Assembly: GCF_023115465.1 (NCBI RefSeq)
Contig: NZ_CP096034.1
Coordinates: 2,232,001 to 2,296,000 of the forward strand
Reading direction: 5' to 3'
DNA from: Gottfriedia acidiceleris
GTDB taxonomy: Bacteria; Bacillota; Bacilli; Bacillales; Bacillaceae_G
DNA: 64,000 nt
In this document: positions 1-64,000 of the stretch, piece after piece
How the letters are laid out: each line of letters starts with the position of its first letter
Numbering within the stretch: the first letter of the stretch is position 1
The notes under the pieces: model-generated
The model's input: the letters and a program-made list of their open reading frames with translations, nothing else
Databases searched by the model: none
What the model was told of the DNA's origin: nothing
Program-made: the position numbers and the translations under genes

Positions 1-177
1 TTAGATGTTTACCAAAAAGCAATGAAGGGCGTATATACAACCTCTGTTAACAAACATACAGTTGATGAATCACCAATGGTATATAAAAAGCCTAAATTAA
101 TATTAGAAAATATTACAGAACAAATTGAGATCGATTTCTTTATGAAACCGGTTTACAATCTAAAAGCTGAGAAATAA
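1..177 (+). CDS. rtcB: RtcB-like RNA ligase, C-terminal end (partial)
   Basis: Open from the first base in frame 1 to TAA at 175-177, so only the last 58 residues are in the window. The visible end contains TVDESPMVYK followed by an acidic helix and ends in KPVYNLKAEK. This resembles the C-terminus of RtcB-family proteins (3'-phosphate RNA ligases that heal and seal broken RNA), which carry a similar DE(S/A)P..YK segment and end in a KP...K tail. The catalytic histidines lie upstream, outside the window, so the call rests on the tail alone. The stop codon sits inside the left arm of its own terminator hairpin. A different protein sharing this tail is possible. Confidence 0.6.
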   Translation, partial: LDVYQKAMKGVYTTSVNKHTVDESPMVYKKPKLILENITEQIEIDFFMKPVYNLKAEK

Positions 178-201
178 CCTCTCTATTATGAGAGGTTATT
201 T
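172..201 (+). terminator. intrinsic terminator of the RtcB-like gene
   Basis: Perfect 12-bp stem (172-183 with 190-201) around a 6-nt loop TATTAT. The left arm includes the stop codon. The right arm ends in TTT but the following T-run is short. Confidence 0.7.
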
Positions 202-386
202 CTCATAATGTATTACCAAGTGTAAAGAGGATAGTTAATGAAATAAGAAGGATTAATTTCTTTAAAATCCTGAAGTTATCATTACAATTTTATTAACAAA
301 TTAAGTTCTTTCTCCCCATTATCAGTATAAAATGATATATATTTACTTATTTTGACACCTAATCTTTTACACAACGGGGGATTACT

Positions 387-695
387 ATGCTGAATAAGTT
401 TAAAAGCTTCTTTGTAGTACTTCTCATTTTTGTTCTGTATCTTGGATTGTCATTGTTAGTTGGAAATTTTCTTTGGAGTTTAGTAATTGGCTCAATCATA
501 TAAGTGGATTTAAATAATAAGGGTTTTGGGACTTCTCCTTTGAATATCATTCTTAAAGGACCAGAACAACAAAGAGTTGTGAAAGATGATTTTTTTAAGT
601 TAGGGCACTTAAATAAGGATCAATTCTTGAGATGGTCAGGAGTTATTGGCATTTTTTATATTTGTATTGGGGGACTAGTATACTATATTAATTAA
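387..695 (+). pseudogene. small two-TM membrane protein gene interrupted by an in-frame TAA
   Basis: ATG at 387 follows a purine-rich GGGGG site at 375-379 and opens a 38-codon frame encoding one hydrophobic segment (MLNKFKSFFVVLLIF...). It stops at TAA 501-503. The next codon, GTG at 504, is in the same frame and continues for 63 codons to 695. That second part has a polar loop (KDDFFKLGHLNKDQFLRWSG) and a second hydrophobic helix (VIGIFYICIGGLVYYI). No ribosome binding site precedes 504. Read through, the product would be about 101 residues with one membrane helix at each end, so a single gene broken by a nonsense codon is the simplest reading. The alternative is two tiny genes. I do not recognise the family. 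Confidence 0.5.
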
Positions 696-749
696 TTTTT
701 TATGATTTTATTCAATCATAACTCAAATAGTTTAATAGCTTTTTTACAT

Positions 750-775
750 AATCGACATTTTTGTCGATTTTTTTT
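750..775 (+). terminator. intrinsic terminator
   Basis: Stem AATCGACA (750-757) with TGTCGATT (762-769), a 4-nt T loop, then a run of T to 775. It closes the small membrane-protein gene upstream. Confidence 0.8.
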
Positions 776-877
776 ATTGTGATTATTTCAAAGTAGGTCA
801 ATATGATTATTAGTAAGGGCATAAATTAAATGAAGTAGAAATTATATTTGTTTTGGCTATTATTAGGAGGTGCAAAA

Positions 878-1288
878 TTGAAAATCGTTTTTTTTAGAAA
901 TCTTAATAAAATTGAAACATATGCTGCAAATAAAAAACAAATAAAGTTGAATCTTCCTAGTAAAGAAGAGGCTAGTGTTATATTTGGCCTAACAAGAAAG
1001 TTTGAATTTGATAATCGTTGTGCAAGACCGCCACAGATTAGCGGTACAGTTGTAGCTTCTGTTACTTGTAATAGAGACAAGGATATTCGAATTTATTTCT
1101 ATCCAATCTCCCAAACTATTTATCCTGAGAAGGCGAAATCTCAATTTCATAATGAAGTAATACCTAAACTTAAGAAATGGATTGATCATCAAGTGTCAAA
1201 ACCAGAAACAGCAGTTTTAGGGATTGAAGAATTTATAATCGAATGGGATGGAAAAAATCATAGATTCCACCAAATTAAATTTTTATAA
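878..1288 (+). CDS. conserved hypothetical cytoplasmic protein, 136 aa
   Basis: I chose TTG at 878 because a perfect AGGAGG lies at 865-870, 7 nt upstream. The longer frame opening at 848 has no binding site. The product (LKIVFFRNLNKIETY...) has no signal peptide or membrane segment and mixes beta-rich stretches (GTVVASVTC, IRIYFYPIS) with a C-terminal helix (IPKLKKWIDHQVS) and a final IIEWDGKNHRFHQIKF strand. It is a single-gene unit between two terminators. I do not recognise the family. Confidence 0.75.
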   Translation: MKIVFFRNLNKIETYAANKKQIKLNLPSKEEASVIFGLTRKFEFDNRCARPPQISGTVVASVTCNRDKDIRIYFYPISQTIYPEKAKSQFHNEVIPKLKKWIDHQVSKPETAVLGIEEFIIEWDGKNHRFHQIKFL

Positions 1289-1300
1289 AGGGCAGTTTTT

Positions 1301-1335
1301 AAAGACGGTAAAGAGTTTAAATACCGTCTTTTTTT
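1301..1335 (+). terminator. intrinsic terminator
   Basis: Perfect stem AAAGACGGTA (1301-1310) with TACCGTCTTT (1322-1331), 11-nt loop, T-run to 1335. Confidence 0.85.
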
Positions 1336-1356
1336 ATGTTGTATATAACCTGCAAT

Positions 1357-1397
1357 AAAACTTATAAAACGTAATTAAATTAAGTTTTATAAGTTTT
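1357..1397. promoter_or_regulatory. 14-bp perfect inverted repeat upstream of the DeoR gene (candidate operator)
   Basis: Left arm at 1357-1370 (AAAACTTATAAAAC) is exactly complementary to 1384-1397, with a 13-nt spacer. It lies 80-120 bp upstream of the DeoR start and beyond the preceding terminator, and has no T-run of its own. Placement and symmetry suit an operator for the DeoR protein, which often autoregulates. That role is inferred. Confidence 0.45.
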
Positions 1398-1476
1398 GTT
1401 GTGGAAATAATGACAATAATTAGTTATACTATTTTAGAATCACACATAAGGAAATATAAAAAAGGGGCTTTAAAGC

Positions 1477-2265
1477 ATGTATCAAGAACAAAGATTAGCT
1501 TTGATAATAAAGTATTTAGCTTCAAATAGTGAGATTACTTTAGAAGAAATATGTAAAATGCTTAGCGTTTCAAAGGATACAGCAAGAAGAGATCTCGTCA
1601 AACTTGAAGAACGCGGAGAAATTATGCGAATAAAGGGTGGAGCAACACTTCCAACTACTAATCGAAATTTAACCGATTATAAAGAACGAAATGTAACTGA
1701 AGGTAAGGAGAAAATTGCGCAAAGAGCTGCATTACTTATTCGTGAAACTAGTGACTTATTAATGGACACATCTTCAACTTGTGCACTCATGTCTAAATTT
1801 ATGTCAGGTAAACAAGTTAATGTAATTACAAACTCAATTGATATAGTAGATTTATTAGGTGAGTTTGAGGAAATTCAAACCTTTATGTTACCAGGAAAAT
1901 TTAATCGAAAAAATAGAAATTTAGTTGGTCCTAGGACAATTGAAACGCTTAATGACTTCAAAGTTGACCAGTTATTTCTTGGAGCTTGTGGAATTAGCGC
2001 TGACGGAATAACTTCACCTGATGAAGAGGAAGCGTTTTTGAAGAAAAAAATGATCAGTTGTGCAAAACAAGTAGTTTTATTGGCGGATCATTCAAAGTTT
2101 GAAAAAGTTTTTCTGCACAAAGTAAGTGATATTAAGGGGATAGACATCATTATTACAGACAAAGATCCAGCTGAAGAATTTAAAAGAAAAATAATCGAAA
2201 ATAATATTCATTTAATTAGTTTAGAAGAAGAGGAAAGTGAGAGGGTTTCGGATGGAAAAAATTAA
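1477..2265 (+). CDS. DeoR/GlpR-family transcriptional regulator
   Basis: A 262-residue regulator of usual DeoR-family length. The N-terminal winged helix-turn-helix covers about residues 4-58 (RLALIIKYLASNSEITLEEI...SVSKDTARRDLVKLEE then RIKGGA). The C-terminal sugar-phosphate-sensing DeoRC domain covers about residues 75-235, with the typical GKEKIAQRAA start and a DxxxLLADHSKF-like segment (VVLLADHSKFEK). ATG at 1477 has AAAGGGG about 10 nt upstream. It overlaps the next gene by 14 nt, so it is co-transcribed with an oxidoreductase and a UPF0303 protein. DeoR proteins usually repress a neighbouring sugar-catabolic operon and respond to a phosphorylated intermediate. The ligand cannot be read from sequence. 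Confidence 0.9.
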   Translation: MYQEQRLALIIKYLASNSEITLEEICKMLSVSKDTARRDLVKLEERGEIMRIKGGATLPTTNRNLTDYKERNVTEGKEKIAQRAALLIRETSDLLMDTSSTCALMSKFMSGKQVNVITNSIDIVDLLGEFEEIQTFMLPGKFNRKNRNLVGPRTIETLNDFKVDQLFLGACGISADGITSPDEEEAFLKKKMISCAKQVVLLADHSKFEKVFLHKVSDIKGIDIIITDKDPAEEFKRKIIENNIHLISLEEEESERVSDGKN

Positions 2266-3283
2266 GGTTGGTTTAGTTGGATATGGTTTTTCAGGAGCTA
2301 CGTTCCACGCACCATTTATTAGTGTATTAGAAGAATATGAATTGAGAAAAGTTGTAAGTTCAAAAAAGGAAGATGTTCAAAGAGATTTAGGAGATGTAGA
2401 GGTAGTAAAAAGTTTAGATGAGGTTTTAAAGGATGAAATGATTGACTTAGTTGTCATTACTACGCCAAGTGGTATGCATTATGAAATGGCAAAACAAAGT
2501 TTAGAAGCTGGTAAACATGTTATTTTAGAAAAACCGATGGTAGTAGAAGCATGGGAAGCAGAAGACTTAATTAAGATTGCTAAAGAAAAGAATTTACTGC
2601 TAAGCGTTTATCATAACAGAAGATGGGATAATGACTTTTTAACAGTTAAAAAGCTAATAAATGAAGGTGTATTGGGAGAAATCAATACATATCAAGTTCA
2701 TTTTGACCGTTATAAACCAGAAGTAAGAAATCGATGGAGAGAAAAACAAGGACCTGGTTCTGGCGTGTTATATGATTTAGGTTCACATTTAATTGATCAA
2801 GCTTTAAGCCTTTTTGGACAACCTCAATTCATTTTTGCGGATGTATTTGCACAAAGAGAAAATGCAGAAACAGATGATTATTTCCATATTATTTTAGGAT
2901 ATGACAAATTACGTGTAATTTTACATTCTGGTTCCATCATCCCAAGTAACGGACCACGCTTTCAAGTACATGGAAACAAAGGGAGCTTTATTAAAGATGG
3001 AATTGATGGACAAGAAGCAGCTCTAAAAGAAGGTAAAAAACCAACTGAACAAACATGGGGAACAGATGAACCACAATTCTATGGAAAGCTTTATTCTATT
3101 GACGGTGAAAAAGAAAAAATTGAAACAATACCAGGCTCGTATACAACGTATTATAAGAAAATTGCTGAAAGTATATTAAAAGGTTCAGATGCTCCAGTTA
3201 CGGGTATAGAAGGTTTATTTGTTATTAAAATTATTGAAGCGGCACTTAAAAGTAGTGAAGAAAAGAAAGTGATTTATCTATAA
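2252..3283 (+). CDS. Gfo/Idh/MocA-family NAD(P)-dependent oxidoreductase
   Basis: A 343-residue protein from ATG 2252, chosen over GTG 2237 because GAGAGGG lies just before it and the Rossmann motif GLVGYGFSG then sits at the N-terminus. The family signature EKPMV is present near residue 95, and the C-terminal substrate domain carries GSGVLYDLGSHLIDQAL, whose Asp and His match the catalytic positions of the family. These cytoplasmic enzymes oxidise or reduce sugars, inositols and related compounds. It sits in a three-gene unit between a DeoR regulator (overlapping) and a UPF0303 protein (11 nt downstream), which points to a carbohydrate-utilisation cassette. The substrate is unknown. Confidence 0.9.
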   Translation: MEKIKVGLVGYGFSGATFHAPFISVLEEYELRKVVSSKKEDVQRDLGDVEVVKSLDEVLKDEMIDLVVITTPSGMHYEMAKQSLEAGKHVILEKPMVVEAWEAEDLIKIAKEKNLLLSVYHNRRWDNDFLTVKKLINEGVLGEINTYQVHFDRYKPEVRNRWREKQGPGSGVLYDLGSHLIDQALSLFGQPQFIFADVFAQRENAETDDYFHIILGYDKLRVILHSGSIIPSNGPRFQVHGNKGSFIKDGIDGQEAALKEGKKPTEQTWGTDEPQFYGKLYSIDGEKEKIETIPGSYTTYYKKIAESILKGSDAPVTGIEGLFVIKIIEAALKSSEEKKVIYL

Positions 3284-3294
3284 TTGGAGGATGT

Positions 3295-3777
3295 ATGGTA
3301 GAGCCAACTATTCAACAAAAACTTGAAGAGGTAAGGAAACAAGAAGAAAAGCTAATCTTTAAAAGTTTTTCAAATGAAAATGCTTTAGAAATTGGTTTGT
3401 TAATAATTGAAGCATCTAAAGAATTTGATAAACCAGTTGCTATAAATATTCTGAAAAACGGTCAAAGTGTTTTTCATTATGCAATGGATCATACAGCACC
3501 TGACCAAGATTTATGGATCAAACGAAAATCTAATATTGTTCTCCGTCATCATTGTAGCTCCTATTATATGAGACTATACAACGAGATGAAAAATAGATCA
3601 TATAACGAATTTTACTCAGCCAGTCCCTATGAGTTTGCTGCACATGGTGGGGCATTTCCAATTAAAATTGAAGGATCGGGTGTAATTGGTGTAATTACTG
3701 TTTCAGGCTTAGCACAAGAGGATGATCATCATTTAATTGTGGAGGCATTAGCCAAATTCCTAAATAAAACGTTTTAA
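3295..3777 (+). CDS. UPF0303 / heme-degrading-domain (GlcG/HbpS-like) protein
   Basis: A 160-residue protein with GGAGG at 3286-3290 directly upstream of ATG 3295. The sequence fits the UPF0303 family, related to GlcG/HbpS: an N-terminal helix (KLEEVRKQEEKLIF), then FDKPVAINILKNGQSVFHYAMD, WIKRKSNIVLRHHCSS and the C-terminal GSGVIGVITVSGLAQEDDHHLIVEAL. The RHH at about residues 82-84 and DDHH near residue 143 are conserved-looking. Family members bind heme or small ligands, but the biological role is unclear. Last gene of the DeoR-Gfo/Idh unit, followed by a terminator. Confidence 0.8.
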   Translation: MVEPTIQQKLEEVRKQEEKLIFKSFSNENALEIGLLIIEASKEFDKPVAINILKNGQSVFHYAMDHTAPDQDLWIKRKSNIVLRHHCSSYYMRLYNEMKNRSYNEFYSASPYEFAAHGGAFPIKIEGSGVIGVITVSGLAQEDDHHLIVEALAKFLNKTF

Positions 3778-3834
3778 TTTTAATTTATAAAATTAATAGA
3801 TTAGATAAAAACAATTAGTTTATGAAACAATTTC

Positions 3835-3863
3835 AAAGGAGTCGAACTTTCGGCTCCTTTTTT
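3835..3863 (+). terminator. intrinsic terminator of the DeoR operon
   Basis: Stem AAAGGAGTCG (3835-3844) with CGGCTCCTTT (3851-3860), one wobble pair, 6-nt loop, T-run to 3863. Confidence 0.85.
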
Positions 3864-4020
3864 AAATGGGGCGCAGCCATTATGAACAAGCATTTGCGAG
3901 CATCATTTAACAAAAGAATAGATAAAATCTTTTAAAACAAGCTATTTTCATTTTCCTTTCATAATTGTATGGGATTATAAATTGTATTTAAAATTACATA
4001 TGAAAGGGAATGATATTTTA

Positions 4021-4884
4021 ATGTCAAATGCAAAACAAGTTTTAAAGTCGTCAGTTAGTAAAATACCACAATTGACACTGTTATTTTGGATCATGAAGAT
4101 TGCTGCAACAACACTTGGAGAAACGGGTAGTGATTTAGTAACTGTACCTGGAACAGAAGATAATTATTTAACTCCTTTTCTGTTTTTCGTAGGTGTATTT
4201 GCTGTTTTTTTAATGATTCAATTGTTTGTAAAGAGATATGTATCAACTGTCTATTGGACAGTTATTCTATCTACTAGTCTTGCAGGTACAGCGTTTTCAG
4301 ATTATATGGATCGTTCATTAGGGTTAGGTTATATGAAAGGCTCACTAATTCTAATAAGTTTACTTGCTATCATTTTTATTTTTTGGTATTTTACAGAGCC
4401 AACGTTAAACGTGAAAAATATTGCGACGAAAAGAGTAGAGGTTTTATATTGGGTTGCTATTCTTGTATCTAATACATTGGGCACAGCAGCTGGTGATTTT
4501 CTGTCACATAAAACTGAAGGGGTAGGTACATTAGCAGGTGGAGGAAGTTACCTAGAACAAGGGTTAGGATTAACTATCGCTCAAGGTGCAATGCTTACTG
4601 GTGGTCTAATATTATTAATTCTTTTAGCATACTGGTTTACAAATATAAATAGAGTATTTTTATTTTGGGTAGCGTTCGTACTAACACGACCGTTCGGAGC
4701 GACATTTGGAGATTTCCTAATTAAACCACAAGAAAAAGGCGGATTAGGATTAGAGAATGGTACACAAATCGCATCTGCAATTTTATTAGGTGTTCTTATA
4801 ATCTGTATAATCATCCAGTTTGTAACAGATAAATCAAAATTAAAAAAATCGGAAATGAATGAATCTACTATTCAAGTAAGTTAA
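4021..4884 (+). CDS. COG4705-type polytopic membrane protein with internal repeats
   Basis: About 287 residues from ATG 4021, which has AAAGGGA 11 nt upstream. In-frame ATG 4000 and TTG 3982 are possible longer starts. The protein is almost entirely hydrophobic helices. A motif recurs four times: an aromatic-W start, a G(E/T) pair and a Gly-Asp pair at a helix end (FWIMKIAATTLGETGSD; YWTVILSTSLAGTAFSDYM; YWVAILVSNTLGTAAGDFL; FWVAFVLTRPFGATFGDFL). This fits COG4705 uncharacterised membrane-anchored proteins. Buried, regularly spaced acidic residues suggest a transport or ion-binding role, but that is inference. It stands alone between two terminators. Confidence 0.75.
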   Translation: MSNAKQVLKSSVSKIPQLTLLFWIMKIAATTLGETGSDLVTVPGTEDNYLTPFLFFVGVFAVFLMIQLFVKRYVSTVYWTVILSTSLAGTAFSDYMDRSLGLGYMKGSLILISLLAIIFIFWYFTEPTLNVKNIATKRVEVLYWVAILVSNTLGTAAGDFLSHKTEGVGTLAGGGSYLEQGLGLTIAQGAMLTGGLILLILLAYWFTNINRVFLFWVAFVLTRPFGATFGDFLIKPQEKGGLGLENGTQIASAILLGVLIICIIIQFVTDKSKLKKSEMNESTIQVS

Positions 4885-4910
4885 TTTCATGTAAGGCTTA
4901 TAAAATAGGG

Positions 4911-4950
4911 GAGTGGGAGGTAAGTAAGATTAAAACTCCTCACTCTCTTT
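4911..4950 (+). terminator. intrinsic terminator of the COG4705 gene
   Basis: Stem between GAGTGGGAG (4911-4919) and CTCCTCACTC (4937-4946), with one bulge, followed by a T-rich stretch. Confidence 0.6.
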
Positions 4951-4963
4951 ATTTTTATTTTAG

Positions 4964-4989
4964 AAGAAAAAAAGCTGCCAAAGCAGCTT
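4964..4989 (-). terminator. intrinsic terminator of the deacetylase unit
   Basis: AAGCTGC (4972-4978) pairs with GCAGCTT (4983-4989) around CAAA. On the minus strand it is followed by a seven-T run, so it serves the minus-strand gene ending at 5008. Confidence 0.8.
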
Positions 4990-5007
4990 AAATTAATATT
5001 CATAATG

Positions 5008-5862
5008 TTATTTAATCTCTTTTATATCTAGCCATTCAGAATATGTCAAAATGTTTAATTCATCTTTTTTACTTACGACATAATTAACAATCGTTTTAAA
5101 CTTTTCTGGATCAAAATTCATTTGAGCTTTATCAGCTTTTTTTTCAAATCGATGGTTAGTAAATACAATCGATTGATTCGTCTTAATTGCGAAGTCAATT
5201 TGATCTTTAACCCATGTAATATCTGTACTAGGAAGTAAATTTATCGTGCGAACTTCATATTTTTTGATATTGTTTGTTTGTATTCCATCCTTAATGGTAC
5301 GAGCACTTCGATAATGTTCTTCCTGCAAAATTTTTAAAGTATCTTGATTAAAAGACCCATATGGATAAACAGCGATATTACTAGCTCTTGTAAAACAGTG
5401 TTGATCAAGCCATTTTCGTGCATCGTTTAATTCACTTTTTTGTTCTTTGTTATTTAAACTTGCTAAATGTCGATGTGTATTTGTATGATTCATTAAATCC
5501 CAACCAGATCGATATAAAGTATTTAATTGACGTAATGACATATATCCTTCAGTACCTATTTTCGAAGGTATGACAGCAATGCTTCCTTTTACATCATTTT
5601 CCTTTAAGATTTTAAAACCTTTCGTAAATTGCGTTTCCCATCCATCATCCATTGTAAAAATAATGTTAGCTTTATTTTTGTTTTTTTGAATTTCTTGTGG
5701 TGTTTTAACTTTACTTTGAAAATTTATACAATTAGTAGTTTGCTGCGAATCATTTTGTGGTTTAGGCTCTGACAAATAAGATGCACTACTTCTCATAAAT
5801 GGATATGCTATTAAGAATGATGAAATCAGAACAGCATATACGATAACAAGTTTTTTATCCAA
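5008..5862 (-). CDS. polysaccharide deacetylase (PgaB/IcaB-like), membrane-anchored
   Basis: A 284-residue protein with an N-terminal hydrophobic anchor (VIVYAVLISSFLIAYPFM), so the enzyme faces outside. The NodB-type fold is clear: the metal/catalytic motif FTMDDGW (near residues 69-75), the H-x3-H motif in NHTNTHRHL, and VYPYGSF. Such enzymes remove acetyl groups from N-acetylglucosamine polymers. It overlaps the upstream glycosyltransferase by 8 bp on the same strand. That pairing matches IcaA/IcaB or PgaC/PgaB partners in poly-beta-1,6-N-acetylglucosamine synthesis. The PgaB glycosidase domain is absent, so it is closer to IcaB. The polymer identity is inferred. Confidence 0.85.
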   Translation of the reverse strand: MDKKLVIVYAVLISSFLIAYPFMRSSASYLSEPKPQNDSQQTTNCINFQSKVKTPQEIQKNKNKANIIFTMDDGWETQFTKGFKILKENDVKGSIAVIPSKIGTEGYMSLRQLNTLYRSGWDLMNHTNTHRHLASLNNKEQKSELNDARKWLDQHCFTRASNIAVYPYGSFNQDTLKILQEEHYRSARTIKDGIQTNNIKKYEVRTINLLPSTDITWVKDQIDFAIKTNQSIVFTNHRFEKKADKAQMNFDPEKFKTIVNYVVSKKDELNILTYSEWLDIKEIK

Positions 5863-7225
5863 CGTTCTTCATTCCTTTATCCTTTTCTAACTCATAAATT
5901 CTTCCCGATCGTGATACTTTGTTCCAATCATTCCGGTTTATAAAATAGGAAATAGTTCCAAATAATACAAAAAATAATGTTACAAAACGATAGACAAATA
6001 GGTCTAAAATAATTGTAACCGTTAATCTGATCTTTTCTTTGCCTTTAAATTTAACGCCATAATAATTAGCCAAATACATAGCAAATAGACTATATATAAA
6101 ATTTAAAGATACAACCCCAAGCAGATAGAATAATAGTAGATTTTGAGCATGTCCTATATTTGTAAACAACATATAGCCAAAATTAAAAAGTGTAAAATAA
6201 ATAGCAACTGTACCTAAAATAAAAGAATCGATTAACATAAAGAAAGAAACAGTGCGAAATAAAAAGGTCTTTATAAGCATCGGAAAATTATAAATGACAC
6301 AATCAATAAATGCCTTTTGCCAACGAACCCTTTGTTTAAATAAATCCTTCCAGGTTTCTGGACACTCCGTATAACAGACAGCATTTGGTACAAACACCAT
6401 TCTCTTGCCAGGATTTTTTAAAATGTACTGTTGAAATTTTAATGTAATGTCGATATCTTCTCCTAAAGTCTTTCTATATCCACCAACTTTAAATAAAATT
6501 TCTCTATTAAATACCCCGAATGCCCCAGAAATAACGGAGAGTGCATCGAATTTCGCAAGAGAAACTCTATTAATATAGAATCCTTTTATGAATTCAAAAA
6601 TTTGAAATCGAATGACATGATTTACCTTTAAAGTGCGATCGATATTTTCATGATTAAATTGGACACCCTGAAGGGGATGCACCATTCCTCCTGCTGCTAA
6701 TACATCAGGATCTTGGAAAACTTCGTTTAGGACATCCAATGCGTCGTTTGCTAGAATACTATCTGCATCTAAAGTTACGACTAATTCATTTTTTGAGTAT
6801 TCGATTCCAGCGTTTAAGGCGTCATGTTTTCCACCATTAACTTTATCAATTACGTAGACATTAGGGTAAATAGTCGATTTATAAAAGTTTTTGATTGTAT
6901 TACTCTTTAACTGATTTGATATCTTTCGCTCTTCCGGTAAAAGACGAAGAAGTTTATGCAAAATTTTCATGGTTCCATCTTGAGAACCATCGTTAATGTA
7001 AATAACTTCTTTTGCTGAGTAATCTAATCTATTAATACCTTTTATTGCTGTTTCGATAATGCTTTCTTCGTTAAAGCATGGAATAAGTATACTGATGCTT
7101 TTATTAGTTCTTACAAGGTTTTGTTGGAACTTCTTACGATTAAAAAAAATTGGAAGCGAATTAATCATATGTAAGATTGGGAAGAAGGTACATAAGAATA
7201 GGATGAGTATTGTAACAAATTGCAT
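5855..7225 (-). CDS. family 2 processive glycosyltransferase (PgaC/IcaA-like)
   Basis: A 456-residue membrane glycosyltransferase, start ATG 7225 with AAGGAG upstream on the minus strand. An N-terminal helix is followed by a GT2 domain: SILIPCFNEE, then YINDGSQDG, the DxD motif in TLDADS, GED and the processivity motif QRVRW. About four C-terminal membrane helices follow. This is the architecture of PNAG synthases and relatives, which polymerise UDP-GlcNAc and extrude the chain. A stretch of about 35 residues between the nucleotide-binding part and VNGGKHDALN is longer than usual. It is translationally coupled to the deacetylase downstream. The product is probably an extracellular polysaccharide, possibly PNAG-like. 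Confidence 0.85.
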   Translation of the reverse strand: MQFVTILILFLCTFFPILHMINSLPIFFNRKKFQQNLVRTNKSISILIPCFNEESIIETAIKGINRLDYSAKEVIYINDGSQDGTMKILHKLLRLLPEERKISNQLKSNTIKNFYKSTIYPNVYVIDKVNGGKHDALNAGIEYSKNELVVTLDADSILANDALDVLNEVFQDPDVLAAGGMVHPLQGVQFNHENIDRTLKVNHVIRFQIFEFIKGFYINRVSLAKFDALSVISGAFGVFNREILFKVGGYRKTLGEDIDITLKFQQYILKNPGKRMVFVPNAVCYTECPETWKDLFKQRVRWQKAFIDCVIYNFPMLIKTFLFRTVSFFMLIDSFILGTVAIYFTLFNFGYMLFTNIGHAQNLLLFYLLGVVSLNFIYSLFAMYLANYYGVKFKGKEKIRLTVTIILDLFVYRFVTLFFVLFGTISYFINRNDWNKVSRSGRIYELEKDKGMKNVG

Positions 7226-7765
7226 AATTAAATCTCCTTAAAACTTGTATTGTTACATAATTTCAATATCTGAGTATGAAAGATAAAAAATCAATCAGTC
7301 AGTCATAACAAAATTAGATTTCTACTACGATTATTTTAACGAGATTTCGGTTTGTTTAATATGTTATTTTTTCAACAAATTATTTCAAAATGGATACTAA
7401 AAAGACAAATATTAAAATGTTTTCGAAATTAGCGGAAATTTCACATACCGTATTGTAATGAACAAAAAGGGGAAAGTTTCTATTCATGTTTGCTTATGAT
7501 TGCACTAATCTCTAAATGGGGGATTATTATTTTGAAGGTGAAGTAATTTTTAAAACTATTTCCTTGAAGTGTAATGAAAAAAAATATTTCATTTAAGTAA
7601 ACAAGGGCTAATTATACTAAGTGTTGTGATCAATGGATTGAAGGAGAATTAGTTGCTTGAACTAATTCGGGAAAAAATAAAGCTAATTAATAAAACAAAA
7701 CAGCCGAAAACTTAATAAAAAGATTCGGCTGATTTATTTTTACGTTAATTTTAATGTTTAAAGTA
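7226..7765. other. 540-bp non-coding region upstream of the glycosyltransferase
   Basis: This must hold the minus-strand promoter of the polysaccharide genes. A tandem tetranucleotide run (ATCA ATCA GTCA GTCA, 7290-7305) lies 65-80 bp upstream of their start. A 20-codon TTG frame (7653-7715) with AAGGAG at 7641-7646 points rightwards and ends inside the 7701-7731 hairpin. I cannot tell whether it is translated. No other gene is visible. Confidence 0.4.
7701..7740. terminator. hairpin terminator, probably for the minus-strand nucleoside transporter
   Basis: CAGCCGAA (7701-7708) pairs with TTCGGCTG (7724-7731) over a 15-nt AT-rich loop. Both sides are T-rich on their own strand. It lies just past the stop of the minus-strand transporter at 7766. 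Confidence 0.6.
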
Positions 7766-8944
7766 TTATCTAACAAATAATCCTACAATCGTTCCTGTTA
7801 ATACTGAACCTAGCGTAGCAACTAATAATACTTTTAAACCAAATTTAGCAAAAAGCTCTGATTGTTTTTTATCAATTGCAGCAATTGCACCATATATAAT
7901 ACCAATTGATGAAAAGTTAGCAAATGATACTAAGAATGATGACACGATTGCTACAGTTTTTGTTGATAAATTAGGAATGATTTTTTGGAAATCAAGCATT
8001 GCGACAAACTCATTTGCAGCAACTTTTGTCCCCATAACTGATCCTGAGCGTACTAATTCATCTGTTGGGATACCCATGATGAAAGCAACAGGTGCAAAAA
8101 CATATCCTAAAATTTCAGTAAATGTCATTCCGATAATTGAATTGAATACGAAATTAATCATTGCAAGTAAACCAATATAGGTTATTAACATTGCACCTAC
8201 AATTAAAGCAACTTTACCTCCATCAAGAGCACCGTTACCGATGGCTTCAAATAATGACTTTTCTTTAATCATTTCTTTGACATTAATATCTTCATCTTGT
8301 TCTGATGTAACAGGACATGCCATTGAAGAAAGAATTAAACCAGAGAACACGTTGATTGGTAGTGCAACTAGTACATATTCAGGGGGAATCATTTGCATAT
8401 ATGCACCTAAGATCGAACATGATACCGCTACTAACGAAGAAGTAACGACAACAAATAATCGGTTAGGTGTTAGTTTATGTAATTCAGTTTTAACAGAAAG
8501 AATTGCTGTTGTATCACCGAATACCATACTATTTACAGCAACGAAAGACTCAATCTTTGGTAAGCCTGTAATTTTTGCAACTGCACCACCGATATATTTA
8601 ATTGCTAACGGTAGTATTCTTGTGTAAGTCAAAATTGATAATAATGAAGATACGAAAATGATCATCATTAAAACATTAATCCAGAAATAACCCTTTGTCG
8701 ATAAATCACCGAATACAAATGAAATACCTTCGTTACCAAATGATAAAACTTTATTAAAGAAAGAGACGATTTTTTGTAAAACTGTTCTTCCAATTGAGGT
8801 TTTTAGCATAAACCAAGCTAAAATCAATTGGACCACTAACATAATTGCAACAGCTTTATAGTTAATGTGCTTTTTATCATTAGACATTAGCCAACTAATA
8901 ATAAGTATCAAGATAATGCCAATGATTGCAATAATATATGACAT
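7766..8944 (-). CDS. concentrative nucleoside transporter (CNT/NupC family)
   Basis: A 392-residue polytopic protein, the usual CNT length. N-terminal helices (YIIAIIGIILILIISWLMS) precede the conserved core: GLPKIESFVAVNSMVFGDTT, a Gly-rich gate, GALDGGKVALIVGAML, and the C-terminal GVPxDE-like MGIPTDELV and SSFLVSFANFSSIGI. The last carries the Ser/Asn-Phe residues that contact nucleoside and ion in this family. It couples nucleoside import to a cation gradient. B. subtilis has NupC and NupG paralogues, and I cannot assign which one this matches. GGAGG precedes the start on the minus strand. A XapX gene lies 100 bp upstream on the same strand. Confidence 0.9.
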   Translation of the reverse strand: MSYIIAIIGIILILIISWLMSNDKKHINYKAVAIMLVVQLILAWFMLKTSIGRTVLQKIVSFFNKVLSFGNEGISFVFGDLSTKGYFWINVLMMIIFVSSLLSILTYTRILPLAIKYIGGAVAKITGLPKIESFVAVNSMVFGDTTAILSVKTELHKLTPNRLFVVVTSSLVAVSCSILGAYMQMIPPEYVLVALPINVFSGLILSSMACPVTSEQDEDINVKEMIKEKSLFEAIGNGALDGGKVALIVGAMLITYIGLLAMINFVFNSIIGMTFTEILGYVFAPVAFIMGIPTDELVRSGSVMGTKVAANEFVAMLDFQKIIPNLSTKTVAIVSSFLVSFANFSSIGIIYGAIAAIDKKQSELFAKFGLKVLLVATLGSVLTGTIVGLFVR

Positions 8945-9044
8945 TTATTTTCCTCCAAACTACAAAATCGTAGAATAATTTCTAATTTGCAATCTTATTG
9001 TTTCCAATCAATATAAAAATATCATTAAATAAAGTAAGGTTTTT

Positions 9045-9200
9045 TTATATAAATAGTTGAACCAATTTCATGCCACCCCACACACCTATAATCCCACAGA
9101 TTGCTGAAAATACAGGTGGTGCCGGAATTGGTAATTTAATGAGAGTAAATACAACTCCAACAATTAAACCTGCGATTAAGCTCATAATTATTTCATGCAT
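9045..9200 (-). CDS. XapX (DUF1427) domain small membrane protein
   Basis: A 51-residue protein from ATG 9200, chosen over the longer frame because AAGGAG sits 9 nt upstream on the minus strand. It consists of two short helices joined by KLPIPAPPVFSAICGIIG, the hallmark of the XapX family (MSLIAGLIVGVVFTLIKLP...). The function is unknown. It lies directly upstream of the nucleoside transporter on the same strand with no terminator between, so the two may be co-transcribed. Confidence 0.85.
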   Translation of the reverse strand: MHEIIMSLIAGLIVGVVFTLIKLPIPAPPVFSAICGIIGVWGGMKLVQLFI

Positions 9201-9447
9201 ATTTACTAACTCCTTTTTGTTCAACACTTTTTACGATTGATCAAAATTACTAAACGCCAATCTTCTCCGTTAATAGGGTATTATCCCCAAAAATCATAGC
9301 TAATACAAATTACTCCACTAAAGAAAACTTTTTTTGTAAATCAAATAGTTGATAGGTAAAAAGAATGTTATTAAAGAATATATTTGTAAAGTAATTCTAA
9401 ACTTGATCACTTAGAATAAATATTTTCAAGTTGAAAGGGGCTTATGA

Positions 9448-10062
9448 ATGAAACATTCGCTGTTGCAAGAAATTCATGATTTTACTTTATTTGGTGAACA
9501 TGCAGATCATTTTGAATACTTAGCAAGCGGAAAAGATGGAGATGTTTACACTAGAGACAATTATGTAATAAAAGTATTTAAGGAAGATGGGAAAAGTCGA
9601 GATGATGGAATGAAACTTCACCTTCTTGAACGAAGTATTTACTATCCAAAAGTCCATGCATTTACGCATGATTTTATGGTAAGTGATCGAATATATGGTG
9701 AAACTTTTTATCAATTAGATGGACATAGTAAAAATTTACGTAAACAATTTGAAACAGAGATTAATCAAGCGATCTTTGATGCTCAATATGCAGGCTTAAA
9801 TGCGTTCGACTTACATAATCATAATTTAATGTTATCAAATGATGGAGAGGTTCGAATTGTAGACGTCGGGCGATTTTCTCTTGAAGAAGAAACGCTCCAA
9901 CTAGGCTTTTTTAAATCTTTATTTGGAAGTTCCCATCGACGTCACAAAAAACAGAAAAGACGTCATGATCACTCATCTTCAAGGCATCATTACAGACACT
10001 CTTCATCGTCGAGACGCCATCATCGTAGACATTCGAGCTCATATAGCTCATACTCTTCCTAA
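9448..10062 (+). CDS. protein kinase-like protein with a His/Arg/Ser-rich tail
   Basis: A 204-residue protein, ATG 9448, with AAAGGGG upstream. Residues about 1-160 resemble a minimal RIO/Bud32-like kinase fold: a Gly-rich loop with lysine (ASGKDGDVYTRDNYVIKVFK), a catalytic-loop-like NAFDLHNHNLML and a metal-binding VDVGRF in place of DFG. The domain is much shorter than a canonical Ser/Thr kinase, like several small Bacillus kinase-like proteins. From about residue 165 the chain becomes a low-complexity tail of His, Arg, Lys and Ser (SSHRRHKKQKRRHDHSSS...) ending SSSYSSYSS. The tail could bind metal, nucleic acid or the spore surface. No membrane segment. Single-gene unit. Confidence 0.75.
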   Translation: MKHSLLQEIHDFTLFGEHADHFEYLASGKDGDVYTRDNYVIKVFKEDGKSRDDGMKLHLLERSIYYPKVHAFTHDFMVSDRIYGETFYQLDGHSKNLRKQFETEINQAIFDAQYAGLNAFDLHNHNLMLSNDGEVRIVDVGRFSLEEETLQLGFFKSLFGSSHRRHKKQKRRHDHSSSRHHYRHSSSSRRHHRRHSSSYSSYSS

Positions 10063-10066
10063 AAAT

Positions 10067-10100
10067 AAATCCAACTTACTACGTTAAGGTGGATTTTTTT
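10067..10100 (+). terminator. intrinsic terminator of the kinase-like gene
   Basis: AAATCCAACTTA (10067-10078) pairs with TAAGGTGGATTT (10085-10096) with one mismatch, followed by a seven-T run. Confidence 0.8.
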
Positions 10101-10170
10101 GTCAATTGCATAAGTTATAATAGAATGGAAAAACTAACCAATATTGTTAAACATAATATTGGAGGGCAAA

Positions 10171-10692
10171 ATGTATAAATCAATCGTATCGTTTATGCTT
10201 TTAATATTTCTTGGTTTTTCCTTCGATCATTTTATGGTAGCAAAGGCTAGTGTATATACGAAAGAAATGTTAAAAAAAGAAATTGAGAATTACGGAGAAA
10301 AAGCAACTAACAAAATCCCGGCATCCTATAGTAAAGAAGATGCGCTAAAAAATGGAGATATATTAATAATAGGAAGAACTACTAATCATAATGAACGGAT
10401 TCAAAAATTTATTAATAATGTAAAAAATAAGAAGCCTGACTTTATTCGATTTGTTGAATTTACTTCAAAAGGTGATCCAGTAATTACAGAATATCAATAT
10501 AATGGAAAATTAATTTATTATCGATTCGATAGTTCAAGGGATCGAACAGACCGATATCGAAAAGGTACATTTGCGATGAGTAAATTTGTTACAGGACCAA
10601 AAGTATTAGAAGACTATTGCCAAAAGCTAGTCGTAAATTCAAATACGTCATATTTAACAAATTGTTATCATTTTGATAAGGTGGAATTTTAA
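10171..10692 (+). CDS. DUF4362 secreted/anchored protein
   Basis: A 173-residue protein from ATG 10171, selected because GGAGG lies 7 nt upstream. TTG 10144 has none. The N-terminus is a signal-type hydrophobic stretch (IVSFMLLIFLGFSFDHFMVAKAS) with no clear lipobox Cys. The mature part matches the DUF4362 pattern: DALKNGDILI, NHNERIQKFINNV, RFVEFTSKGDPVITEYQYNGKLIYYRFDSS, then a C-terminal segment with two Cys (YCQKL...LTNCYHF). DUF4362 proteins are exported proteins of unknown function in Bacillus. It stands alone between two terminators. Confidence 0.8.
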   Translation: MYKSIVSFMLLIFLGFSFDHFMVAKASVYTKEMLKKEIENYGEKATNKIPASYSKEDALKNGDILIIGRTTNHNERIQKFINNVKNKKPDFIRFVEFTSKGDPVITEYQYNGKLIYYRFDSSRDRTDRYRKGTFAMSKFVTGPKVLEDYCQKLVVNSNTSYLTNCYHFDKVEF

Positions 10693-10701
10693 TTATTTAA
10701 G

Positions 10702-10730
10702 AACGTCGGTTAATAAATCGGCGTTTTTTG
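10702..10730 (+). terminator. intrinsic terminator of the DUF4362 gene
   Basis: AACGTCG (10702-10708) pairs with CGGCGTT (10719-10725), one wobble pair, followed by six T. Confidence 0.75.
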
Positions 10731-10988
10731 TATGACATGAGAGTGAATGAAATTTCACTCACCGTAAATTAATACAAAACAATCTAGAACTTTAAATTCA
10801 TAAATAAAACTTAATAAACAGTTATTCTAACTCAATAATTTCACGTACCGTAATGTATTCCTAAAATTATTTCTTTTAACGATAAGATGGACAAAAAGTT
10901 CCAAACTAAACTATAATTTCTACATATAACGAATAAAACTACTACTAAAATCTGGAAATAAAAAAGATTCACCAAAGGAGTAAATAAA

Positions 10989-11741
10989 ATGACAGAAAAT
11001 ATAGTTCAAAATGAGAAAAATGAGAAAACTGAGATCATAAAATACATACCTCCAAAAGGAGAATTTACAAAATTTTTGTCCGATGAGGATTATTTAGAAA
11101 AAGGACGATTTTGGGGTTTATTTAATAAAAATCCAAAACATGATTTTTTATTCAAAGGTCAAGACTTTCAAGTAAATGTAAAGCTTGTTGGCTATGAAAC
11201 TTATGGGGTTACAGATGAGTACCATACAATTATTATAGAATTTGAAGATGGCAATTTAACATGTATTCATCCTGCTTATTTAAAAGAAATGCAATCACCA
11301 AGTTTTAAGAAAGTATACACAGTTGGGGAAAGTGATACGAAGAGCAGTGAAGAGAAGAAAACAGAATCAGAAAAAGAAACAAAGTCGAAAGAAAGTACTT
11401 CTAAAGCTACTACAAAGAAAAAAGTAGAAAAGAAAGAGGAAGTTTCAATTACATTACCAACTGATAAATCACATTTTAGCGGCACCGTTAAAGAATTTAG
11501 TACAAAATATAATCATTTCAATGATAGCGAGGAAGAGATCGTTATTTGGGAAAATGTTGCTGTCAAAGGAGAACAGGAATTATTAATTGGAAATGCTTGG
11601 TGCTCATTGAGTAAAACCTTAAAGGCAGCTGAGTTAGAGGTAGGTAAATCTTATCAATTTGATGGAAAAGTAGTTGATAAGAAACTAAACAAAGAAGTTA
11701 AATATAAACTAAATAACCCTTCAAAAGTTGCTGGAATTTAA
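10989..11741 (+). CDS. unknown protein with two compact domains joined by a charged linker
   Basis: A 250-residue protein with AAAGGAG upstream of ATG 10989. Residues about 1-115 form one domain (FTKFLSDEDYLEKGRFW...HDFLFKGQDFQVNVKLVGYET, then IIIEFEDGNLTCIHPAYLKEMQ). Residues about 117-155 are a Lys/Glu/Ser/Thr linker. Residues about 155-250 form a beta-rich domain (ENVAVKGEQELLIGNAWCSLSKTL...GKSYQFDGKVVDKKLNKEVKY) that resembles an OB-like barrel. No signal peptide or membrane segment. I do not recognise a family. The N-domain plus OB-like C-domain might suggest nucleic-acid contact, but that is speculation. Confidence 0.7.
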   Translation: MTENIVQNEKNEKTEIIKYIPPKGEFTKFLSDEDYLEKGRFWGLFNKNPKHDFLFKGQDFQVNVKLVGYETYGVTDEYHTIIIEFEDGNLTCIHPAYLKEMQSPSFKKVYTVGESDTKSSEEKKTESEKETKSKESTSKATTKKKVEKKEEVSITLPTDKSHFSGTVKEFSTKYNHFNDSEEEIVIWENVAVKGEQELLIGNAWCSLSKTLKAAELEVGKSYQFDGKVVDKKLNKEVKYKLNNPSKVAGI

Positions 11742-12156
11742 ATCTAAAGCGAGAATATAAGTTTCAAATTAATTTAGATGTAGATTAAAAGTATTCATAA
11801 AAAGATAATCAGATCAGTTAGCTTTTTTATTTCTCTGTTAAAAAAACAAATGAAACAATTAGTGAATCATATTAATAATGCTATACCAGCCTTAATGAGC
11901 AACATTAAATTGACTAAATAAAAATCTCGTTTAATTACTATATGAATTAGTTATATATAAGATAAAAAGACTGTTTTAATTAACAGTCTTTTTAAGTTGC
12001 AATTATCTACATTTTAGTTTAACAGAGCCAAATCTTTAAAGGTCAATTTAATGAACCGCTTTTATGATTGTTAAGACTTTGAACATTTAAAAGTATCGTA
12101 ATTTTTTTAAAAGTAAAGTTAGAGCGGTTATCACCACAATGACTCAACTAATTTTG
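11742..12156. other. convergent intergenic region, 415 bp
   Basis: Contains the symmetrical terminator at 11964-11993 that can serve the + strand gene before it and the minus-strand gene after it. A 23-codon ATG frame at 11850 has no ribosome binding site and I do not call it. A weak distant inverted repeat links 12053-12059 and 12123-12129. Confidence 0.4.
11964..11993. terminator. bidirectional intrinsic terminator
   Basis: Perfect 12-bp stem AAAAAGACTGTT (11964-11975) with its complement at 11982-11993, 6-nt loop. It has an A-run on one side and a T-run on the other, so it works on both strands between convergent genes. Confidence 0.85.
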
Positions 12157-14088
12157 TTAATTTTTATAAATTCTAGCATAGGTTGGAAGGCTAAATACTT
12201 TCTTTCCGTTAACTGTACGATAAACAATTACTTTAAAGTAGTATGTTTTCCCTTTTGTCAACTTCACATTTTTAAAGCTAGTTAGACTTCCGCTTGTGTT
12301 TGTACCAACCAAACTAAATGTTCCATTCGGAGAAGTGGAACGATAAATTTGATACCCACTTGCTCCATCAATTTTTGACCAAGATAAGGTCATTGAATTA
12401 GAACTCAGTTTTTTCACCCAAAGTGTACTAGGTGTTGCTGGGATAGCTTTACCACTCGTGTTTTTTGTGAAAGAAGTATAGCTATTCGTTCCATTAATAG
12501 TTCGATATGCTCTTACTTTATAATAATAGATAGTACCAGTTGCAACAGAGTTGTTTGTAAAGGTATTCGTACTTTCATTTAACACCGTACCAACCTTACT
12601 ATAAGTCCCTGAACTAGAGGTGCTTCGGTATATTTCATAGCCACTAACTCCTGGTAAGTTGTTCCAAGTGATTTTAATCTTGTTGTACGAACTAGAAACA
12701 GCCTTTATTGTCGCATCAACTACAGTCGTGTTTGCTGTCGTACTGATATTTCCGATTTCATCTACTGTGTAAATTCCGATTACAGTTCCTGCTTTTTGAG
12801 CTGGAATCGTGATGTTATACTTTCCATTTACTGCTACAGTTTCTCCAAGTTTTTTACTTCCTACAGTCGCAGACACTTTCGTACCATTTTCGGCTGCACC
12901 TGTTAAATGCGTATCAATATGATAAACAGGGTCAACACTTGGTGTTTTATCTAGAAAATCCGCTTTAATCCGATAAGAGGAAATTGTTGTTCCAGGTAAA
13001 TCTACTCCAGGTGGTTCAATCGGAACAACGTGAACATAATACGTACCTTTATCTAGATTTAAATTGAGGTGTATCTTTTCACCTGAATTTTGCGTATAGC
13101 CGTATGAACCGTATGAACTTAAAGGCATTACCTTGCTATCATAAAGCCACATCGAAAAAAGTCCCACTGTATTATCGAGCACAACACGGACAAAACCATA
13201 TTTATTTGTCGTAATCTGATAAAAATCTCTATCATTCATATTCGTACAACTTGAAGAATAATATTGGTTTGATGTCAATGGCATGCTTGTTTCGTCTGTA
13301 TCATTTGGTTCGAAAGTAGTTTTATCTCTTGTAAATATAGATGGAAATGTTGCTTTTATTCGATAAGAAGCAATTTTATCAGCTGTATAGTACGGATCAA
13401 CATAAAGATAATACGTACCTTGTGGAACGTTCGTACTGAAATAGATCAGACCATTTGGTGATGGTTGGTGAGGGTGGTCTACGTAATTTCCCGAACTATC
13501 ATAAAGATTAAAATTAAAATTACCAACAATTTCATCAATAGCAATATATACATTCCCTGCTTTGTCTGTTGTCAATTGATAGACATCTCTATCAAGATAA
13601 TGTTCGGCAGTTGAGCTCGTATATTCTCCATTTTTAAGAATTGTACTTGTTAGCATGGTTTCGTTTGGTTCAAATGTAACCTCATTTCTACTAAACGAAG
13701 CTGCATATGTCGCTTTAATTCGATAGCTACCAATAGAAATCCCACTTAAATCGCGCGGTTCTACTTGAATGGTATAACTACCTTTTAGTAGTTTGCCTCT
13801 TAAGTTAAGAATTGGATTCGAACCACCATTATAAGTAGTTGAAATGGTCTTCCCATCACTATCAAAAAGAGTTAGATTGTATTTACCGACTGTATTATCG
13901 AGTATGATGTAATACTCTCCATCTTCATTCGTTGTAAATTCATATGTGTGTTTCGTTCCTTCTGCTATCTGTGCAGTAATCGGGTTACCATTTTGTATTG
14001 GAGTATTCGTTTCTTCTGCAAATGTGAGACCATTAAATGGAATGGTCATCATAAAAACAATTATAAAAATGCTAAATATCTTTTTCAT
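12157..14088 (-). CDS. secreted multi-domain protein: three PPC-like, one Ig-like and two FnIII domains
   Basis: A 643-residue protein, ATG 14088 with GGAGGG 6 nt upstream on the minus strand. A Sec signal peptide (about residues 1-24, ends TFAEE) is followed by three pre-peptidase-C-like beta domains (about 30-130, 140-250, 260-390). Each ends with a SYRIKA strand and has a GxYY(L/I)xVxP segment. A bacterial Ig-like domain (about 395-465) and two fibronectin type III domains (about 465-555, 560-640) follow, with repeated GVSGYEIYRSTSSSGTYSKVGT-like strands. There is no catalytic domain, sortase motif or membrane anchor. Probably an extracellular binding or matrix protein. It shares PPC and FnIII modules with the subtilase at 55526. 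Confidence 0.8.
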   Translation of the reverse strand: MKKIFSIFIIVFMMTIPFNGLTFAEETNTPIQNGNPITAQIAEGTKHTYEFTTNEDGEYYIILDNTVGKYNLTLFDSDGKTISTTYNGGSNPILNLRGKLLKGSYTIQVEPRDLSGISIGSYRIKATYAASFSRNEVTFEPNETMLTSTILKNGEYTSSTAEHYLDRDVYQLTTDKAGNVYIAIDEIVGNFNFNLYDSSGNYVDHPHQPSPNGLIYFSTNVPQGTYYLYVDPYYTADKIASYRIKATFPSIFTRDKTTFEPNDTDETSMPLTSNQYYSSSCTNMNDRDFYQITTNKYGFVRVVLDNTVGLFSMWLYDSKVMPLSSYGSYGYTQNSGEKIHLNLNLDKGTYYVHVVPIEPPGVDLPGTTISSYRIKADFLDKTPSVDPVYHIDTHLTGAAENGTKVSATVGSKKLGETVAVNGKYNITIPAQKAGTVIGIYTVDEIGNISTTANTTVVDATIKAVSSSYNKIKITWNNLPGVSGYEIYRSTSSSGTYSKVGTVLNESTNTFTNNSVATGTIYYYKVRAYRTINGTNSYTSFTKNTSGKAIPATPSTLWVKKLSSNSMTLSWSKIDGASGYQIYRSTSPNGTFSLVGTNTSGSLTSFKNVKLTKGKTYYFKVIVYRTVNGKKVFSLPTYARIYKN

Positions 14089-14610
14089 TTTTCCCTCCAG
14101 TATCCGTTTCTATTTCCACCTTTATATCCCCTACTCTTTTTACACAAACTTATTTTTATGTTCATCATCAAATCTACCATATTTTTACTAGATTCATACA
14201 CTTAAATTAATCTATTTTTTTTAAAAAATATTTATTTTCTATAAATGCTTTAAAAGTTTATCTTTAATTGGAACGTAGATATTTGTTCAATTGACTTACA
14301 TACCTTATTTTAATATCTCTTTGGACGAAGAGACGCTTCTCGATATATTTTAATTTCATACTAACACCACACCGATCCGATAGCATCTTCACTCAACTAA
14401 TTCACCAAGCTTAGGATGTACTAGGAAGGAAGAAAAAATGGTTACATGTTTTTATTCTTTTAGACAAATAATTTAATAAAACACAATACCTATAAAAAAG
14501 GTAATTAGAGTATAATCCTGAAAATTAGTATCTTAAGTCTTGTATTACTACTTTTTACTAATCATAAAAAGAAGTTTAGTATCTTAAAACACTTATTTAA
14601 GGGGGCGTAT
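14089..14610. other. divergent intergenic region, 522 bp
   Basis: Must carry the promoters of the minus-strand secreted protein and the + strand SGNH hydrolase. I could not pick consensus -35/-10 pairs with confidence. A 40-codon minus-strand ATG frame (about 14268-14390) has no convincing binding site. No other element is visible. Confidence 0.35.
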
Positions 14611-15357
14611 TTGTTGAGAAGAAGTAAAATTATTATAACGTTTCTTACTTTTGTTTTAGCAGGTTCTTTATTTTCAAATACAGCACTTGCAAAAGAGGAT
14701 AAAGTTAATACTTATGAAAAGATCGAGCTAGTTGGTCTTGGAGACTCCATAACATTTGGTTTCAATTTAGGCATTACTAATAATATACCATCAAACTATG
14801 CGTTTCCTTTTCTAATTGGTGAAAACGCAAACCTTGAAGTTCGTGATTTAGGCGTTCCAGGTTGGACGACAGCTAATCTTCTACATGCAATCAAACATGA
14901 TACCAATTTCAGACAATCAATAAAACATGCAGACTATATTAGTTTGGATATAGGAAATAATGATTTGTTACATATTTTGAAAAAAAGTAATCACTTAGAA
15001 CAACTTCCTGGAAAAATTGCTTCAATGATGCCGAAATTAACAGGAAATTTAAATGAAATAATTAAGGAAATTCGTAAACTTTGTGATGCTCCGATTGTTT
15101 TGTACAATTTTTATAATCCATTTCAAGTAAATAATCAACCGATGCATAAACTATCAAATCAATTATTATCATTTATCATTAATCCTAAAATTGCTAGCAT
15201 TGCAGGGAAATATAAAAATGTAAAAATAGCTGATGCTTTTTCTGCGTTTGATGAAAAACAAGCAACATATGTTAGAAAGGGAGATATACATCCAACAATT
15301 GATGGACAAACTGTACTAGCTAATATCGGAAGGAACGCTCTCGGAATAAAAAAATAA
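14611..15357 (+). CDS. secreted GDSL/SGNH-family hydrolase
   Basis: A 248-residue protein beginning at one of two adjacent TTG codons (14611 or 14614). GGGGG at 14601-14605 gives spacing of 5 or 8 nt, so 14614 is slightly favoured. Signal peptide at about residues 1-27 (LTFVLAGSLFSNTALAKE). SGNH blocks: the nucleophile Ser in GLGDSITFG, the Gly in DLGVPGWTTANLL, the Asn in GNNDLL, and the Asp/His pair in GDIHPTIDG. These are extracellular esterases or lipases, often acting on lipids or acetylated sugars. The substrate is unknown. It is a single gene with its own terminator. Confidence 0.88.
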   Translation: MLRRSKIIITFLTFVLAGSLFSNTALAKEDKVNTYEKIELVGLGDSITFGFNLGITNNIPSNYAFPFLIGENANLEVRDLGVPGWTTANLLHAIKHDTNFRQSIKHADYISLDIGNNDLLHILKKSNHLEQLPGKIASMMPKLTGNLNEIIKEIRKLCDAPIVLYNFYNPFQVNNQPMHKLSNQLLSFIINPKIASIAGKYKNVKIADAFSAFDEKQATYVRKGDIHPTIDGQTVLANIGRNALGIKK

Positions 15358-15407
15358 AAATTTTGTATTAAGTTTTTATTTTTCAATTTAACTTATTTAT
15401 AATTATC

Positions 15408-15440
15408 GATTAACCATAGATGGTGGTTAATCTTTTTTTT
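15408..15440 (+). terminator. intrinsic terminator of the SGNH hydrolase
   Basis: Perfect stem GATTAACCA (15408-15416) with TGGTTAATC (15424-15432), then eight T. Confidence 0.9.
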
Positions 15441-15566
15441 GTAGTCATTTCTAATATTAATTAATTTTGAATCGAGACATAACACATTCATAGTAGAACT
15501 ATATATTAATATTTACTAAAATGCCGTTAGTTTTGAATCAATGATTTTATATTTAGGAGTGATTTA

Positions 15567-16610
15567 ATGGAAAGTATCCATGAGATACTAAATGAGATTA
15601 CCTCATTTAAAGAAGGTGATGTATTAGCTACAATTATTCATGTAGAAGGCACAGCCTACCGGAAAGAAGGAACTTCCATGTTATTTAAGGGGAATGGGAA
15701 AGAGGTTGGCTTACTAAGTGCCGGTTGCCTTGAAGCAGATTTGTCATATCGAGTTCAAGAAACAAGAGTAAGAAAAACAGCTCAAACTGTTACTTATGAC
15801 ATGAGTGCTGAGGATGATTTAACATGGGGCAATGGAGCAGGGTGTAACGGGATTATTACTGTGCTTTTAGAGCCAATTGATGAAAGTTTGTTTCTTTTAC
15901 TAACTAAATTAAAAAGATACCTCTTAAATGGTACGAGTGTATCGATGATGAAAATTTTTTCGGATAATAGTAATGAAGTTGAAACATTATTCTTAGTGGA
16001 TGAAAAGACCTTTTTTGGAAATTGTAATGAACGAAAATTAGTTCAGATTAAAAGTGCTCTTAGTGAATTACATTATACGAATCAAAAAAGTGGTCTTCGA
16101 ACGATTGAACTGTTTGAAACTAATATGTATTTACATACTTTTCATCCAAAGCCTCGATTATTCGTGTTTGGAGCAGGTAAGGATGCGATTCCTTTAGTAA
16201 AACTTGCTTCTTTAGCAGGATTCTTTGTAACTATAACTGATTGGCGAGCAGAACTATGTTCTAAAGAAAACTTTCCAGACGCAGAAAAAATCCTTGTAGG
16301 CTTTCCGAGCGAAATCATACCAAGCCTTCAATTGACTGCTTCTGATTCTGCTATTATCATTACCCATCAATTCCAAAAAGACAAGGAAATATTAAATCAT
16401 ATTTTAAATAGTAATCTTAAGTATTTAGGTGTTCTTGGTGGAAAAAAACGAATCCAACGACTTTTGGAAGGTAAAAAAGGAGAGACAGAAATAAATAGTC
16501 CAGCTGGCCTGCAAATTGGGGCTGAGGGCCCAGAAGAGATTGCAATCAGTATTGTTGGTGAATTAATTCAGAGACAAAGAATCAAGAAGTTATCTAAGCA
16601 TGAAGAATAA
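15567..16610 (+). CDS. pucA: xanthine dehydrogenase accessory factor PucA (XdhC/CoxI family)
   Basis: A 347-residue protein, ATG 15567 with AGGAGTG upstream. N-terminal XdhC/CoxI domain (about 10-80: VLATIIHVEGTAYRKEGTSM, then LLSAGCLEADL, where the Cys is the conserved sulfur-handling position). C-terminal Rossmann XdhC_C domain (about 195-335: LFVFGAGKDAIPLVKLASLAGF, VTITDWR, LGVLGGKKR). It helps sulfurate and insert the molybdenum cofactor into xanthine dehydrogenase. First gene of a five-gene operon in the same order as B. subtilis pucABCDE. It overlaps pucB by 11 nt. Confidence 0.9.
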   Translation: MESIHEILNEITSFKEGDVLATIIHVEGTAYRKEGTSMLFKGNGKEVGLLSAGCLEADLSYRVQETRVRKTAQTVTYDMSAEDDLTWGNGAGCNGIITVLLEPIDESLFLLLTKLKRYLLNGTSVSMMKIFSDNSNEVETLFLVDEKTFFGNCNERKLVQIKSALSELHYTNQKSGLRTIELFETNMYLHTFHPKPRLFVFGAGKDAIPLVKLASLAGFFVTITDWRAELCSKENFPDAEKILVGFPSEIIPSLQLTASDSAIIITHQFQKDKEILNHILNSNLKYLGVLGGKKRIQRLLEGKKGETEINSPAGLQIGAEGPEEIAISIVGELIQRQRIKKLSKHEE

Positions 16611-17247
16611 TAGAATCATTGCAATTTTACTTGCTGCAGGTAGTAGTAAAAGAATGGGACAGAATAAAATGTCACTTCCATTAGGTAATTCCACAATTGG
16701 AAGTTTCGGTTTACGTAAATTTATCAATTCTAATATTGACCATGTTTTTGTCGTCACAAAAGAAGATGATTCACTAAATTGGATTAGCAAAGATCTTTTT
16801 CAAAAACCTTATAAAAATTCATGGACACATGTTCCATGTACAAGTGCTAACGAGGGACAATCATATTCTTTAAAATGTGGTTTAACTCAAGCCCTAAAAA
16901 CAAAGCCTTTAGGAATCATGATTCTCCTCGCAGACCAACCTTTTTTATCGAACCAAACGATTAATGAATTACATCAAATTTATTTAAACCGTGTTAGTGA
17001 GAATTCAACAATTCCTTTTTTAGCAGCAAGCTTTCAAAGTATACCCAGACCCCCAATCATCCTTTCTCCAAATACGATACCTGATTTATTCATGTTAAAT
17101 GGAGATGAAGGAGCAAGATCAATTATTCGCAATCATACTAATTTAGAAGGTTTGTTAGTTGAATTTGAAAATAAGTGGGATTTTTTCGATATTGATACAA
17201 AAGAAGCGTATGATGTAGCGAAAGGAATTGAGCTTAATGGTGATTAA
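16600..17247 (+). CDS. pucB: molybdenum cofactor nucleotidyltransferase PucB (MobA/MocA-like)
   Basis: A 215-residue NTP-transferase. The signature LLAAGSSKRMGQNKM at residues 9-25 binds nucleotide. The Mg-binding ILLADQPFL segment is at about residue 107, and RPPIILSP follows near residue 147. In this family the enzyme adds CMP or GMP to molybdopterin, producing the cofactor form used by xanthine dehydrogenase. The start codon lies inside the end of pucA and the stop overlaps pucC, which indicates tight translational coupling. Confidence 0.88.
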   Translation: MKNNRIIAILLAAGSSKRMGQNKMSLPLGNSTIGSFGLRKFINSNIDHVFVVTKEDDSLNWISKDLFQKPYKNSWTHVPCTSANEGQSYSLKCGLTQALKTKPLGIMILLADQPFLSNQTINELHQIYLNRVSENSTIPFLAASFQSIPRPPIILSPNTIPDLFMLNGDEGARSIIRNHTNLEGLLVEFENKWDFFDIDTKEAYDVAKGIELNGD

Positions 17248-18124
17248 TCAAGGACATGCAAACTTTCATTATCCTGCTGTATGGATTCCAGATACACTTG
17301 AAAAAGCATACAAATTAAAACAGGAATTCCTTAATGACTCATGCATAATCGCAGGTGGAACTCTTTTACAAACTTATTGGGAAAAGGGAGTACAGTATCC
17401 TAAAAATCTAATAAGTATTGAAAACGTAAAAGAATTGCAGGAGTATAAGTTGGTGAAAAATAATCGTCAAACCTTTATCCTAATTGGAGCATTAACCACT
17501 TTAGATTGTTGTAGGAGTAAACCAATTTTCCTTAAAAATGTCCCAATATTAGTTGAAGCCATTCGCAATATAGCATCTCCAGCTATTCGAAATAGAGCAA
17601 CAATTGGGGGAAATATTGCAAATGGTAATGGTGATGTCATTCCTGCATTATTAGTACTTGATGCGAGTCTTATATTATATGATGGACATCATATGCGAGA
17701 AATAAAGTTAACAGAATGTATAAAAGATGAGAAATATCTATCAAATTCCATTCTCGTGAACGTTAAAATACCTGTACAAACAAAGAAAGCTAGTGAAAAT
17801 TATTTCTATAAAAAAATAGGATTAAGAGAGAGTTTTTGTCAAAGTATTGTGAGTATATCTGGTTATTTCAAAATTGGCAAAAAAAAGGTGATTGAACAAG
17901 TTTACCTAGCTGTTAGTGGTAGCTCTTTTTCACCTCAGAGGCTAGTAGACACCGAAGAGATGATTAAAAAGTTATACCTACCATCTTATCAATTAAAGGA
18001 AATAGCTCAAGCAATCAAAAAGGAATTCAAACCTCCTTCTGACCATTTTACATCCTCAAACTATAAACAGGAGATTACAACTAATATTATTGTTTACGAG
18101 ATTACTAAAATAGTTAGTAAATAA
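17237..18124 (+). CDS. pucC: xanthine dehydrogenase FAD-binding subunit PucC
   Basis: About 295 residues from ATG 17237, with AAAGGA 10 nt upstream inside pucB. TTG 17228 is a less likely start. N-terminal FAD-binding PCMH domain: IIAGGTLLQTYWEKG, ISIENVKELQ and the family block ASPAIRNRATIGGNIANGNGDVIPAL. The C-terminal CO dehydrogenase flavoprotein domain follows (about 185-290). It carries electrons from the 2Fe-2S centres to NAD+ during xanthine-to-urate oxidation. The isoalloxazine-contacting GGN motif is intact. Confidence 0.9.
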   Translation: MVINQGHANFHYPAVWIPDTLEKAYKLKQEFLNDSCIIAGGTLLQTYWEKGVQYPKNLISIENVKELQEYKLVKNNRQTFILIGALTTLDCCRSKPIFLKNVPILVEAIRNIASPAIRNRATIGGNIANGNGDVIPALLVLDASLILYDGHHMREIKLTECIKDEKYLSNSILVNVKIPVQTKKASENYFYKKIGLRESFCQSIVSISGYFKIGKKKVIEQVYLAVSGSSFSPQRLVDTEEMIKKLYLPSYQLKEIAQAIKKEFKPPSDHFTSSNYKQEITTNIIVYEITKIVSK

Positions 18125-18134
18125 GAGGTGGACA

Positions 18135-20426
18135 ATGAGTGAAAATTTGATTCCAACAGAAAAAGAAAGAAGAGTTCGTCCGGATGGTTTAAGCAAGGTG
18201 AACGGTGAAATGAAATATCTAACAGACCTTTCCTTCCCAAACATGTTATATGGAAAAGTATTAAGAAGCACTGAGCCGCATGCAGAGATTTTATCTATAT
18301 CAATTGATGAAGCTGAAAAACTTTCGGGGGTTAAAGCGATTGTTACTTATAAGGATATCCCTGGTTTAAATGGTTTTGGTTTAATATTCCCTGACCAACC
18401 CGTTTTTTGTAAAGATCGAGTAAGATATGTCGGTGATGCAATTGCTGCTATTGCCGCTGATACAGAAGAAATTGCTGAACAAGCATTGGAATTGATTAAA
18501 GTCGAATATAGAAAGCTACCTGTTATTGATAGCCCTGAAATGGCTCTCCGCAAAGAAGCTCCTAAATTACATGAACAAGGAAATATTTTACATCAAGCTA
18601 AATATCAAAAAGGTGATGTTTACCAAGGCTTTCGTGATTGTAGTACGATTGTAGAAGAAACATATGAATTACCTAGACAAATGCATGCCTATATGGAAAC
18701 AGAAGGAGGAATCATAGTTCCTGAAACAAGTGGGAATCTAACAGTATATGTTGGAACACAGCATGGTTTTAAAGATCGTTTTCAATTGTCCAGAATCCTA
18801 AATATGCCAGAAGGAAATATTCGAATTATCTCCAGCCCAATGGGTGGTTCATTTGGAGGTAAAGATGAGTTAAATATTCAACCATATGGAGCATTGTTAG
18901 CATTAAAAACTAAATGTCCAGTCAAAATTCACCAAAGTAGAAGTGAATCTGTTAAGTCTGGCATAAAGCGTCATCCAATGAAAATTACAATGAAAACGGG
19001 TGTAAATGTAAATGGGGAAATTGTGGCACATAAAGTAAAAATTATTGCCGATACAGGTGCATACGCAACATTAGGTCCCGCTGTTTTAGATTTTGCTATC
19101 GAGCATGCTCCTGGACCATATATTATCCCTAATATTGAAATTGAAGGATTTTCAGTATTTACAAATAATGGAGTTGCTGGTGAATTTAGAGGATTTGGCG
19201 GAAATCAAATATCGTTTGCTCTTGAGGGACAAATAGACCGAATTGCTGAAAAACTAAAAATGGATCCAATTGAATTTCGTTTTAAAAATTTAAGAAAAAA
19301 AACTGATTTAGGACCATTAGGTCAAAAGATTGTACCAACAAATGGTGCTTATGATGTATTAAATCAAATATCTAAAAGACTTATACAAAATAATCATAAT
19401 GAAAAAGATCTTTGTCAGCATTGGAAGTTATATGGAAAAGGAATTGCCCTTACAATGCATGGTGGGGGACTTGGATATGAAAGAATAGATCCAGCTGGAG
19501 GTCGGATATCGTTTACGAGAAAAGGTAAAATTGAAGCGGCATTTGGATTTGAAGAATGTGGTCAAGGTTTACTCGCTGTTATCCAAACATTATTAATTGA
19601 AGAATTTAATTGTACAATCCAAGATATTAATATTATTATAGGCGACACTGAACTAGTGCCAATTAGCGGTTCTTCAACAGCTTCTAGAGCTACAAGCATG
19701 GTGTGGCATTCTCTAAAAAGAATGAAAGATTCATTTAACAATCAGATTCTTGTTCTAGCCCAAAAAGCTACTAGAATACCTATGAATATTCTTAAAATGG
19801 GACCGAATGGAATTTGGTTGAAAGGTAAAGGTAGAGAAGATAAATTTATTATGTCTTATAAAGAACTTGCTCAAAAAATGCCTCAAAAGCAAGATATAAT
19901 CGTTCAAACTTCTTTTGATTTTCCTACAAGTCCTGATGCATCTGTCGGAGGTAGTCACTATCTTTATACGTTCTCAACTGTTTTGGCACAAATTGAGATT
20001 GACCTCCTTACAGGTAAAATTAAGATACTTGATCTAGACCAGGTAGTTGCTGCTGGACCAGTTGTTAATCCTTTAGGGTATAAAGGACAAATAGAAGGTG
20101 GAGGTGTAATGGCTTTAGGGTATACATTGATGGAAGATTCGTTAATGGAAAATGGAGTTTATGTTTCTGATAACTTTGATACGTATCTAATACCAACAAT
20201 TTGTGATGTACCTTGTAAATTAAATGTAGAACCAATTGAAAAACTTGATGAAGAAGATTCATTTGGACCTAGAGGAGTTGGAGAAATCGGAACAGTTGCT
20301 GTTGCTCCTGCAATTGCTAGGGCAATTTTTGATGCAACAGGTTGTTGGATCAATAAATTACCAATTTCACCAGAATATTTATTGAAATTAATAACTTCAA
20401 GGAGATCAGATAATGGGTATGAATAA
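18135..20426 (+). CDS. pucD: xanthine dehydrogenase molybdopterin-binding subunit PucD
   Basis: A 763-residue catalytic subunit of the molybdenum hydroxylase family, with GAGGTGG upstream of ATG 18135. Hammerhead domain at about residues 18-125, then cofactor-binding domains with SSPMGGSFGGKDE, GEFRGFGGNQ and the C-terminal GPRGVGEIGTVAVAPA. Glu717 in GVGEIG matches the catalytic base of the family. It hydroxylates hypoxanthine and xanthine to urate. The 3' end overlaps pucE by 14 nt. All key motifs are present, so the operon should encode a complete enzyme. Confidence 0.92.
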   Translation: MSENLIPTEKERRVRPDGLSKVNGEMKYLTDLSFPNMLYGKVLRSTEPHAEILSISIDEAEKLSGVKAIVTYKDIPGLNGFGLIFPDQPVFCKDRVRYVGDAIAAIAADTEEIAEQALELIKVEYRKLPVIDSPEMALRKEAPKLHEQGNILHQAKYQKGDVYQGFRDCSTIVEETYELPRQMHAYMETEGGIIVPETSGNLTVYVGTQHGFKDRFQLSRILNMPEGNIRIISSPMGGSFGGKDELNIQPYGALLALKTKCPVKIHQSRSESVKSGIKRHPMKITMKTGVNVNGEIVAHKVKIIADTGAYATLGPAVLDFAIEHAPGPYIIPNIEIEGFSVFTNNGVAGEFRGFGGNQISFALEGQIDRIAEKLKMDPIEFRFKNLRKKTDLGPLGQKIVPTNGAYDVLNQISKRLIQNNHNEKDLCQHWKLYGKGIALTMHGGGLGYERIDPAGGRISFTRKGKIEAAFGFEECGQGLLAVIQTLLIEEFNCTIQDINIIIGDTELVPISGSSTASRATSMVWHSLKRMKDSFNNQILVLAQKATRIPMNILKMGPNGIWLKGKGREDKFIMSYKELAQKMPQKQDIIVQTSFDFPTSPDASVGGSHYLYTFSTVLAQIEIDLLTGKIKILDLDQVVAAGPVVNPLGYKGQIEGGGVMALGYTLMEDSLMENGVYVSDNFDTYLIPTICDVPCKLNVEPIEKLDEEDSFGPRGVGEIGTVAVAPAIARAIFDATGCWINKLPISPEYLLKLITSRRSDNGYE

Positions 20427-20919
20427 ATATGATCAAGATCAACCTATTCATTTGCTTGAACTTAATTTAAAAATAAATAATATTGAAAAACAACTACATG
20501 TTGCTCCAACAACGCGTCTTATTGACATTTTACGAGAACATTTAAAAATGACAGGAACAAAAATTTCTTGTGAAATTGGTCGATGTGGTGCGTGTGCTGT
20601 TCATATGGATCATAAACTAGTTAATTCATGTTTAATGATGGCTTATCAAGTAAATAATACTTCAATTTGTACAATTGAAGGGATAGCAGATGTAGAACTC
20701 CATCCTATACAGAAAGCTTTCTTAGAAGAAGGAGGGTATCAGTGTGGATACTGTACTCCGGGTATGATTATGGCTGTAAAAGCACTCATCGACACAAATT
20801 CAAATCCAACAGAGGATGAAATCAAAGAAGCATTATCGGGTAATCTATGTAGGTGTACTGGATATACAGGAATTATACGCTCGGTCCAAAAAGCAATTGC
20901 AATGATAAATCAGATTTAA
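20413..20919 (+). CDS. pucE: xanthine dehydrogenase 2Fe-2S subunit PucE
   Basis: A 168-residue iron-sulfur protein. ATG 20413 has AAGGAG 8 nt upstream. The N-terminal ferredoxin-type cluster ligands are in SCEIGRCGACAVH and NSCLMMA. The C-terminal four-helix cluster ligands are in YQCGYCTPGM and NLCRCTGYTG. All eight Cys are present. It passes electrons from the molybdenum centre to FAD. Last gene of the puc operon, followed by a probable terminator at 20968. Confidence 0.92.
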   Translation: MGMNKYDQDQPIHLLELNLKINNIEKQLHVAPTTRLIDILREHLKMTGTKISCEIGRCGACAVHMDHKLVNSCLMMAYQVNNTSICTIEGIADVELHPIQKAFLEEGGYQCGYCTPGMIMAVKALIDTNSNPTEDEIKEALSGNLCRCTGYTGIIRSVQKAIAMINQI

Positions 20920-20967
20920 TTATTTAAGTATAAATAACACTAATTTTAAATTTTGTCCTTCTATATT

Positions 20968-21006
20968 TCCCCTATAGTAAATAGTGGAAATATGAGGGGA
21001 TTTTTT
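20968..21006 (+). terminator. probable terminator of the puc operon
   Basis: TCCCCT (20968-20973) can pair with AGGGGA (20995-21000) over a 21-nt loop, followed by six T. The stem is short, so confidence is moderate. Confidence 0.5.
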
Positions 21007-21288
21007 GCGTTTAGAGATATTTTTTAATTTTCTTTATGGTGCAAATCCTGGTTTTTATACTTCGAATATAATAATCAATCTGGTGATTAATAATAATACA
21101 GATAAACTGTCCCTATTTTGTTTGTTTATTTCTTTTAAATATTTTGATGAAATCATAAATTGGTTAATTGTTTTTACTAACTGATCAGTAAAACTAGGTT
21201 TTATTTCCGAAAATTCAGAAATATGATATTCTAAAATAGACTGGGTAGTTTAGATTTTTAGTCATCAAAAAAGAAAGGGGATGATGAC
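21007..21288. other. region upstream of the orphan sensor kinase, with a palindrome
   Basis: Non-coding. Arms TTTTACT (21172-21178) and AGTAAAA (21187-21193) enclose an overlapping 10-bp palindrome ACTGATCAGT (21180-21189), about 100 bp before the kinase start. It looks like an operator for a dimeric repressor. The protein that binds it is not identifiable here. Confidence 0.35.
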
Positions 21289-22335
21289 TTGGTTTCAAAT
21301 TGTAATTTATCATTAAACGAAGAAAATCAATTAATTAGTCATGTTGACCTACATGAGGTTTTTAATAACATGGCGGAAGGATGTTACTATTTAAATTCAA
21401 AAATGGAATTTGTTTTTATTAATAAGGCTGCTGAAGCAATGATTGAAAAGCCGAAAAAAGAGTTAATCGGTGTTTGTTTGTGGGATGCATTACCTAATTA
21501 TGTAGATACAGATGTATATCATTATTACAATATGGCCTATAATGAACAAAAAATTCAATCATTTGAAACAATAACGGAGTACTCGCTTATTCCATATGAA
21601 ATTAGGGTCATACCCGATCAGAATGGGATATTAGCAATTTTTAGTAATATATCTGAGAAAAAAATACAGGAAGAAGAGCAGAGATATTTTGAAAAATTAA
21701 AAATAATAGGAGAAATGGCTGCTGGTGTAGCGCACGAAATTAGAAATCCACTTACTACAGTAAAAGGATTTTTACAATTAGGGTTACAAAATAAAGATTT
21801 TGAAAGCTATCGTCAAATATTTGAAGTTATGATCGATGAAATTAATCGGGTAAACGCAATTATTACTGAATTTCTCGATATTGCAAAGAAAAAGCCTAAC
21901 AAGCTTGAAGAACATAATTTAAATCAAATAATAAATACTTTATATCCATTACTTGAAACAAGAGCATTAAAAGAGGACAAACTCATTATAAGAGAGCTAA
22001 ATGAAATTCCTAATTTAATCATTGATCAAAATGAAATTAGACAACTACTTTTAAATATGGTTAGTAATTCTTTAGATGCAATGGATATTAGAAAAATTGT
22101 AAAAATACATACTTATATTGAAGACGATAAAATTGTTATGTCAATTAATGATGAAGGAAATGGCATTCCACCAGAAATAGTCGAGAGAATATCCACCCCA
22201 TTTGTCACATCAAAAGAAAGTGGAACTGGATTAGGATTAGCAATTTGTTATGCGATTGCTAAGCGAAATAACGCAACGATTGATTTTACAACTAGTGAAA
22301 ATGGTACGAATTTTAATATTAGATTTAATAGATAA
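21289..22335 (+). CDS. orphan cytoplasmic PAS sensor histidine kinase
   Basis: A 348-residue kinase starting at TTG 21289, with AAAGGGG 8 nt upstream. PAS domain at about residues 20-110 (DLHEVFNNMAEGCYYLNSKMEFVFINKAAE). The HisKA dimerisation helix carries phospho-acceptor His149 in GVAHEIRNPLTTVKGFLQL. The HATPase domain has NMVSNSLDAM, DEGNGIPPE and GTGLGLAICYAIAKR. There is no membrane helix, so it senses an internal signal. No response-regulator gene is adjacent. This layout is typical of Bacillus kinases that feed the sporulation phosphorelay (KinA/KinE type), but the partner is inferred. Confidence 0.88.
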   Translation: MVSNCNLSLNEENQLISHVDLHEVFNNMAEGCYYLNSKMEFVFINKAAEAMIEKPKKELIGVCLWDALPNYVDTDVYHYYNMAYNEQKIQSFETITEYSLIPYEIRVIPDQNGILAIFSNISEKKIQEEEQRYFEKLKIIGEMAAGVAHEIRNPLTTVKGFLQLGLQNKDFESYRQIFEVMIDEINRVNAIITEFLDIAKKKPNKLEEHNLNQIINTLYPLLETRALKEDKLIIRELNEIPNLIIDQNEIRQLLLNMVSNSLDAMDIRKIVKIHTYIEDDKIVMSINDEGNGIPPEIVERISTPFVTSKESGTGLGLAICYAIAKRNNATIDFTTSENGTNFNIRFNR

Positions 22336-22472
22336 GTACTTTGTTAAAGCTTTGTCTAAATTTAAATTAATTGCTATATATTCCTTATAATTTGGTTAAA
22401 AGTCATTAATTCTTATATTATTAGCAATCGTTGTCATTACACTTTCTGACATCAATTAAAAATTTTTATTGT

Positions 22473-22600
22473 AGTCTTAATGTTCATTAAATGGGGTGCC
22501 GAAAAGTTCGGTAAAACTGAAATTTCGGCACCCCTTATTTATTGATTAGCAGGAACTTAAAAAGCTACAATTAATACATAAATAAAAGTTCATTAAGACT
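22473..22600. repeat. nested inverted repeats between the kinase and the hydrolase
   Basis: An outer pair AGTCTTAATG (22473-22482) and CATTAAGACT (22591-22600) flanks the 12-bp hairpin at 22493-22534. The outer arms are exact complements about 108 nt apart. Function unknown. Confidence 0.4.
22493..22534 (+). terminator. strong hairpin, probable terminator of the kinase gene
   Basis: GGGGTGCCGAAA (22493-22504) pairs exactly with 22523-22534, and the loop can fold again. The tail is TTATTTATT rather than a pure T-run. It lies 160 bp after the kinase stop. Confidence 0.65.
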
Positions 22601-22678
22601 AACTAACAAAGTCTGATATAATTCATAATTTAAAAAGAAGAACTTCTATTTGGCTAACAGACAAAAGGAGTGTGTAAG

Positions 22679-23596
22679 ATGGAACGTAAAAAAATAAATA
22701 AGCTTTTAATTTGGATGGTAATTTTATCTCCGGTTTTATTCTTCCTAATACCGGTATTAGTCGGTTTAATTTTAACACATCCATTTAGACGAAAAACCGA
22801 ACAAACCCCTGCCGATTATAATTTGCAATTTGAAGAAGTTGAATTTAAGAGCAATCTTGATCAAGTTGTGCTAAGGGGATGGTGGATACCAGCAAAAAAT
22901 TCAACAGCTAAAACCGTCATTACTGCACACGGGTACACAGATGAACGAAGTCAAAAAAAGATTAATGGTCTTCGAATAGTTCAATCAATTCATGATCAAG
23001 GGTATAATGTATTGATGTTTGACTTCCGTAATAGTGGAAAATCAGGTGGACGAACAACAGGAATAGGATATTATGAACAGCATGATTTATCGTCGGCAGT
23101 GGAATATGTGATTAACCAACGAAATCAACAAGAAATTGTTTTGCTTGGATGGAGTATGGGTGGGGCGACATGTTTACTGGTTGGTAGTCTTCATCCACAA
23201 ATTAAAGGAGTTATTGCAGATAGCCCATTTCATGATTTACAAACGTATTTGGAAGATAATTTAAGTGTATGGTCAAAATTACCTAAAAAACCTTTTACGT
23301 CAATTATTTTACGTTCGATGAAACATTTATTAAAGATTGACCCAAAAGAAGTGTCACCAGTTATATCAGTTCAAAAAGGAAATTCAACAAATTATTTATT
23401 AATTCATGGAAAGAATGATTTGAAAGTACCATTCAGTAGCAGTGAAATGATTTATGAACAAATCCCTAATGAAAACGAAAAAACATTATGGCTAACAGAA
23501 CATGGCCATATTACTACATTTATTGAAGAACCAGAACCATATACGAAGAAAGTTATTGATTTTATTAATAAGACGTTTTCGTCCTATACAAATTAA
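22679..23596 (+). CDS. membrane-anchored alpha/beta hydrolase
   Basis: A 305-residue protein from ATG 22679, with AAAGGAG 8 nt upstream. One N-terminal helix (LLIWMVILSPVLFFLIPVLVGLI) anchors it. The hydrolase core shows the oxyanion segment TAHGYTD, nucleophile Ser159 in GWSMGG, Asp247 in HGKNDLKVPF and the final His in EHGHITTF. It resembles the Bacillus YqkD-type serine aminopeptidase/BAAT-like hydrolases of unknown substrate. Single gene, own terminator. Confidence 0.88.
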   Translation: MERKKINKLLIWMVILSPVLFFLIPVLVGLILTHPFRRKTEQTPADYNLQFEEVEFKSNLDQVVLRGWWIPAKNSTAKTVITAHGYTDERSQKKINGLRIVQSIHDQGYNVLMFDFRNSGKSGGRTTGIGYYEQHDLSSAVEYVINQRNQQEIVLLGWSMGGATCLLVGSLHPQIKGVIADSPFHDLQTYLEDNLSVWSKLPKKPFTSIILRSMKHLLKIDPKEVSPVISVQKGNSTNYLLIHGKNDLKVPFSSSEMIYEQIPNENEKTLWLTEHGHITTFIEEPEPYTKKVIDFINKTFSSYTN

Positions 23597-23616
23597 ATAA
23601 CTAATTTGATTTTGTA

Positions 23617-23656
23617 AAACAGATTAACCTTAAAGAGTGGTTGATCTGTTTTTTTT
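23617..23656 (+). terminator. intrinsic terminator of the hydrolase
   Basis: AAACAGATTAACC (23617-23629) pairs with GGTTGATCTGTTT (23639-23651) with one wobble pair, then a T-run to 23656. Confidence 0.88.
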
Positions 23657-23790
23657 ATTAGAGAAAGATATTCTTCAGTACATGAAAGTTGAGCGTGTAG
23701 AAAATACTATTATTTATAAATTGGTTTAAATAAAAAGTATAATTTTTGCCCAAAAAAGCTCTATTTTACTAAAAAGGCAGGCGAACTAAG

Positions 23791-26256
23791 ATGGCAAATG
23801 AATATCGTTCGCGAGAGGAACGTAAACGGCTGGAAAAGCCTTCTAAAATTTCCAATAAGTCTGAAGGCTTATGGAAAAAAATTACTGTAACATTATTATC
23901 AATCGTAATTGTTTTCATACTGATTGGTGTAGGAATATTTTCATATTTAGTTAGCGGAGCACCCGCATTAGATGAATCAAAACTTAAAGTACCGCTCTCT
24001 TCTACTATTGTTGATAAAGATGGCAAAGTTGTAGCAGAGTTAGGTAGAGAACAACGTACAAAAGTGTCCTACAATGAAATTCCTAAAGTTGTAGAAGACG
24101 CATTTATTGCTACCGAAGATGTGCGTTTTTATCAACATAAAGGCGTAGACATTCGTCGGGTATTCGGTGCAGTTTTAGCGAATATTACTGGAGGGTTCGG
24201 ATCGCAAGGTGGAAGTACAATCACTCAGCAAGTAGTAAAAAACTCATTTTTATCATCTCAAAAAACAATTAAGCGTAAAGTTCAGGAATGGTACTTAGCT
24301 TTTAAATTAGAACAAAGATACTCTAAACATCAAATATTAGAAATGTATTTAAATAAAGTTTACTTCTCAAATGGTCTTAAAGGGCGAGGAGTATATGGTA
24401 TAGCTAAAGCTTGTGATACTTATTTTAGTAAAGATTTATCTAAAATTACATTACCAGAAGCAGCAACATTAGCAGGTATGGTGAAAGCTCCAAATAGCTA
24501 TAATCCTGCAAAGCACCCTATTGAGTCACAAAATCGTAGAAATACAGTTTTAAGTCAAATGAAAAAATATGGTTATATTACAGAAGAACAATATACAAGT
24601 GCAAAAGCAATACCAATGAAATCATTAGTAAAGGTGCATGAATCTGGTGAAACAAAATACAATTCATTTATCGATGTAGTCGTAAATGAAGTAGAAAAAA
24701 ACAGTGATGCAAATGTCTATACTGATGGACTAACGATTGAAACAACATTAGATCCTAAAGCTCAGGATAAAGCAGATGAAATATTAAGTAGAGGTAAAAG
24801 CTTCTATCCTAGTGATGAATTTCAAACTGGTTTTGTATTATTAGATACGAAAACGGGTGAAATACGAGCAGTAGGTGCTGGTAGAAATACAAGTACTGGT
24901 GGTTTAAACTTTGCAACTGATATTAAAAGACAGCCGGGCTCTTCAATTAAACCTATTCTTGATTACGGTCCAGCTATTCAGTATTTAAAATGGTCAACTT
25001 ATCATCAAATCCTTGACGAGCCTTATACATATTCTAATGGTACACCTATTAGAAACTGGGATCGAAAATATAAAGGTAATATTTCAATTCGATTAGCATT
25101 AGTCGACTCTCGAAATATTCCTGCATTAAAGACTTTCCAGGCTGTAGGAAGTGATCGTTCTAGAGAATTTGGAAATGGTTTAGGATTTAATTTTTCGAAA
25201 AATACATATTATGAATCTTATTCTATAGGAGGATTCACAGGTGTATCAGCAATGGAGATGGCAGGAGCTTATGCTGCATTTGGAAATGGTGGAATATATA
25301 CTAAGCCTCACTCCGTTAAAAAAATTATTTATCCTGATAATACTGAAAAGGTATTCGCAACTGAGCCTAAACAAGTAATGAGTGATTATACCGCATATAT
25401 GGTTACAGATATGCTTCGTGATGTAGTAAAAACACCACTTGGTACTGGTAAGAGAGCAAATGTACCAGGTCTTGATATGGCAGGTAAAACAGGTACGACA
25501 AACTATTCTGATGAAGTAAAACAAAAATACGGATTTCCGGATAACGCAACTCGAGATAGTTGGTTTATTGGTTATTCTTCTGATGTAACAATGGCTGTTT
25601 GGACAGGGTATGAAAAAAATAAAAAGAATAATTTTCTTGGTAAAGGGTCAACGAATATTGCAAAATACATTGCAAGAGATATGTTAGCGGCCAATGGAGA
25701 TCGAAACGCTATATTTAGAAAACCTTCATCAGTTGAAGAGATTCGAAACGAATTATACATCCGAGGGGAAAAAGTAGATGATATTCCTAAAGATATAGTA
25801 ATTGAGTCTGCAAAAAATGTTAAGGCAAATTATGACCCTGTTACAAGTAATATTTCATTAAATTGGACGTATCCTGCAAATCTGCTGCAAAAGACGTCTT
25901 TTGAAGTAAGTTATACTGTAAATGGTGCAGCGGGACAAACTCAAAAAATTCAGAGTACAGCAACGAGTATTAATGGAATTGTCCCTGGAGATATTGTAAA
26001 AATAACGATTATTGCTATGAGTGCTGAAGGTAAGAGTGGACCTGTTACAGTTACTGTTGATTTATCTTCAACTGAACAACCAACTACTCCACCTGCAAAT
26101 GAAGGTGGACAAGGAAATGGAAATGGACAGGGAACTGGGAATGGAAACGGGACAGGAGAAGGTACAAAGCCAGGTGATCAAACGCCGGGTACAGGCGGAG
26201 AGAATGGAGATAACATTGTCAATCCAATCGTCCCTAATCCCAATAATCCGCAATAA
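23791..26256 (+). CDS. ponA: class A penicillin-binding protein (PBP1A/1B-type)
   Basis: An 821-residue bifunctional peptidoglycan synthase. A charged cytoplasmic start (MANEYRSREERKR) precedes one membrane helix (about 31-55). The GT51 transglycosylase has Glu109 in ATEDVRFYQHKGVD, then GGSTITQQVVKN. The transpeptidase has Ser384 in GSSIKP, SRN in VDSRNIPA, and Lys566 in GKTGTTN. A fibronectin type III domain covers about residues 690-765, then a Gly/Asn/Thr-rich tail. The N-terminal layout matches PonA, but B. subtilis ponA sits beside recU and this one does not, so a paralogue is possible. The ribosome site is a weak AGGCAGGCG. Confidence 0.88.
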   Translation: MANEYRSREERKRLEKPSKISNKSEGLWKKITVTLLSIVIVFILIGVGIFSYLVSGAPALDESKLKVPLSSTIVDKDGKVVAELGREQRTKVSYNEIPKVVEDAFIATEDVRFYQHKGVDIRRVFGAVLANITGGFGSQGGSTITQQVVKNSFLSSQKTIKRKVQEWYLAFKLEQRYSKHQILEMYLNKVYFSNGLKGRGVYGIAKACDTYFSKDLSKITLPEAATLAGMVKAPNSYNPAKHPIESQNRRNTVLSQMKKYGYITEEQYTSAKAIPMKSLVKVHESGETKYNSFIDVVVNEVEKNSDANVYTDGLTIETTLDPKAQDKADEILSRGKSFYPSDEFQTGFVLLDTKTGEIRAVGAGRNTSTGGLNFATDIKRQPGSSIKPILDYGPAIQYLKWSTYHQILDEPYTYSNGTPIRNWDRKYKGNISIRLALVDSRNIPALKTFQAVGSDRSREFGNGLGFNFSKNTYYESYSIGGFTGVSAMEMAGAYAAFGNGGIYTKPHSVKKIIYPDNTEKVFATEPKQVMSDYTAYMVTDMLRDVVKTPLGTGKRANVPGLDMAGKTGTTNYSDEVKQKYGFPDNATRDSWFIGYSSDVTMAVWTGYEKNKKNNFLGKGSTNIAKYIARDMLAANGDRNAIFRKPSSVEEIRNELYIRGEKVDDIPKDIVIESAKNVKANYDPVTSNISLNWTYPANLLQKTSFEVSYTVNGAAGQTQKIQSTATSINGIVPGDIVKITIIAMSAEGKSGPVTVTVDLSSTEQPTTPPANEGGQGNGNGQGTGNGNGTGEGTKPGDQTPGTGGENGDNIVNPIVPNPNNPQ

Positions 26257-26266
26257 ATCTAAATTT

Positions 26267-26299
26267 AAAACGCATTGAGAAATATCAATGCGTTTTTTC
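26267..26299 (+). terminator. intrinsic terminator of the penicillin-binding protein gene
   Basis: Perfect stem AAAACGCATTGA (26267-26278) with 26285-26296, 6-nt loop, T-run. Confidence 0.9.
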
Positions 26300-26327
26300 A
26301 AGTGAATAAAGTTAAAGGAGTATTAAA

Positions 26328-26804
26328 ATGGAAGATAAAATAAGTATTAATATTTTTTTAAAAGAGTCGGATAATCCATTTGCAAGCTATTATAGCGAAG
26401 ACTATTTACACTTAAGCTCTGATTTAGAAGATTTTATATTATCTAAACTACTTAGTGCTAAAAGAAAAAAGATAGAGCTCCTTTTTGTTGGTCAAAATAA
26501 ATTTGATGAAAATTCATTAAAGTCTGCAACGTTTAACTCTTTTTCTAATCTCATGAGAACTGATGAACGAATTTATGCTAGAAATATTAAAAAGACAATT
26601 ATTTTATTTGTTTTTGGTATTATCATCGGCTTGTTCTATTTAAAGCTTCAAAATAGTCACGCCTATATCGGAGGCATATTAAGCATAATATGTTGGGTAT
26701 TTATTTGGTCAGGTACTGAAGTATATTTCTTTGAAAATATGCAAATCAAACAAAAGATTAGAAAATGTAAGAACATTCTTAATGCAAATATTTATAAAAA
26801 ATGA
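26328..26804 (+). CDS. hypothetical membrane protein, two TM helices
   Basis: A 158-residue protein with AAAGGAG upstream of ATG 26328. A cytoplasmic N-terminal part (about 1-85: MEDKISINIFLKESDNPFASYYSEDYLHLSSDLEDFIL...) precedes two helices (about 87-104 TIILFVFGIIIGLFYLK and about 108-130 YIGGILSIICWVFIWSGTEVYFF), then a short Lys-rich tail. I do not recognise the family. It lies between a penicillin-binding protein terminator and a convergent gene. Confidence 0.7.
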   Translation: MEDKISINIFLKESDNPFASYYSEDYLHLSSDLEDFILSKLLSAKRKKIELLFVGQNKFDENSLKSATFNSFSNLMRTDERIYARNIKKTIILFVFGIIIGLFYLKLQNSHAYIGGILSIICWVFIWSGTEVYFFENMQIKQKIRKCKNILNANIYKK

Positions 26805-26811
26805 CAATGCT

Positions 26812-26837
26812 AAAGCCCCCGGAAAATCAGGGGCTTT
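26812..26837. terminator. hairpin between convergent genes
   Basis: AAAGCCCC (26812-26819) pairs with GGGGCTTT (26830-26837). Neither side has a long T-run. It lies between the + strand gene ending at 26804 and the minus-strand gene ending at 26860, so it probably terminates both. Confidence 0.55.
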
Positions 26838-26859
26838 AATTGATTATCTTTATTTTTTA

Positions 26860-29154
26860 CTATTTAATAGGACCAGCTTTTTTATAAGTATCTTTCAAGA
26901 TGAAGTACGATTGTTTTAGACGTTCATGATAACTAGGCTTTTGCCATTTTTTCCAAGTAAAAGAATAAAAATCATCCGTTAAAAGTTTTCCGTTTTTTTG
27001 TCTAACAGTAGAATAGGATAATTCCTTGGTGAACTCAGTAGGACGATAAGTAAGAACTGCTACGTGAATTTTTTTTACATTTTCGTAGCTTTGAAGACCA
27101 CCTTTCCATAAATCACCCATGATTTCACGTGTACTTGGATCTCTCACATTTAATAATTGCCAAGGGATACGAATTTCTAACACATGATCTTTTTTGTTTA
27201 AGGATACATCAGTTAAAGAGTTAAAATCTTTATGATGTGGGTTTCCATCTCCGTAAATTAGTTTACCTGTTTCGTAAGACTCCAAAGGTAAGTTTAGAGA
27301 TTCCCCGTTTAAATTTGGGATTACTAGTGGTTTATTTAATCCAAGCATGACTTTATGATAGATGCCATTATTTATTAAATTTACTTTCGGTTCAATTGGT
27401 GCATAATGTAAAAGATGGGCGTATTCATAATAAAATGGATCATAATAGCTATCCACAAGAACTTGAGATTTATTAGGTCCATTTAAGTCAATTACAAAAT
27501 CGATTCCATTTTCAGCATTAACTGTTTTAACATTTGGAAGTTGATGTTGTCCTTGACCTGGAATTGTATCCAGTAAAAGCATAATGCCCGTTTTTGACCA
27601 ATCAAAAGGTTGATTCGTTTTTTCAAAATTTAAAAGAAAATTAATCGTTCGCTCGTCGCTAGACATTGCCCAATTCTTTAATTTCCGTTCATTATCGTTT
27701 TGATCAAGAGAATGAATAAAATTAGCATTTTTCATATTTGCGGTTTTGATTTTTTTCCAATCACTTGGATCACCATCTACAGAAATGACATTTTTTGAAC
27801 TGTTAGGATCAAAAGATAATAAACCAAATTGCTGCTCACTTGTTTGAACATTTGACCAATATGGTCGACGTTCAGGATCATCTAATTGCATATTATTCCA
27901 TGTTCGTTTAAACCATTCATCTTGCCACGAAAATACAACTCCGCCAGCCATTTTCTCCATTTGAATGTCTTCAAAAAGATGAGCATTAATTTGTCCTTGC
28001 TCAGTTTCATTATGAAATCCTTGGTTCCATCCATAACGATTGCGATGAGTCATACCTCTAGAAGATGGTACACCAAATTCTGAAATTAAAACTGGCATAT
28101 TATGTACCTTCCTTAGATCATGTAAATATCCAGCATAACTATTCTTCTTACCCCGGGAATCAACATAATTCGTATAAGCTAGTTCATAATTTAAAAATTC
28201 CGGGTAATATGGGTATACGTGATAGGAAGCAAAATATCCAGGATATAATACTGACTTTGGTTTGACATGATTCGGATTTAATGAAACCATATCTTCATTT
28301 TCCTCCGGTTCACTTGGATGATGAATAGGATCTGTAGTTACCCAATTCGCAAAGCTAATTGGACGCTGCCAAGCATATTTTTCGGTTTCATATTTCACGG
28401 TATTATCTAATATACTTGCAAGCCAAACTTCAAATGGAGTTGCATTGTTTGTTTGAAAGTACTGACCATTAAAGTCAATTTGACCTTTATGTTTATCATT
28501 TGTTGATTTCATCATATTTGGGTCCCACTCTATACCTAAAATCCATCCAATAACGTATTTTGAAATGTTTGAATGGTACTTACCCGAAGCGTGACCTAGC
28601 TTTTGAGGGATTTGTGCTTTCCCATGAATTACATCAACAGTTTGACGTATATCATGTTGAAACTCTTTAGTCAGGCTCTCATTGTAAATATCGCCTAATG
28701 AATTCATCTTTTCCTCATTGATCCAAACACCGTGTAGTAAATAGAGAGGGTGTTTAGTTTTTTGATTGTATTCAAATAGTGCATCATAAAAAGCAGGAGG
28801 ATGAAGGGTATATACTCGAATAACATTTGCGTGCATTTTTCCAATGGCTTTAAACCACCTTAGATATTCGGCTTTTGTAATAGCTGTTTCACCAGGAAAG
28901 TGTCCTGGATTTGCGATTCCAAGATTTACACCTTTCAGAAGGAAATCTTTTGGGGTTTTTGTTTTATCAAAAAGTTGAAAATAATTTTTACCGATTTGAG
29001 CGGGAATTGTAATATTATTTGTTTTATATGTGTATGTGTTAACTTTCTTAATAACTTTACTAGTATTTGTCTGATGAAATAGTATAAACGCCACACCAAT
29101 CAATAGACAAAGCATCAGCAAAATCAGCCATCTTTTTTTATTTTGTTTCATCAT
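26860..29154 (-). CDS. membrane-anchored glycoside hydrolase-like protein with a CBM9/DOMON-like C-domain
   Basis: About 764 residues from ATG 29154, with GGAGG 5 nt upstream on the minus strand. The TTG at 29166 overlaps that site. An N-terminal anchor helix (WLILLMLCLLIGVAFILF) is followed by a TIM-barrel-like region. It begins LLKGVNLGIANPGHFPGE and contains ANVIRVYTLHPP, a possible acid/base Glu in GIEWDPN (near residue 210) and a possible nucleophile Glu in ISEFGVPSSRG (near residue 360). That spacing suits clan A glycosidases. From about residue 470 a beta-sandwich resembling CBM9/DOMON begins (SVDGDPSDWKKI ... VLEIRIPWQLL). Substrate unknown, presumably an exopolysaccharide or wall glycan. 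Single-gene unit. Confidence 0.7.
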   Translation of the reverse strand: MMKQNKKRWLILLMLCLLIGVAFILFHQTNTSKVIKKVNTYTYKTNNITIPAQIGKNYFQLFDKTKTPKDFLLKGVNLGIANPGHFPGETAITKAEYLRWFKAIGKMHANVIRVYTLHPPAFYDALFEYNQKTKHPLYLLHGVWINEEKMNSLGDIYNESLTKEFQHDIRQTVDVIHGKAQIPQKLGHASGKYHSNISKYVIGWILGIEWDPNMMKSTNDKHKGQIDFNGQYFQTNNATPFEVWLASILDNTVKYETEKYAWQRPISFANWVTTDPIHHPSEPEENEDMVSLNPNHVKPKSVLYPGYFASYHVYPYYPEFLNYELAYTNYVDSRGKKNSYAGYLHDLRKVHNMPVLISEFGVPSSRGMTHRNRYGWNQGFHNETEQGQINAHLFEDIQMEKMAGGVVFSWQDEWFKRTWNNMQLDDPERRPYWSNVQTSEQQFGLLSFDPNSSKNVISVDGDPSDWKKIKTANMKNANFIHSLDQNDNERKLKNWAMSSDERTINFLLNFEKTNQPFDWSKTGIMLLLDTIPGQGQHQLPNVKTVNAENGIDFVIDLNGPNKSQVLVDSYYDPFYYEYAHLLHYAPIEPKVNLINNGIYHKVMLGLNKPLVIPNLNGESLNLPLESYETGKLIYGDGNPHHKDFNSLTDVSLNKKDHVLEIRIPWQLLNVRDPSTREIMGDLWKGGLQSYENVKKIHVAVLTYRPTEFTKELSYSTVRQKNGKLLTDDFYSFTWKKWQKPSYHERLKQSYFILKDTYKKAGPIK

Positions 29155-29399
29155 TCTATCCTCCAAAACATTTAAAACTTAATTTATTCGTTTAGTATGC
29201 TAAAAGGTAATTTGCTATATGCGTTAGTAGTGAATAAGTTTAACGCCTTTTAATTAGCATTCTTTTGATAAAAAATAAAAGTAAGGTCAAATTATATATT
29301 GAAAATGTCGGTTAAAAAAAGTAAAACATGGTTAAATTAACGTTAAGAAAAGTAATTTAATTAAAATTCGTTATATTTTAAATCATGTGAGGAAAAATT

Positions 29400-29861
29400 A
29401 TGAATAATAATGATGGAATCAAACCTTCAAGGAAATATGCTAATGGAACAGTACACGAGACTGCTAGTGGGAAATTTAAAGTATTAGATCGCTATTTAAA
29501 AGATGGTGTAATAATGATTAAGCTTCAATGGTTAGAAAGCAATGTAATTGAAGAAAACAAAGAAGTAAATGTGTCTGCTTCCATTTATAAATTTCAAAAA
29601 AGCAGAGGAATGAATGAAAATAGCGCTTTATCTCAGCCTGTAGAAGTACAATTACTACATGATATCAAAACTAGTTTAGACCGATTATTTGAAATTTTAG
29701 ATTTAAGGACGGAACTTTCAAATCATGCACTAGAAAAAATTGATGAAAATAGAAAGAAAATTGACGAGAATAGAGAAACTCTAAAGACACAACAAAAAAT
29801 GATTGAAGAACAAAATAAGAGAATTAACACAATCGTAGATAAGTTGATTGAAAAAATGTAA
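29400..29861 (+). CDS. hypothetical coiled-coil protein
   Basis: A 153-residue protein, ATG 29400 with GAGGAAA upstream. Residues about 10-65 look like a compact beta domain (YANGTVHETASGKFKVLDRYLKDGVIMIKLQWLES...). Residues about 85-153 are a long charged coiled coil (LLHDIKTSLDRLFEILD, then IDENRKKIDENRETLKTQQ with a seven-residue duplication, ending INTIVDKLIEKM). The N-terminal part recalls domains found beside homing or phage endonucleases, but no catalytic motif is visible. Function unknown. The downstream terminator separates it from the TelA operon. Confidence 0.65.
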   Translation: MNNNDGIKPSRKYANGTVHETASGKFKVLDRYLKDGVIMIKLQWLESNVIEENKEVNVSASIYKFQKSRGMNENSALSQPVEVQLLHDIKTSLDRLFEILDLRTELSNHALEKIDENRKKIDENRETLKTQQKMIEEQNKRINTIVDKLIEKM

Positions 29862-30169
29862 TGATTAGACGAAAGATGACGATATTTTTTAAATAAACAA
29901 GTATCAACATGTTGGAGTTAAGAATGGTTTGTTTAGAGTTAACTGTAAAATAAAATACAAATTATAATGGCTCATTTTTCTCTGGTGTTTAACTTTTATA
30001 ATTAATCAAAAAGACTGCTTAGCGGTCTTTTTTTTATTTGTTGAAAAAAATCATATCTAATAATTTTAAGTTAAGTCAGTATTTATCCAATTTTATTAAA
30101 CTAAAAACTCAGAATGATAAATATAAATGAGTAATAGAGCATAAATAGAGTATAGCGGAGGAGTGAAGG
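29862..30169. other. intergenic region before the TelA operon
   Basis: A 308-bp gap containing one terminator (30008-30037) and the presumed promoter of the XpaC/vWA/TelA operon. I could not fix a consensus promoter. Nothing else is visible. Confidence 0.35.
30008..30037 (+). terminator. intrinsic terminator
   Basis: AAAAAGAC plus TGC pairs with GCGGTCTTTTT over a 3-4 nt loop, followed by a long T-run to about 30037. Confidence 0.8.
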
Positions 30170-30904
30170 ATGATAAAGGGATTAAAATTAGTTGGGCTAA
30201 TCGCTTTCATTTCAATTTTGAATGTGATTGTATTCTCTCCAGGTTTAATCGGAATCCAATTAATTAATGCGAGTGCATTTCAAACTGCATTTGGGGTATC
30301 GTTCATAATAGCGAATTTGTTAGTACTTCTATTTAGTATGTTTCAACTATATTTCAAGCCTGTTAAAGATAAGCCAATTAAGCAGCTAAAAACAAACGAA
30401 GATTTCGTTCTTGCTTTAAGTCGATATAAAAATAATAAAGTACTAAAAGAAGATATCATTACTTCAATTGAGCAAATCGAACGAATGAAAAAGAAAAAAG
30501 TCGTATTTTATAACTTATTAACCGATCGATTTTCTCCAACCGAAATTACATACAACAAGTTTGCATCTGTTGTGGACGAGGTTGAGACATTATTTTATTT
30601 AAGAATAAGAAACATCATAAATAAGATTAGTACTTTTGATGAACTTGATTATAAAAAAATAAAGGGGAAAGACGGATTACGATACTCAAAGTCATTAATT
30701 CAAGAGAAAACAAATCTTATTAATGAATATATCAAATTCGTAAAAAGGGCAATTGAATTGAATGAAGAGATTCTTGTTAATATTGATAAATTAATTTTAG
30801 AAATTTCAAGGCTAGATGAAATAGGCATCGATGATATTGAAAAAATGGAATGTATGAAAGAAATCGATACGTTAATTCAACAAACAAAATATTATAGGCA
30901 ATGA
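30170..30904 (+). CDS. XpaC-like membrane protein, first gene of the vWA/TelA operon
   Basis: A 244-residue protein, ATG 30170 with GGAGGAG upstream. Two N-terminal helices (about 5-27 and 38-62) are followed by a helical cytoplasmic part rich in charged residues (IEQIERMKKKKVVFYNLL, VDEVETLFYLRIRNIINKI, LIQEKTNLINEYIKFVKRAIELNEEILVNIDKLI). Position before a vWA protein and TelA, and a membrane plus helical layout, resemble XpaC-type proteins, which neighbour TelA/YaaN in B. subtilis. The sequence match to XpaC itself is weak by eye. Its stop overlaps the next frame. Confidence 0.6.
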   Translation: MIKGLKLVGLIAFISILNVIVFSPGLIGIQLINASAFQTAFGVSFIIANLLVLLFSMFQLYFKPVKDKPIKQLKTNEDFVLALSRYKNNKVLKEDIITSIEQIERMKKKKVVFYNLLTDRFSPTEITYNKFASVVDEVETLFYLRIRNIINKISTFDELDYKKIKGKDGLRYSKSLIQEKTNLINEYIKFVKRAIELNEEILVNIDKLILEISRLDEIGIDDIEKMECMKEIDTLIQQTKYYRQ

Positions 30905-30921
30905 ATGGAAGGATGATAAAA

Positions 30922-32595
30922 ATGAGGAAGTTTCTTTTTGCATCTATTGCAGTGATCGTTGTAGTTTTTCTTCTTGTCTATATTGGAATTAATATGACTT
31001 CAGAAGATAAAGTTGTGAAAATTACTGATAAAAATAAAAATCAGCAATTAGCTAAAATGATTTCAAAAATAAATATTTCCAAAGCAAAACCAATTAATGG
31101 TCAAATTGACTTAAGTACAGCTGATGTAGCAAGTGAACTCCCTGATATTTCTAAATTTCCTGTTTCTGTAGACAATACGACTGATCTTTTTGTTGAAATT
31201 TTTTCATCCACTGAAAAATCAAGTGATGGGAAAAATGGTTGGTTAAACGAAGTCGCAACTAAGTTTAATGATGCAAAATTCAATCTAGGTGGTAAGCAAG
31301 TATCTGTAAAAATTAGAAACATTGCATCTGGTACTGCAACAGACTTTATTAAATCTGGTAAATATGTTCCTGATGCTTTTACACCGTCAAATGAACTTTG
31401 GGGTCAAATGATTACAGCAAGTGGTGTACAAACAGAAACCGTCTCCTCGCGATTAGTTGGGAATGTTCCTGGTATTGTCATTTCAAGGACAAAATATAAT
31501 GAGTTAATGAAAAAATATAGTAAAGTCAATCCGAAAACCGTCATCGAAGCAATGACAAAAAATGAACTCTCAATGGGGTATACCGACCCTTTTACTAGTT
31601 CAACGGGACTAAATTTTTTAGTTACGACTTTAAATTCCTTTGATTCAAATGATGTTCTTAGTGATACTGCTGTGAGAGGGTTTGAAAGCTTCCAAGCAAA
31701 TGTGCCATTCACTGCTTCTACGACTCTACAAATGAGTGATGCAGCAGAATCGGGCGTTCTAGATGCATTTGTCTTAGAATATCAAACATTTGTTAATTTA
31801 CCTAATTTAAAAAATAGTTACGAATTTATACCATTTGGAGTGCGACACGACAGTCCACTTTATGCTTTAGGGAATTTACGAAAAGAGAAAATGGATATTT
31901 TGAAAAAATTTGCAGAATTTACTGGTCAACCTAATCTTCAAGCACTTGCGAAACAAGATGGGTTTAATGGGTTGAATAGTTACAAATCACAGCTTAAAAC
32001 GATTGATGGGGATACTTTAAGTGCTGCACAAAAACTTTGGAAAGGAAAGAAAAATACTTCAAATCCAATTGCTGCGGTTTTTGTAGCAGATGTTTCAGGT
32101 AGTATGGATGGTAAACCATTAAATGAGCTAAAAGAATCACTCCTTAAAGGGCAAAAGTATTTAGGAAGAGATAATAGCATTGGCTTAATCTCATACTCTG
32201 CCGATGTTACGATCAATCTTCCAATTGCAAAATATGATGCAAATCAACAGTCAAAATTTGTTGGTGCCGTATCTAGCCTCGATGCAAGTGGAGATACAGC
32301 AACAAACGATGGAATCCTTGTAGCAATTAATATGCTAAAAGAAGAAATGAAAAAAAATCCAAATGTAAGACCGCTCATTTTTGTCCTAACCGATGGCGAG
32401 ACAAATCATGGGAATTCATTGAAGAATGTAAAAGGAATCATAAAAGCATATAAAATTCCAATTTATACGATTGGTTATAACGCTAATATTAAAGCGCTTG
32501 AAAGTATTTCAAATATTAACGAAGCTGCAAATATTAATGCTGATTCAGATGACGTAATCTATAAAATTCGTAATCTCTTTAATGTTCAACTTTAA
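30922..32595 (+). CDS. membrane-anchored protein with substrate-binding and vWA domains
   Basis: About 557 residues from ATG 30922, chosen because GGAAGGA lies 8 nt upstream. ATG 30901 has none. An N-terminal helix (FLFASIAVIVVVFLLVYIGI) anchors it. Residues about 75-330 resemble a periplasmic substrate-binding fold (NTTDLFVEIFSS, PDAFTPSNELWGQMI, MGYTDPFTSSTGLNFL). Residues about 370-550 form a von Willebrand A domain with a complete metal site: DVSGSMDG, Thr in SGDTATNDG and Asp in VLTDGETNHG. It should bind a ligand outside the membrane with Mg-dependent adhesion. It sits between an XpaC-like protein and TelA, spaced 19 nt from the latter. Confidence 0.85.
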   Translation: MRKFLFASIAVIVVVFLLVYIGINMTSEDKVVKITDKNKNQQLAKMISKINISKAKPINGQIDLSTADVASELPDISKFPVSVDNTTDLFVEIFSSTEKSSDGKNGWLNEVATKFNDAKFNLGGKQVSVKIRNIASGTATDFIKSGKYVPDAFTPSNELWGQMITASGVQTETVSSRLVGNVPGIVISRTKYNELMKKYSKVNPKTVIEAMTKNELSMGYTDPFTSSTGLNFLVTTLNSFDSNDVLSDTAVRGFESFQANVPFTASTTLQMSDAAESGVLDAFVLEYQTFVNLPNLKNSYEFIPFGVRHDSPLYALGNLRKEKMDILKKFAEFTGQPNLQALAKQDGFNGLNSYKSQLKTIDGDTLSAAQKLWKGKKNTSNPIAAVFVADVSGSMDGKPLNELKESLLKGQKYLGRDNSIGLISYSADVTINLPIAKYDANQQSKFVGAVSSLDASGDTATNDGILVAINMLKEEMKKNPNVRPLIFVLTDGETNHGNSLKNVKGIIKAYKIPIYTIGYNANIKALESISNINEAANINADSDDVIYKIRNLFNVQL

Positions 32596-32614
32596 TTAGT
32601 AGGAGGATTTAAGA

Positions 32615-33763
32615 ATGTCATTTTCTATGCAAGTTGTAAATGAAGAGGAAATCAAGGCAGTAATTGAAGAACAAGTAAAGCCTGTTCCAGAAGAATTAAT
32701 GCAATTAAAAGCAACAGCGGATGCAAATGTAGCGATGATTATGGAATTAGACACTGTTTCAAAGGAAACATACGAAAAACGTAAGGAAATTCTTCAATCA
32801 ATCGAATCATTTGGATTACAGACGATGAAATCTTCTTCAAATAAAAATTCTCTTCTAAAGGTTTCACTTGGCCAACTTGCTAAAAGTGGAGACGAAGGAG
32901 GGCAAGTTGCAAAAGGATTATCAGAGCTCCAAGTTCAATTAAAGGATTTAGATCCTAGTGCAATTAATTTTGCAAAATCGGGTTTTTTAGGTAAGTTATT
33001 TAATCCTATTCGTTCATATTTTCAAAGATTTGAAAAAGCAGATGTCGCAATCGCAGATATCGTAAAGTCACTTGATAAGGGGAAAAAAATTCTTGAAAAT
33101 GATAACACGACATTAGAGCATGAACAATTATCACTACGTATGCTTTCAAAAACACTAGAAAAGGAAATCCAACTTGGAACATTAATGGATGAGTCAATTG
33201 AAAATCAAATTGAAAAAGCAAAAATCGAAGGGGAAGATCAAGAAAAAATTAAATTCATCTCTGAAGAAGTTCTTTATCCGTTACGACAACGAGTCATGGA
33301 CCTACAGCAAATGTTAGTTGTAAATCACCAAGGAGATATGTCATATGAGGTTGTCATTCGGAATAATCGTGAATTAATTCGAGGTGTGGAACGTGCAAAA
33401 ACGGTAACGATTTCTGCATTGAATACAGCTGTAACGGTAGCAAGTGCACTATATAATCAAAAAATTGTTTTACAAAAAATCACTGCTTTAAATCAAACAA
33501 CAAATACAATTATTGAAGGTACTTCTAGATTATTAAAGGAGCAAGGTGTTGCAATTCAAAAGCAAGCGATGGAATCAGCCGTTTCTGTTGAAACACTTAA
33601 AACCTCGTTCACTAACGTCATATCAGCGTTTGAATCGATTAGTACATTTAAACAAGAAGCTTTGCCAAAAATGCGTCAAACAATCCTACAATTTCAAGAA
33701 TTAGCTGAAGTCGGTTCACAACAGATTGAAAGACTTGAAAAAGGGAATCGGATTGGATTATAG
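32615..33763 (+). CDS. telA: TelA/KlaA-family toxic-anion-resistance protein
   Basis: A 382-residue cytoplasmic protein, AGGAGG 8 nt upstream of ATG 32615. The sequence is largely alpha-helical and matches the TelA family throughout: KLFNPIRSYFQRFEKADVAIADIVKSLDKGKKILENDN, then LRQRVMDLQQMLVVNHQGDMSYEVVIRNNRELIRGVERAKTVT, ending in a helical tail. TelA is linked to tellurite and other envelope stress responses, though its biochemistry is not settled. It is the last gene of an operon with an XpaC-like protein and a vWA protein, the same partners seen in Ter-type stress modules. The genuine terminator at 33779 follows closely. Confidence 0.88.
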   Translation: MSFSMQVVNEEEIKAVIEEQVKPVPEELMQLKATADANVAMIMELDTVSKETYEKRKEILQSIESFGLQTMKSSSNKNSLLKVSLGQLAKSGDEGGQVAKGLSELQVQLKDLDPSAINFAKSGFLGKLFNPIRSYFQRFEKADVAIADIVKSLDKGKKILENDNTTLEHEQLSLRMLSKTLEKEIQLGTLMDESIENQIEKAKIEGEDQEKIKFISEEVLYPLRQRVMDLQQMLVVNHQGDMSYEVVIRNNRELIRGVERAKTVTISALNTAVTVASALYNQKIVLQKITALNQTTNTIIEGTSRLLKEQGVAIQKQAMESAVSVETLKTSFTNVISAFESISTFKQEALPKMRQTILQFQELAEVGSQQIERLEKGNRIGL

Positions 33764-33778
33764 GTGTTGGACTAAAAA

Positions 33779-33808
33779 AAACTAAGATTGCTTTGATCTT
33801 AGTTTTTT
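33779..33808 (+). terminator. intrinsic terminator of the TelA operon
   Basis: AAACTAAGAT (33779-33788) pairs exactly with ATCTTAGTTT (33796-33805), T-run follows. Confidence 0.9.
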
Positions 33809-33976
33809 GCTTTTTCAATCTTATTAATAATTTGGAAGCACAATTAGGAGGAATAAGTTAACGAACTCTGCTTATTTTAATGCATAATTAAGTCAATCAA
33901 ACATATCTTCAAAACTATAATATTACCATTTGACCTATGAGGAATTAAATTTAAAACCTTTAAGGGAGATATTCTC

Positions 33977-34846
33977 ATGAAACTAATTGCATTAGACTTA
34001 GATGGTACTACACTCAACTCAAAAAAAATAATAAGTGAAGAAACCTTAAACTCGATTAAAAAAGCTCAGGTAGCAGGAAATATCGTTATGATTTTATCCG
34101 GGCGTTCACCAAGTTCAGTATATGATGAACTTTTAAAGTATGGTTTAAATTGTCCAGTTGGAGGCCATAACGGGACAGAATTATATGTAAATGGTAAATT
34201 AATTGAACTAAATTCCTTAGGGAGACCTCAAGTACAAAAAATTGCCTTAAATATTGAGAAAGAAGACTTACCGTACAATGTTTCTAATAATAAGGGAATA
34301 TTTGCCCCTAGAAATTGGAATAAACGATTTGAACAACTTGTTTTATCAGGGCGTGTTCCTAAAGAATACTTCTCGAACAGACACTTCAAAATGTTTACTA
34401 CACCTCCGAACGTATATGGACATTCTTATTTTAGCAAAGTTCAAGAAATAATTGATAATGAGGATTTTACAATTCAAAAGTTTCTTATTTTAACCCTTGA
34501 TCCAAAACAAATGGAGAGACTTGAAAAAAAATTAAGATTCATAGATGAGATTTTTGTTACGAGTGCCTCACCTTTTAATCTTGAGGTTACTCATATAAAT
34601 GGAAATAAAGGGTATGGTTTAAAAGCAATGGCATCCTATTTTAATATTCCATTAGAGAATACAGTTGCTATTGGAGATGAAAAAAATGACCTACCGATGT
34701 TTAATATAGCCGGATTATCAATAGCAATGGGAAATGCTGAAGAAGAAGTAAAGCTCTCATGTGATGTTGTTACTTTAAGTAATGATGAAAATGGTGTTGC
34801 TTATGCATTCGAAAAATATATTTTTAAAGAGTCTAATGTACTATAA
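33977..34846 (+). CDS. HAD-superfamily Cof-type phosphatase
   Basis: A 289-residue enzyme with AAGGGAG upstream of ATG 33977. Motif I is LDLDGTTLN, with the nucleophile Asp at residue 6 or so. Motif II is ILSGRSP, and motifs III/IV are in NKGYGLKAMA and GDEKNDLPMF. The C2B-type cap domain lies between. Cof-type HAD enzymes dephosphorylate sugar phosphates, flavin mononucleotide or pyridoxal phosphate. The substrate cannot be assigned. Single-gene unit ending in the 34887 hairpin. Confidence 0.9.
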   Translation: MKLIALDLDGTTLNSKKIISEETLNSIKKAQVAGNIVMILSGRSPSSVYDELLKYGLNCPVGGHNGTELYVNGKLIELNSLGRPQVQKIALNIEKEDLPYNVSNNKGIFAPRNWNKRFEQLVLSGRVPKEYFSNRHFKMFTTPPNVYGHSYFSKVQEIIDNEDFTIQKFLILTLDPKQMERLEKKLRFIDEIFVTSASPFNLEVTHINGNKGYGLKAMASYFNIPLENTVAIGDEKNDLPMFNIAGLSIAMGNAEEEVKLSCDVVTLSNDENGVAYAFEKYIFKESNVL

Positions 34847-34886
34847 TAGTAAAGAAATCTAAATACATCTAAATATGCAATGTTTT

Positions 34887-34934
34887 CCTTGGCTAAATTA
34901 GTGTTGAATCATAATTTATCCAAGGGTGTTTTTA
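34887..34934 (+). terminator. probable terminator of the HAD gene
   Basis: CCTTGGCTAAAT (34887-34898) pairs with ATTTATCCAAGG (34914-34925) with one mismatch, followed by GTGTTTTTATT. Confidence 0.65.
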
Positions 34935-34988
34935 TTTGTCTATTTTAACTTATGGATTAAAATATAGAATGGTGAGGGGGACTGAATA

Positions 34989-36209
34989 TTGGTTAGAAGG
35001 ATAAAAGATCTATTTACCATTAAGGGGTATAGTTTATTTGTCATCTGTTTGTTATTTGTAGGGATCGGACTTTCAATCACAACTCCTTATTTATCATTGT
35101 ATTCTACAAAATATATAGGGATGAGCTCTGGAGCATTTGGTATCTTCATGGCAGTGATTTCATTAAGTGGTGTTTTAGTTAATACATTGATTGCTGAACG
35201 TTCTGATCGAGCAATTGACAGAAAATGGATTATTATGATTGCGATGATTTCATCGGCAATAGGTTATGCATCTTATTTACTATTTCATAACTATTATTTA
35301 TTATTAGTTTTTGTTGCTTTATTTAATGGATTAGGTGCAGCGGCCATGCCACAAATTTTTGCATCCGCACAGGAGTCGGCAAATGCAAGTTTATCTAAAG
35401 ACAAGACTTTAGCATTATCAACTTTACGCTCACTTGTTTCTTTAGGATTTTTAATTGGACCATTAGTAGGTACTTTAATTTTAAGAGCAAAAGGTTATCA
35501 TGGACTATTTTGGAGTACATCTAGCATTTATGTCATGATTACTCTTCTAGTATTCTTCTTTTTAGAAAAGAGAAAACCAGTTCAGAACAATATTAAAAAG
35601 AAAAACAAGACAAAAGTCACAGTTGCTAAACGAAAACAACTAAGACTACCATTTATAGCTTTTATCTTATTATTTGCAGTTAGTTCGATAAATTGGATCA
35701 ACACACCTCTTTTTATCGTCAATGAGTTACATGGTACTAATACAGATGTTGGATTAGTCGTTAGTATATGTGCAGGTTTAGAAATTCCAATCATGCTTGT
35801 GTTGGGAGTACTTTCTAAAAAAATCTCGAATCATGCATTGATGATCTACGGTTGCTTTATTGGTTTACTCTATTATTTTATCTTAAGCATTTCGACACAT
35901 ACATGGGAGTTAATCGTTGCACAATTGCTACAGGCCACATACATCGCAATCGTTATGGGTAATGGTATAAGCTATTTTAACGACCTACTACCAAATTCAC
36001 CCGGCTTTTCTGCATCAATTTATGCAAATTGCTCGACAATCGGAAGTTTAGTTGGAAATTTAGGCGGAGGTCTGTTTGCACAAATAGCAGGGTATCGTAA
36101 TGTTTATTTACTTTGTATATTATTTGTAATTTGTTCACTGTTTATATTATTTAAATCCAAAAACAATGTGGAAATGGAAATATCGACAGGTCATAGTCAA
36201 TCTGTGTAG
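34989..36209 (+). CDS. MFS transporter, sugar-efflux (SetA/SetB-like) type
   Basis: A 406-residue polytopic protein starting at TTG 34989, with GAGGGGG 8 nt upstream. About 12 membrane helices are visible. After helix 2 there is an RSDR-type loop (AERSDRAIDRKW), the MFS loop-A motif variant. A long charged loop (KRKPVQNNIKKKNKTKVTVAKRK...) separates the two halves. The sequence GLSITTPYLSLYSTKYIGMSSGAFG near the N-terminus resembles bacterial sugar-efflux transporters. It likely exports a sugar or sugar analogue. A histidine-kinase remnant starts 33 bp after its stop. Confidence 0.82.
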   Translation: MVRRIKDLFTIKGYSLFVICLLFVGIGLSITTPYLSLYSTKYIGMSSGAFGIFMAVISLSGVLVNTLIAERSDRAIDRKWIIMIAMISSAIGYASYLLFHNYYLLLVFVALFNGLGAAAMPQIFASAQESANASLSKDKTLALSTLRSLVSLGFLIGPLVGTLILRAKGYHGLFWSTSSIYVMITLLVFFFLEKRKPVQNNIKKKNKTKVTVAKRKQLRLPFIAFILLFAVSSINWINTPLFIVNELHGTNTDVGLVVSICAGLEIPIMLVLGVLSKKISNHALMIYGCFIGLLYYFILSISTHTWELIVAQLLQATYIAIVMGNGISYFNDLLPNSPGFSASIYANCSTIGSLVGNLGGGLFAQIAGYRNVYLLCILFVICSLFILFKSKNNVEMEISTGHSQSV

Positions 36210-36241
36210 TTGATTGTTGATGAATGACACATAAATAACGT

Positions 36242-36397
36242 ATGATTGATCGTTTTTATAAAGTTGATCATGCTCGAACAGGAAAAGGCACAGGACTTGT
36301 TTAGCCAATTGCTAAAAGTTTAATGGAAAAAATGAATGGTAAAATTACTGCAGAGTTTAAAGAGAATAAATTATTTATGAAATGTGAATGGTTTTAG
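36242..36397 (+). pseudogene. histidine-kinase C-terminal remnant
   Basis: Fifty-two codons read as MIDRFYKVDHARTGKGTGLV, a TAG at 36302-36304, then PIAKSLMEKMNGKITAEF... and a final TAG. This is the end of an HATPase domain, where the G2 box is normally GTGLGLAIAKSLMEKMNGKI. The box appears altered by a base loss and a nearby base gain that restore frame (GTTTAGCCA in place of the expected GGTTTAGCA). Everything upstream of the RFYKVD segment is missing. Not a working gene. Confidence 0.8.
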
Positions 36398-36457
36398 AGG
36401 TAGTGTTAATTTTAAGTAAAGTCTAAGATGTAAAAATACTAAAATAGTTGAGAGTAT

Positions 36458-36497
36458 AGGTTAAGTTCCCTTCTTGATTGGGACTTAACCTTTTTTT
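36458..36497 (+). terminator. intrinsic terminator downstream of the kinase remnant
   Basis: AGGTTAAGTTCCC (36458-36470) pairs with GGGACTTAACCT (36480-36491) with one bulged T, then seven T. Probably the surviving terminator of the lost kinase operon. Confidence 0.88.
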
Positions 36498-36689
36498 ATT
36501 AAGTGGATAATTTAAGTAATTTACCTACTATTTATATATTTTTGTATAAATTTGGGAGTATAGAAAGTTATGAGAAGATTTTAAAACATTTTACAGAAGG
36601 ATTACATTTTATAGATTTCAATTTAATAATAGGTAGATAAGATAATGATGTCCATGGGCAAATAAGAATTTAAAAACAGGAGTGGTAAG

Positions 36690-39600
36690 ATGGGGAGGAG
36701 AAGGAAGTTGAAGCATTTATTTTTAATTATTATGTCAGTATTACTTATTTTAAGCAGTGTGAGCTACATACGACCAGTGTATGCATCTACTGATGGGTAT
36801 AAGCTGTCAGAAGCAGAAAGTTTTATTTCTAGGTCGGGTTCAAATCTTAAAGTTGAAGCTTGTCCAGACGGTGGACAAAATGTTGGTGGAACGAATGATA
36901 ACCAGTATTTGGAATACGGGAATTTTGATTTTGGAAGCGGTATTAATGGTGCTACAAATTTCAGTGCAAGAGTCGCAGTTAAGGGATCTAATGCTGGTGG
37001 AGACATTGAGATTTGGATTGACAGTCCTAATAGTACGAATGGTAAGAAAGTAGGTACCCTTTCAGTTACAGCAACTGCACCAGACAATTGGAATGTTTAT
37101 CAAACTATGTCTACTGGTATTACTGAGGTTACTGGAGTACATAATGTCTATCTTGTATTAAAGGTTGCGGTTGGAAAAACATATGTTGCCAATATAAACT
37201 GGTTTCAATTTTCAAAATCGTTGAACAGTATTTCTCTAACAAAGCTACCAACGAAGACTTCCTATCGCATTGGTGAAAGCCTTGATCTTACGGGGTTAGA
37301 GGTCACAGGTACGTATATTGATGGTACAAAACGTGTAGAGGAGATTAGAGCTTCAGATGTGAGCGGAATCAATAGTTCTTCGGCAACAACTAATCAAACC
37401 TTAACGCTCACAATACGAGGTAAGAAAGTTACCTACTCAGTAAATATAAATCCATAGATTCTACAAAGTATTATCGCACCTCAATCAATCACAGGGGTAG
37501 AAAATGGCACAGCACCATCAATGGTCGCATTAGGTTTGCCTAGTAATGTAGATCTAGTTACTGATGGAGGAAATGTTAATGCACCAGTTAAATGGGATAT
37601 TGACTCTTCAGGCTATAATCCAGCCTTAAAGGCAGAGCAGAGGTTTTCGATTTCAGGATTAGTAAACAAGCCTGAAGACATTACTAATCCAAATAATGTC
37701 GCACTGTCAACACAAATAAATGTTACTGTACTAGCTTCGTCAACTCCTGAAAAAGATACTAGTTATAAATTCAGTTTTATGGCAATTTCTGATACACATT
37801 CCAATGTAAAAGGTGATAGCAATGACCTTATATTAAATGAAACAATGCATGATGCGGTTAATAATAATGTGAAATCAGTTAGCGTCGTAGGTGACCTTAC
37901 TGATTATGGGACAGATGCACAATACGATACTTTTATGTCAACGATGAATAAATATCCTGAATTAAATCGCAACTATGTATTTGGAAACCATGATGTAAGA
38001 TGGATGAACGGATTCGAAACCGCTAAAAATAGATTTCTATCCCATACCGGAATGCCAGCTGTGTATTTTGATAAATGGATTAATGGATATCATTTTATTT
38101 ATTTGGCAACCGAGACGGATGATAAGGACAGTGCTTACCTTTCGGATACGCAACTTAACTGGTTAAAAGTAAAATTGGCCGAGGGCGCTAAAAAATCTAA
38201 ACCAATCTTTTTATTCGTTCACCAACCATTAGGTAATACTGTGTCAATGACAAGGCCAGAGGATGGCTATCAAAGTGATGAAGTACAGGACCAAAGATTT
38301 AAAGATATTGTAGGTGAATATCCTCAAAGCGTATTAATAACTGGACATGTTCATGATGATATTAGACTACCTGGTACTTTATATAATAAACAGTATTTTT
38401 CAATGATAAGAGATGGAGCAATAAAATATAACCCTTCTTATTCTAAAGAGCCAGGTGCTCAAGGGCTGATTTTTGATATATATGCCGATAGAGTTGTAAT
38501 TAATGGAAGGGACTTTGCTAAAAAAAGTACAATTGCTACATGGACAATAAAAAATTATACGACGGATGCGCTTCAAGCGGATCAACAAGCACCAACTTCA
38601 CCGTCAAATATTACTACAAAGTTAGTAACGGACAAAACGGCAATTCTATCTTGGAATGCATCAACAGATAATTTTAAGGGGAATGTAGGTGTAACTGGCT
38701 ATGATATTTTTAACGCTGGGACTTTGATTGGTTCTACAACTGGTCGTACAAACTTTGAAATAACAGGACTAAAAGCTAATACAACATATCAATTTACAGT
38801 CAAAGCAAAGGATGCAGCAGGTAATTTATCAGAAGAAAGTAGTGCAATTAATGTTACAACATTAGCGTATGATCCGGCACCATACAATTTGACTTTGAAC
38901 AAGACAGCTACAGCAAATGGTAGCTTAATAGGGAATGACCCTTCAAAGGCCGTTGATGGGTCTGCTAAAAATGATAGTAAGTGGTCTTCGAATACTAACG
39001 GAGACAAATGGCTAATGGTGGACCTTGGACAAGACTATGATATTAGTAGATGGATCGTGAAGCATTCTGGAGAAGGTGGAGAAAGCATATCTCTAAATAC
39101 TAAAAATTATAAACTTCAGGGAAGTCTAGATGGAACTACTTGGAAGGATCTAGACACCGTTGCAGGTAATGTATCTAATAGCACAGACAGGTATTTTAAT
39201 AAAACAAATGTAAGGTATGTCAGGCTTTACATTACGACACCTCAAAATTATGCTGAAACAGGTACAGCAAATATTTATGAATTTGAAGTATATGGACGAA
39301 GCATCGATGTTGATTCGCCTATGACAACCGCAACAACTAACGGGATTATTGGTGACGATGTGTGGAATATAAAGAATGTAAATGTTAATTTCAATGCTGA
39401 GGACAATCTGAATGGTACAGGTGTCAATCGTATTGAGACAAGGATAGACGAAGGCGAATGGGTATCCCAAAACCAATTAACTTTGACAGAGGAAGGCATA
39501 CACAAAGTTGAATATCGTGCGATTGATAACGCAGGAAATGTAGAAGTAACAAAACAACTTATTATAAGTATTGATAAGACGGGACCAATCGTTACAGAAT

Positions 39601-40058
39601 CTGTCCCGATCGATGGCAGTATTTTTGAAAATGATGAGGAAATTACGCCTAAGTTTACATTAGTAGACAATTTTTCAGGTGTTGATAACTCTAAAACAAA
39701 GGCAAAACTTGATACGTATGCATACAAAATTGGTTCACCGATTGCATTATATACATTGCCACTTGGTTTACATTCAATTGTAATCTATTCAGTTGACAAA
39801 GCTGGTAATATTGGTACAAAAACTATTCAATTTCAAACTATTACAACAAATGAATCTTTAAATGAATTAGTAAAGCACTTTGCTGATACCGAATGGATTG
39901 ACAATGTAGGAATCGCAAATAGCCTCCACGAAAAGTTAGGAAATAACAATTTGAAAGGTTTCTTGAATGAAGTTAAGGCTCAAAGTGGTAAACACATCAC
40001 AAATGAGGCTGCAGAATATTTACTTAGAGACGCTCAATATTTGTTGTCACAACAATAA
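36690..40058 (+). pseudogene. secreted metallophosphoesterase with CBM, Ig, FnIII, F5/8C and FIMAH domains, split by an in-frame TAG
   Basis: ATG 36690 follows AGGAG and opens a frame with a signal peptide (LIIMSVLLILSSVSYIRPVYAS), a CBM6-like domain (about residues 33-172) and an Ig-like domain (about 180-255). It stops at TAG 37455-37457. The same frame continues without a break from 37458 to 40058. That part holds the rest of an Ig-like domain, a calcineurin-like phosphoesterase (AISDTHSN, GDLTDYG, GNHDVRW, FVHQP, GHVHDD), FnIII, an F5/8C (CBM32) domain, an OmpL47-type Ig domain and a C-terminal FIMAH domain ending at 40058. No binding site precedes the ATG at 37521. It reads as one 1122-codon gene with a single amber codon between two Ig-like domains. 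It could be a pseudogene, a sequencing error or a read-through site. Confidence 0.8.
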
Positions 40059-40090
40059 TTTGTACAAAAAGATAGAGTAGTAGTTTAAAG

Positions 40091-40123
40091 GATCCTCAAT
40101 TTAATCGATTGAGGGTCTTTTTT
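40091..40123 (+). terminator. intrinsic terminator of the metallophosphoesterase gene
   Basis: GATCCTCAAT (40091-40100) pairs with ATTGAGGGTC (40108-40117) with one wobble, then six T. Confidence 0.85.
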
Positions 40124-40353
40124 ACTTTCATATTTTATCAGTATAAATGGATTTGAAAATAAACATTTGAATAGTACTCTTTTACCCAATTCCACCTATT
40201 TTTAGGATAGAACTCAAAAATTACTATTTGTTAGTGAAAAATATCGTCCTATTTTCTTAGTCTGACATTCAAAAAAGGATATTCCGAATATAAAATTGAA
40301 TACTTATATGGGCTATAAGCTTGAAAAATATTTTTAAAAAAGGATGTTCTAAT

Positions 40354-40833
40354 TTGACTTTAAATTTAACACTTATGGATAACCAAGATTTTCAGAGATT
40401 CCTAGAAATAGCAACTGTTAATTTTGCAAATGATAAAGTGAAAAATGGAAGTTGGAAAGAAGAAACAGCTTTAGAACAATCTAAGGCAGCTTTTCAATCT
40501 TTATTACCAGATGGTGAAAATACTGAAAATAACTATTTGAAAAACATTGTTTTAAATGAAGAAACGATTGGTTATATTTGGTATTCTATTAACAAAAAAC
40601 AAGAGCCAAATTATGCTTATTTATATGAAATTCTCATTTATCCAGCATATAGAGGTCAAGGATTCGGTAAAGAAACGATGAGTATGTGTATACAAGAAAT
40701 TAATGAGTTAGGAGTAGATGATGTATGGCTACACGTTTTTGGTCATAATCAAGGTGCATTGAATCTCTATCAACAACTTGGATTTGAAATTACTGATTAT
40801 AACTTAAAGGTTAGTTCTTCTCGCTTTAAATAA
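40354..40833 (+). CDS. GNAT-family N-acetyltransferase
   Basis: About 159 residues from TTG 40354, chosen because AAAGGA lies 9 nt upstream. TTG 40321 has no such site, and ATG 40375 is also possible. The acetyl-CoA-binding motif A is YEILIYPAYRGQGFGKETM (about residues 90-108), with the typical R/QxxGxG/A pattern, and motif B is VWLHVFGHNQGALNLYQQLGFE. The acceptor substrate is unknown. It faces a convergent MocR gene across one hairpin. Confidence 0.85.
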   Translation: MTLNLTLMDNQDFQRFLEIATVNFANDKVKNGSWKEETALEQSKAAFQSLLPDGENTENNYLKNIVLNEETIGYIWYSINKKQEPNYAYLYEILIYPAYRGQGFGKETMSMCIQEINELGVDDVWLHVFGHNQGALNLYQQLGFEITDYNLKVSSSRFK

Positions 40834-40862
40834 AAATAAAAGAATAAATTAATAGTTTAGAG

Positions 40863-40899
40863 GGAGCTGATCTTCATTCGTCATTCAGCTCCATTTTTT
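40863..40899. terminator. hairpin between convergent GNAT and MocR genes
   Basis: GGAGCTGA (40863-40870) pairs exactly with TCAGCTCC (40885-40892), 14-nt loop. T-run on the + side. Also at the 3' end of the minus-strand MocR gene. Confidence 0.75.
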
Positions 40900-40920
40900 C
40901 AAATGTTGTACAGTAATTAT

Positions 40921-42315
40921 TTAAATCTTTTTGAGGAGATATTGAGATAGAATTTTCAATCCAGAATCTAAATCCCCTAAAGATTGGGTAGAAGAAAGTG
41001 CAATACGTAAATACTTTTCAGAAGAAGATTGTCCACTCAGAAAACGATCAGAATGAAATACACGTACACCTAATTTTTTTAAATCTGCCTCTAAGTTTAC
41101 TCCATTACTATGACTATGAATGGGGAGCCAACGGTAAAAACTAAGCGGATGACCAACCTTATTTACAGGGAAATAGGATGAATAGATATCGTTAACAGTT
41201 TCAGCTAACTGTTTCTTTTGTTGAACGATTTCATGTGCTTTTCCTGATAAGATCAGTTCAGTAATTACTTCCACATCAAGTGAAGATGTTTTTACGTTAA
41301 GATTAAAAATAGCCTTCAAAATTTTTTCGCGTAATACATCCCCAAAAACCATATAAGCAACTCTCAATCCAGAACAGATGGACTTTGATGTACCACAAAT
41401 ATATACGCTTTGTTCTGGCAGTAGGTTATACATAGGTTGTTTGTAATCAGAAATTACTCCCGCAGTTATAAATGCATGTATATCATCTTCGATTAAAATT
41501 AAACGATGCTTCCTTATGACAGAAGCTAGTTCAAGTTTTCGAAAGTCTGAAATCATTATAGTGGTTGGGTTACTACAAGAAGGCATTAGGAATATGCCGT
41601 GTATATTTAATTGACTACATTGCTTTTCAAGTTCATCCGGTAACATTCCAAACTGGTCGCAGGGGATAGGGATTAATTGAATGTGTAACATTTTTGCCAG
41701 CTCAATAAAATTTGAAAAGGTGTAAAAATCTGTTGCAATTCGATTACCTGGCTCAAATAAACTAGCCAAAGCAAGGACCAAAGCGTTCTGAGTACCAGAC
41801 GCAATTGCTAAATTATCTTGTTTAGCTTTTATACCAAAAGCTTCCATCCAGTTTAGTGCTGCTGCTTTTTGATGTGGGATACCAGTGGGGTCATTGTAAT
41901 TTAATAATTGATCTAAATAGCTTTTACTGACTACTTTCTGAATTGCTTCAGTCACAATACTATTCGTTTGTTCAAAAGAAGCTACAAAGCCAAGATCAAT
42001 ACTATTTGCTGTTTTATCTGTAGAAATCGTGATTGAATGTGCTGCATTCGGAGCAACAAAAGTTCCACTTCCTGTCATCGCATAGATTAAACCTTTTACT
42101 TCACATATCTTGTAGGCTCGAGTGATTGTCGTAAAGTTTAAGTCCAGAAAATCAGCCAATTCTCGCTGTGGTGGTAACTTTGTACCAGGTGCTAGAAAGC
42201 CATTAATAATATCTTGTTCTAGTTGTAGTGCAATCGAATGATAAAAAGGACGTTTTAAAGTCAATTTATCGGGTTTCCATGACATTGGATAATTTTCAAA
42301 TGAATTTACTGGCAT
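40921..42315 (-). CDS. MocR/PdxR-family regulator (GntR HTH + aminotransferase-like)
   Basis: 464 residues from ATG 42315, with GAGGTG 5 nt upstream on the minus strand. The longer ATG at 42342 lies within an operator arm. N-terminal winged HTH: IALQLEQDIINGFLAPGTKLPPQRELADFLDLNFTTITRAYKICEVKGLIYAMTGSGTFV. The C-terminal fold type I aminotransferase-like domain carries a PLP-lysine-type segment (YICGTSKSICSGLRVAYMVFG). MocR proteins bind PLP or its adducts and control nearby metabolic or transport genes. It is divergent from azlCD-yerA and separated by two near-identical inverted repeats, so it probably controls that operon and itself. The effector is unknown. Confidence 0.9.
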   Translation of the reverse strand: MPVNSFENYPMSWKPDKLTLKRPFYHSIALQLEQDIINGFLAPGTKLPPQRELADFLDLNFTTITRAYKICEVKGLIYAMTGSGTFVAPNAAHSITISTDKTANSIDLGFVASFEQTNSIVTEAIQKVVSKSYLDQLLNYNDPTGIPHQKAAALNWMEAFGIKAKQDNLAIASGTQNALVLALASLFEPGNRIATDFYTFSNFIELAKMLHIQLIPIPCDQFGMLPDELEKQCSQLNIHGIFLMPSCSNPTTIMISDFRKLELASVIRKHRLILIEDDIHAFITAGVISDYKQPMYNLLPEQSVYICGTSKSICSGLRVAYMVFGDVLREKILKAIFNLNVKTSSLDVEVITELILSGKAHEIVQQKKQLAETVNDIYSSYFPVNKVGHPLSFYRWLPIHSHSNGVNLEADLKKLGVRVFHSDRFLSGQSSSEKYLRIALSSTQSLGDLDSGLKILSQYLLKKI

Positions 42316-42334
42316 TTTTTCACCTCTACTGTTT

Positions 42335-42369
42335 AATTCCATACAATTATATCATTTTTGTATGGAATT
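42335..42369. promoter_or_regulatory. operator-like inverted repeat 1, next to the MocR start
   Basis: AATTCCATACAA (42335-42346) is exactly complementary to TTGTATGGAATT (42358-42369), 11-bp spacer. The spacer, read on the minus strand, contains TATAAT, with TTTTGA 17 bp further upstream, so it overlaps the presumed MocR promoter. Confidence 0.7.
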
Positions 42370-42454
42370 CAAAAAATACAAATCTATATTTAATTGAGTA
42401 GAAAGTCAGTAAATATTCTTTAAACTGTACTTGATTTAATTTTTAGAAAATTGT

Positions 42455-42488
42455 AATCCATACAATTATTTCATTTTTTGTATGGATT
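42455..42488. promoter_or_regulatory. operator-like inverted repeat 2, upstream of azlC
   Basis: AATCCATACAA (42455-42465) pairs exactly with TTGTATGGATT (42478-42488), 12-bp spacer. The core CCATACAATTAT is shared with repeat 1. Its right arm includes TTGTAT, which can act as the -35 of the azlC promoter. Confidence 0.7.
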
Positions 42489-42507
42489 CCGTATGTTAAA
42501 TTAGAAT
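42478..42507 (+). promoter_or_regulatory. candidate sigma-A promoter of azlC-azlD-yerA
   Basis: TTGTAT (42478-42483), 18-bp spacer, TAGAAT (42502-42507), about 27 bp before azlC. The -35 coincides with an operator arm, which would let the MocR protein block or reposition RNA polymerase. Confidence 0.5.
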
Positions 42508-42534
42508 AAATTTAACGATACAGGATGTGAAACT

Positions 42535-43245
42535 ATGAAAAAGGGAAACAAACCTTGGATGGCATTTCGCTTTGCTTTTCCACACACGATACCCATTTTT
42601 GCAGGATTTTTATTTTTAGGGATAGCCTATGGGGTTTTTATGAACTCTTTAGGATTCAGTGCCATTTATCCGATTTTGATGGGGCTAACAATTTTTGCTG
42701 GATCGATGGAATTTATTGCAGCAAACTTATTACTGATGGGTTTTAATCCAATTAACGCACTTTTACTAACTTTAATGGTGAACGCGCGACATTTGTTTTA
42801 TGGAATCTCAATGTTAGATAAATATAAAGGCACTGGAAAGAAAAAAATCTATCTAATTTTCGGTCTATGTGATGAGACTTTTTCGATAAATTATACCGCG
42901 GATATACCAGATAACGTAGATAAGAGATGGTTTATGTTTTTTGTTACATTCCTTAATCATTTGTATTGGGTAATTGGAGCATCTATTGGAGGAATTTTTG
43001 GATCACTTGTAAAATTCAATACTAAAGGGCTTGAATTCGTAATGACTGCCCTTTTTGTTGTTATATTCATTGAGCAGTGGAAAAAAGAGACAAAACATAT
43101 TAGTGCTCTAACAGGGGTTGGACTTTCAACTATCTGTCTTATTATTTTTGGTGGAGATCATTTCATTATTCCTGCGATGCTTTCAATTCTCGTTACTCTT
43201 AGTGTACTTAGAAAACCTTCTAAGAAAGTCGAGGTATCAGTATGA
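42535..43245 (+). CDS. azlC: branched-chain amino-acid exporter large subunit AzlC
   Basis: A 236-residue membrane protein matching AzlC throughout: [39 protein letters not shown], then [14 protein letters not shown] and [10 protein letters not shown]. With AzlD it forms a small-molecule exporter known from branched-chain amino acids and azaleucine. The stop overlaps the azlD start by 4 nt (ATGA). AGGATGTGA is the ribosome site. Confidence 0.9.
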
Positions 43246-43574
43246 CGATGAATATAACACAGCAAATTATCACAGTATCAATGGTTGTTTTAGGTACTAT
43301 GCTGACAAGATTTCTTCCATTTATCATTTTTCCACCGGGGAAAGTTACACCGAGGTATGTACAGTATTTAGGTAAAGTCCTACCGTCTGCAGTAATTGGA
43401 CTATTGGTCATCTATTGTTTTAAAAATGTAAATATGCTTTCCGGCACTCACGGTTTGCCAGAGTTTATTTCAGTATTTATTGTTGCGATACTCCATTTAT
43501 GGAAGAGAATGATGCTTCTTTCGATAGCGGGAGGTACATTTGTTTATATGATTCTTGTGCAATTAGTTTTTTAA
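43242..43574 (+). CDS. azlD: branched-chain amino-acid exporter small subunit AzlD
   Basis: A 110-residue protein with about four helices and the AzlD pattern ([39 protein letters not shown]). ATG 43242 overlaps azlC, so the two are translationally coupled. The yerA start follows 15 nt after its stop with its own AGGAG, which makes a three-gene operon. Confidence 0.88.
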
Positions 43575-43589
43575 CGATATAGGAGTGAA

Positions 43590-45350
43590 ATGATGACAAA
43601 GTATAGATGGAGTAATGAACAACTTAGAAATCAAGTAAATGTTCTTGATGGAGTAATTAATCCACATATCATTTTAAAAAATGCAACGTATTTAAATTCA
43701 TATTTGAACCAATGGCTCCATGCGAATATATGGGTTTACCAGGATCGGATCGTTTATGTTGGAGAAGCTCTTCCGGAAAACTTGAATGAAATTGAAGTGG
43801 TAGATTGTCAAGGGCAGTACTTAGTACCAGGTTATATTGAACCTCATGCACATCCCTACCAACTCTATAATCCTCTTACTTTAGCGAAGCATGCTGGACA
43901 ATTCGGTACAACAACATTAATAAACGATAATCTAAAATTATTCTTAGAATTGCCTAGTCAAGCTGCTTTTAAATTATTGAATGATTTTAAAAATATCCCA
44001 TCAAGCATGTATTGGTGGTGTCGTTTCGACGCACAAACTGAATTTCCGAATAATGATGAGCTATTTAATTCAGAAGATGTTATGTCTTGGCTTGAAAATG
44101 AATTAGTATTACAAGGTGGAGAACTAACTGCGTGGCCAAAGTTGCTAAACGGTGACAACCAAATGCTTACCTGGATACAAGAGACAAAGAAATTAAATAA
44201 GAAAGTGGAAGGGCATTTTCCTGGAGCTTCAGAACGCACTTTAGCTAAGTTAATGTTATTAGGTGCAGATTGTGATCATGAAGCAATGACAGGAAAAGAA
44301 GTACTTTCGCGATTAATGCAGGGCTATATGGTTTCATTAAGACATTCTTCAATAAGACCTGATTTAGAAGTGCTTCTAAAGGAAATTAAAGAGCTCGCTA
44401 TTCAAAAATTTGATCGTTTTTTCTTTACGACTGACGGTTCACATCCTTATTTTTATGAAAAAGGAATGACTGATGAATTAATAAAAATAGCTATCCGTCA
44501 CGAAATACCGTTAATTGATTCATATAATATGGCAAGTTATAATGTAGCTTGCTATTATAATATGGAACATTTACATGGTTCCATCGCCACAGGAAGAATA
44601 GCAAATATTAATCTACTTGAAAGTAAAGAAAACCCTACACCTCAAAGTGTTTTAGCAAAAGGTAAATGGATCAAGAAAGACGGAAACCTTATCAATCAGT
44701 ATTTGCCAATCGATTGGGAGAACTATCAATTTTCTAAACTAGATTTAAAGTGGACTTTACAAAAAGAGGATCTGAGTCTTTCAAGTACATATGGTATAAA
44801 CTTGATAAATAACGTTATTACAAAACCATATGAAAGTATAATTGATGTAGAAAGTGATGAATTATCATACGAACATGATGAATGTTTTCTTTTAATGGTT
44901 GGGAAAGATGGTTCTTGGAGATTAAACACGGTAGTGAAAGGATTTGCTAGGCATATAGGTGGATTTGCAAGTTCTTATTCTGGTACTGGAGACATTTTAA
45001 TCTTAGGCAAAAGAAAATCCGATATGCTAAAAGCTTTTGAAAGAATGAAAGAAATAGGTGGTGGCATGGTATTAGTAGAAGAGAACAAAGTTGTCCACGA
45101 AATATCTTTAGCTTTAAAAGGTAGCATGTCTGAATTAGAAATGGACAGTTTAATCCAAATAGAGAAAAAAATGATCAAATTGTTAAAAGAAAAAGGATAT
45201 AAATACGACGATCCTGCTTTTACGCTATTATTCTTTTCTGCAACCCATTTACCATTTATTCGATTAACACCAAGTGGATTATATGATGTGAAAAATAATA
45301 ATATAGTAGTTTCAACAGTAAAAAGAGAAACGCCACATAAAATAAAATGA
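43590..45350 (+). CDS. yerA: adenine-deaminase-like amidohydrolase (YerA type)
   Basis: A 586-residue protein, close to the 580-residue B. subtilis YerA in length and sequence style. ATG 43590 or 43593 follows AGGAG, and 43593 has the better spacing. The N-terminal amidohydrolase barrel has the HxH metal motif in YIEPHAHPYQLY, LDAQ-type catalytic strands, GHFPGASERTLAKLMLLGADCDHEAMTGKE, and TTDGSHPY. A C-terminal adenine-deaminase domain begins near residue 420. YerA relatives are called adenine deaminases, but activity is not proven for this group. It shares a promoter with azlCD. Confidence 0.85.
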   Translation: MMTKYRWSNEQLRNQVNVLDGVINPHIILKNATYLNSYLNQWLHANIWVYQDRIVYVGEALPENLNEIEVVDCQGQYLVPGYIEPHAHPYQLYNPLTLAKHAGQFGTTTLINDNLKLFLELPSQAAFKLLNDFKNIPSSMYWWCRFDAQTEFPNNDELFNSEDVMSWLENELVLQGGELTAWPKLLNGDNQMLTWIQETKKLNKKVEGHFPGASERTLAKLMLLGADCDHEAMTGKEVLSRLMQGYMVSLRHSSIRPDLEVLLKEIKELAIQKFDRFFFTTDGSHPYFYEKGMTDELIKIAIRHEIPLIDSYNMASYNVACYYNMEHLHGSIATGRIANINLLESKENPTPQSVLAKGKWIKKDGNLINQYLPIDWENYQFSKLDLKWTLQKEDLSLSSTYGINLINNVITKPYESIIDVESDELSYEHDECFLLMVGKDGSWRLNTVVKGFARHIGGFASSYSGTGDILILGKRKSDMLKAFERMKEIGGGMVLVEENKVVHEISLALKGSMSELEMDSLIQIEKKMIKLLKEKGYKYDDPAFTLLFFSATHLPFIRLTPSGLYDVKNNNIVVSTVKRETPHKIK

Positions 45351-45379
45351 GATACTCTCAATGTATATTTCCAATTTTT

Positions 45380-45419
45380 AAGGTATGAATCCGAATTGTA
45401 GCGGACTCGTGCCTTTTTT
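45380..45419 (+). terminator. intrinsic terminator of the azlCD-yerA operon
   Basis: AAGGTATGAATCCG (45380-45393) pairs with CGGACTCGTGCCTT (45402-45415), with two wobbles and one mismatch, then six T. Confidence 0.78.
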
Positions 45420-45626
45420 GTAATGAACTTTAATTTCCGTTACGATAATATTGAATTAAACATACATCTGATGTCCATTTCTAAACGACAATACAATTAA
45501 ATTATCAACTTTCTCTAAAAATTTTATTTTCTTTTAATTATCTCTTTACTTTAGTAATTAAATCTTGTTACAATATCTTTCCGTCTGAAAATTCGGCTAT
45601 TTATTTATATAAAGGGGGTAGAAAAA

Positions 45627-47735
45627 ATGACATCACAACAATTTAAAGAAGAACAACAGTATCTAAACACAATTCAATCTGAAATGGAACGACAGCTAAC
45701 GAAACTTGAAGGGATTCCCGTTTACACTGGTAGTGATGTAACCGAACAAGTACTTGAAGGAATTCGAGATACGAATCGAAGGAATCTTCGCTTAGCAAAA
45801 AACGAACCATATTTTGGGAGAATGGATTTTCAAGAGGAGTATAAAGATTCGGTACCTGTTTACATAGGAAAAGTAGGAATATCAGAACAATCTACAGAAA
45901 ACCCATTGATAATTGATTGGCGTGCACCAATTGCAAGTATGTTTTATTCGTTTACAGGAGGGGACGATCCTGCCTATTACGAATCTCCGGAAGGGATAAT
46001 CGAAGGGATAATCTATTTAAAACGAAATATAGTAATCCGCAACAAAAATCTCCAACGTGTTGTAGATACATATGTAAAAGGCGATCAAGATGTATCAACT
46101 ACTGATGATTTTCTTCTATATCGATTGAGTGAAAACAAAGATAATCGCTTGAAGGATATTGTATCTACTATTCAATCTGAACAAAATGATATTATTCGTT
46201 CATCTAAAAATACACCTTTAGTCATTCAAGGAGTAGCAGGAAGCGGAAAAACAACTGTTGCTCTTCATCGACTTGCATTTCTAATTTACCAATACCGTGA
46301 AACATTAAGGGCAGATAAAATGATAATTTTTGCACCTAATAATATGTTTTTAGATTATATTTCAAACGTTCTTCCAGAATTAGGTGTAGGTGGCATTCAA
46401 CAAACAACATTTTCTGATTGGGCATTAAATACCCTCGACCATGAAGTCAAACTAAAGGATTCATCAGAAAACCTAAATAAATGGTTTGCAACTGGTGCTA
46501 ACCGGCTTGAAATCAATCGTTTTAGTCCAGGTAAATGGAAAGGCTCAACTCATTTTATGTCATATATTGATCGATGTATGGATATGTATGAAGCCTCAGC
46601 TGTTCCTGAAAAAGATTTCAAACCTTGGAAAAACAGAAAGATTGATAAAGAAACCCTTAAACATTGGTTTAGTATTGAATATAAACATTATCCACTTGCC
46701 AAACGGAGAGAACGCATTGTTGCAAGGCTCAAGAAATGGATTGATAATGAGCTAAAGGTGATAGAAGAAACAAATATAAGAAAAGAGAAAAAGAAAAAAG
46801 CTACTCAATATTTGAATTCTTATATGAAACAATGGCCAAAGCATACTGCACTTTCTTTCTATAAATCTCTATTCACAACAACAAAGGATGCTTCTTTTGT
46901 AGACGAAATACCAGCAGATATTATTAAATTTACATCTTTAAATTGTAAAAAGAAAGAGATGGATCAGGAGGATTTGGCTCCGCTAGTCTATATTCACAAT
47001 CGTCTTTTTGGAATTGAGTCAAAGCAAAAGTTCCATCATGTAATAGTAGACGAAGCTCAAGATTTTTCACCTTTCCAAATTGCATTATTAAATAAGATGA
47101 CGCTTGGAAATTCGTTCACCATTCTCGGCGATTTATCCCAAGCCATTCACGAGTATCAAGGGATTAATACTTGGGATGAATTTTTAGAGATATTTAATAA
47201 AAAAGAAGTAACCTATTACGAGTTAAATAGAAGCTATCGTTCTACAATGGAAATTATTCATTTTGCGAATGAGATTATAAAAAAAGCAAATATACCTGTT
47301 AGCTTAGCAAATCCAGTATTTAGAAGTGGAGAACAAGTTAAAATACAAGAAGTAGATCATACAAATCGAATTCAAGTAATCATTAATTCCATTCACCAAT
47401 TAAAAAAGGACAAAATGGATACAATTGCAATTATTGGCCGTACTGAGGATGAGTGTGCAATTTTACATAGTGAATTATTTGCAGCTGGAGAAGAAGTATC
47501 TTTTATTCATTCAAAAGAGAGAAAATATGAAGGTGGAATTTCAGTAGTACCGGTGTATCTTTCTAAAGGACTTGAATTTGATGCTGTACTACTTGTTGAT
47601 GTAGATGATGCGCATTATGAGGAAACGAAACAAGATGCAAAGTTACTTTATGTTGGATGTACTCGAGCACTTCACAATTTGATCGTATTATATACCGGAA
47701 ACAAATCTCCACTGATTGGAAAATCACCACTTTAG
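45627..47735 (+). CDS. helD: RNA polymerase recycling motor HelD (UvrD-like)
   Basis: A 702-residue superfamily 1 ATPase, AAAGGGG upstream of ATG 45627. Residues about 1-60 form a short helical arm. Residues about 60-190 hold the conserved PYFGRMDFQE and DWRAPIASMFYS blocks. Walker A is GVAGSGKTTVALHRL (near residue 202), Walker B is VDEAQDFSPFQ, and C-terminal helicase motifs include YRSTMEI and LSKGLEFDAVLLVD. HelD releases RNA polymerase from DNA and stalled complexes. The N-terminal secondary-channel arm appears shorter than in B. subtilis HelD (774 residues), so it may belong to a shorter HelD class. Confidence 0.82.
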   Translation: MTSQQFKEEQQYLNTIQSEMERQLTKLEGIPVYTGSDVTEQVLEGIRDTNRRNLRLAKNEPYFGRMDFQEEYKDSVPVYIGKVGISEQSTENPLIIDWRAPIASMFYSFTGGDDPAYYESPEGIIEGIIYLKRNIVIRNKNLQRVVDTYVKGDQDVSTTDDFLLYRLSENKDNRLKDIVSTIQSEQNDIIRSSKNTPLVIQGVAGSGKTTVALHRLAFLIYQYRETLRADKMIIFAPNNMFLDYISNVLPELGVGGIQQTTFSDWALNTLDHEVKLKDSSENLNKWFATGANRLEINRFSPGKWKGSTHFMSYIDRCMDMYEASAVPEKDFKPWKNRKIDKETLKHWFSIEYKHYPLAKRRERIVARLKKWIDNELKVIEETNIRKEKKKKATQYLNSYMKQWPKHTALSFYKSLFTTTKDASFVDEIPADIIKFTSLNCKKKEMDQEDLAPLVYIHNRLFGIESKQKFHHVIVDEAQDFSPFQIALLNKMTLGNSFTILGDLSQAIHEYQGINTWDEFLEIFNKKEVTYYELNRSYRSTMEIIHFANEIIKKANIPVSLANPVFRSGEQVKIQEVDHTNRIQVIINSIHQLKKDKMDTIAIIGRTEDECAILHSELFAAGEEVSFIHSKERKYEGGISVVPVYLSKGLEFDAVLLVDVDDAHYEETKQDAKLLYVGCTRALHNLIVLYTGNKSPLIGKSPL

Positions 47736-47791
47736 ACAGTTTAAATACAATGTTAATTATTTTAACTCAATTAATTAATAATTTACAAAAG

Positions 47792-47822
47792 AGTATCGAT
47801 TTTACAGATCGATGCTTTTTTA
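47792..47822 (+). terminator. intrinsic terminator of helD
   Basis: AGTATCGAT (47792-47800) pairs with ATCGATGCT (47808-47816) with one wobble, then six T. A weaker second hairpin follows near 47870-47895. Confidence 0.8.
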
Positions 47823-47984
47823 TTTTGACTCGAATGAACTTTCTAAAACTCTTGACTCATAATTTATTAAAACAGACAGAAAATCCTTCTGTTTTTGTCA
47901 AGAAATTACCTAAAATATGGTAAATCTTGCTCATTTCAACAAGATTAGTAGTCTATTAATATTGAAGTATTAAATAAAAAGTAG

Positions 47985-48782
47985 GTGATCATCATCGAGA
48001 CAAAACAAGAAGTCGTATTGTGTTTGAAGGATTTAAAAAAGGACTATGGTGGAAAATCGGTTTTAAAAGGCATTGATTTAACTATTCAACGTGGACAAAT
48101 TATTGGTTATATTGGACCAAATGGAGCAGGTAAAAGCACGACTATAAAAATTTTATTAGGACTAGAAGGAAATTACTCTGGGAATGTTGAGATTTTTGCG
48201 GAAGAAATTTCAGATCAGAATGTTGAATACAAGAAGAAAATTGGGTATGTTCCTGAAATTGCTGAACTGTACGAAAATCTTACAGCTAGAGAGTATTTAA
48301 CATTCGTTGGAGAACTATATGGGATGGATTTTAATAAAGCTGATGATAAGGCTTTGAAGTTAATGAAGGTATTTGGTTTGGAGGAAGTTTATTTATCTCG
48401 AATTTCTTCTTTTTCAAAGGGGATGAGGCAAAAAGTCCTAATCATTTCAAGTTTAATACATAATCCTGATTTATTGTTTTTGGATGAGCCACTAAGTGGG
48501 CTTGATGCAAATAGTGTAATGGTTTTTAAAGAAATTCTAGCCATTTTAGCTGCAAATGGAAAAACGATTTTTTATTCATCACATATTATGGATGTAGTAG
48601 AGAAAATAAGTAATCGAATTATTTTGATCAATGATGGTAAAATCGTTGCAGATGGTAGTTTTAAAGAATTAAAGGAGCAAAATGAAAAAGGATCATTGGA
48701 ACAGATTTTCAATCAGCTTACAGGGTTTAATGAACATCAAGCTTTAGCTGAGGAATTCGTATCAATTGTTAAAGGGGGATAA
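47985..48782 (+). CDS. ABC transporter ATP-binding protein
   Basis: A 265-residue ATPase. The only plausible early start is GTG 47985 with a weak AAAAAGTAG site. No ATG fits. Walker A is GPNGAGKST (near residue 45), signature FSKGMRQKV, Walker B LLFLDEPLSGLDANS, and the switch His in SSHIMD. It pairs with the membrane protein that starts 2 nt after its stop. The substrate is unknown. Confidence 0.88.
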   Translation: MIIIETKQEVVLCLKDLKKDYGGKSVLKGIDLTIQRGQIIGYIGPNGAGKSTTIKILLGLEGNYSGNVEIFAEEISDQNVEYKKKIGYVPEIAELYENLTAREYLTFVGELYGMDFNKADDKALKLMKVFGLEEVYLSRISSFSKGMRQKVLIISSLIHNPDLLFLDEPLSGLDANSVMVFKEILAILAANGKTIFYSSHIMDVVEKISNRIILINDGKIVADGSFKELKEQNEKGSLEQIFNQLTGFNEHQALAEEFVSIVKGG

Positions 48783-48784
48783 TT

Positions 48785-50434
48785 ATGAAGGATTTCCCTA
48801 TGTTAAAAATCTTAGCCTTTTTTCGACCTATATTTGAACTGTTCGGTGTTGAATATCCAGTCATGCGTAAAATATTAGCAGTTAAATTAACAATGGATAG
48901 CCGTAGGACACCGACCATTTTTAATCAAAACAACAAAAAAACAAAGAAAGACGAAGAAAATGGAATCACAAAATCATTAGGAATATATGCTTTACTTAGT
49001 CTGATGCTCATTCCATTAGTGCTTTTTGGAAAAAGTTTTGTGTATGAAATGAGCGCTTTTTTTGGCATTATTATGTTCCTCATCATGACATCAATGATCT
49101 CGGATTTTTCAACAGTCTTACTTGATGTGAAGGACAAGGGGATTCTTCATACAAAACCAATTGGGAAAAAGACGATTACTGCTGCAAAAATGGTACACAT
49201 ATCAATCTATCTTTTATTAATAACGACATCAATTACAGCTTTGCCAGTCATAGTTGGGACATTTAGACATGGATTTTTATTCTTAATTTTGGCGATTGTA
49301 GAGCTACTTCTCATCAATTTATTCATAGTTGTCTTAACGTCGATTATCTATTTTTTCATTTTAAGATTTTTTGATGGTGAAAAGTTAAAAGATATTATCA
49401 ATTACGTCCAAATCGGACTATCAATTTCAATTGCTGTAGGTTATCAACTTGTTGGTAGAGCATTTAGCTTTGTAAATCTAGATATGTCATTTTCGCCTAC
49501 TTGGTATCATTTTCTTATTCCCCCAATATGGTTCGGTGCGCCATTTGAGTTAATTTTAAATCGTAACACAAGTACATATCTTATTGGATTTTCTATTTTG
49601 GCAGTAATAATCCCTATTATTGCGATCATGTTCTATAGTTTATTGATCCCGTCCTTTGAGAAAAATCTTCAAAAATTATCAAATAATAGTGGCATGAATA
49701 GAAAAAAAGACAGTAATTGGAAGAAGTGGCTGTACAAAGTATTTTGCAGTAATAATGAAGAAAAGGTATTTTTTAGATTTGCAGATAATATGATGCGAAA
49801 CGAGAGGGAATTCCGTTTAAAGGTTTATCCATCATTGGGATTATCACTCGTTCTTCCATTCGTTTTTCTATTGAATCAATTACAAATTTCTTCCTATCAT
49901 CATATCGTTTCAAGTAGGAGTTATTTAACGATTTATTCGTCTTGTTTAATCATTCCGAATGCAATCGCAATGCTAAAATATTCCGGGAAATATAAAGGTG
50001 CTTGGATTTATAAAACAGCGCCAGTATCAAACCTCGCACCATTATATAGTGCAACTTTAAAAGTATTTATCGCAAATCTATATTTTCCTATCTATTTTAT
50101 TTTAAGTTTAATTTTTATAGGAATCTTTGGTTTTGTCATTTTACCTGATCTATTAGTTGTTTTTGTAAGCTCCATTTTATATACAATTATTTGCTCAAAT
50201 TATCTTAAAGGAACACTTCCATTTTCAGAGTCGTTTGAGGATGCTCAACAGAATTCTGGTATTAAAATAATGATTGCCTTAGTTTTAGGCGGGTTATTAG
50301 CATTAATTCACTGGGGGATAACTTTTATTCCATTTGGTGTAATGATCTACTTAGTATTGCTAATTATCGTGACTTTCTTTTCGTGGAAGCACGCTTATAA
50401 AACGATTTGGAATTTTTGGAACGAAGAATTATGA
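48785..50434 (+). CDS. ABC transporter permease
   Basis: A 549-residue membrane protein, AAAGGGGG upstream of ATG 48785. About 12 hydrophobic helices in two blocks (about 65-270 and 340-545) are separated by a charged loop (NNSGMNRKKDSNWKKWLYKVF). No ATPase motif. It pairs with the preceding ATPase to form a probable exporter. I do not recognise a substrate-specific family. Confidence 0.82.
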   Translation: MKDFPMLKILAFFRPIFELFGVEYPVMRKILAVKLTMDSRRTPTIFNQNNKKTKKDEENGITKSLGIYALLSLMLIPLVLFGKSFVYEMSAFFGIIMFLIMTSMISDFSTVLLDVKDKGILHTKPIGKKTITAAKMVHISIYLLLITTSITALPVIVGTFRHGFLFLILAIVELLLINLFIVVLTSIIYFFILRFFDGEKLKDIINYVQIGLSISIAVGYQLVGRAFSFVNLDMSFSPTWYHFLIPPIWFGAPFELILNRNTSTYLIGFSILAVIIPIIAIMFYSLLIPSFEKNLQKLSNNSGMNRKKDSNWKKWLYKVFCSNNEEKVFFRFADNMMRNEREFRLKVYPSLGLSLVLPFVFLLNQLQISSYHHIVSSRSYLTIYSSCLIIPNAIAMLKYSGKYKGAWIYKTAPVSNLAPLYSATLKVFIANLYFPIYFILSLIFIGIFGFVILPDLLVVFVSSILYTIICSNYLKGTLPFSESFEDAQQNSGIKIMIALVLGGLLALIHWGITFIPFGVMIYLVLLIIVTFFSWKHAYKTIWNFWNEEL

Positions 50435-50449
50435 ATAGTATTTATTTCT

Positions 50450-50481
50450 AAAAAGTAGAGGGCCAATGCTTTCTACTTTTT
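50450..50481 (+). terminator. terminator of the ABC operon
   Basis: AAAAAGTAGA (50450-50459) pairs exactly with TCTACTTTTT (50472-50481), followed by ATATTTTA. Confidence 0.7.
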
Positions 50482-50600
50482 ATATTTTATTTCTTGGGTA
50501 AGATAAACAAGTGACTTGAGCAATTAAATAGAACTTTTTAGTTGATTGGGATAATATGGGATTGTAGCTTGAATAAAAAGTTTGTGAGAGGACGTTGACT

Positions 50601-51623
50601 ATGTCTAATTTATTCAAACCATTCAAATACAAAGGATTAGAATTAAAAAATCGTGTTGTAATGCCACCTATGTGTCAATATTCAGTCCATTTAAAAGATG
50701 GGATACCAACAGATTGGCATTTCGTTCACTATACTAGTCGAGCAATCGGAGGTACGGGTTTAATCATTATTGAAATGACAAATGTTGAAGATCGTGGCCG
50801 CATTTCAGATTATTGCCTAGGAATTTGGAGTGATGACCATATACCGGCATTTAAGCGAATTATCGATGAATGCCATAAATATGGTGCAAAAGTTGCGATT
50901 CAAATTGCTCATGCAGGACGTAAAGCTGAAGATGCTCCAATTCCAGTGTCCTCCTCACCGAACGCTTTTAACGAGAAATCAAAAACTCCACATGAGTTAA
51001 CAAACATAGAAGTTAAAGAAATGGTTGAAAAGTTCAAAAAAGGTGTAGAGCGCGCGGTTCTTGCTGGTGTAGATACGATTGAGCTTCATGGTGCACATGG
51101 CTATCTTATTCACCAATTTGCATCTGCTTATACGAATCAAAGAACAGATGAATATGGACAAGATAAATTTTTATTTGGAAAAGAAGTTATTAAAGCAGCT
51201 AAAAGTGTAATGCCAGCTGAAATGCCACTTATCATGCGAATTTCTGCATTAGAATACGTAGAGGGAGGCTATGGACTAGATTATTCTGTGGAAATGGCTA
51301 AAGCATTCCGTGATGCAGGTGTCGATATCTTCCACATTTCATCCGGTGGTGAAGGTCCAATCGGTTCAGGAGGTAGACCTGGATCTCATCCTGGATATCA
51401 AGTCAAATTGGCTGAACAAATAAAGAAAGAAGTAGAAATCCCTGTCATTGCAGTAGGGAAATTAGATGATGCTAATCTTGCAGAATCTGTACTTGGCAAT
51501 CAAGAAGCTGATTTAATCGCTGTTGGTCGTGGGATGCTAAGCAATCCTTATTGGGCGAATGAAGCTTCTATCCTTCTTGATGGGAAACCTTTGACTCCAA
51601 AACCGTATGAGAGAGCATATTAA
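50601..51623 (+). CDS. namA: NADPH dehydrogenase NamA (old yellow enzyme, YqjM type)
   Basis: 340 residues from ATG 50601, which has GAGAGGAC upstream. TTG 50595 is less likely. FMN-binding OYE barrel: NRVVMPPMCQYS (with the Cys that tunes the flavin in YqjM), IQIAHAGRKA, the catalytic GAHGYLIHQFAS, and DEYGQDKFLFG. NADPH-dependent reduction of activated double bonds is the family activity, induced by electrophile stress in B. subtilis. Length matches YqjM (338). Single gene with a strong terminator. Confidence 0.92.
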   Translation: MSNLFKPFKYKGLELKNRVVMPPMCQYSVHLKDGIPTDWHFVHYTSRAIGGTGLIIIEMTNVEDRGRISDYCLGIWSDDHIPAFKRIIDECHKYGAKVAIQIAHAGRKAEDAPIPVSSSPNAFNEKSKTPHELTNIEVKEMVEKFKKGVERAVLAGVDTIELHGAHGYLIHQFASAYTNQRTDEYGQDKFLFGKEVIKAAKSVMPAEMPLIMRISALEYVEGGYGLDYSVEMAKAFRDAGVDIFHISSGGEGPIGSGGRPGSHPGYQVKLAEQIKKEVEIPVIAVGKLDDANLAESVLGNQEADLIAVGRGMLSNPYWANEASILLDGKPLTPKPYERAY

Positions 51624-51637
51624 GAATAAATTAGTAG

Positions 51638-51668
51638 AAAAGTACGCTGAGTGATCAGCGTACTTTTT
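51638..51668. terminator. bidirectional terminator between namA and the FNT gene
   Basis: AAAAGTACGCTGA (51638-51650) pairs exactly with 51655-51667, GTGA loop, A-run left and T-run right. Confidence 0.9.
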
Positions 51669-51709
51669 AAATCAGGCTATAAAAAAATCGGATAGTTTCT
51701 AACTAGACC

Positions 51710-52507
51710 TCATTTTGAATTTACTTCATCAAAATATGGTTTGTTCGCAAAATAGTACATAACAGCCATCATAAATTCTCCACCAATAAGATTTCCTATT
51801 GTTACAGGAATAAGATTTCGAATTATACCTGATATAGAAATAGTGGCAGGATGATCAATTACAAGTGCAATTGCAAAGGAGCACATATTGGCAATACTAT
51901 GCTCGTAACCGGACATAAAGAAACAAAATACAAATAACATCATCGCAGTAATTTTTGTTAGATTTTCAGTTTCACCAAAAGACATTGGTATGAAAAAAGC
52001 AAGACACACGAGCCAATTACACAAGATACCCCTTGCGAACAAATGGAAAATAGAATTATCTATTTTATGTTCGACAACTGATAATAGAAATGCACTTGAG
52101 TCAGGAGCATCAAAAAGTCCAGTAGTATAAATAATAAAAGCAAAAAGACATGCCCCTAATACATTTCCTACATAACTATATACCAAAAGCTCAAAAACTT
52201 TAGGCCATTTCATTTTATCTCTCAATGCAGCATAGGTGTAATAAAATGTATTCCCAGTAAAGAGATCTCCACCACCATACCAAATCAACACAATAGCTGC
52301 TCCAAATGTTAATGCAGCAATTGGGTAAGCAACAGGAGAATTAACTAAGAAAAATCCGTTCCCTGTCTTGAATGCTACCATTACACCGAATCCAATAAAC
52401 ATACTTGCAAGCATACTTCTTAATACGTAGCGAAGATGGCTTTGTTCAAATATTTTTTGTTTCTTTAAGGCTAACTTTTCTACTTCTAACAACGGTTTTA
52501 CTTCCAT
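51710..52507 (-). CDS. formate/nitrite transporter (FNT) family protein
   Basis: 265 residues from ATG 52507, with AAGGGGTG upstream on the minus strand. Six helices. FNT hallmarks are GGGDLFTGNTFYYT after helix 2 (the pore loop) and GILCNWLVCLAFFIP in the second half. The central His is replaced or displaced in the usual NVLGAC region (YVGNVLGACLFAFI), and FMSGYEHSIANM carries the expected pore His. FNT channels move formate, nitrite or related anions. The substrate cannot be told. Confidence 0.88.
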   Translation of the reverse strand: MEVKPLLEVEKLALKKQKIFEQSHLRYVLRSMLASMFIGFGVMVAFKTGNGFFLVNSPVAYPIAALTFGAAIVLIWYGGGDLFTGNTFYYTYAALRDKMKWPKVFELLVYSYVGNVLGACLFAFIIYTTGLFDAPDSSAFLLSVVEHKIDNSIFHLFARGILCNWLVCLAFFIPMSFGETENLTKITAMMLFVFCFFMSGYEHSIANMCSFAIALVIDHPATISISGIIRNLIPVTIGNLIGGEFMMAVMYYFANKPYFDEVNSK

Positions 52508-52676
52508 CGAATCACCCCTTCTTAATTTGTCCATAAATGTTTAAGAAATAGCATTTTTGAAAATTTTTATGGTAAAATTTAATTATTAACAATTTTCCGT
52601 ATAATTAAATCAACTCTTATTAATGTCTTGATCGATAACGAATAGTAGATATGTATAGTTTATTGGAGGGGTTAAT

Positions 52677-53237
52677 TTGAAAGAAGTTATCGTACGCCCA
52701 TATACGTTTGAGGATGCAGAGGCTAAGTTACAATTACATGTAGAAAATAAAGAACATTTTGAAAAATGGTCTCCTACGTTAAGGAAAGAAGACTTTTACA
52801 CCGTTGAAGGGCAAATGAATAGTATTAAAGAGTTTATGGAAAAAAGTGCAGAAGATAGTAGATATGATTTTGCAATCTTTCTTAAAGTAGACAATGATCT
52901 AACTTTAATAGGAGAAGTACAATTCATTTTTGTTACACGAGGACCTAAACAAAGTTGTATGGTTGGTTACCATATTGCGGAAAAATTTAATGGACAAGGA
53001 TATATGACGAAAGCTTTGAAACTTGCTCTGAAAATTGCATTTGAAGATTTGAAGTTCCACCGTGTGACATCAGAAGTTAATCCAGAAAACTTAGGTTCTT
53101 TACGCGTCCTTGAAAAGGTTGGATTTGTGAAAGAAGGCTATTATCGTAAAAACTTAAAAATTAGAGATCAGTGGTATGATCATGTTTGTTTGGCAATCTT
53201 AGAAGAAGAATTTGCAGAGAAGGTTACACAAAGCTAA
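52677..53237 (+). CDS. RimJ/RimL-type GNAT acetyltransferase
   Basis: A 186-residue protein starting at TTG 52677, with GGAGGGG upstream. N-terminal VRPYTFEDAEAKLQLHVENKEHFEKWSP matches the RimJ/RimL pattern. The acetyl-CoA motif is IAEKFNGQGYMTKALKLAL, and the C-terminal HRVTSEVNPENLGSLRVLEKVGFVKEGYYR block is conserved. It may acetylate a ribosomal protein N-terminus or another amine. Single gene with a terminator. Confidence 0.88.
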   Translation: MKEVIVRPYTFEDAEAKLQLHVENKEHFEKWSPTLRKEDFYTVEGQMNSIKEFMEKSAEDSRYDFAIFLKVDNDLTLIGEVQFIFVTRGPKQSCMVGYHIAEKFNGQGYMTKALKLALKIAFEDLKFHRVTSEVNPENLGSLRVLEKVGFVKEGYYRKNLKIRDQWYDHVCLAILEEEFAEKVTQS

Positions 53238-53266
53238 TTTAGTAAAATAAATATTTTGATTCATTT

Positions 53267-53298
53267 AAGATAGACAGTTTACTGTTTATCTTTTTTAA
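53267..53298 (+). terminator. terminator of the RimJ-like gene
   Basis: AAGATAGACAGT (53267-53278) pairs with ACTGTTTATCTT (53281-53292) with one wobble, then a T-run. Confidence 0.8.
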
Positions 53299-53365
53299 TG
53301 GAAAATAATCCCAGTAGCTATGTAAAAAGTTTAATTTTACATTAATTGAAAATAATTTCCTATGC

Positions 53366-53391
53366 ATTATGACATATTTTTTAATTTGTCA
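53366..53391. repeat. short inverted repeat upstream of the DUF3055 gene
   Basis: TATGACA (53366-53372) and TGTCATA (53385-53391) are complementary across a 12-nt spacer, about 165 bp before the gene. Possible operator; only 7 bp per arm. Confidence 0.3.
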
Positions 53392-53553
53392 TAAAATTTT
53401 AACAATAAAAATAAAGGAAAATTGGCATATTTTAGCTAATTAAATAAGAAAGGGAGTCCATTCTCTCTTTTCTACTTTATAATCGATGCAACAATTCGAT
53501 TAAAGTGCAAGATGCTCAAAGTAAAAACTATGGTAAAAAAAGGAGTGGTAGGG

Positions 53554-53844
53554 ATGAATTTCTACATTTTATCGGAAGAGAAAGAAAACCAAAACATTCA
53601 TTATTACTGTATCGCTGCAGGTAGCCATCGCTACGACTTTGCTGTTATCTTTTCGGAAAAATTTCTAGGGAAAGCAATGGTTGTCTCTATTCAAAGTGGA
53701 AGAATGGTATTACTTTGCAGAGAAGACATCGATCATCCAGAACACTGGGACCAAAAGCTTGGCATTGCAGCTGAAGACATCAAAGAAATTGAATCATTTT
53801 TTCATTCCATCTTAGAACAACGAATTTTTAGTGATCAATATTAA
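53554..53844 (+). CDS. DUF3055 (SAV0927-like) small protein
   Basis: 96 residues from ATG 53554, with AGGAG 8 nt upstream. The longer frame starting at 53512 has none. The pattern FYILSEEKENQ...YYCIAAGSHRYDFAVIFSEKFLGKAMVVSIQSGRMVLL fits the DUF3055 family of Firmicute proteins of unknown function. It is small, soluble and acidic at the C-terminus. It ends in a strong bidirectional hairpin. Confidence 0.8.
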   Translation: MNFYILSEEKENQNIHYYCIAAGSHRYDFAVIFSEKFLGKAMVVSIQSGRMVLLCREDIDHPEHWDQKLGIAAEDIKEIESFFHSILEQRIFSDQY

Positions 53845-53850
53845 AAAGTG

Positions 53851-53882
53851 AGAGTCTCCTTATTTTAGGAGACTCTTTTTAT
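53851..53882 (+). terminator. intrinsic terminator of the DUF3055 gene
   Basis: AGAGTCTCCT (53851-53860) pairs exactly with AGGAGACTCT (53867-53876), T-run. It overlaps the 3' end of the convergent minus-strand frame. Confidence 0.88.
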
Positions 53883-54232
53883 TTATCCATCTATAATTAA
53901 TATAAGTAATTGCTCCACCAACAAATGCAAGTATTAGGGGTAAAATAAACGGTATTTCTGAATAAATAGGCAATGTAAGAATACAAAAGAATACTGTTAT
54001 CATACAATTTCTAGGTATGTATTTTTTTAATACTTTTTCATCAAATTTATATTCGTAATCATCTTTTAAATGGTTATTTTTAGCTTTTTTAAAACTTATT
54101 CTTAACACGAACAGTTGACTTAAAGCTATTAAAATGAGCACAATTATAATTGGCTCCGGTTTCCCGAAGTTATCCCAGTCTTACAGGTATTGGATTTGGT
54201 ACGTTCATCCGTGTAATTTCACCTAATTTCAT
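53860..54232 (-). pseudogene. frameshifted two-TM membrane protein gene
   Basis: The main minus-strand frame (GTG 54141 to 53860) lacks a good start. Its upstream extension in the same frame reads DWDNFGKPEPIII up to a stop. In the neighbouring frame, ATG 54232 opens MKLGEITRMNVPNPIPVRLG before a TAA. Joining the two at about 54170-54180 by a one-base change gives a continuous protein (about 125 residues): a short N-terminal segment, a helix (IIIVLILIALSQLFVL), a charged middle and a C-terminal helix. This is best read as a recent frameshift. A longer upstream start at 54274 would begin inside the terminator of the next gene, so I do not use it. Family unknown. Confidence 0.55.
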
Positions 54233-54256
54233 TTTCTGTACTACTATATTATTAAT

Positions 54257-54282
54257 AAAAAAATGAGCTGCCATAGCAACTC
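54257..54282 (-). terminator. intrinsic terminator of the 147-residue hypothetical
   Basis: On the minus strand GAGTTGC pairs with GCAGCTC (54276-54282 with 54265-54271, one wobble), followed by an ATTTTTTT run. Confidence 0.8.
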
Positions 54283-54323
54283 ACGAAATTCAATTAAACG
54301 CAGTGCTTTAGTTGAATAAGCAA

Positions 54324-54767
54324 TTAAGCTTTTATAAACATCTCAATATTGGTTTTAAATAAGCTATTTGGTATATCAGCACTTAATTTCATTGGATAAA
54401 CATTTTGTATACTCTTACTTAGTTTTTTAGCAAATGGGATTGGTCCTGACTCTTCTAAAACAAAATCTGGCGCTGGCGGTAAATTAAGTACTTCCCAGTT
54501 CGTTTTACTTAGTTGGAATGTAAAATTAAAAATTTTATTTTTACCGAAATCGACATCGCCTATACCATATATCTCAGTACCATCTGCTAAATCCCCTTTA
54601 ATTCTTACCATATATGTATCTAGCTTATTTATAGATTCTCCTTCATTAAATAGAGGTTCAACTAACATTTCATCATCATTATCTACATCATAATCAACGA
54701 TTTTCCATATTGGAAATTCGTTAAAGTCAGATAGTTCCAAATCGTGAATAGACTTTTTCTCAAACAT
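54324..54767 (-). CDS. hypothetical acidic protein, 147 aa
   Basis: ATG 54767 has GGAGG 6 nt upstream on the minus strand. Soluble, acidic and beta-rich: MFEKKSIHDLELSDFNEFPIWKIV, then GDLADGTEIYGIGDVDFGKNK and LSKTNWEVLNLPPAPDFVLEESGP. No membrane or signal segment. Its size and acidity recall toxin-immunity proteins of Firmicutes, but no partner toxin is adjacent. I do not recognise the family. Confidence 0.65.
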   Translation of the reverse strand: MFEKKSIHDLELSDFNEFPIWKIVDYDVDNDDEMLVEPLFNEGESINKLDTYMVRIKGDLADGTEIYGIGDVDFGKNKIFNFTFQLSKTNWEVLNLPPAPDFVLEESGPIPFAKKLSKSIQNVYPMKLSADIPNSLFKTNIEMFIKA

Positions 54768-55525
54768 ACATTTCCTCCAAATTTATACTTTATGTAGTTA
54801 CCTTCTTCAAAAAAATAATAATTTTTAATCAGATTTAACTCTTTTCTTATGCAACTAAACTGTTATTTAGTTGTATAAGAAAATCATCAATCTTTTATAA
54901 CTGAGCCTAAAAATAAGAAAACTATTTTTGCCAATAATCTTGTTCAATTTTTAAAAATGTAAGAACAATGGGAGAATAGCAATATAAAACGAACTCCACT
55001 ATGACTCTCTATTACGGAGAAACACTTTTCACAAACCGTACCAGTAGGAATTTATTATTTAAAAGGAAATGATGCTGATACGAATTAAAATTAGAATATG
55101 GAAATAGTGTAAAAATTTTCCATTTATTAGAAAATATAATTAATTGTATGTTAAAATTGTATTTAACTACTTACAATTAAAAAGAGTTTGTTACAATTAT
55201 ATCTCTTGTTTGTTTTTTAGTGTGTATAATCGCTTGTTTTGTTAATTGAATTTATAGGTAATTAGACCTTGTAAATTACAAAAAATATATATTATCAAAT
55301 CCAAAAGTTCTATTTTCGAGTAATCTAAAAGGTGTTTTTGAGTGTTTACTAGAAAATAATTCCAAGAGAAAGGAGGAATTTGACAATTTTTATTTAGAAC
55401 GGATGTAACTACTTATAAAATTTAATCCAATAGTTTTCATTCATTAATGAGTGGATTAATGTTTCATTGTTACATTTGTGTTTCTAGTTAATTTTCTTTG
55501 AATCTATTAAAAAAGGGGCTCTACA
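54768..55525. other. 758-bp region upstream of the subtilase
   Basis: Holds an 18-bp hairpin (54842-54883), a possible decayed coding stretch near 55000-55090 (short frames ending GIYYLKGNDADTN), and the promoter region of the subtilase. A perfect AAAGGAGG at 55369-55376 precedes a 5-codon TTG frame at 55380 and no long gene. Otherwise no gene is seen. Confidence 0.4.
54842..54883. repeat. 18-bp near-perfect inverted repeat
   Basis: Arms 54842-54859 and 54866-54883 match in 17 of 18 positions, the odd pair being a G-U wobble, around a 6-nt loop CTGTTA. No T-run follows. It could be an RNA hairpin, a relic terminator or a repeat-family member. Confidence 0.5.
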
Positions 55526-58500
55526 ATGAAGAAAAAAAATTATTTAGCTTTACCTGTATCTACAATCCTTTTATTTTCAAGTATTTATTCTGGGACAGTT
55601 CAAGCTGCTTCTGTAACAGGAGCTAATAGTACAGTTGCTAATCAGCTAAACTCTGGCAAAAACCTTAGAAAAAGCCAAATGAAAGAAGTGCCAAAAGCAA
55701 GTGGTAAGGTACTACCTAAGAAGGCAGAATCTAAAATTGAAACAAAATTAAGAGATAAATTAAAAAATAAACAATCAGTAACGAAACATAATGAACAAAC
55801 TGGTGAATTAATCGTTAAATATAAAAAGAAAGTGACTACAGGTGAAATTACTACACTTCAGAAAAAATATTCTTTAAAGTCTTCAAAGAAATTAAAGAAT
55901 TTAAACGCTGAAGTAGTAAAAATCCCATCAGGTGAAAGCACTAGTGAGTACATAACGAAACTAAAAAAGGATTCAAATGTTGAATCTGTACAACCGAACT
56001 ACAAATATTACCCATCTGACTTCGATAGTACGCCTGACTATTTTAATCAAGGTAAAGGTAAATTATGGGGACTTAATAATACCGGGCAAACGATTAATGA
56101 GAGTTTAGGAAAAGAAGATATTGATGTAAACGCACCTGAAAGCTGGAATCAATATGGTTCTAAACTATCGGAAGTATTAGTAGGTGTAATTGATACTGGT
56201 GTGGATATTAGTCACCCAGACCTAAAAGGGAAAATTTGGACAAACCCTGGTGAGACAGGGGATGGTAAAGAAAATGATGGGATCGATAATGATCACGATG
56301 GGTATGTTGACGATGTCCATGGCTGGGATTTTTATAACGACGATAACAGTGTTTATGATCCACTTGATGGAGATGAGCATGGTACACATGTTTCCGGAAC
56401 AATTGCTGCAGAGTTAACAATAGATAAAAAAGGTATCGTTGGTGTCGCTCCAAACGTAAAAATAGTACCGTTAAAGTTCCTTGGTCCTTATGGCGGAACA
56501 ACTGCAGATGCTATTGAAGCAATCGAATATGCCAAGAATAAGGGAATTAAAATCACGAATAACAGCTGGAGTGGTGGAGAATACGATCCATTACTTGAAG
56601 AAGCAATTGAAAATTCAAATAGCTTATTTGTAGCTGCTGCTGGTAATGATGGAATGGATAATGATGAAGAAGGGGCTTATCCTGCTAGTTACGAAAGTTC
56701 TAATATCTTATCAGTTGCCGCTGTTGATAACAAAGGTAACTTAGCGTCTTTCTCAAACTATGGCGCCGAATCTGTTGATGTTGCTGCTCCTGGAGTTGAC
56801 ATATTAAGTTCAGTTCCTAAATACCCAATCGATGAAATTTTAGCAAAATTGAAAATTAAGGGTGGAGCTGGAGCATCAGCTCAAATTGCTGGAGAAAATT
56901 ACAAGGCAATTTTTGATGGTATAGGCTACGAAAAAATTAAGGATTCTGAAAGACAAGATGTTTTTGACAAAGCTTTAAGCTATTTAGATATAAAGGATAG
57001 TAAGAAAATTTTACTTGTTCAAGATGATGAACATGATCTTGCTCAAATATTCAATGACGAACCAGAACTATCAAAGATATTTAAAGACTATTCACCTATA
57101 TATAATGAACTGTTGCCTAACGTGGATAAAGTAACAATAAGTTCTGAATCCTCTCTTTCAGATTACAAGAGCAGTAACGATTTATCCTCTTACGAAGCTG
57201 TAGTTTGGTATACGGGTAACGGACTTGGATTTTTCTCTGAAGATGGTACAACTTTAACTAAAAATGATACAGACATGTTAAAAAATTATCTTTCCAGTGG
57301 TGGTAAATTATTATTATCTGGTGTAAACGCCTTATCTGGACAAGAGAAATCAACATTTGTTAAGGATACATTAGGTTTAAATGTATACCCAGATATGGGA
57401 CCAAGTTTGAATGTAAAAGGATTAGCTGGAATCTATGATCATACTAATTTAAATGTAAATAGGTTTGATTTCCCATACTATTTCGCTGATTTTCTTCAAT
57501 CTAATAATTCTAAGGCAGTCATAAATTCAGAATATGTTTCTGATTATTCACAAGCATATGATTATTATAGTGGAACATCTATGGCAACTCCACATACTAC
57601 AGGTACTGCTGCTATTTTATTAGGCTTACAACCGAACATGTCACCAGAGATGCTTAAACTATATACAAGTGCAAAAGGAACGAAATTAGATTCACTAAAA
57701 GGTTTTGTAGGCACTGGAAATATGGTTAGAGCATCTGATATTGATAAATTTGATGACAATGATACGCCAGGAGTCCCATTAGATAAGTTTGTTAAAGATG
57801 GCAAATTAGTAGAGAAAACTCCTACTAGTGTTGGAAATAAAAATGATGTTTATGCAATATCGTTAAAAGAAGGCCAAGGAATTACATTCTTATTGGATGG
57901 TCAAGCAGGAACCGATTTTGACTTGTACGTTTATAATGAATCAACATCGAGCGTAAATAATAAAAATGGTATGGTTGCTAATTCAGAGAACGTAAATACC
58001 TCGAAAGAAAAGATTAACTTTATAGCTCCTAGAACTGGTATTTATTTTGTAAATGTTTATGACTACAAAGGTACAGGAAACTATAAACTTTACACTGGTA
58101 ATTTCGATGGTTCGTATGAAGATGATTCTAGCCTTGTGACTTTAGATGGAGATTGGATGCCAGTAATGAATCAACAATTTTCAGAACAAATGGCAGGAGT
58201 ACTTAATTCTAAAGGAGAAGTTAGTTTTTCATTTGTTGGGTCTAGTATTGAATGGCAAGGTTATAAAGATCCAACACAAGGAATTGCCGATGTTTATATA
58301 GACGGCAATAAGATTGCTTCTCCATCTCTTTATAATAGTACGTTCAAATCAAAACAAAGTTTATTAAAATATGAATTTAAAACTTATGGCAATCACTCTA
58401 TCAGAATTGTATGGGCAGGAAAAAGTGATCCAGCGGCAAGAAAATCAGCTACAGGGATTAATTTAGATAAATTTGTTGTAAAAGAAAATCCTATTTCATT

Positions 58501-59476
58501 GAAAACATCTTTTGACACTAATATGAAATATCCTGTGATTTCATGGACAGCAAAGAACTGGGCTGAAGCATATACTATTTACCGTAAAGAGTCTACGGAA
58601 AAAAACTATGCAAAAATAAATACTATCAAAACAGCATCTTATGTGGATAAGACAGCAAAACCAGGCAAAAAATACGACTATGTTGTAACTATTAATATAG
58701 ATAATAGAGAGACACCTTTTTCATCACCAATTACGTACGTTTATGATGATGATATTAAAGGAAGAATCTATATATCAGGTACTGCAAAAGGAGATCTTAA
58801 TACTGACGCTAAAGATTTAAACGACGTTTGGGCTAAAAATTTAGAAGCGGGCAAAACATATGAAATTTCGTTAACTGGCCCTACTAATGCAAACTTTGAT
58901 CTTTCATTATACAACATTGGTACATCATCTATTTATGGTTCGAAAGAATTGAAAAAGTCTGCTAGTAGCACGTCTAATGAAAAAATTGTCTTTAAACCAA
59001 CAAAAACTGGAATGTACTATATCGTTCCTTTTGCTGTAAAAGGCTCTGGGCAATATAGTATAAATATTTCAGTGCAAACAACGAAATCAGTAGAAAACAA
59101 TGATTCCAATATTAAATACACTGGAACTTGGAGTCAGTTAAATTATAAGAGCGCTTCTAGTGGAACAATTAATCAAACAAAAGGCTCTACTGGATCGCTT
59201 CAATACAATTTTAGTGGTACGGGTATAACTGTATATGCTTTAAAAGATAAGAATATGGGTAGAGCAGATATTTATATCGATGGTAAAAAAATAAAGCAAG
59301 TTGATCTTTACTCTTCAAGCCGTAAATATAAGGTAAATGTATTCGATCTACAAAATCTAGCAAATAAAGCTCACACGATTAAAATTGTTGCTTCTGGTAC
59401 AAAATCTAGTGCAGCAACAAACAAGTTAATAAATGTTGATTCATTTAAATTAACTCAGTTTTCTTCAGTTAAATAA
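55526..59476 (+). CDS. secreted S8 subtilase with a large insertion in the catalytic domain
   Basis: A 1316-residue protein, AAAGGGG upstream of ATG 55526. Signal peptide (about 1-27), Lys-rich propeptide (about 30-155; inhibitor I9-like ITTLQKKYSLKSSKKLKNL). Subtilase catalytic residues are Asp223 in GVIDTGVD, His285 in DEHGTHVSG, oxyanion Asn374 in AAAGNDG and Ser685 in YSGTSMATPH. Asn374 to Ser685 is 311 residues, versus about 66 in subtilisin, so some 240 residues are inserted, resembling a GATase1-like Rossmann fold. After the catalytic part come a PPC domain (about 760-860), a galactose-binding-like domain (about 880-990), FnIII, a second PPC and a second galactose-binding-like domain. 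It is a secreted protease with carbohydrate or protein-binding modules. Confidence 0.88.
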   Translation: MKKKNYLALPVSTILLFSSIYSGTVQAASVTGANSTVANQLNSGKNLRKSQMKEVPKASGKVLPKKAESKIETKLRDKLKNKQSVTKHNEQTGELIVKYKKKVTTGEITTLQKKYSLKSSKKLKNLNAEVVKIPSGESTSEYITKLKKDSNVESVQPNYKYYPSDFDSTPDYFNQGKGKLWGLNNTGQTINESLGKEDIDVNAPESWNQYGSKLSEVLVGVIDTGVDISHPDLKGKIWTNPGETGDGKENDGIDNDHDGYVDDVHGWDFYNDDNSVYDPLDGDEHGTHVSGTIAAELTIDKKGIVGVAPNVKIVPLKFLGPYGGTTADAIEAIEYAKNKGIKITNNSWSGGEYDPLLEEAIENSNSLFVAAAGNDGMDNDEEGAYPASYESSNILSVAAVDNKGNLASFSNYGAESVDVAAPGVDILSSVPKYPIDEILAKLKIKGGAGASAQIAGENYKAIFDGIGYEKIKDSERQDVFDKALSYLDIKDSKKILLVQDDEHDLAQIFNDEPELSKIFKDYSPIYNELLPNVDKVTISSESSLSDYKSSNDLSSYEAVVWYTGNGLGFFSEDGTTLTKNDTDMLKNYLSSGGKLLLSGVNALSGQEKSTFVKDTLGLNVYPDMGPSLNVKGLAGIYDHTNLNVNRFDFPYYFADFLQSNNSKAVINSEYVSDYSQAYDYYSGTSMATPHTTGTAAILLGLQPNMSPEMLKLYTSAKGTKLDSLKGFVGTGNMVRASDIDKFDDNDTPGVPLDKFVKDGKLVEKTPTSVGNKNDVYAISLKEGQGITFLLDGQAGTDFDLYVYNESTSSVNNKNGMVANSENVNTSKEKINFIAPRTGIYFVNVYDYKGTGNYKLYTGNFDGSYEDDSSLVTLDGDWMPVMNQQFSEQMAGVLNSKGEVSFSFVGSSIEWQGYKDPTQGIADVYIDGNKIASPSLYNSTFKSKQSLLKYEFKTYGNHSIRIVWAGKSDPAARKSATGINLDKFVVKENPISLKTSFDTNMKYPVISWTAKNWAEAYTIYRKESTEKNYAKINTIKTASYVDKTAKPGKKYDYVVTINIDNRETPFSSPITYVYDDDIKGRIYISGTAKGDLNTDAKDLNDVWAKNLEAGKTYEISLTGPTNANFDLSLYNIGTSSIYGSKELKKSASSTSNEKIVFKPTKTGMYYIVPFAVKGSGQYSINISVQTTKSVENNDSNIKYTGTWSQLNYKSASSGTINQTKGSTGSLQYNFSGTGITVYALKDKNMGRADIYIDGKKIKQVDLYSSSRKYKVNVFDLQNLANKAHTIKIVASGTKSSAATNKLINVDSFKLTQFSSVK

Positions 59477-59499
59477 TAATCGTAAGCATTTGCAAAACA

Positions 59500-59542
59500 A
59501 AAAATCCTGATTGCTCTTTTGAGTCGATCAGGATTTTTTTTT
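59500..59542 (+). terminator. intrinsic terminator of the subtilase gene
   Basis: AAAAATCCTGAT (59500-59511) pairs exactly with 59527-59538, followed by a long T-run to 59542. Confidence 0.9.
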
Positions 59543-59625
59543 GAATTTAAACTATTTAATTTACCTTTATCAAAGGAAATAAAAAGGTAACAAATTTTGT
59601 GAAATATTTTGAATGATATAGACGT

Positions 59626-59743
59626 TTTGATTTAGAGTATGTATCGGAAGGGGCAAGAAAAAAAGAATTAACCATTGGTATTTCAAAATCATTTGGCTTC
59701 GGTGGGTCATAAATCTGCTATTATATTGAAAAAGTACGTTTAA
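59626..59743 (+). pseudogene. 3' remnant of a fabF (beta-ketoacyl-ACP synthase II) gene
   Basis: Reading from 59626 gives FDLEYVSEGARKKELTIG then ISKSFGFGG, the typical C-terminal end of KAS II (normally ...NSFGFGGHNA...). A single extra T at 59707 shifts the frame, after which CAT AAA TCT ... reads HKSAIILKKYV and ends at TAA 59741-59743. Together the two frames give GFGGHKSAIILKKYV, matching the family end. Everything upstream is missing. It is a decayed fragment. Confidence 0.85.
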
Positions 59744-59750
59744 CAGTCTA

Positions 59751-59783
59751 AAAGCCTCTTTTTAGTAAGAGGCTTTATTTTTA
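59751..59783. terminator. hairpin after the fabF remnant and before the minus-strand gene
   Basis: AAAGCCTCTT (59751-59760) pairs exactly with AAGAGGCTTT (59767-59776), T-rich tail on both strands. Probably the original fabF terminator and now also the terminator of the minus-strand gene ending at 59806. Confidence 0.85.
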
Positions 59784-59805
59784 AGGGACCTTTACGAATA
59801 CCTAA

Positions 59806-60591
59806 TTAATTCAGATCATTCTGCTCATTAAGATTCTTCATTTCACCATTTTTAACTAAATTCAAAAATAGATAGATTAAATAGAAGAGGAATACAACAA
59901 AAAGCCCAACTAAAAGTAACATTAGTAAATAAATCGGATTGTAATGAAGTCCTAAAGTTGTTGTTTCTTTACCCAATTTGTAAAAATATTCTAATGGTGT
60001 TCCTTTTTCCGGAGCCATTGTGTAAAAGTAATTAGATGTAAAGGGCTCCATCCATTTCATAAACAAATTATTTACAAAGATTGATAAAATGTACAATATA
60101 ATAATGAGCGACATTGTTTTTCGCAAAATTTTCAAATTAATTACAATCATATTATTGAAATACGCCCACAATACAATTCCTACGATTAGCATATGCCCCC
60201 AAAGATACGCCATTCCTTGCCATGTTAAGAGAGATTGATAGTTTGTAAGACCGTTTGCAAATATAATGCTTACTAAAGCAGCAGGAAGGTTAAAACAAAA
60301 CGCAATTGAAAATAACAATTCACTTTCAAATAAAAATGCAAAAAATAAAATAAAATTAGCAAAATGACAAATTTGTAAAGGGATTTCTTCAGGTGAAATT
60401 TGATTCACTTTGTGATAAATTTCAATATTACGCCCAACTAAAAGAGCAATCCCAATAAGTGAGAAGCACATACCAATCAATCGTATCTTTTGATGGTTAA
60501 AGCGCCTAAATAGAAAATAAAACAAAGTGACAAATAGAAAAGGGCTCGCCATAAATAAAAAATGGAATGGACTCCACATTTGAAAGGTCAT
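59806..60591 (-). CDS. TIGR02206/YwaF-like polytopic membrane protein
   Basis: A 261-residue protein with about seven helices and few polar loops. Typical TIGR02206 (YwaF) segments are present: SPFHFLFMASPFLFVTLFYFLF, then the PLQICHFANFILFFAFLFE block and the C-terminal LHYNPIYLLMLLLVGLFVVFLF. AAGGAAAG lies about 10 nt upstream of ATG 60591 on the minus strand. Function unknown. Isolated gene. Confidence 0.8.
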   Translation of the reverse strand: MTFQMWSPFHFLFMASPFLFVTLFYFLFRRFNHQKIRLIGMCFSLIGIALLVGRNIEIYHKVNQISPEEIPLQICHFANFILFFAFLFESELLFSIAFCFNLPAALVSIIFANGLTNYQSLLTWQGMAYLWGHMLIVGIVLWAYFNNMIVINLKILRKTMSLIIILYILSIFVNNLFMKWMEPFTSNYFYTMAPEKGTPLEYFYKLGKETTTLGLHYNPIYLLMLLLVGLFVVFLFYLIYLFLNLVKNGEMKNLNEQNDLN

Positions 60592-61045
60592 TGAACTATA
60601 CTTTCCTTCATGTAGTAAAATTCACTTGTTTTCAACGCGATTTACCCCCATTACTTTTTATTGTAATTTGATTTGAGCAAAAAACGTATCATTAAGCGAT
60701 CAAACTAAAGACATCAAGTAAACAACACCTATTATTGATTTATTCAAAAAATTTTTAGAAAGAACCTGTAATGTTTACTCTTAACTTGTACAAAAAAGGA
60801 AATGTTAATTAAGGTATCGGAGGGGATTTTGGTGACAATTCACTCGTTTATATATTTATTAATCAAATGAATACAATGATGATCATCTGTATACCCTAGA
60901 ATTCTTTCATTTTCTTCATCAACAAAACTATCAGATAAACTTTATATGTAAAAGAGTAGAAATTTAATTTTTAGTTCAATGATAAAATTTCTAAAATCTT
61001 AACACATTATTCGTTATTGACAACTAAGTTAATTCATACTATTAT
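60592..61045. other. divergent intergenic region between the YwaF-like gene and doxX
   Basis: No gene seen. A GGAGGGG at about 60818-60824 precedes a 12-codon GTG frame that ends at once. It looks like the vestige of a start site. The first MhqR-like box begins at 61046. Confidence 0.35.
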
Positions 61046-61063
61046 TATCTCGAGTTAAAGATA
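61046..61063. promoter_or_regulatory. MhqR-like operator, copy 1
   Basis: TATCTCGAGTTAAAGATA. Arms TATCT and AGATA flank an 8-bp centre, like the MhqR operator of B. subtilis (TATCT...AGATA). A ribosome-site-like GGAGGT and a 5-codon frame follow 20 bp on, but no gene. Confidence 0.5.
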
Positions 61064-61226
61064 TTTTTTGAAATTTAATTTGGAGGTAGAAATAATGGAG
61101 AATGAATGCTAAACCTTTCGTTTTACTTTTATAGCACAAATATAAAGAAGTTTATGATGAATAAAAAGCATGATATGTTTTTTGGAATACTGTTTAAAAA
61201 ATTCAATTCAAATTTTTTTATAAAAT

Positions 61227-61244
61227 TATCTCGAATTAAAGATA
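61227..61244. promoter_or_regulatory. MhqR-like operator, copy 2, in the doxX promoter
   Basis: TATCTCGAATTAAAGATA. It differs from copy 1 at one base and ends 24 bp before the doxX start. TATAAA just upstream (about 61218-61223) could be the -10. In B. subtilis MhqR boxes of this form control mhqNOP, which encodes a DoxX protein, so autologous control of doxX by an MhqR/MarR-type repressor is inferred. Confidence 0.6.
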
Positions 61245-61268
61245 AAAAACAAGTAGGAGGATTTAAAA

Positions 61269-61667
61269 ATGTTAAATATGGGTTTATTAATTATTCGTTT
61301 AGTAATCGGTTTACTTTTTGTAGGTCATGGAGCTCAAAAATTATTTGGCTGGTTCGGTGGTCATGGACTGAAGGGAACAGGTGGATGGTTTGAATCAATT
61401 GGCATGAAACCAGGTGTTACAATTGCACTTTTCGCAGGGTTAGCAGAACTGATTGGGGGAATTTTATTTACACTAGGACTATTAACACCACTTGCAGGAA
61501 TCATGATTGCTGGAACAATGGTAATGGCAATTATTAAAGTACATGCGCCAAATGGATTATGGGCAACTGCGAATGGATATGAATACAACTTAACATTGCT
61601 TTCAGTTGCTATTGGTATAGCTTTAATTGGACCTGGTAAATATGCGTTAGATCCATTTTTATTCTAA
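61269..61667 (+). CDS. DoxX-family membrane protein (MhqP/CatD-like)
   Basis: A 132-residue four-helix protein, AGGAGG 8 nt upstream of ATG 61269. The DoxX core is clear: LIIRLVIGLLFVGHGAQKLFGWFGGHGLKGTGGWFESIGMKPG, then AGLAELIGGILFTLGLLTPLAG. Length and placement match B. subtilis MhqP, part of the response to quinones and electrophiles. The promoter contains an MhqR-like box, supporting that role. It may act in membrane redox or quinone handling. Confidence 0.85.
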   Translation: MLNMGLLIIRLVIGLLFVGHGAQKLFGWFGGHGLKGTGGWFESIGMKPGVTIALFAGLAELIGGILFTLGLLTPLAGIMIAGTMVMAIIKVHAPNGLWATANGYEYNLTLLSVAIGIALIGPGKYALDPFLF

Positions 61668-62001
61668 CTGATCACTTTAGAAATTGATTTTACAAATTAA
61701 AGATTAATTAGTATAAAAGTGCTGTTAAATAATGAATCTGTTCATAAAAAAATGAAATAATAGAAAATGTAAGACAAATATTAGTGAGCTAATCGGGCTT
61801 TGTTCGATTAGCTCACTTGCATTTTAAATAAATATTATTTATAGCAAATTTTTCAATATAAAATTTAAATGTACTACTCTTTAAGAACGATTTTTCACAA
61901 ATTTCGATGATACATAAAAAAACTTTACTAAAGTCAAAATGATTACTTTGATTCCATCTGTCTACATATGATTTAGTAATTAAAATCTAGGAGGAAAAAA
62001 A
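61668..62001. other. intergenic region doxX to fumarase
   Basis: A 334-bp gap with the 61783 hairpin and the fumarase promoter region. Nothing else is visible. Confidence 0.3.
61783..61817 (+). terminator. strong hairpin, probable terminator of doxX
   Basis: Exact 13-bp arms (61783-61795 and 61805-61817) over a 9-nt loop. The tail is only TGCATTTTAAAT, so termination efficiency is uncertain. Confidence 0.65.
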
Positions 62002-63378
62002 TTGGGTTATCGAATTGAAAAAGATTCAATTGGTGAGATAAAAGTACCCGTAAATAAACTTTGGGGAGCTCAAACGCAGCGAAGTTTTGAGAACTTTAAA
62101 ATCGGTACTGAAAAAATGCCTATTCAATTAATTTATGCTTTGGCATTAATTAAAAAGAGTGCAGCAATTACAAATAAAAAACTAGGAAAATTGGATAGCG
62201 AAAAAGCAGATGCAATCATTAGTGCTGTAAATGAAATATTAAATGGTAAGCTTGACAATCACTTTCCACTTGTTGTTTGGCAAACAGGAAGTGGTACACA
62301 AACAAATATGAATGTTAATGAAGTAATCGCTCACCGTGGGAATGAGTTTTTAGCAGAAAAAGGAAACAATAAAAAAATTCATCCAAATGATGATGTCAAT
62401 ATGTCTCAAAGTTCCAATGATACATTTCCAACAGCAATGCATATCTCAAGTGCTCTTGCTGTTAATGAGCAATTGCTCCCTGCATTAATAAATTTAAAAA
62501 TGACATTAAACGAAAAGATGAATAAATTTAAACAGATTATAAAAATTGGCCGAACACATTTACAAGATGCAACACCAATAACATTAGGTCAAGAGATAAG
62601 TGGTTGGCATCGTATGCTTGAAAAAAATGAAGAAATGATCGTACAAAGTATGAAGTTTATTGCTGAATTAGCTATTGGTGGGACTGCTGTTGGTACTGGA
62701 ATCAATGCGCATCCGAGTTTTGGAACGATGATGGCTGAAGAAATTAGTTCGTTAACTGGACTGAATTTTAGTTCTGCTGAAAATAAATTCCAAGCATTAA
62801 CAAGTCATGATGAAATCGTTTATACACATGGTGCTTTAAAAGCATTGGCTGCAGATTTAATGAAAATAGCGAATGATGTCCGTTGGATGGCAAGTGGTCC
62901 TAGAAGTGGTATAGCTGAAATAACCATACCCACAAACGAACCGGGAAGTTCAATCATGCCAGGAAAAGTAAATCCAACCCAATCTGAAGCACTGACAATG
63001 GTTGTAACACAAATTATGGGAAATGATATGACAATAGGCTTTGCCGCTAGTCAAGGAAATTTTGAACTGAATGTGTTCAAACCAGTCATTATTTACAATT
63101 TTCTGCAGTCAGTTAGACTACTTTCAGACGCAATCAGATCATTTGACGATCACTGTGCAAAAGGCATAGAAGCAAATATAGAAGTGATTGAACAAAATCT
63201 AAATCGATCACTTATGCTCGTAACCGCATTAAATCCTCATATTGGTTATGAAAAAGCAGCATCAATCGCAAAGTTAGCATTTAGCGAAAATTTGACACTT
63301 AAAGAAGCTGCATTAAAAACGGGCTATCTATCGGAAGAAGAATTCGATCGAATTGTTAGACCTGAAAATATGATTTAG
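62002..63378 (+). CDS. fumC: class II fumarase FumC
   Basis: 458 residues starting at TTG 62002, with AGGAGG 7 nt upstream. Class II fumarase signature [15 protein letters not shown], active-site [39 protein letters not shown] and [16 protein letters not shown] are all present. It interconverts fumarate and L-malate in the TCA cycle. Called citG in B. subtilis. Single gene, own terminator. Confidence 0.93.
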
Positions 63379-63405
63379 TCAGATTTGAATACTTTAAAGA
63401 ATCAA

Positions 63406-63446
63406 AAAAATCCTGATGGCCACTTTAGAGCCATCAGGATTTTTTT
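63406..63446 (+). terminator. intrinsic terminator of fumC
   Basis: A 15-bp stem (63406-63420 with 63430-63444), 9-nt loop, six T. Confidence 0.9.
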
Positions 63447-63687
63447 ATCAATACTCACATACCATCGACTAATTTTCTATCAACTTTTCAATTTGTTCAC
63501 CGATTTTAGAAAAAGGGACGGAAAAAGTCAGTTTAATATTCGATTGAAACTGTTGATTAATGGCGGATGCTATAAAATAAGTATATTAATATTAAAAAAA
63601 TTATCATAAATTCACATTAAGTTCACATCAATAGATTATAATCACTTTATCCTTAAATATTATTTAAACAGAAAGAAGGCGGATTAA

Positions 63688-63813
63688 TTGAAGCCCATTA
63701 AAACAATTTCAGCAGAAGAGATGCAAAAATTTGAAGATAAACTAAAAAAACACAATTGGATTTTAATGTTAATAACAGTAATCACTATACCATTTATCGT
63801 AAGTAACTTGTAA
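63688..63813 (+). CDS. 41-residue single-pass membrane peptide
   Basis: TTG 63688 with a GAAGGCGG-like site 6-8 nt upstream encodes MKPIKTISAEEMQKFEDKLK, then one hydrophobic helix (WILMLITVITIPFIVSNL). The frame ends at TAA 63811-63813. A TATAAT (near 63647-63652) lies about 40 bp upstream. Too short for standard gene finders, but site, helix and promoter fit a real small gene. No family recognised. Confidence 0.6.
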   Translation: MKPIKTISAEEMQKFEDKLKKHNWILMLITVITIPFIVSNL

Positions 63814-63879
63814 AAAAAGAGAAGTACTTATACTGTTCTGTTTTCTTTTTTACATATGCCCCCAAAAGAATAGGTCAAT

Positions 63880-63916
63880 AAAAAAGCCAAGAATTTTTTC
63901 TTGGCTTTTTTATTTT
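63880..63916. terminator. bidirectional terminator after the small membrane peptide
   Basis: AAAAAAGCCAAG (63880-63891) pairs exactly with CTTGGCTTTTTT (63900-63911), with A- and T-runs on either side. Confidence 0.88.
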
Positions 63917-64000
63917 TATCACATTTATTTTTTAAACACAAACGCAATGTATACAACTTTGAAACAACCTATGAGTAAAAATAAAACATTTAAAAACCAA

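Follow-up and report, generated by a model that had tools for sequence, protein, structure and literature searches.

In the 64,000-nucleotide stretch of the Gottfriedia acidiceleris genome that was analysed (hereafter the window), the genes g1, g2 and g3 (telA) lie close together as one unit in the ORF list, all on the forward strand, as the original prediction of a three-gene unit had held (Table 1). The ORFs were called mechanically with the longest start used, and the intergenic gaps are therefore approximate. For g2, GGAAGG at 30907-30912 precedes the third in-frame ATG (30922) by 9 nt, and judging from this motif 30922 is more likely to be the start than the ATG at 30901, which overlaps g1.

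Table 1. Features of the g1-g2-telA unit and of its boundaries in the window.
Feature	Position	Strand	Description and basis
Upstream terminator-like hairpin	30008..30032	+	between the unit and the 153-aa ORF 29400-29861; consensus scan
Leader of the unit	30099..30169	+	about 70 bases; ribosome-binding site GGAGG; alignment of 6 relatives
g1	30170..30904	+	244 aa; two N-terminal helices, then helical domain; no known family
g2	30901-32595 (longest ORF); likely start 30922	+	564 aa in longest ORF; predicted membrane-anchored SBP-vWA protein
g2, substrate-binding domain	31186..31935	+	residues about 96-345; Pfam SBP_bac_11, AlphaFold2, Foldseek
g2, vWA domain	32068..32550	+	residues about 390-550; Pfam VWA, column counts, Foldseek, PDB sequence search
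g3, TelA family	32615..33763	+	382 aa; triad-specific subtype; Pfam TelA, tree
Terminator-like hairpin with U tract	33776..33808	+	directly 3' of telA; 3' end of the unit

The leader is kept among six close relatives in the window alignment, in which the sequence farther upstream differs, and it presumably carries the promoter of the unit; we infer a single transcript for the three genes. The promoter scan gave 18 promoter-like sites compared with 19.6 in shuffles and singled out no exact promoter. No sigma-W-type promoter was obvious in the leader when the alignment was inspected by eye. At the other end, positions 33755-33825 fold at -19.1 kcal/mol (z -4.57; none of 200 shuffles reached so low a value), and the consensus terminator scan did not list this downstream hairpin. 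The upstream hairpin is weak on its own, because one was found compared with 2.0 expected in shuffles.

The second gene encodes a substrate-binding (SBP) domain and a von Willebrand A (vWA) domain in one chain, which NCBI calls a "substrate-binding and VWA domain-containing protein"; the literature searched did not contain the wording "substrate-binding and VWA", although absence of the triad from print is not claimed. Pfam SBP_bac_11 matches residues 110-355 (E 1.8e-11, above the cut-off) and Pfam VWA residues 393-546 (E 9.1e-20). In the AlphaFold2 model (mean pLDDT 85.1) the N-terminal domain forms a substrate-binding fold, with a Foldseek match to 4r6y (target-normalised TM 0.63), and the vWA fold is supported by AlphaFold2/Foldseek and by a PDB sequence search. 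The predicted combination of both folds in one anchored chain is thus borne out by Pfam, AlphaFold2 and Foldseek. The motifs DVSGSMDG, GDTATNDG and LTDGETNHG are present, and none of the 18 aligned homologues differs at D397, S399, S401, T466 or D498; we take these columns (DxSxS, Thr, Asp) to be the MIDAS metal site, which is intact as had been claimed. The DxSxS motif of the vWA metal site is also given in the available part of PMC2875224.

The mean majority fractions of the SBP and vWA domains are 0.74 and 0.76 over 14 rows and 0.68 and 0.69 over 18 rows, and conservation is thus nearly equal in the two domains, which for the SBP domain suggests that a putative ligand site has been kept. 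Additionally, in the g2 proteins of loci L053, L090 and L092 a hydrophobic stretch that ends with a Cys, and that by eye appears lipobox-like, takes the place of the N-terminal hydrophobic helix, as would be expected if the SBP-vWA pair sits outside the membrane. Among the best Foldseek matches of g2 are binding proteins for thiamine, hexose phosphate, iron, sulfate and dinucleotides; calcium-channel chains are also in the list, presumably via the vWA domain, since the list shows no ranges. If the solute-binding matches, together with that to SBP_bac_11, reflect transport, then g2 would capture a solute (a nutrient or a toxic anion) for uptake or export, and TelA would be the resistance part. 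However, no ABC permease or ATPase was present among the eight window proteins tested, the flanking ORFs vary among triad loci (by eye, from ORF starts), and to our knowledge a fused vWA domain is not usual among uptake SBPs; transport is therefore quite improbable.

Within the genus, the full triad was found in order and on one strand in all 12 g2-bearing genomes, and the same was true for 29 of 29 in a class draw of 398 genomes. The linkage of g1, g2 and TelA is far beyond chance, and the comparison of operon structure across relatives, which had been proposed as a check, comes out in favour of the unit. In a phylum draw of 398 genomes, the 10 genomes with g1 were exactly those with g2, and the two genes adjoined in 10/10, whereas TelA adjoined the pair in 7/10 loci, so that g1-g2 is the core and TelA the usual companion. 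The other three are divergent genomes of other families, outside the class but in the same phylum; one of these genomes lacks any TelA match. Therefore, TelA cannot be the sole output. The proposal of TelA as the third member is correct for g3 itself, which matches Pfam TelA (PF05816) with E 1.9e-72 and 244.6 bits against a curated cut-off of 30, but TelA is not obligatory.

These counts come from family, order, class and phylum draws that share genomes, and g2 was searched in them at E<=1e-20 after a loose first look, so that the search may overlook relatives at the distance of those in cyanobacteria (30-33% identity). At the three cyanobacterial loci read, no g1 or TelA profile match was found at E<=0.1. 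The g1 profile A5 contains g1 from 8 of the 10 genomes later found, with only G394 and G225 new, and what it does tell is that none of the remaining genomes among the 398 matched at E<=0.001. The genus-only profile A2 had already placed g1 beside g2 in distant loci, most weakly in L053 (E 2.7e-4). The spread of g2 is patchy (12 of 13 congeners, 10 of 398 genomes in the phylum draw), as might be the case for a defence or conflict system in which phage or a competitor would be sensed by the SBP-vWA protein at the surface, with TelA as the block to entry at the membrane. Ter/TelA components have been proposed to stop phage or xenobiotic entry, according to the available text of PMC7824862, yet a PADLOC search with the three proteins themselves gave no match at E<=0.1, and a defensive role appears improbable.

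The first gene is predicted to encode helices at residues 2-22 and 36-62, which by eye are membrane helices, followed by a helical domain. It had been described as XpaC-like, which is not supported as homology: g1 has no match to PF10112 (XpaC, Halogen_Hydrol) at E<=0.1, nor has the whole genome at E<=0.001, and the hhalign probability was 0.8% compared with 0.5% for a reversed control. Other g1-XpaC runs were no better than their controls, and a cytoplasmic local alignment was made without a control; g1 as an XpaC homologue was thus rejected by sequence, on the PF10112 searches and on an hhalign value near that of the reversed control. With the g1 model, Foldseek returned nothing significant in the PDB (best E 0.25), and a PDB sequence search gave weak coiled or helical matches (best E 0.0017, to a chain whose name suggests a designed coiled coil).

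Any resemblance would be one of arrangement. Like XpaC, which lies directly before telA in Bacillus and Listeria, g1 precedes telA, but with g2 in between, and the hydrophobic hairpin plus helical domain of the g1 model appears similar to the XpaC layout as read by eye from sequences. XpaC had 62 matches, spread over 60 of the 120 genomes searched. In 30 neighbourhoods read from this set, a TelA-profile match lies within 1.5 kb of XpaC in 29; the exception is L079, without a TelA match, and in L072 the match is split over two ORFs. No SBP-vWA gene lies between xpaC and telA in the loci scanned. Similarly, in L109 and L110 an ORF that is hydrophobic and helical by eye precedes a third TelA subtype, and a membrane protein before TelA is thus a recurring arrangement. 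Such common position and layout would also be expected if g1 were a strongly diverged XpaC and the cassette an xpaC-telA operon with g2 inserted, but this is unlikely given the hhalign result, the occurrence of g1-g2 pairs without TelA, and the TelA phylogeny. In that tree, built with 13 of the known triad TelAs (L072 and the fragment L112 excluded) and carrying a long-branch warning, the triad TelAs form one clade, which is split from XpaC-linked TelA with support of 97/93 and lies apart from the Ter-locus TelA of this genome.

This second TelA is encoded in the Ter locus L124 (terD-terD-HTH-yceG-telA), and both TerD matches of the genome lie beside it, about 1.9 Mb from the triad; no TerD profile match was found beside g3. 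Both loci encode a TelA family member, but L124 has TerD, HTH and YceG partners instead of g1-g2, and since its TelA is of a separate lineage, the predicted Ter-type kinship fits only loosely. A PDB sequence search with TelA gave weak coiled or helical matches (best E 0.42). In print, as far as the available parts of the sources go, disruption of TelA in Listeria raised nisin and tellurite sensitivity (as cited in PMC12791056, where the mechanism of resistance is called unknown), and B. subtilis xpaC-yaaN belongs to the sigma-W regulon (PMC3498285). The xpaC-yaaN (telA) operon of Bacillus and Listeria is thus tied to envelope stress.

Two further systems resemble the locus in part. The voltage-gated calcium channel alpha2-delta subunit is an anchored extracellular protein with a vWA metal site and a small-molecule-binding domain, but its ligand-binding fold is Cache, unlike that of g2, and it has no operon partners in common with the triad; it is an analogy only, and no homology is claimed beyond the vWA domain. 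FtsZ-like-1/vWA membrane remodelling operons, as described in the accessible portion of PMC2875224, likewise encode a secreted or membrane vWA protein, mostly with an intact metal site, beside a cytoplasmic filament-type protein. A partnership with FtsZ-like-1 was ruled out at this locus, as the genome has no Tubulin_2 match. Among 16 genomes searched, of which 15 carry g2 and one (G009) does not, Tubulin_2 occurs in 5, all five of one family, and it was seen neither at any of 13 loci nor among 10 cyanobacterial neighbour proteins tested.

Overall, we favour, at a probability of about 0.45, the reading that g1, g2 and TelA form one membrane complex that acts as an outside-in envelope sensor. 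The predicted coupling from outside to inside fits the shape of the three genes. We infer for this complex physical contacts, a ligand, an inward direction of signal, an output and a phenotype, along the following lines. An N-terminal membrane helix would anchor g2 with both domains outside, where the ectodomain would read both a ligand and a metal ion. The SBP domain may bind a small molecule or a piece of the envelope, and a conditional contact may form through the vWA metal site. The ligand state would alter the contact of g2 with g1 or the membrane; g1, which may consist of a hairpin in the membrane and a long bundle of helices in the cytoplasm, would carry the signal inward; and TelA would assemble under the membrane on the activated complex and strengthen or reorganise the membrane under envelope stress. 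The sensor is supported by the intact triad despite differing flanks, the co-occurrence of g1 and g2, the folds, metal site and lipobox-like variants of g2, the recurring membrane protein before TelA, and the published Listeria phenotype and sigma-W regulon membership. It is opposed by the loci without adjacent TelA, the lack of an obvious sigma-W-type promoter, the cyanobacterial loci, and the poor PDB matches of the g1 model.

The same proteins might instead form a static scaffold, a flotillin-like membrane domain or coat in which the SBP domain would do no more than hold a lipid or a component of the cell wall. For instance, a second g1-like protein in genome G360 adjoins YqiJ-like (below the Pfam cut-off) and Band_7 ORFs, the annotation of two of the three cyanobacterial plasmids read places band 7 or prohibitin genes near g2 relatives, and TelA and the TerF vWA protein are described as forming sub-membrane structures in the available text of PMC7824862. 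However, no SPFH match was found among the eight window proteins tested, and the conservation of the SBP domain suggests a kept ligand site; the scaffold is thus rather doubtful.

A more specific form of the sensor is a receptor in which the ligand-binding and metal-dependent vWA ectodomain would control, via a membrane-hairpin adaptor, how a TelA coat assembles beneath the membrane; g1-g2 would then be a portable sensor for which other outputs are possible. This is tentative and on the unlikely side, but if true, it would give a TelA protein its first defined input; the output would be TelA in most genomes and, in G225, possibly a FIST protein together with a kinase. The arrangements described above suggest that each of several TelA subtypes is accompanied by a membrane partner of its own (the Ter-locus TelA has YceG beside it instead). 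TelA would then be an effector whose receptors can be exchanged. The cassette thus gives work on TelA a handle, namely a purifiable binding domain and two defined partners for contact tests.

The original prediction that these three genes form one unit holds, with better support than the sequence alone could give. The triad comprises a small ORF (g1), a gene for a substrate-binding and von Willebrand A protein (g2, SBP-vWA) and telA (g3), and lies on a 4.69 Mb chromosome. A terminator-like hairpin before the unit, a leader of about 70 bases 5' of g1 that is kept in the window and six close relatives (farther-out sequence diverges in the alignment), and a second hairpin after telA outline a single predicted three-gene transcript. 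Within it, GGAAGG at 30907-30912 points to position 30922 as the probable start of g2. The best Pfam match of g1, DUF3611 (E = 0.023), is below the cut-off; for the triad proteins, NCBIfam gave nothing further beyond sub-cut-off matches and a PADLOC scan gave zero matches.

Predicted features in and around the triad (window positions)
Feature	Position	Strand	Length	Basis or remark
g1	30170-30904	+	244 aa	ORF reading
g2	30901-32595	+	564 aa	ORF reading; Pfam SBP_bac_11 and VWA
g3 (telA)	32615-33763	+	382 aa	ORF reading; Pfam TelA
Terminator-like hairpin	30008-30032			Upstream of unit
A/U-rich hairpin with U tract	33776-33808			3' of telA; fold z -4.57
Glycosidase-like ORF	26860-29166	-	768 aa	By eye
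Two adjacent same-strand ORFs	36690-40058		255 and 845 aa	By eye

In the family set, g2 was present in 12 of 19 genomes, every one from a single genus (12 of its 13 genomes), and g1 was found in the identical 12 at adjoining coordinates. All 12 carry g1, g2 and telA in this order on one strand; the same arrangement occurs in the eight nearest named loci, which partly overlap those genomes. These loci come from Gottfriedia and Bacillus sp. records and match g2 at 89-96% identity, so that the window is assigned to Gottfriedia (Bacillota, Bacilli, Bacillaceae). More broadly, g2 occurred in 9 of 299 genomes of an order draw, in 29 of 398 of a class draw (profile A7), and in 10 of a 398-genome phylum draw (profile A1, built from genus rows only). 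The three genes were ordered on one strand in all 29 class-draw genomes, with gaps of -4 to 217 nt; the gap between g2 and telA is at least 64 nt in seven of them, and thus leaves space for an internal signal. By eye, the flanking ORFs vary between families. Ordered triads with varying flanks therefore indicate a cassette maintained as a unit, though its distribution is patchy.

The 768-aa ORF has a TIM-barrel glycosidase-like look and no Pfam family at E ≤ 0.1; in the fetched locus L005, the interval from the PBP gene to g1 lacks any such ORF of 100 aa or longer. An opposite-strand 298-aa ORF separates telA from a HAD phosphatase gene in L005 (9009-9905) and in a second locus, L059 (10356-11252), and is absent from the window at 33763-33977. 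The paired ORFs downstream resemble, by eye, carbohydrate-binding/Ig-like and calcineurin-type phosphoesterase parts, and these may form one functional pair.

The phylum draw separates the core of the cassette from its accessory. Here the 10 genomes with g1 (profile A5) coincided exactly with those carrying g2, including G225, where the g1 match is weak (34 bits, E = 2.9e-8) yet adjacent to g2. TelA, which the original prediction counted as a member, is adjacent in seven of the 10 (G000, G040, G084, G237, G353, G394 and G360) and is optional, since G225, G396 and G415 have g1-g2 loci without it. Thus g1-g2 is the core, and TelA its usual but not its sole companion. No TelA match was found anywhere in G415; G225 and G396 encode TelA away from g1-g2, and the copy opened in each (L094 and L093, respectively) is preceded by a PF10112-matching protein. 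By Pfam, the two ORFs after g1-g2 encode a methyltransferase and DUF4397 in G396. In G225 (L053, 15-6000) they encode FIST_C and a histidine kinase bearing a receiver domain, which take the place of TelA and may represent an alternative output of g1-g2. G360 has a second, distant g1-like copy (L123, 1-2289) next to a Band_7 ORF and a YqiJ-like ORF (21.3 bits, below the cut-off of 23), a hint of a further role for g1-type proteins in SPFH membrane domains.

Relatives of g2 extend beyond Bacillota: tblastn against plasmids recovered four cyanobacterial records (81-93% of the query, 31-33% identity). Three of these loci were opened (L090-L092), and no g1 or TelA profile match at E ≤ 0.1 lay within the surrounding 12.9-13.6 kb; the SBP-vWA protein therefore predates the triad or ranges wider than it. 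L092 encodes two such proteins, from genes in tandem. Annotated genes close to the relatives include band 7 or prohibitin genes in L090 and L092, and members of the caspase or CHAT families in L091 and L092.

Among 51 TelA proteins in a tree (13 triad, 28 XpaC-linked and 10 other), those of the triad grouped in a single clade (support 97/93; recovered in 96% of 200 bootstrap trees); long branches in this tree make its deeper joins uncertain. With the root at the midpoint, the other TelA of this genome, which belongs to a terD-terD-HTH-yceG-telA locus resembling one that PMC9604106 describes for B. megaterium, comes out on the XpaC side. A third subtype, from genome family f5, branches beside the triad clade; its upstream partner has no Pfam family in L109 (620-2487) and L110 (656-2484) and, by eye, a hydrophobic N-terminus, while the corresponding stretch of L111 was masked by mechanical ORF choice.

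Of 30 XpaC loci read, 29 had a TelA-profile match no more than 1.5 kb from the XpaC gene, and xpaC-yaaN is listed in the sigma-W core regulon in PMC3498285. The original prediction called g1 XpaC-like, and the layouts, judged by eye from XpaC sequences, look similar. Homology was not borne out: profile-profile probability was 0.8% (reversed control, 0.5%), the remaining full-length and cytoplasmic runs gave 0.0-0.1% (controls 0.0-2.7%), and Pfam likewise gave no XpaC match. Hence g1 appears XpaC-like in position and layout, not descent. Its AlphaFold2 model (mean pLDDT 84.2, pTM 0.66) shows a pair of helices at the N-terminus and a long bundle of helices, and Foldseek against the PDB found nothing significant (best E 0.25).

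The AlphaFold2 model of g2 (14 homologues; mean pLDDT 85.1, pTM 0.81) shows one helix at the N-terminus (residues 3-32), together with a domain of mixed alpha/beta type and one resembling vWA. Foldseek matched 691 solved chains at E ≤ 0.001, including inter-alpha-inhibitor heavy chains, also found by sequence over residues 386-550, and binding proteins (4r6y, 2qry, AfuA, FbpA, SubI and dinucleotide-binding 7c0v) with ligands so diverse that no single g2 ligand can be named. We infer that the latter cover the SBP part, since the Foldseek list carries no ranges. The metal-site residues are identical across all 18 aligned rows, cyanobacterial rows included. The SBP and vWA domains are about equally conserved, which argues for retention of the predicted binding function. 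A Cys at the lipobox position in the N-terminal stretch of relatives in L053, L090 and L092 (read by eye) would fit an outside location of the g2 domains.

Our best reading, at a probability of roughly 45%, is that g2 would be an ectodomain sensor, g1 a membrane hairpin wiring it to TelA, and TelA an effector under the membrane. The strongest rival, in which the same proteins would make up a static membrane scaffold, seems unlikely. TelA and TerF are presented as sub-membrane components in PMC7824862. PMC12791056 cites 4-fold nisin and 2-fold tellurite sensitivity upon telA disruption in Listeria, and describes the resistance mechanism as not known. FtsZ-like-1 operons also contain vWA proteins (PMC2875224); this genome has no Tubulin_2 match. 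No individual domain of the triad is new; what is new is the combination of parts.
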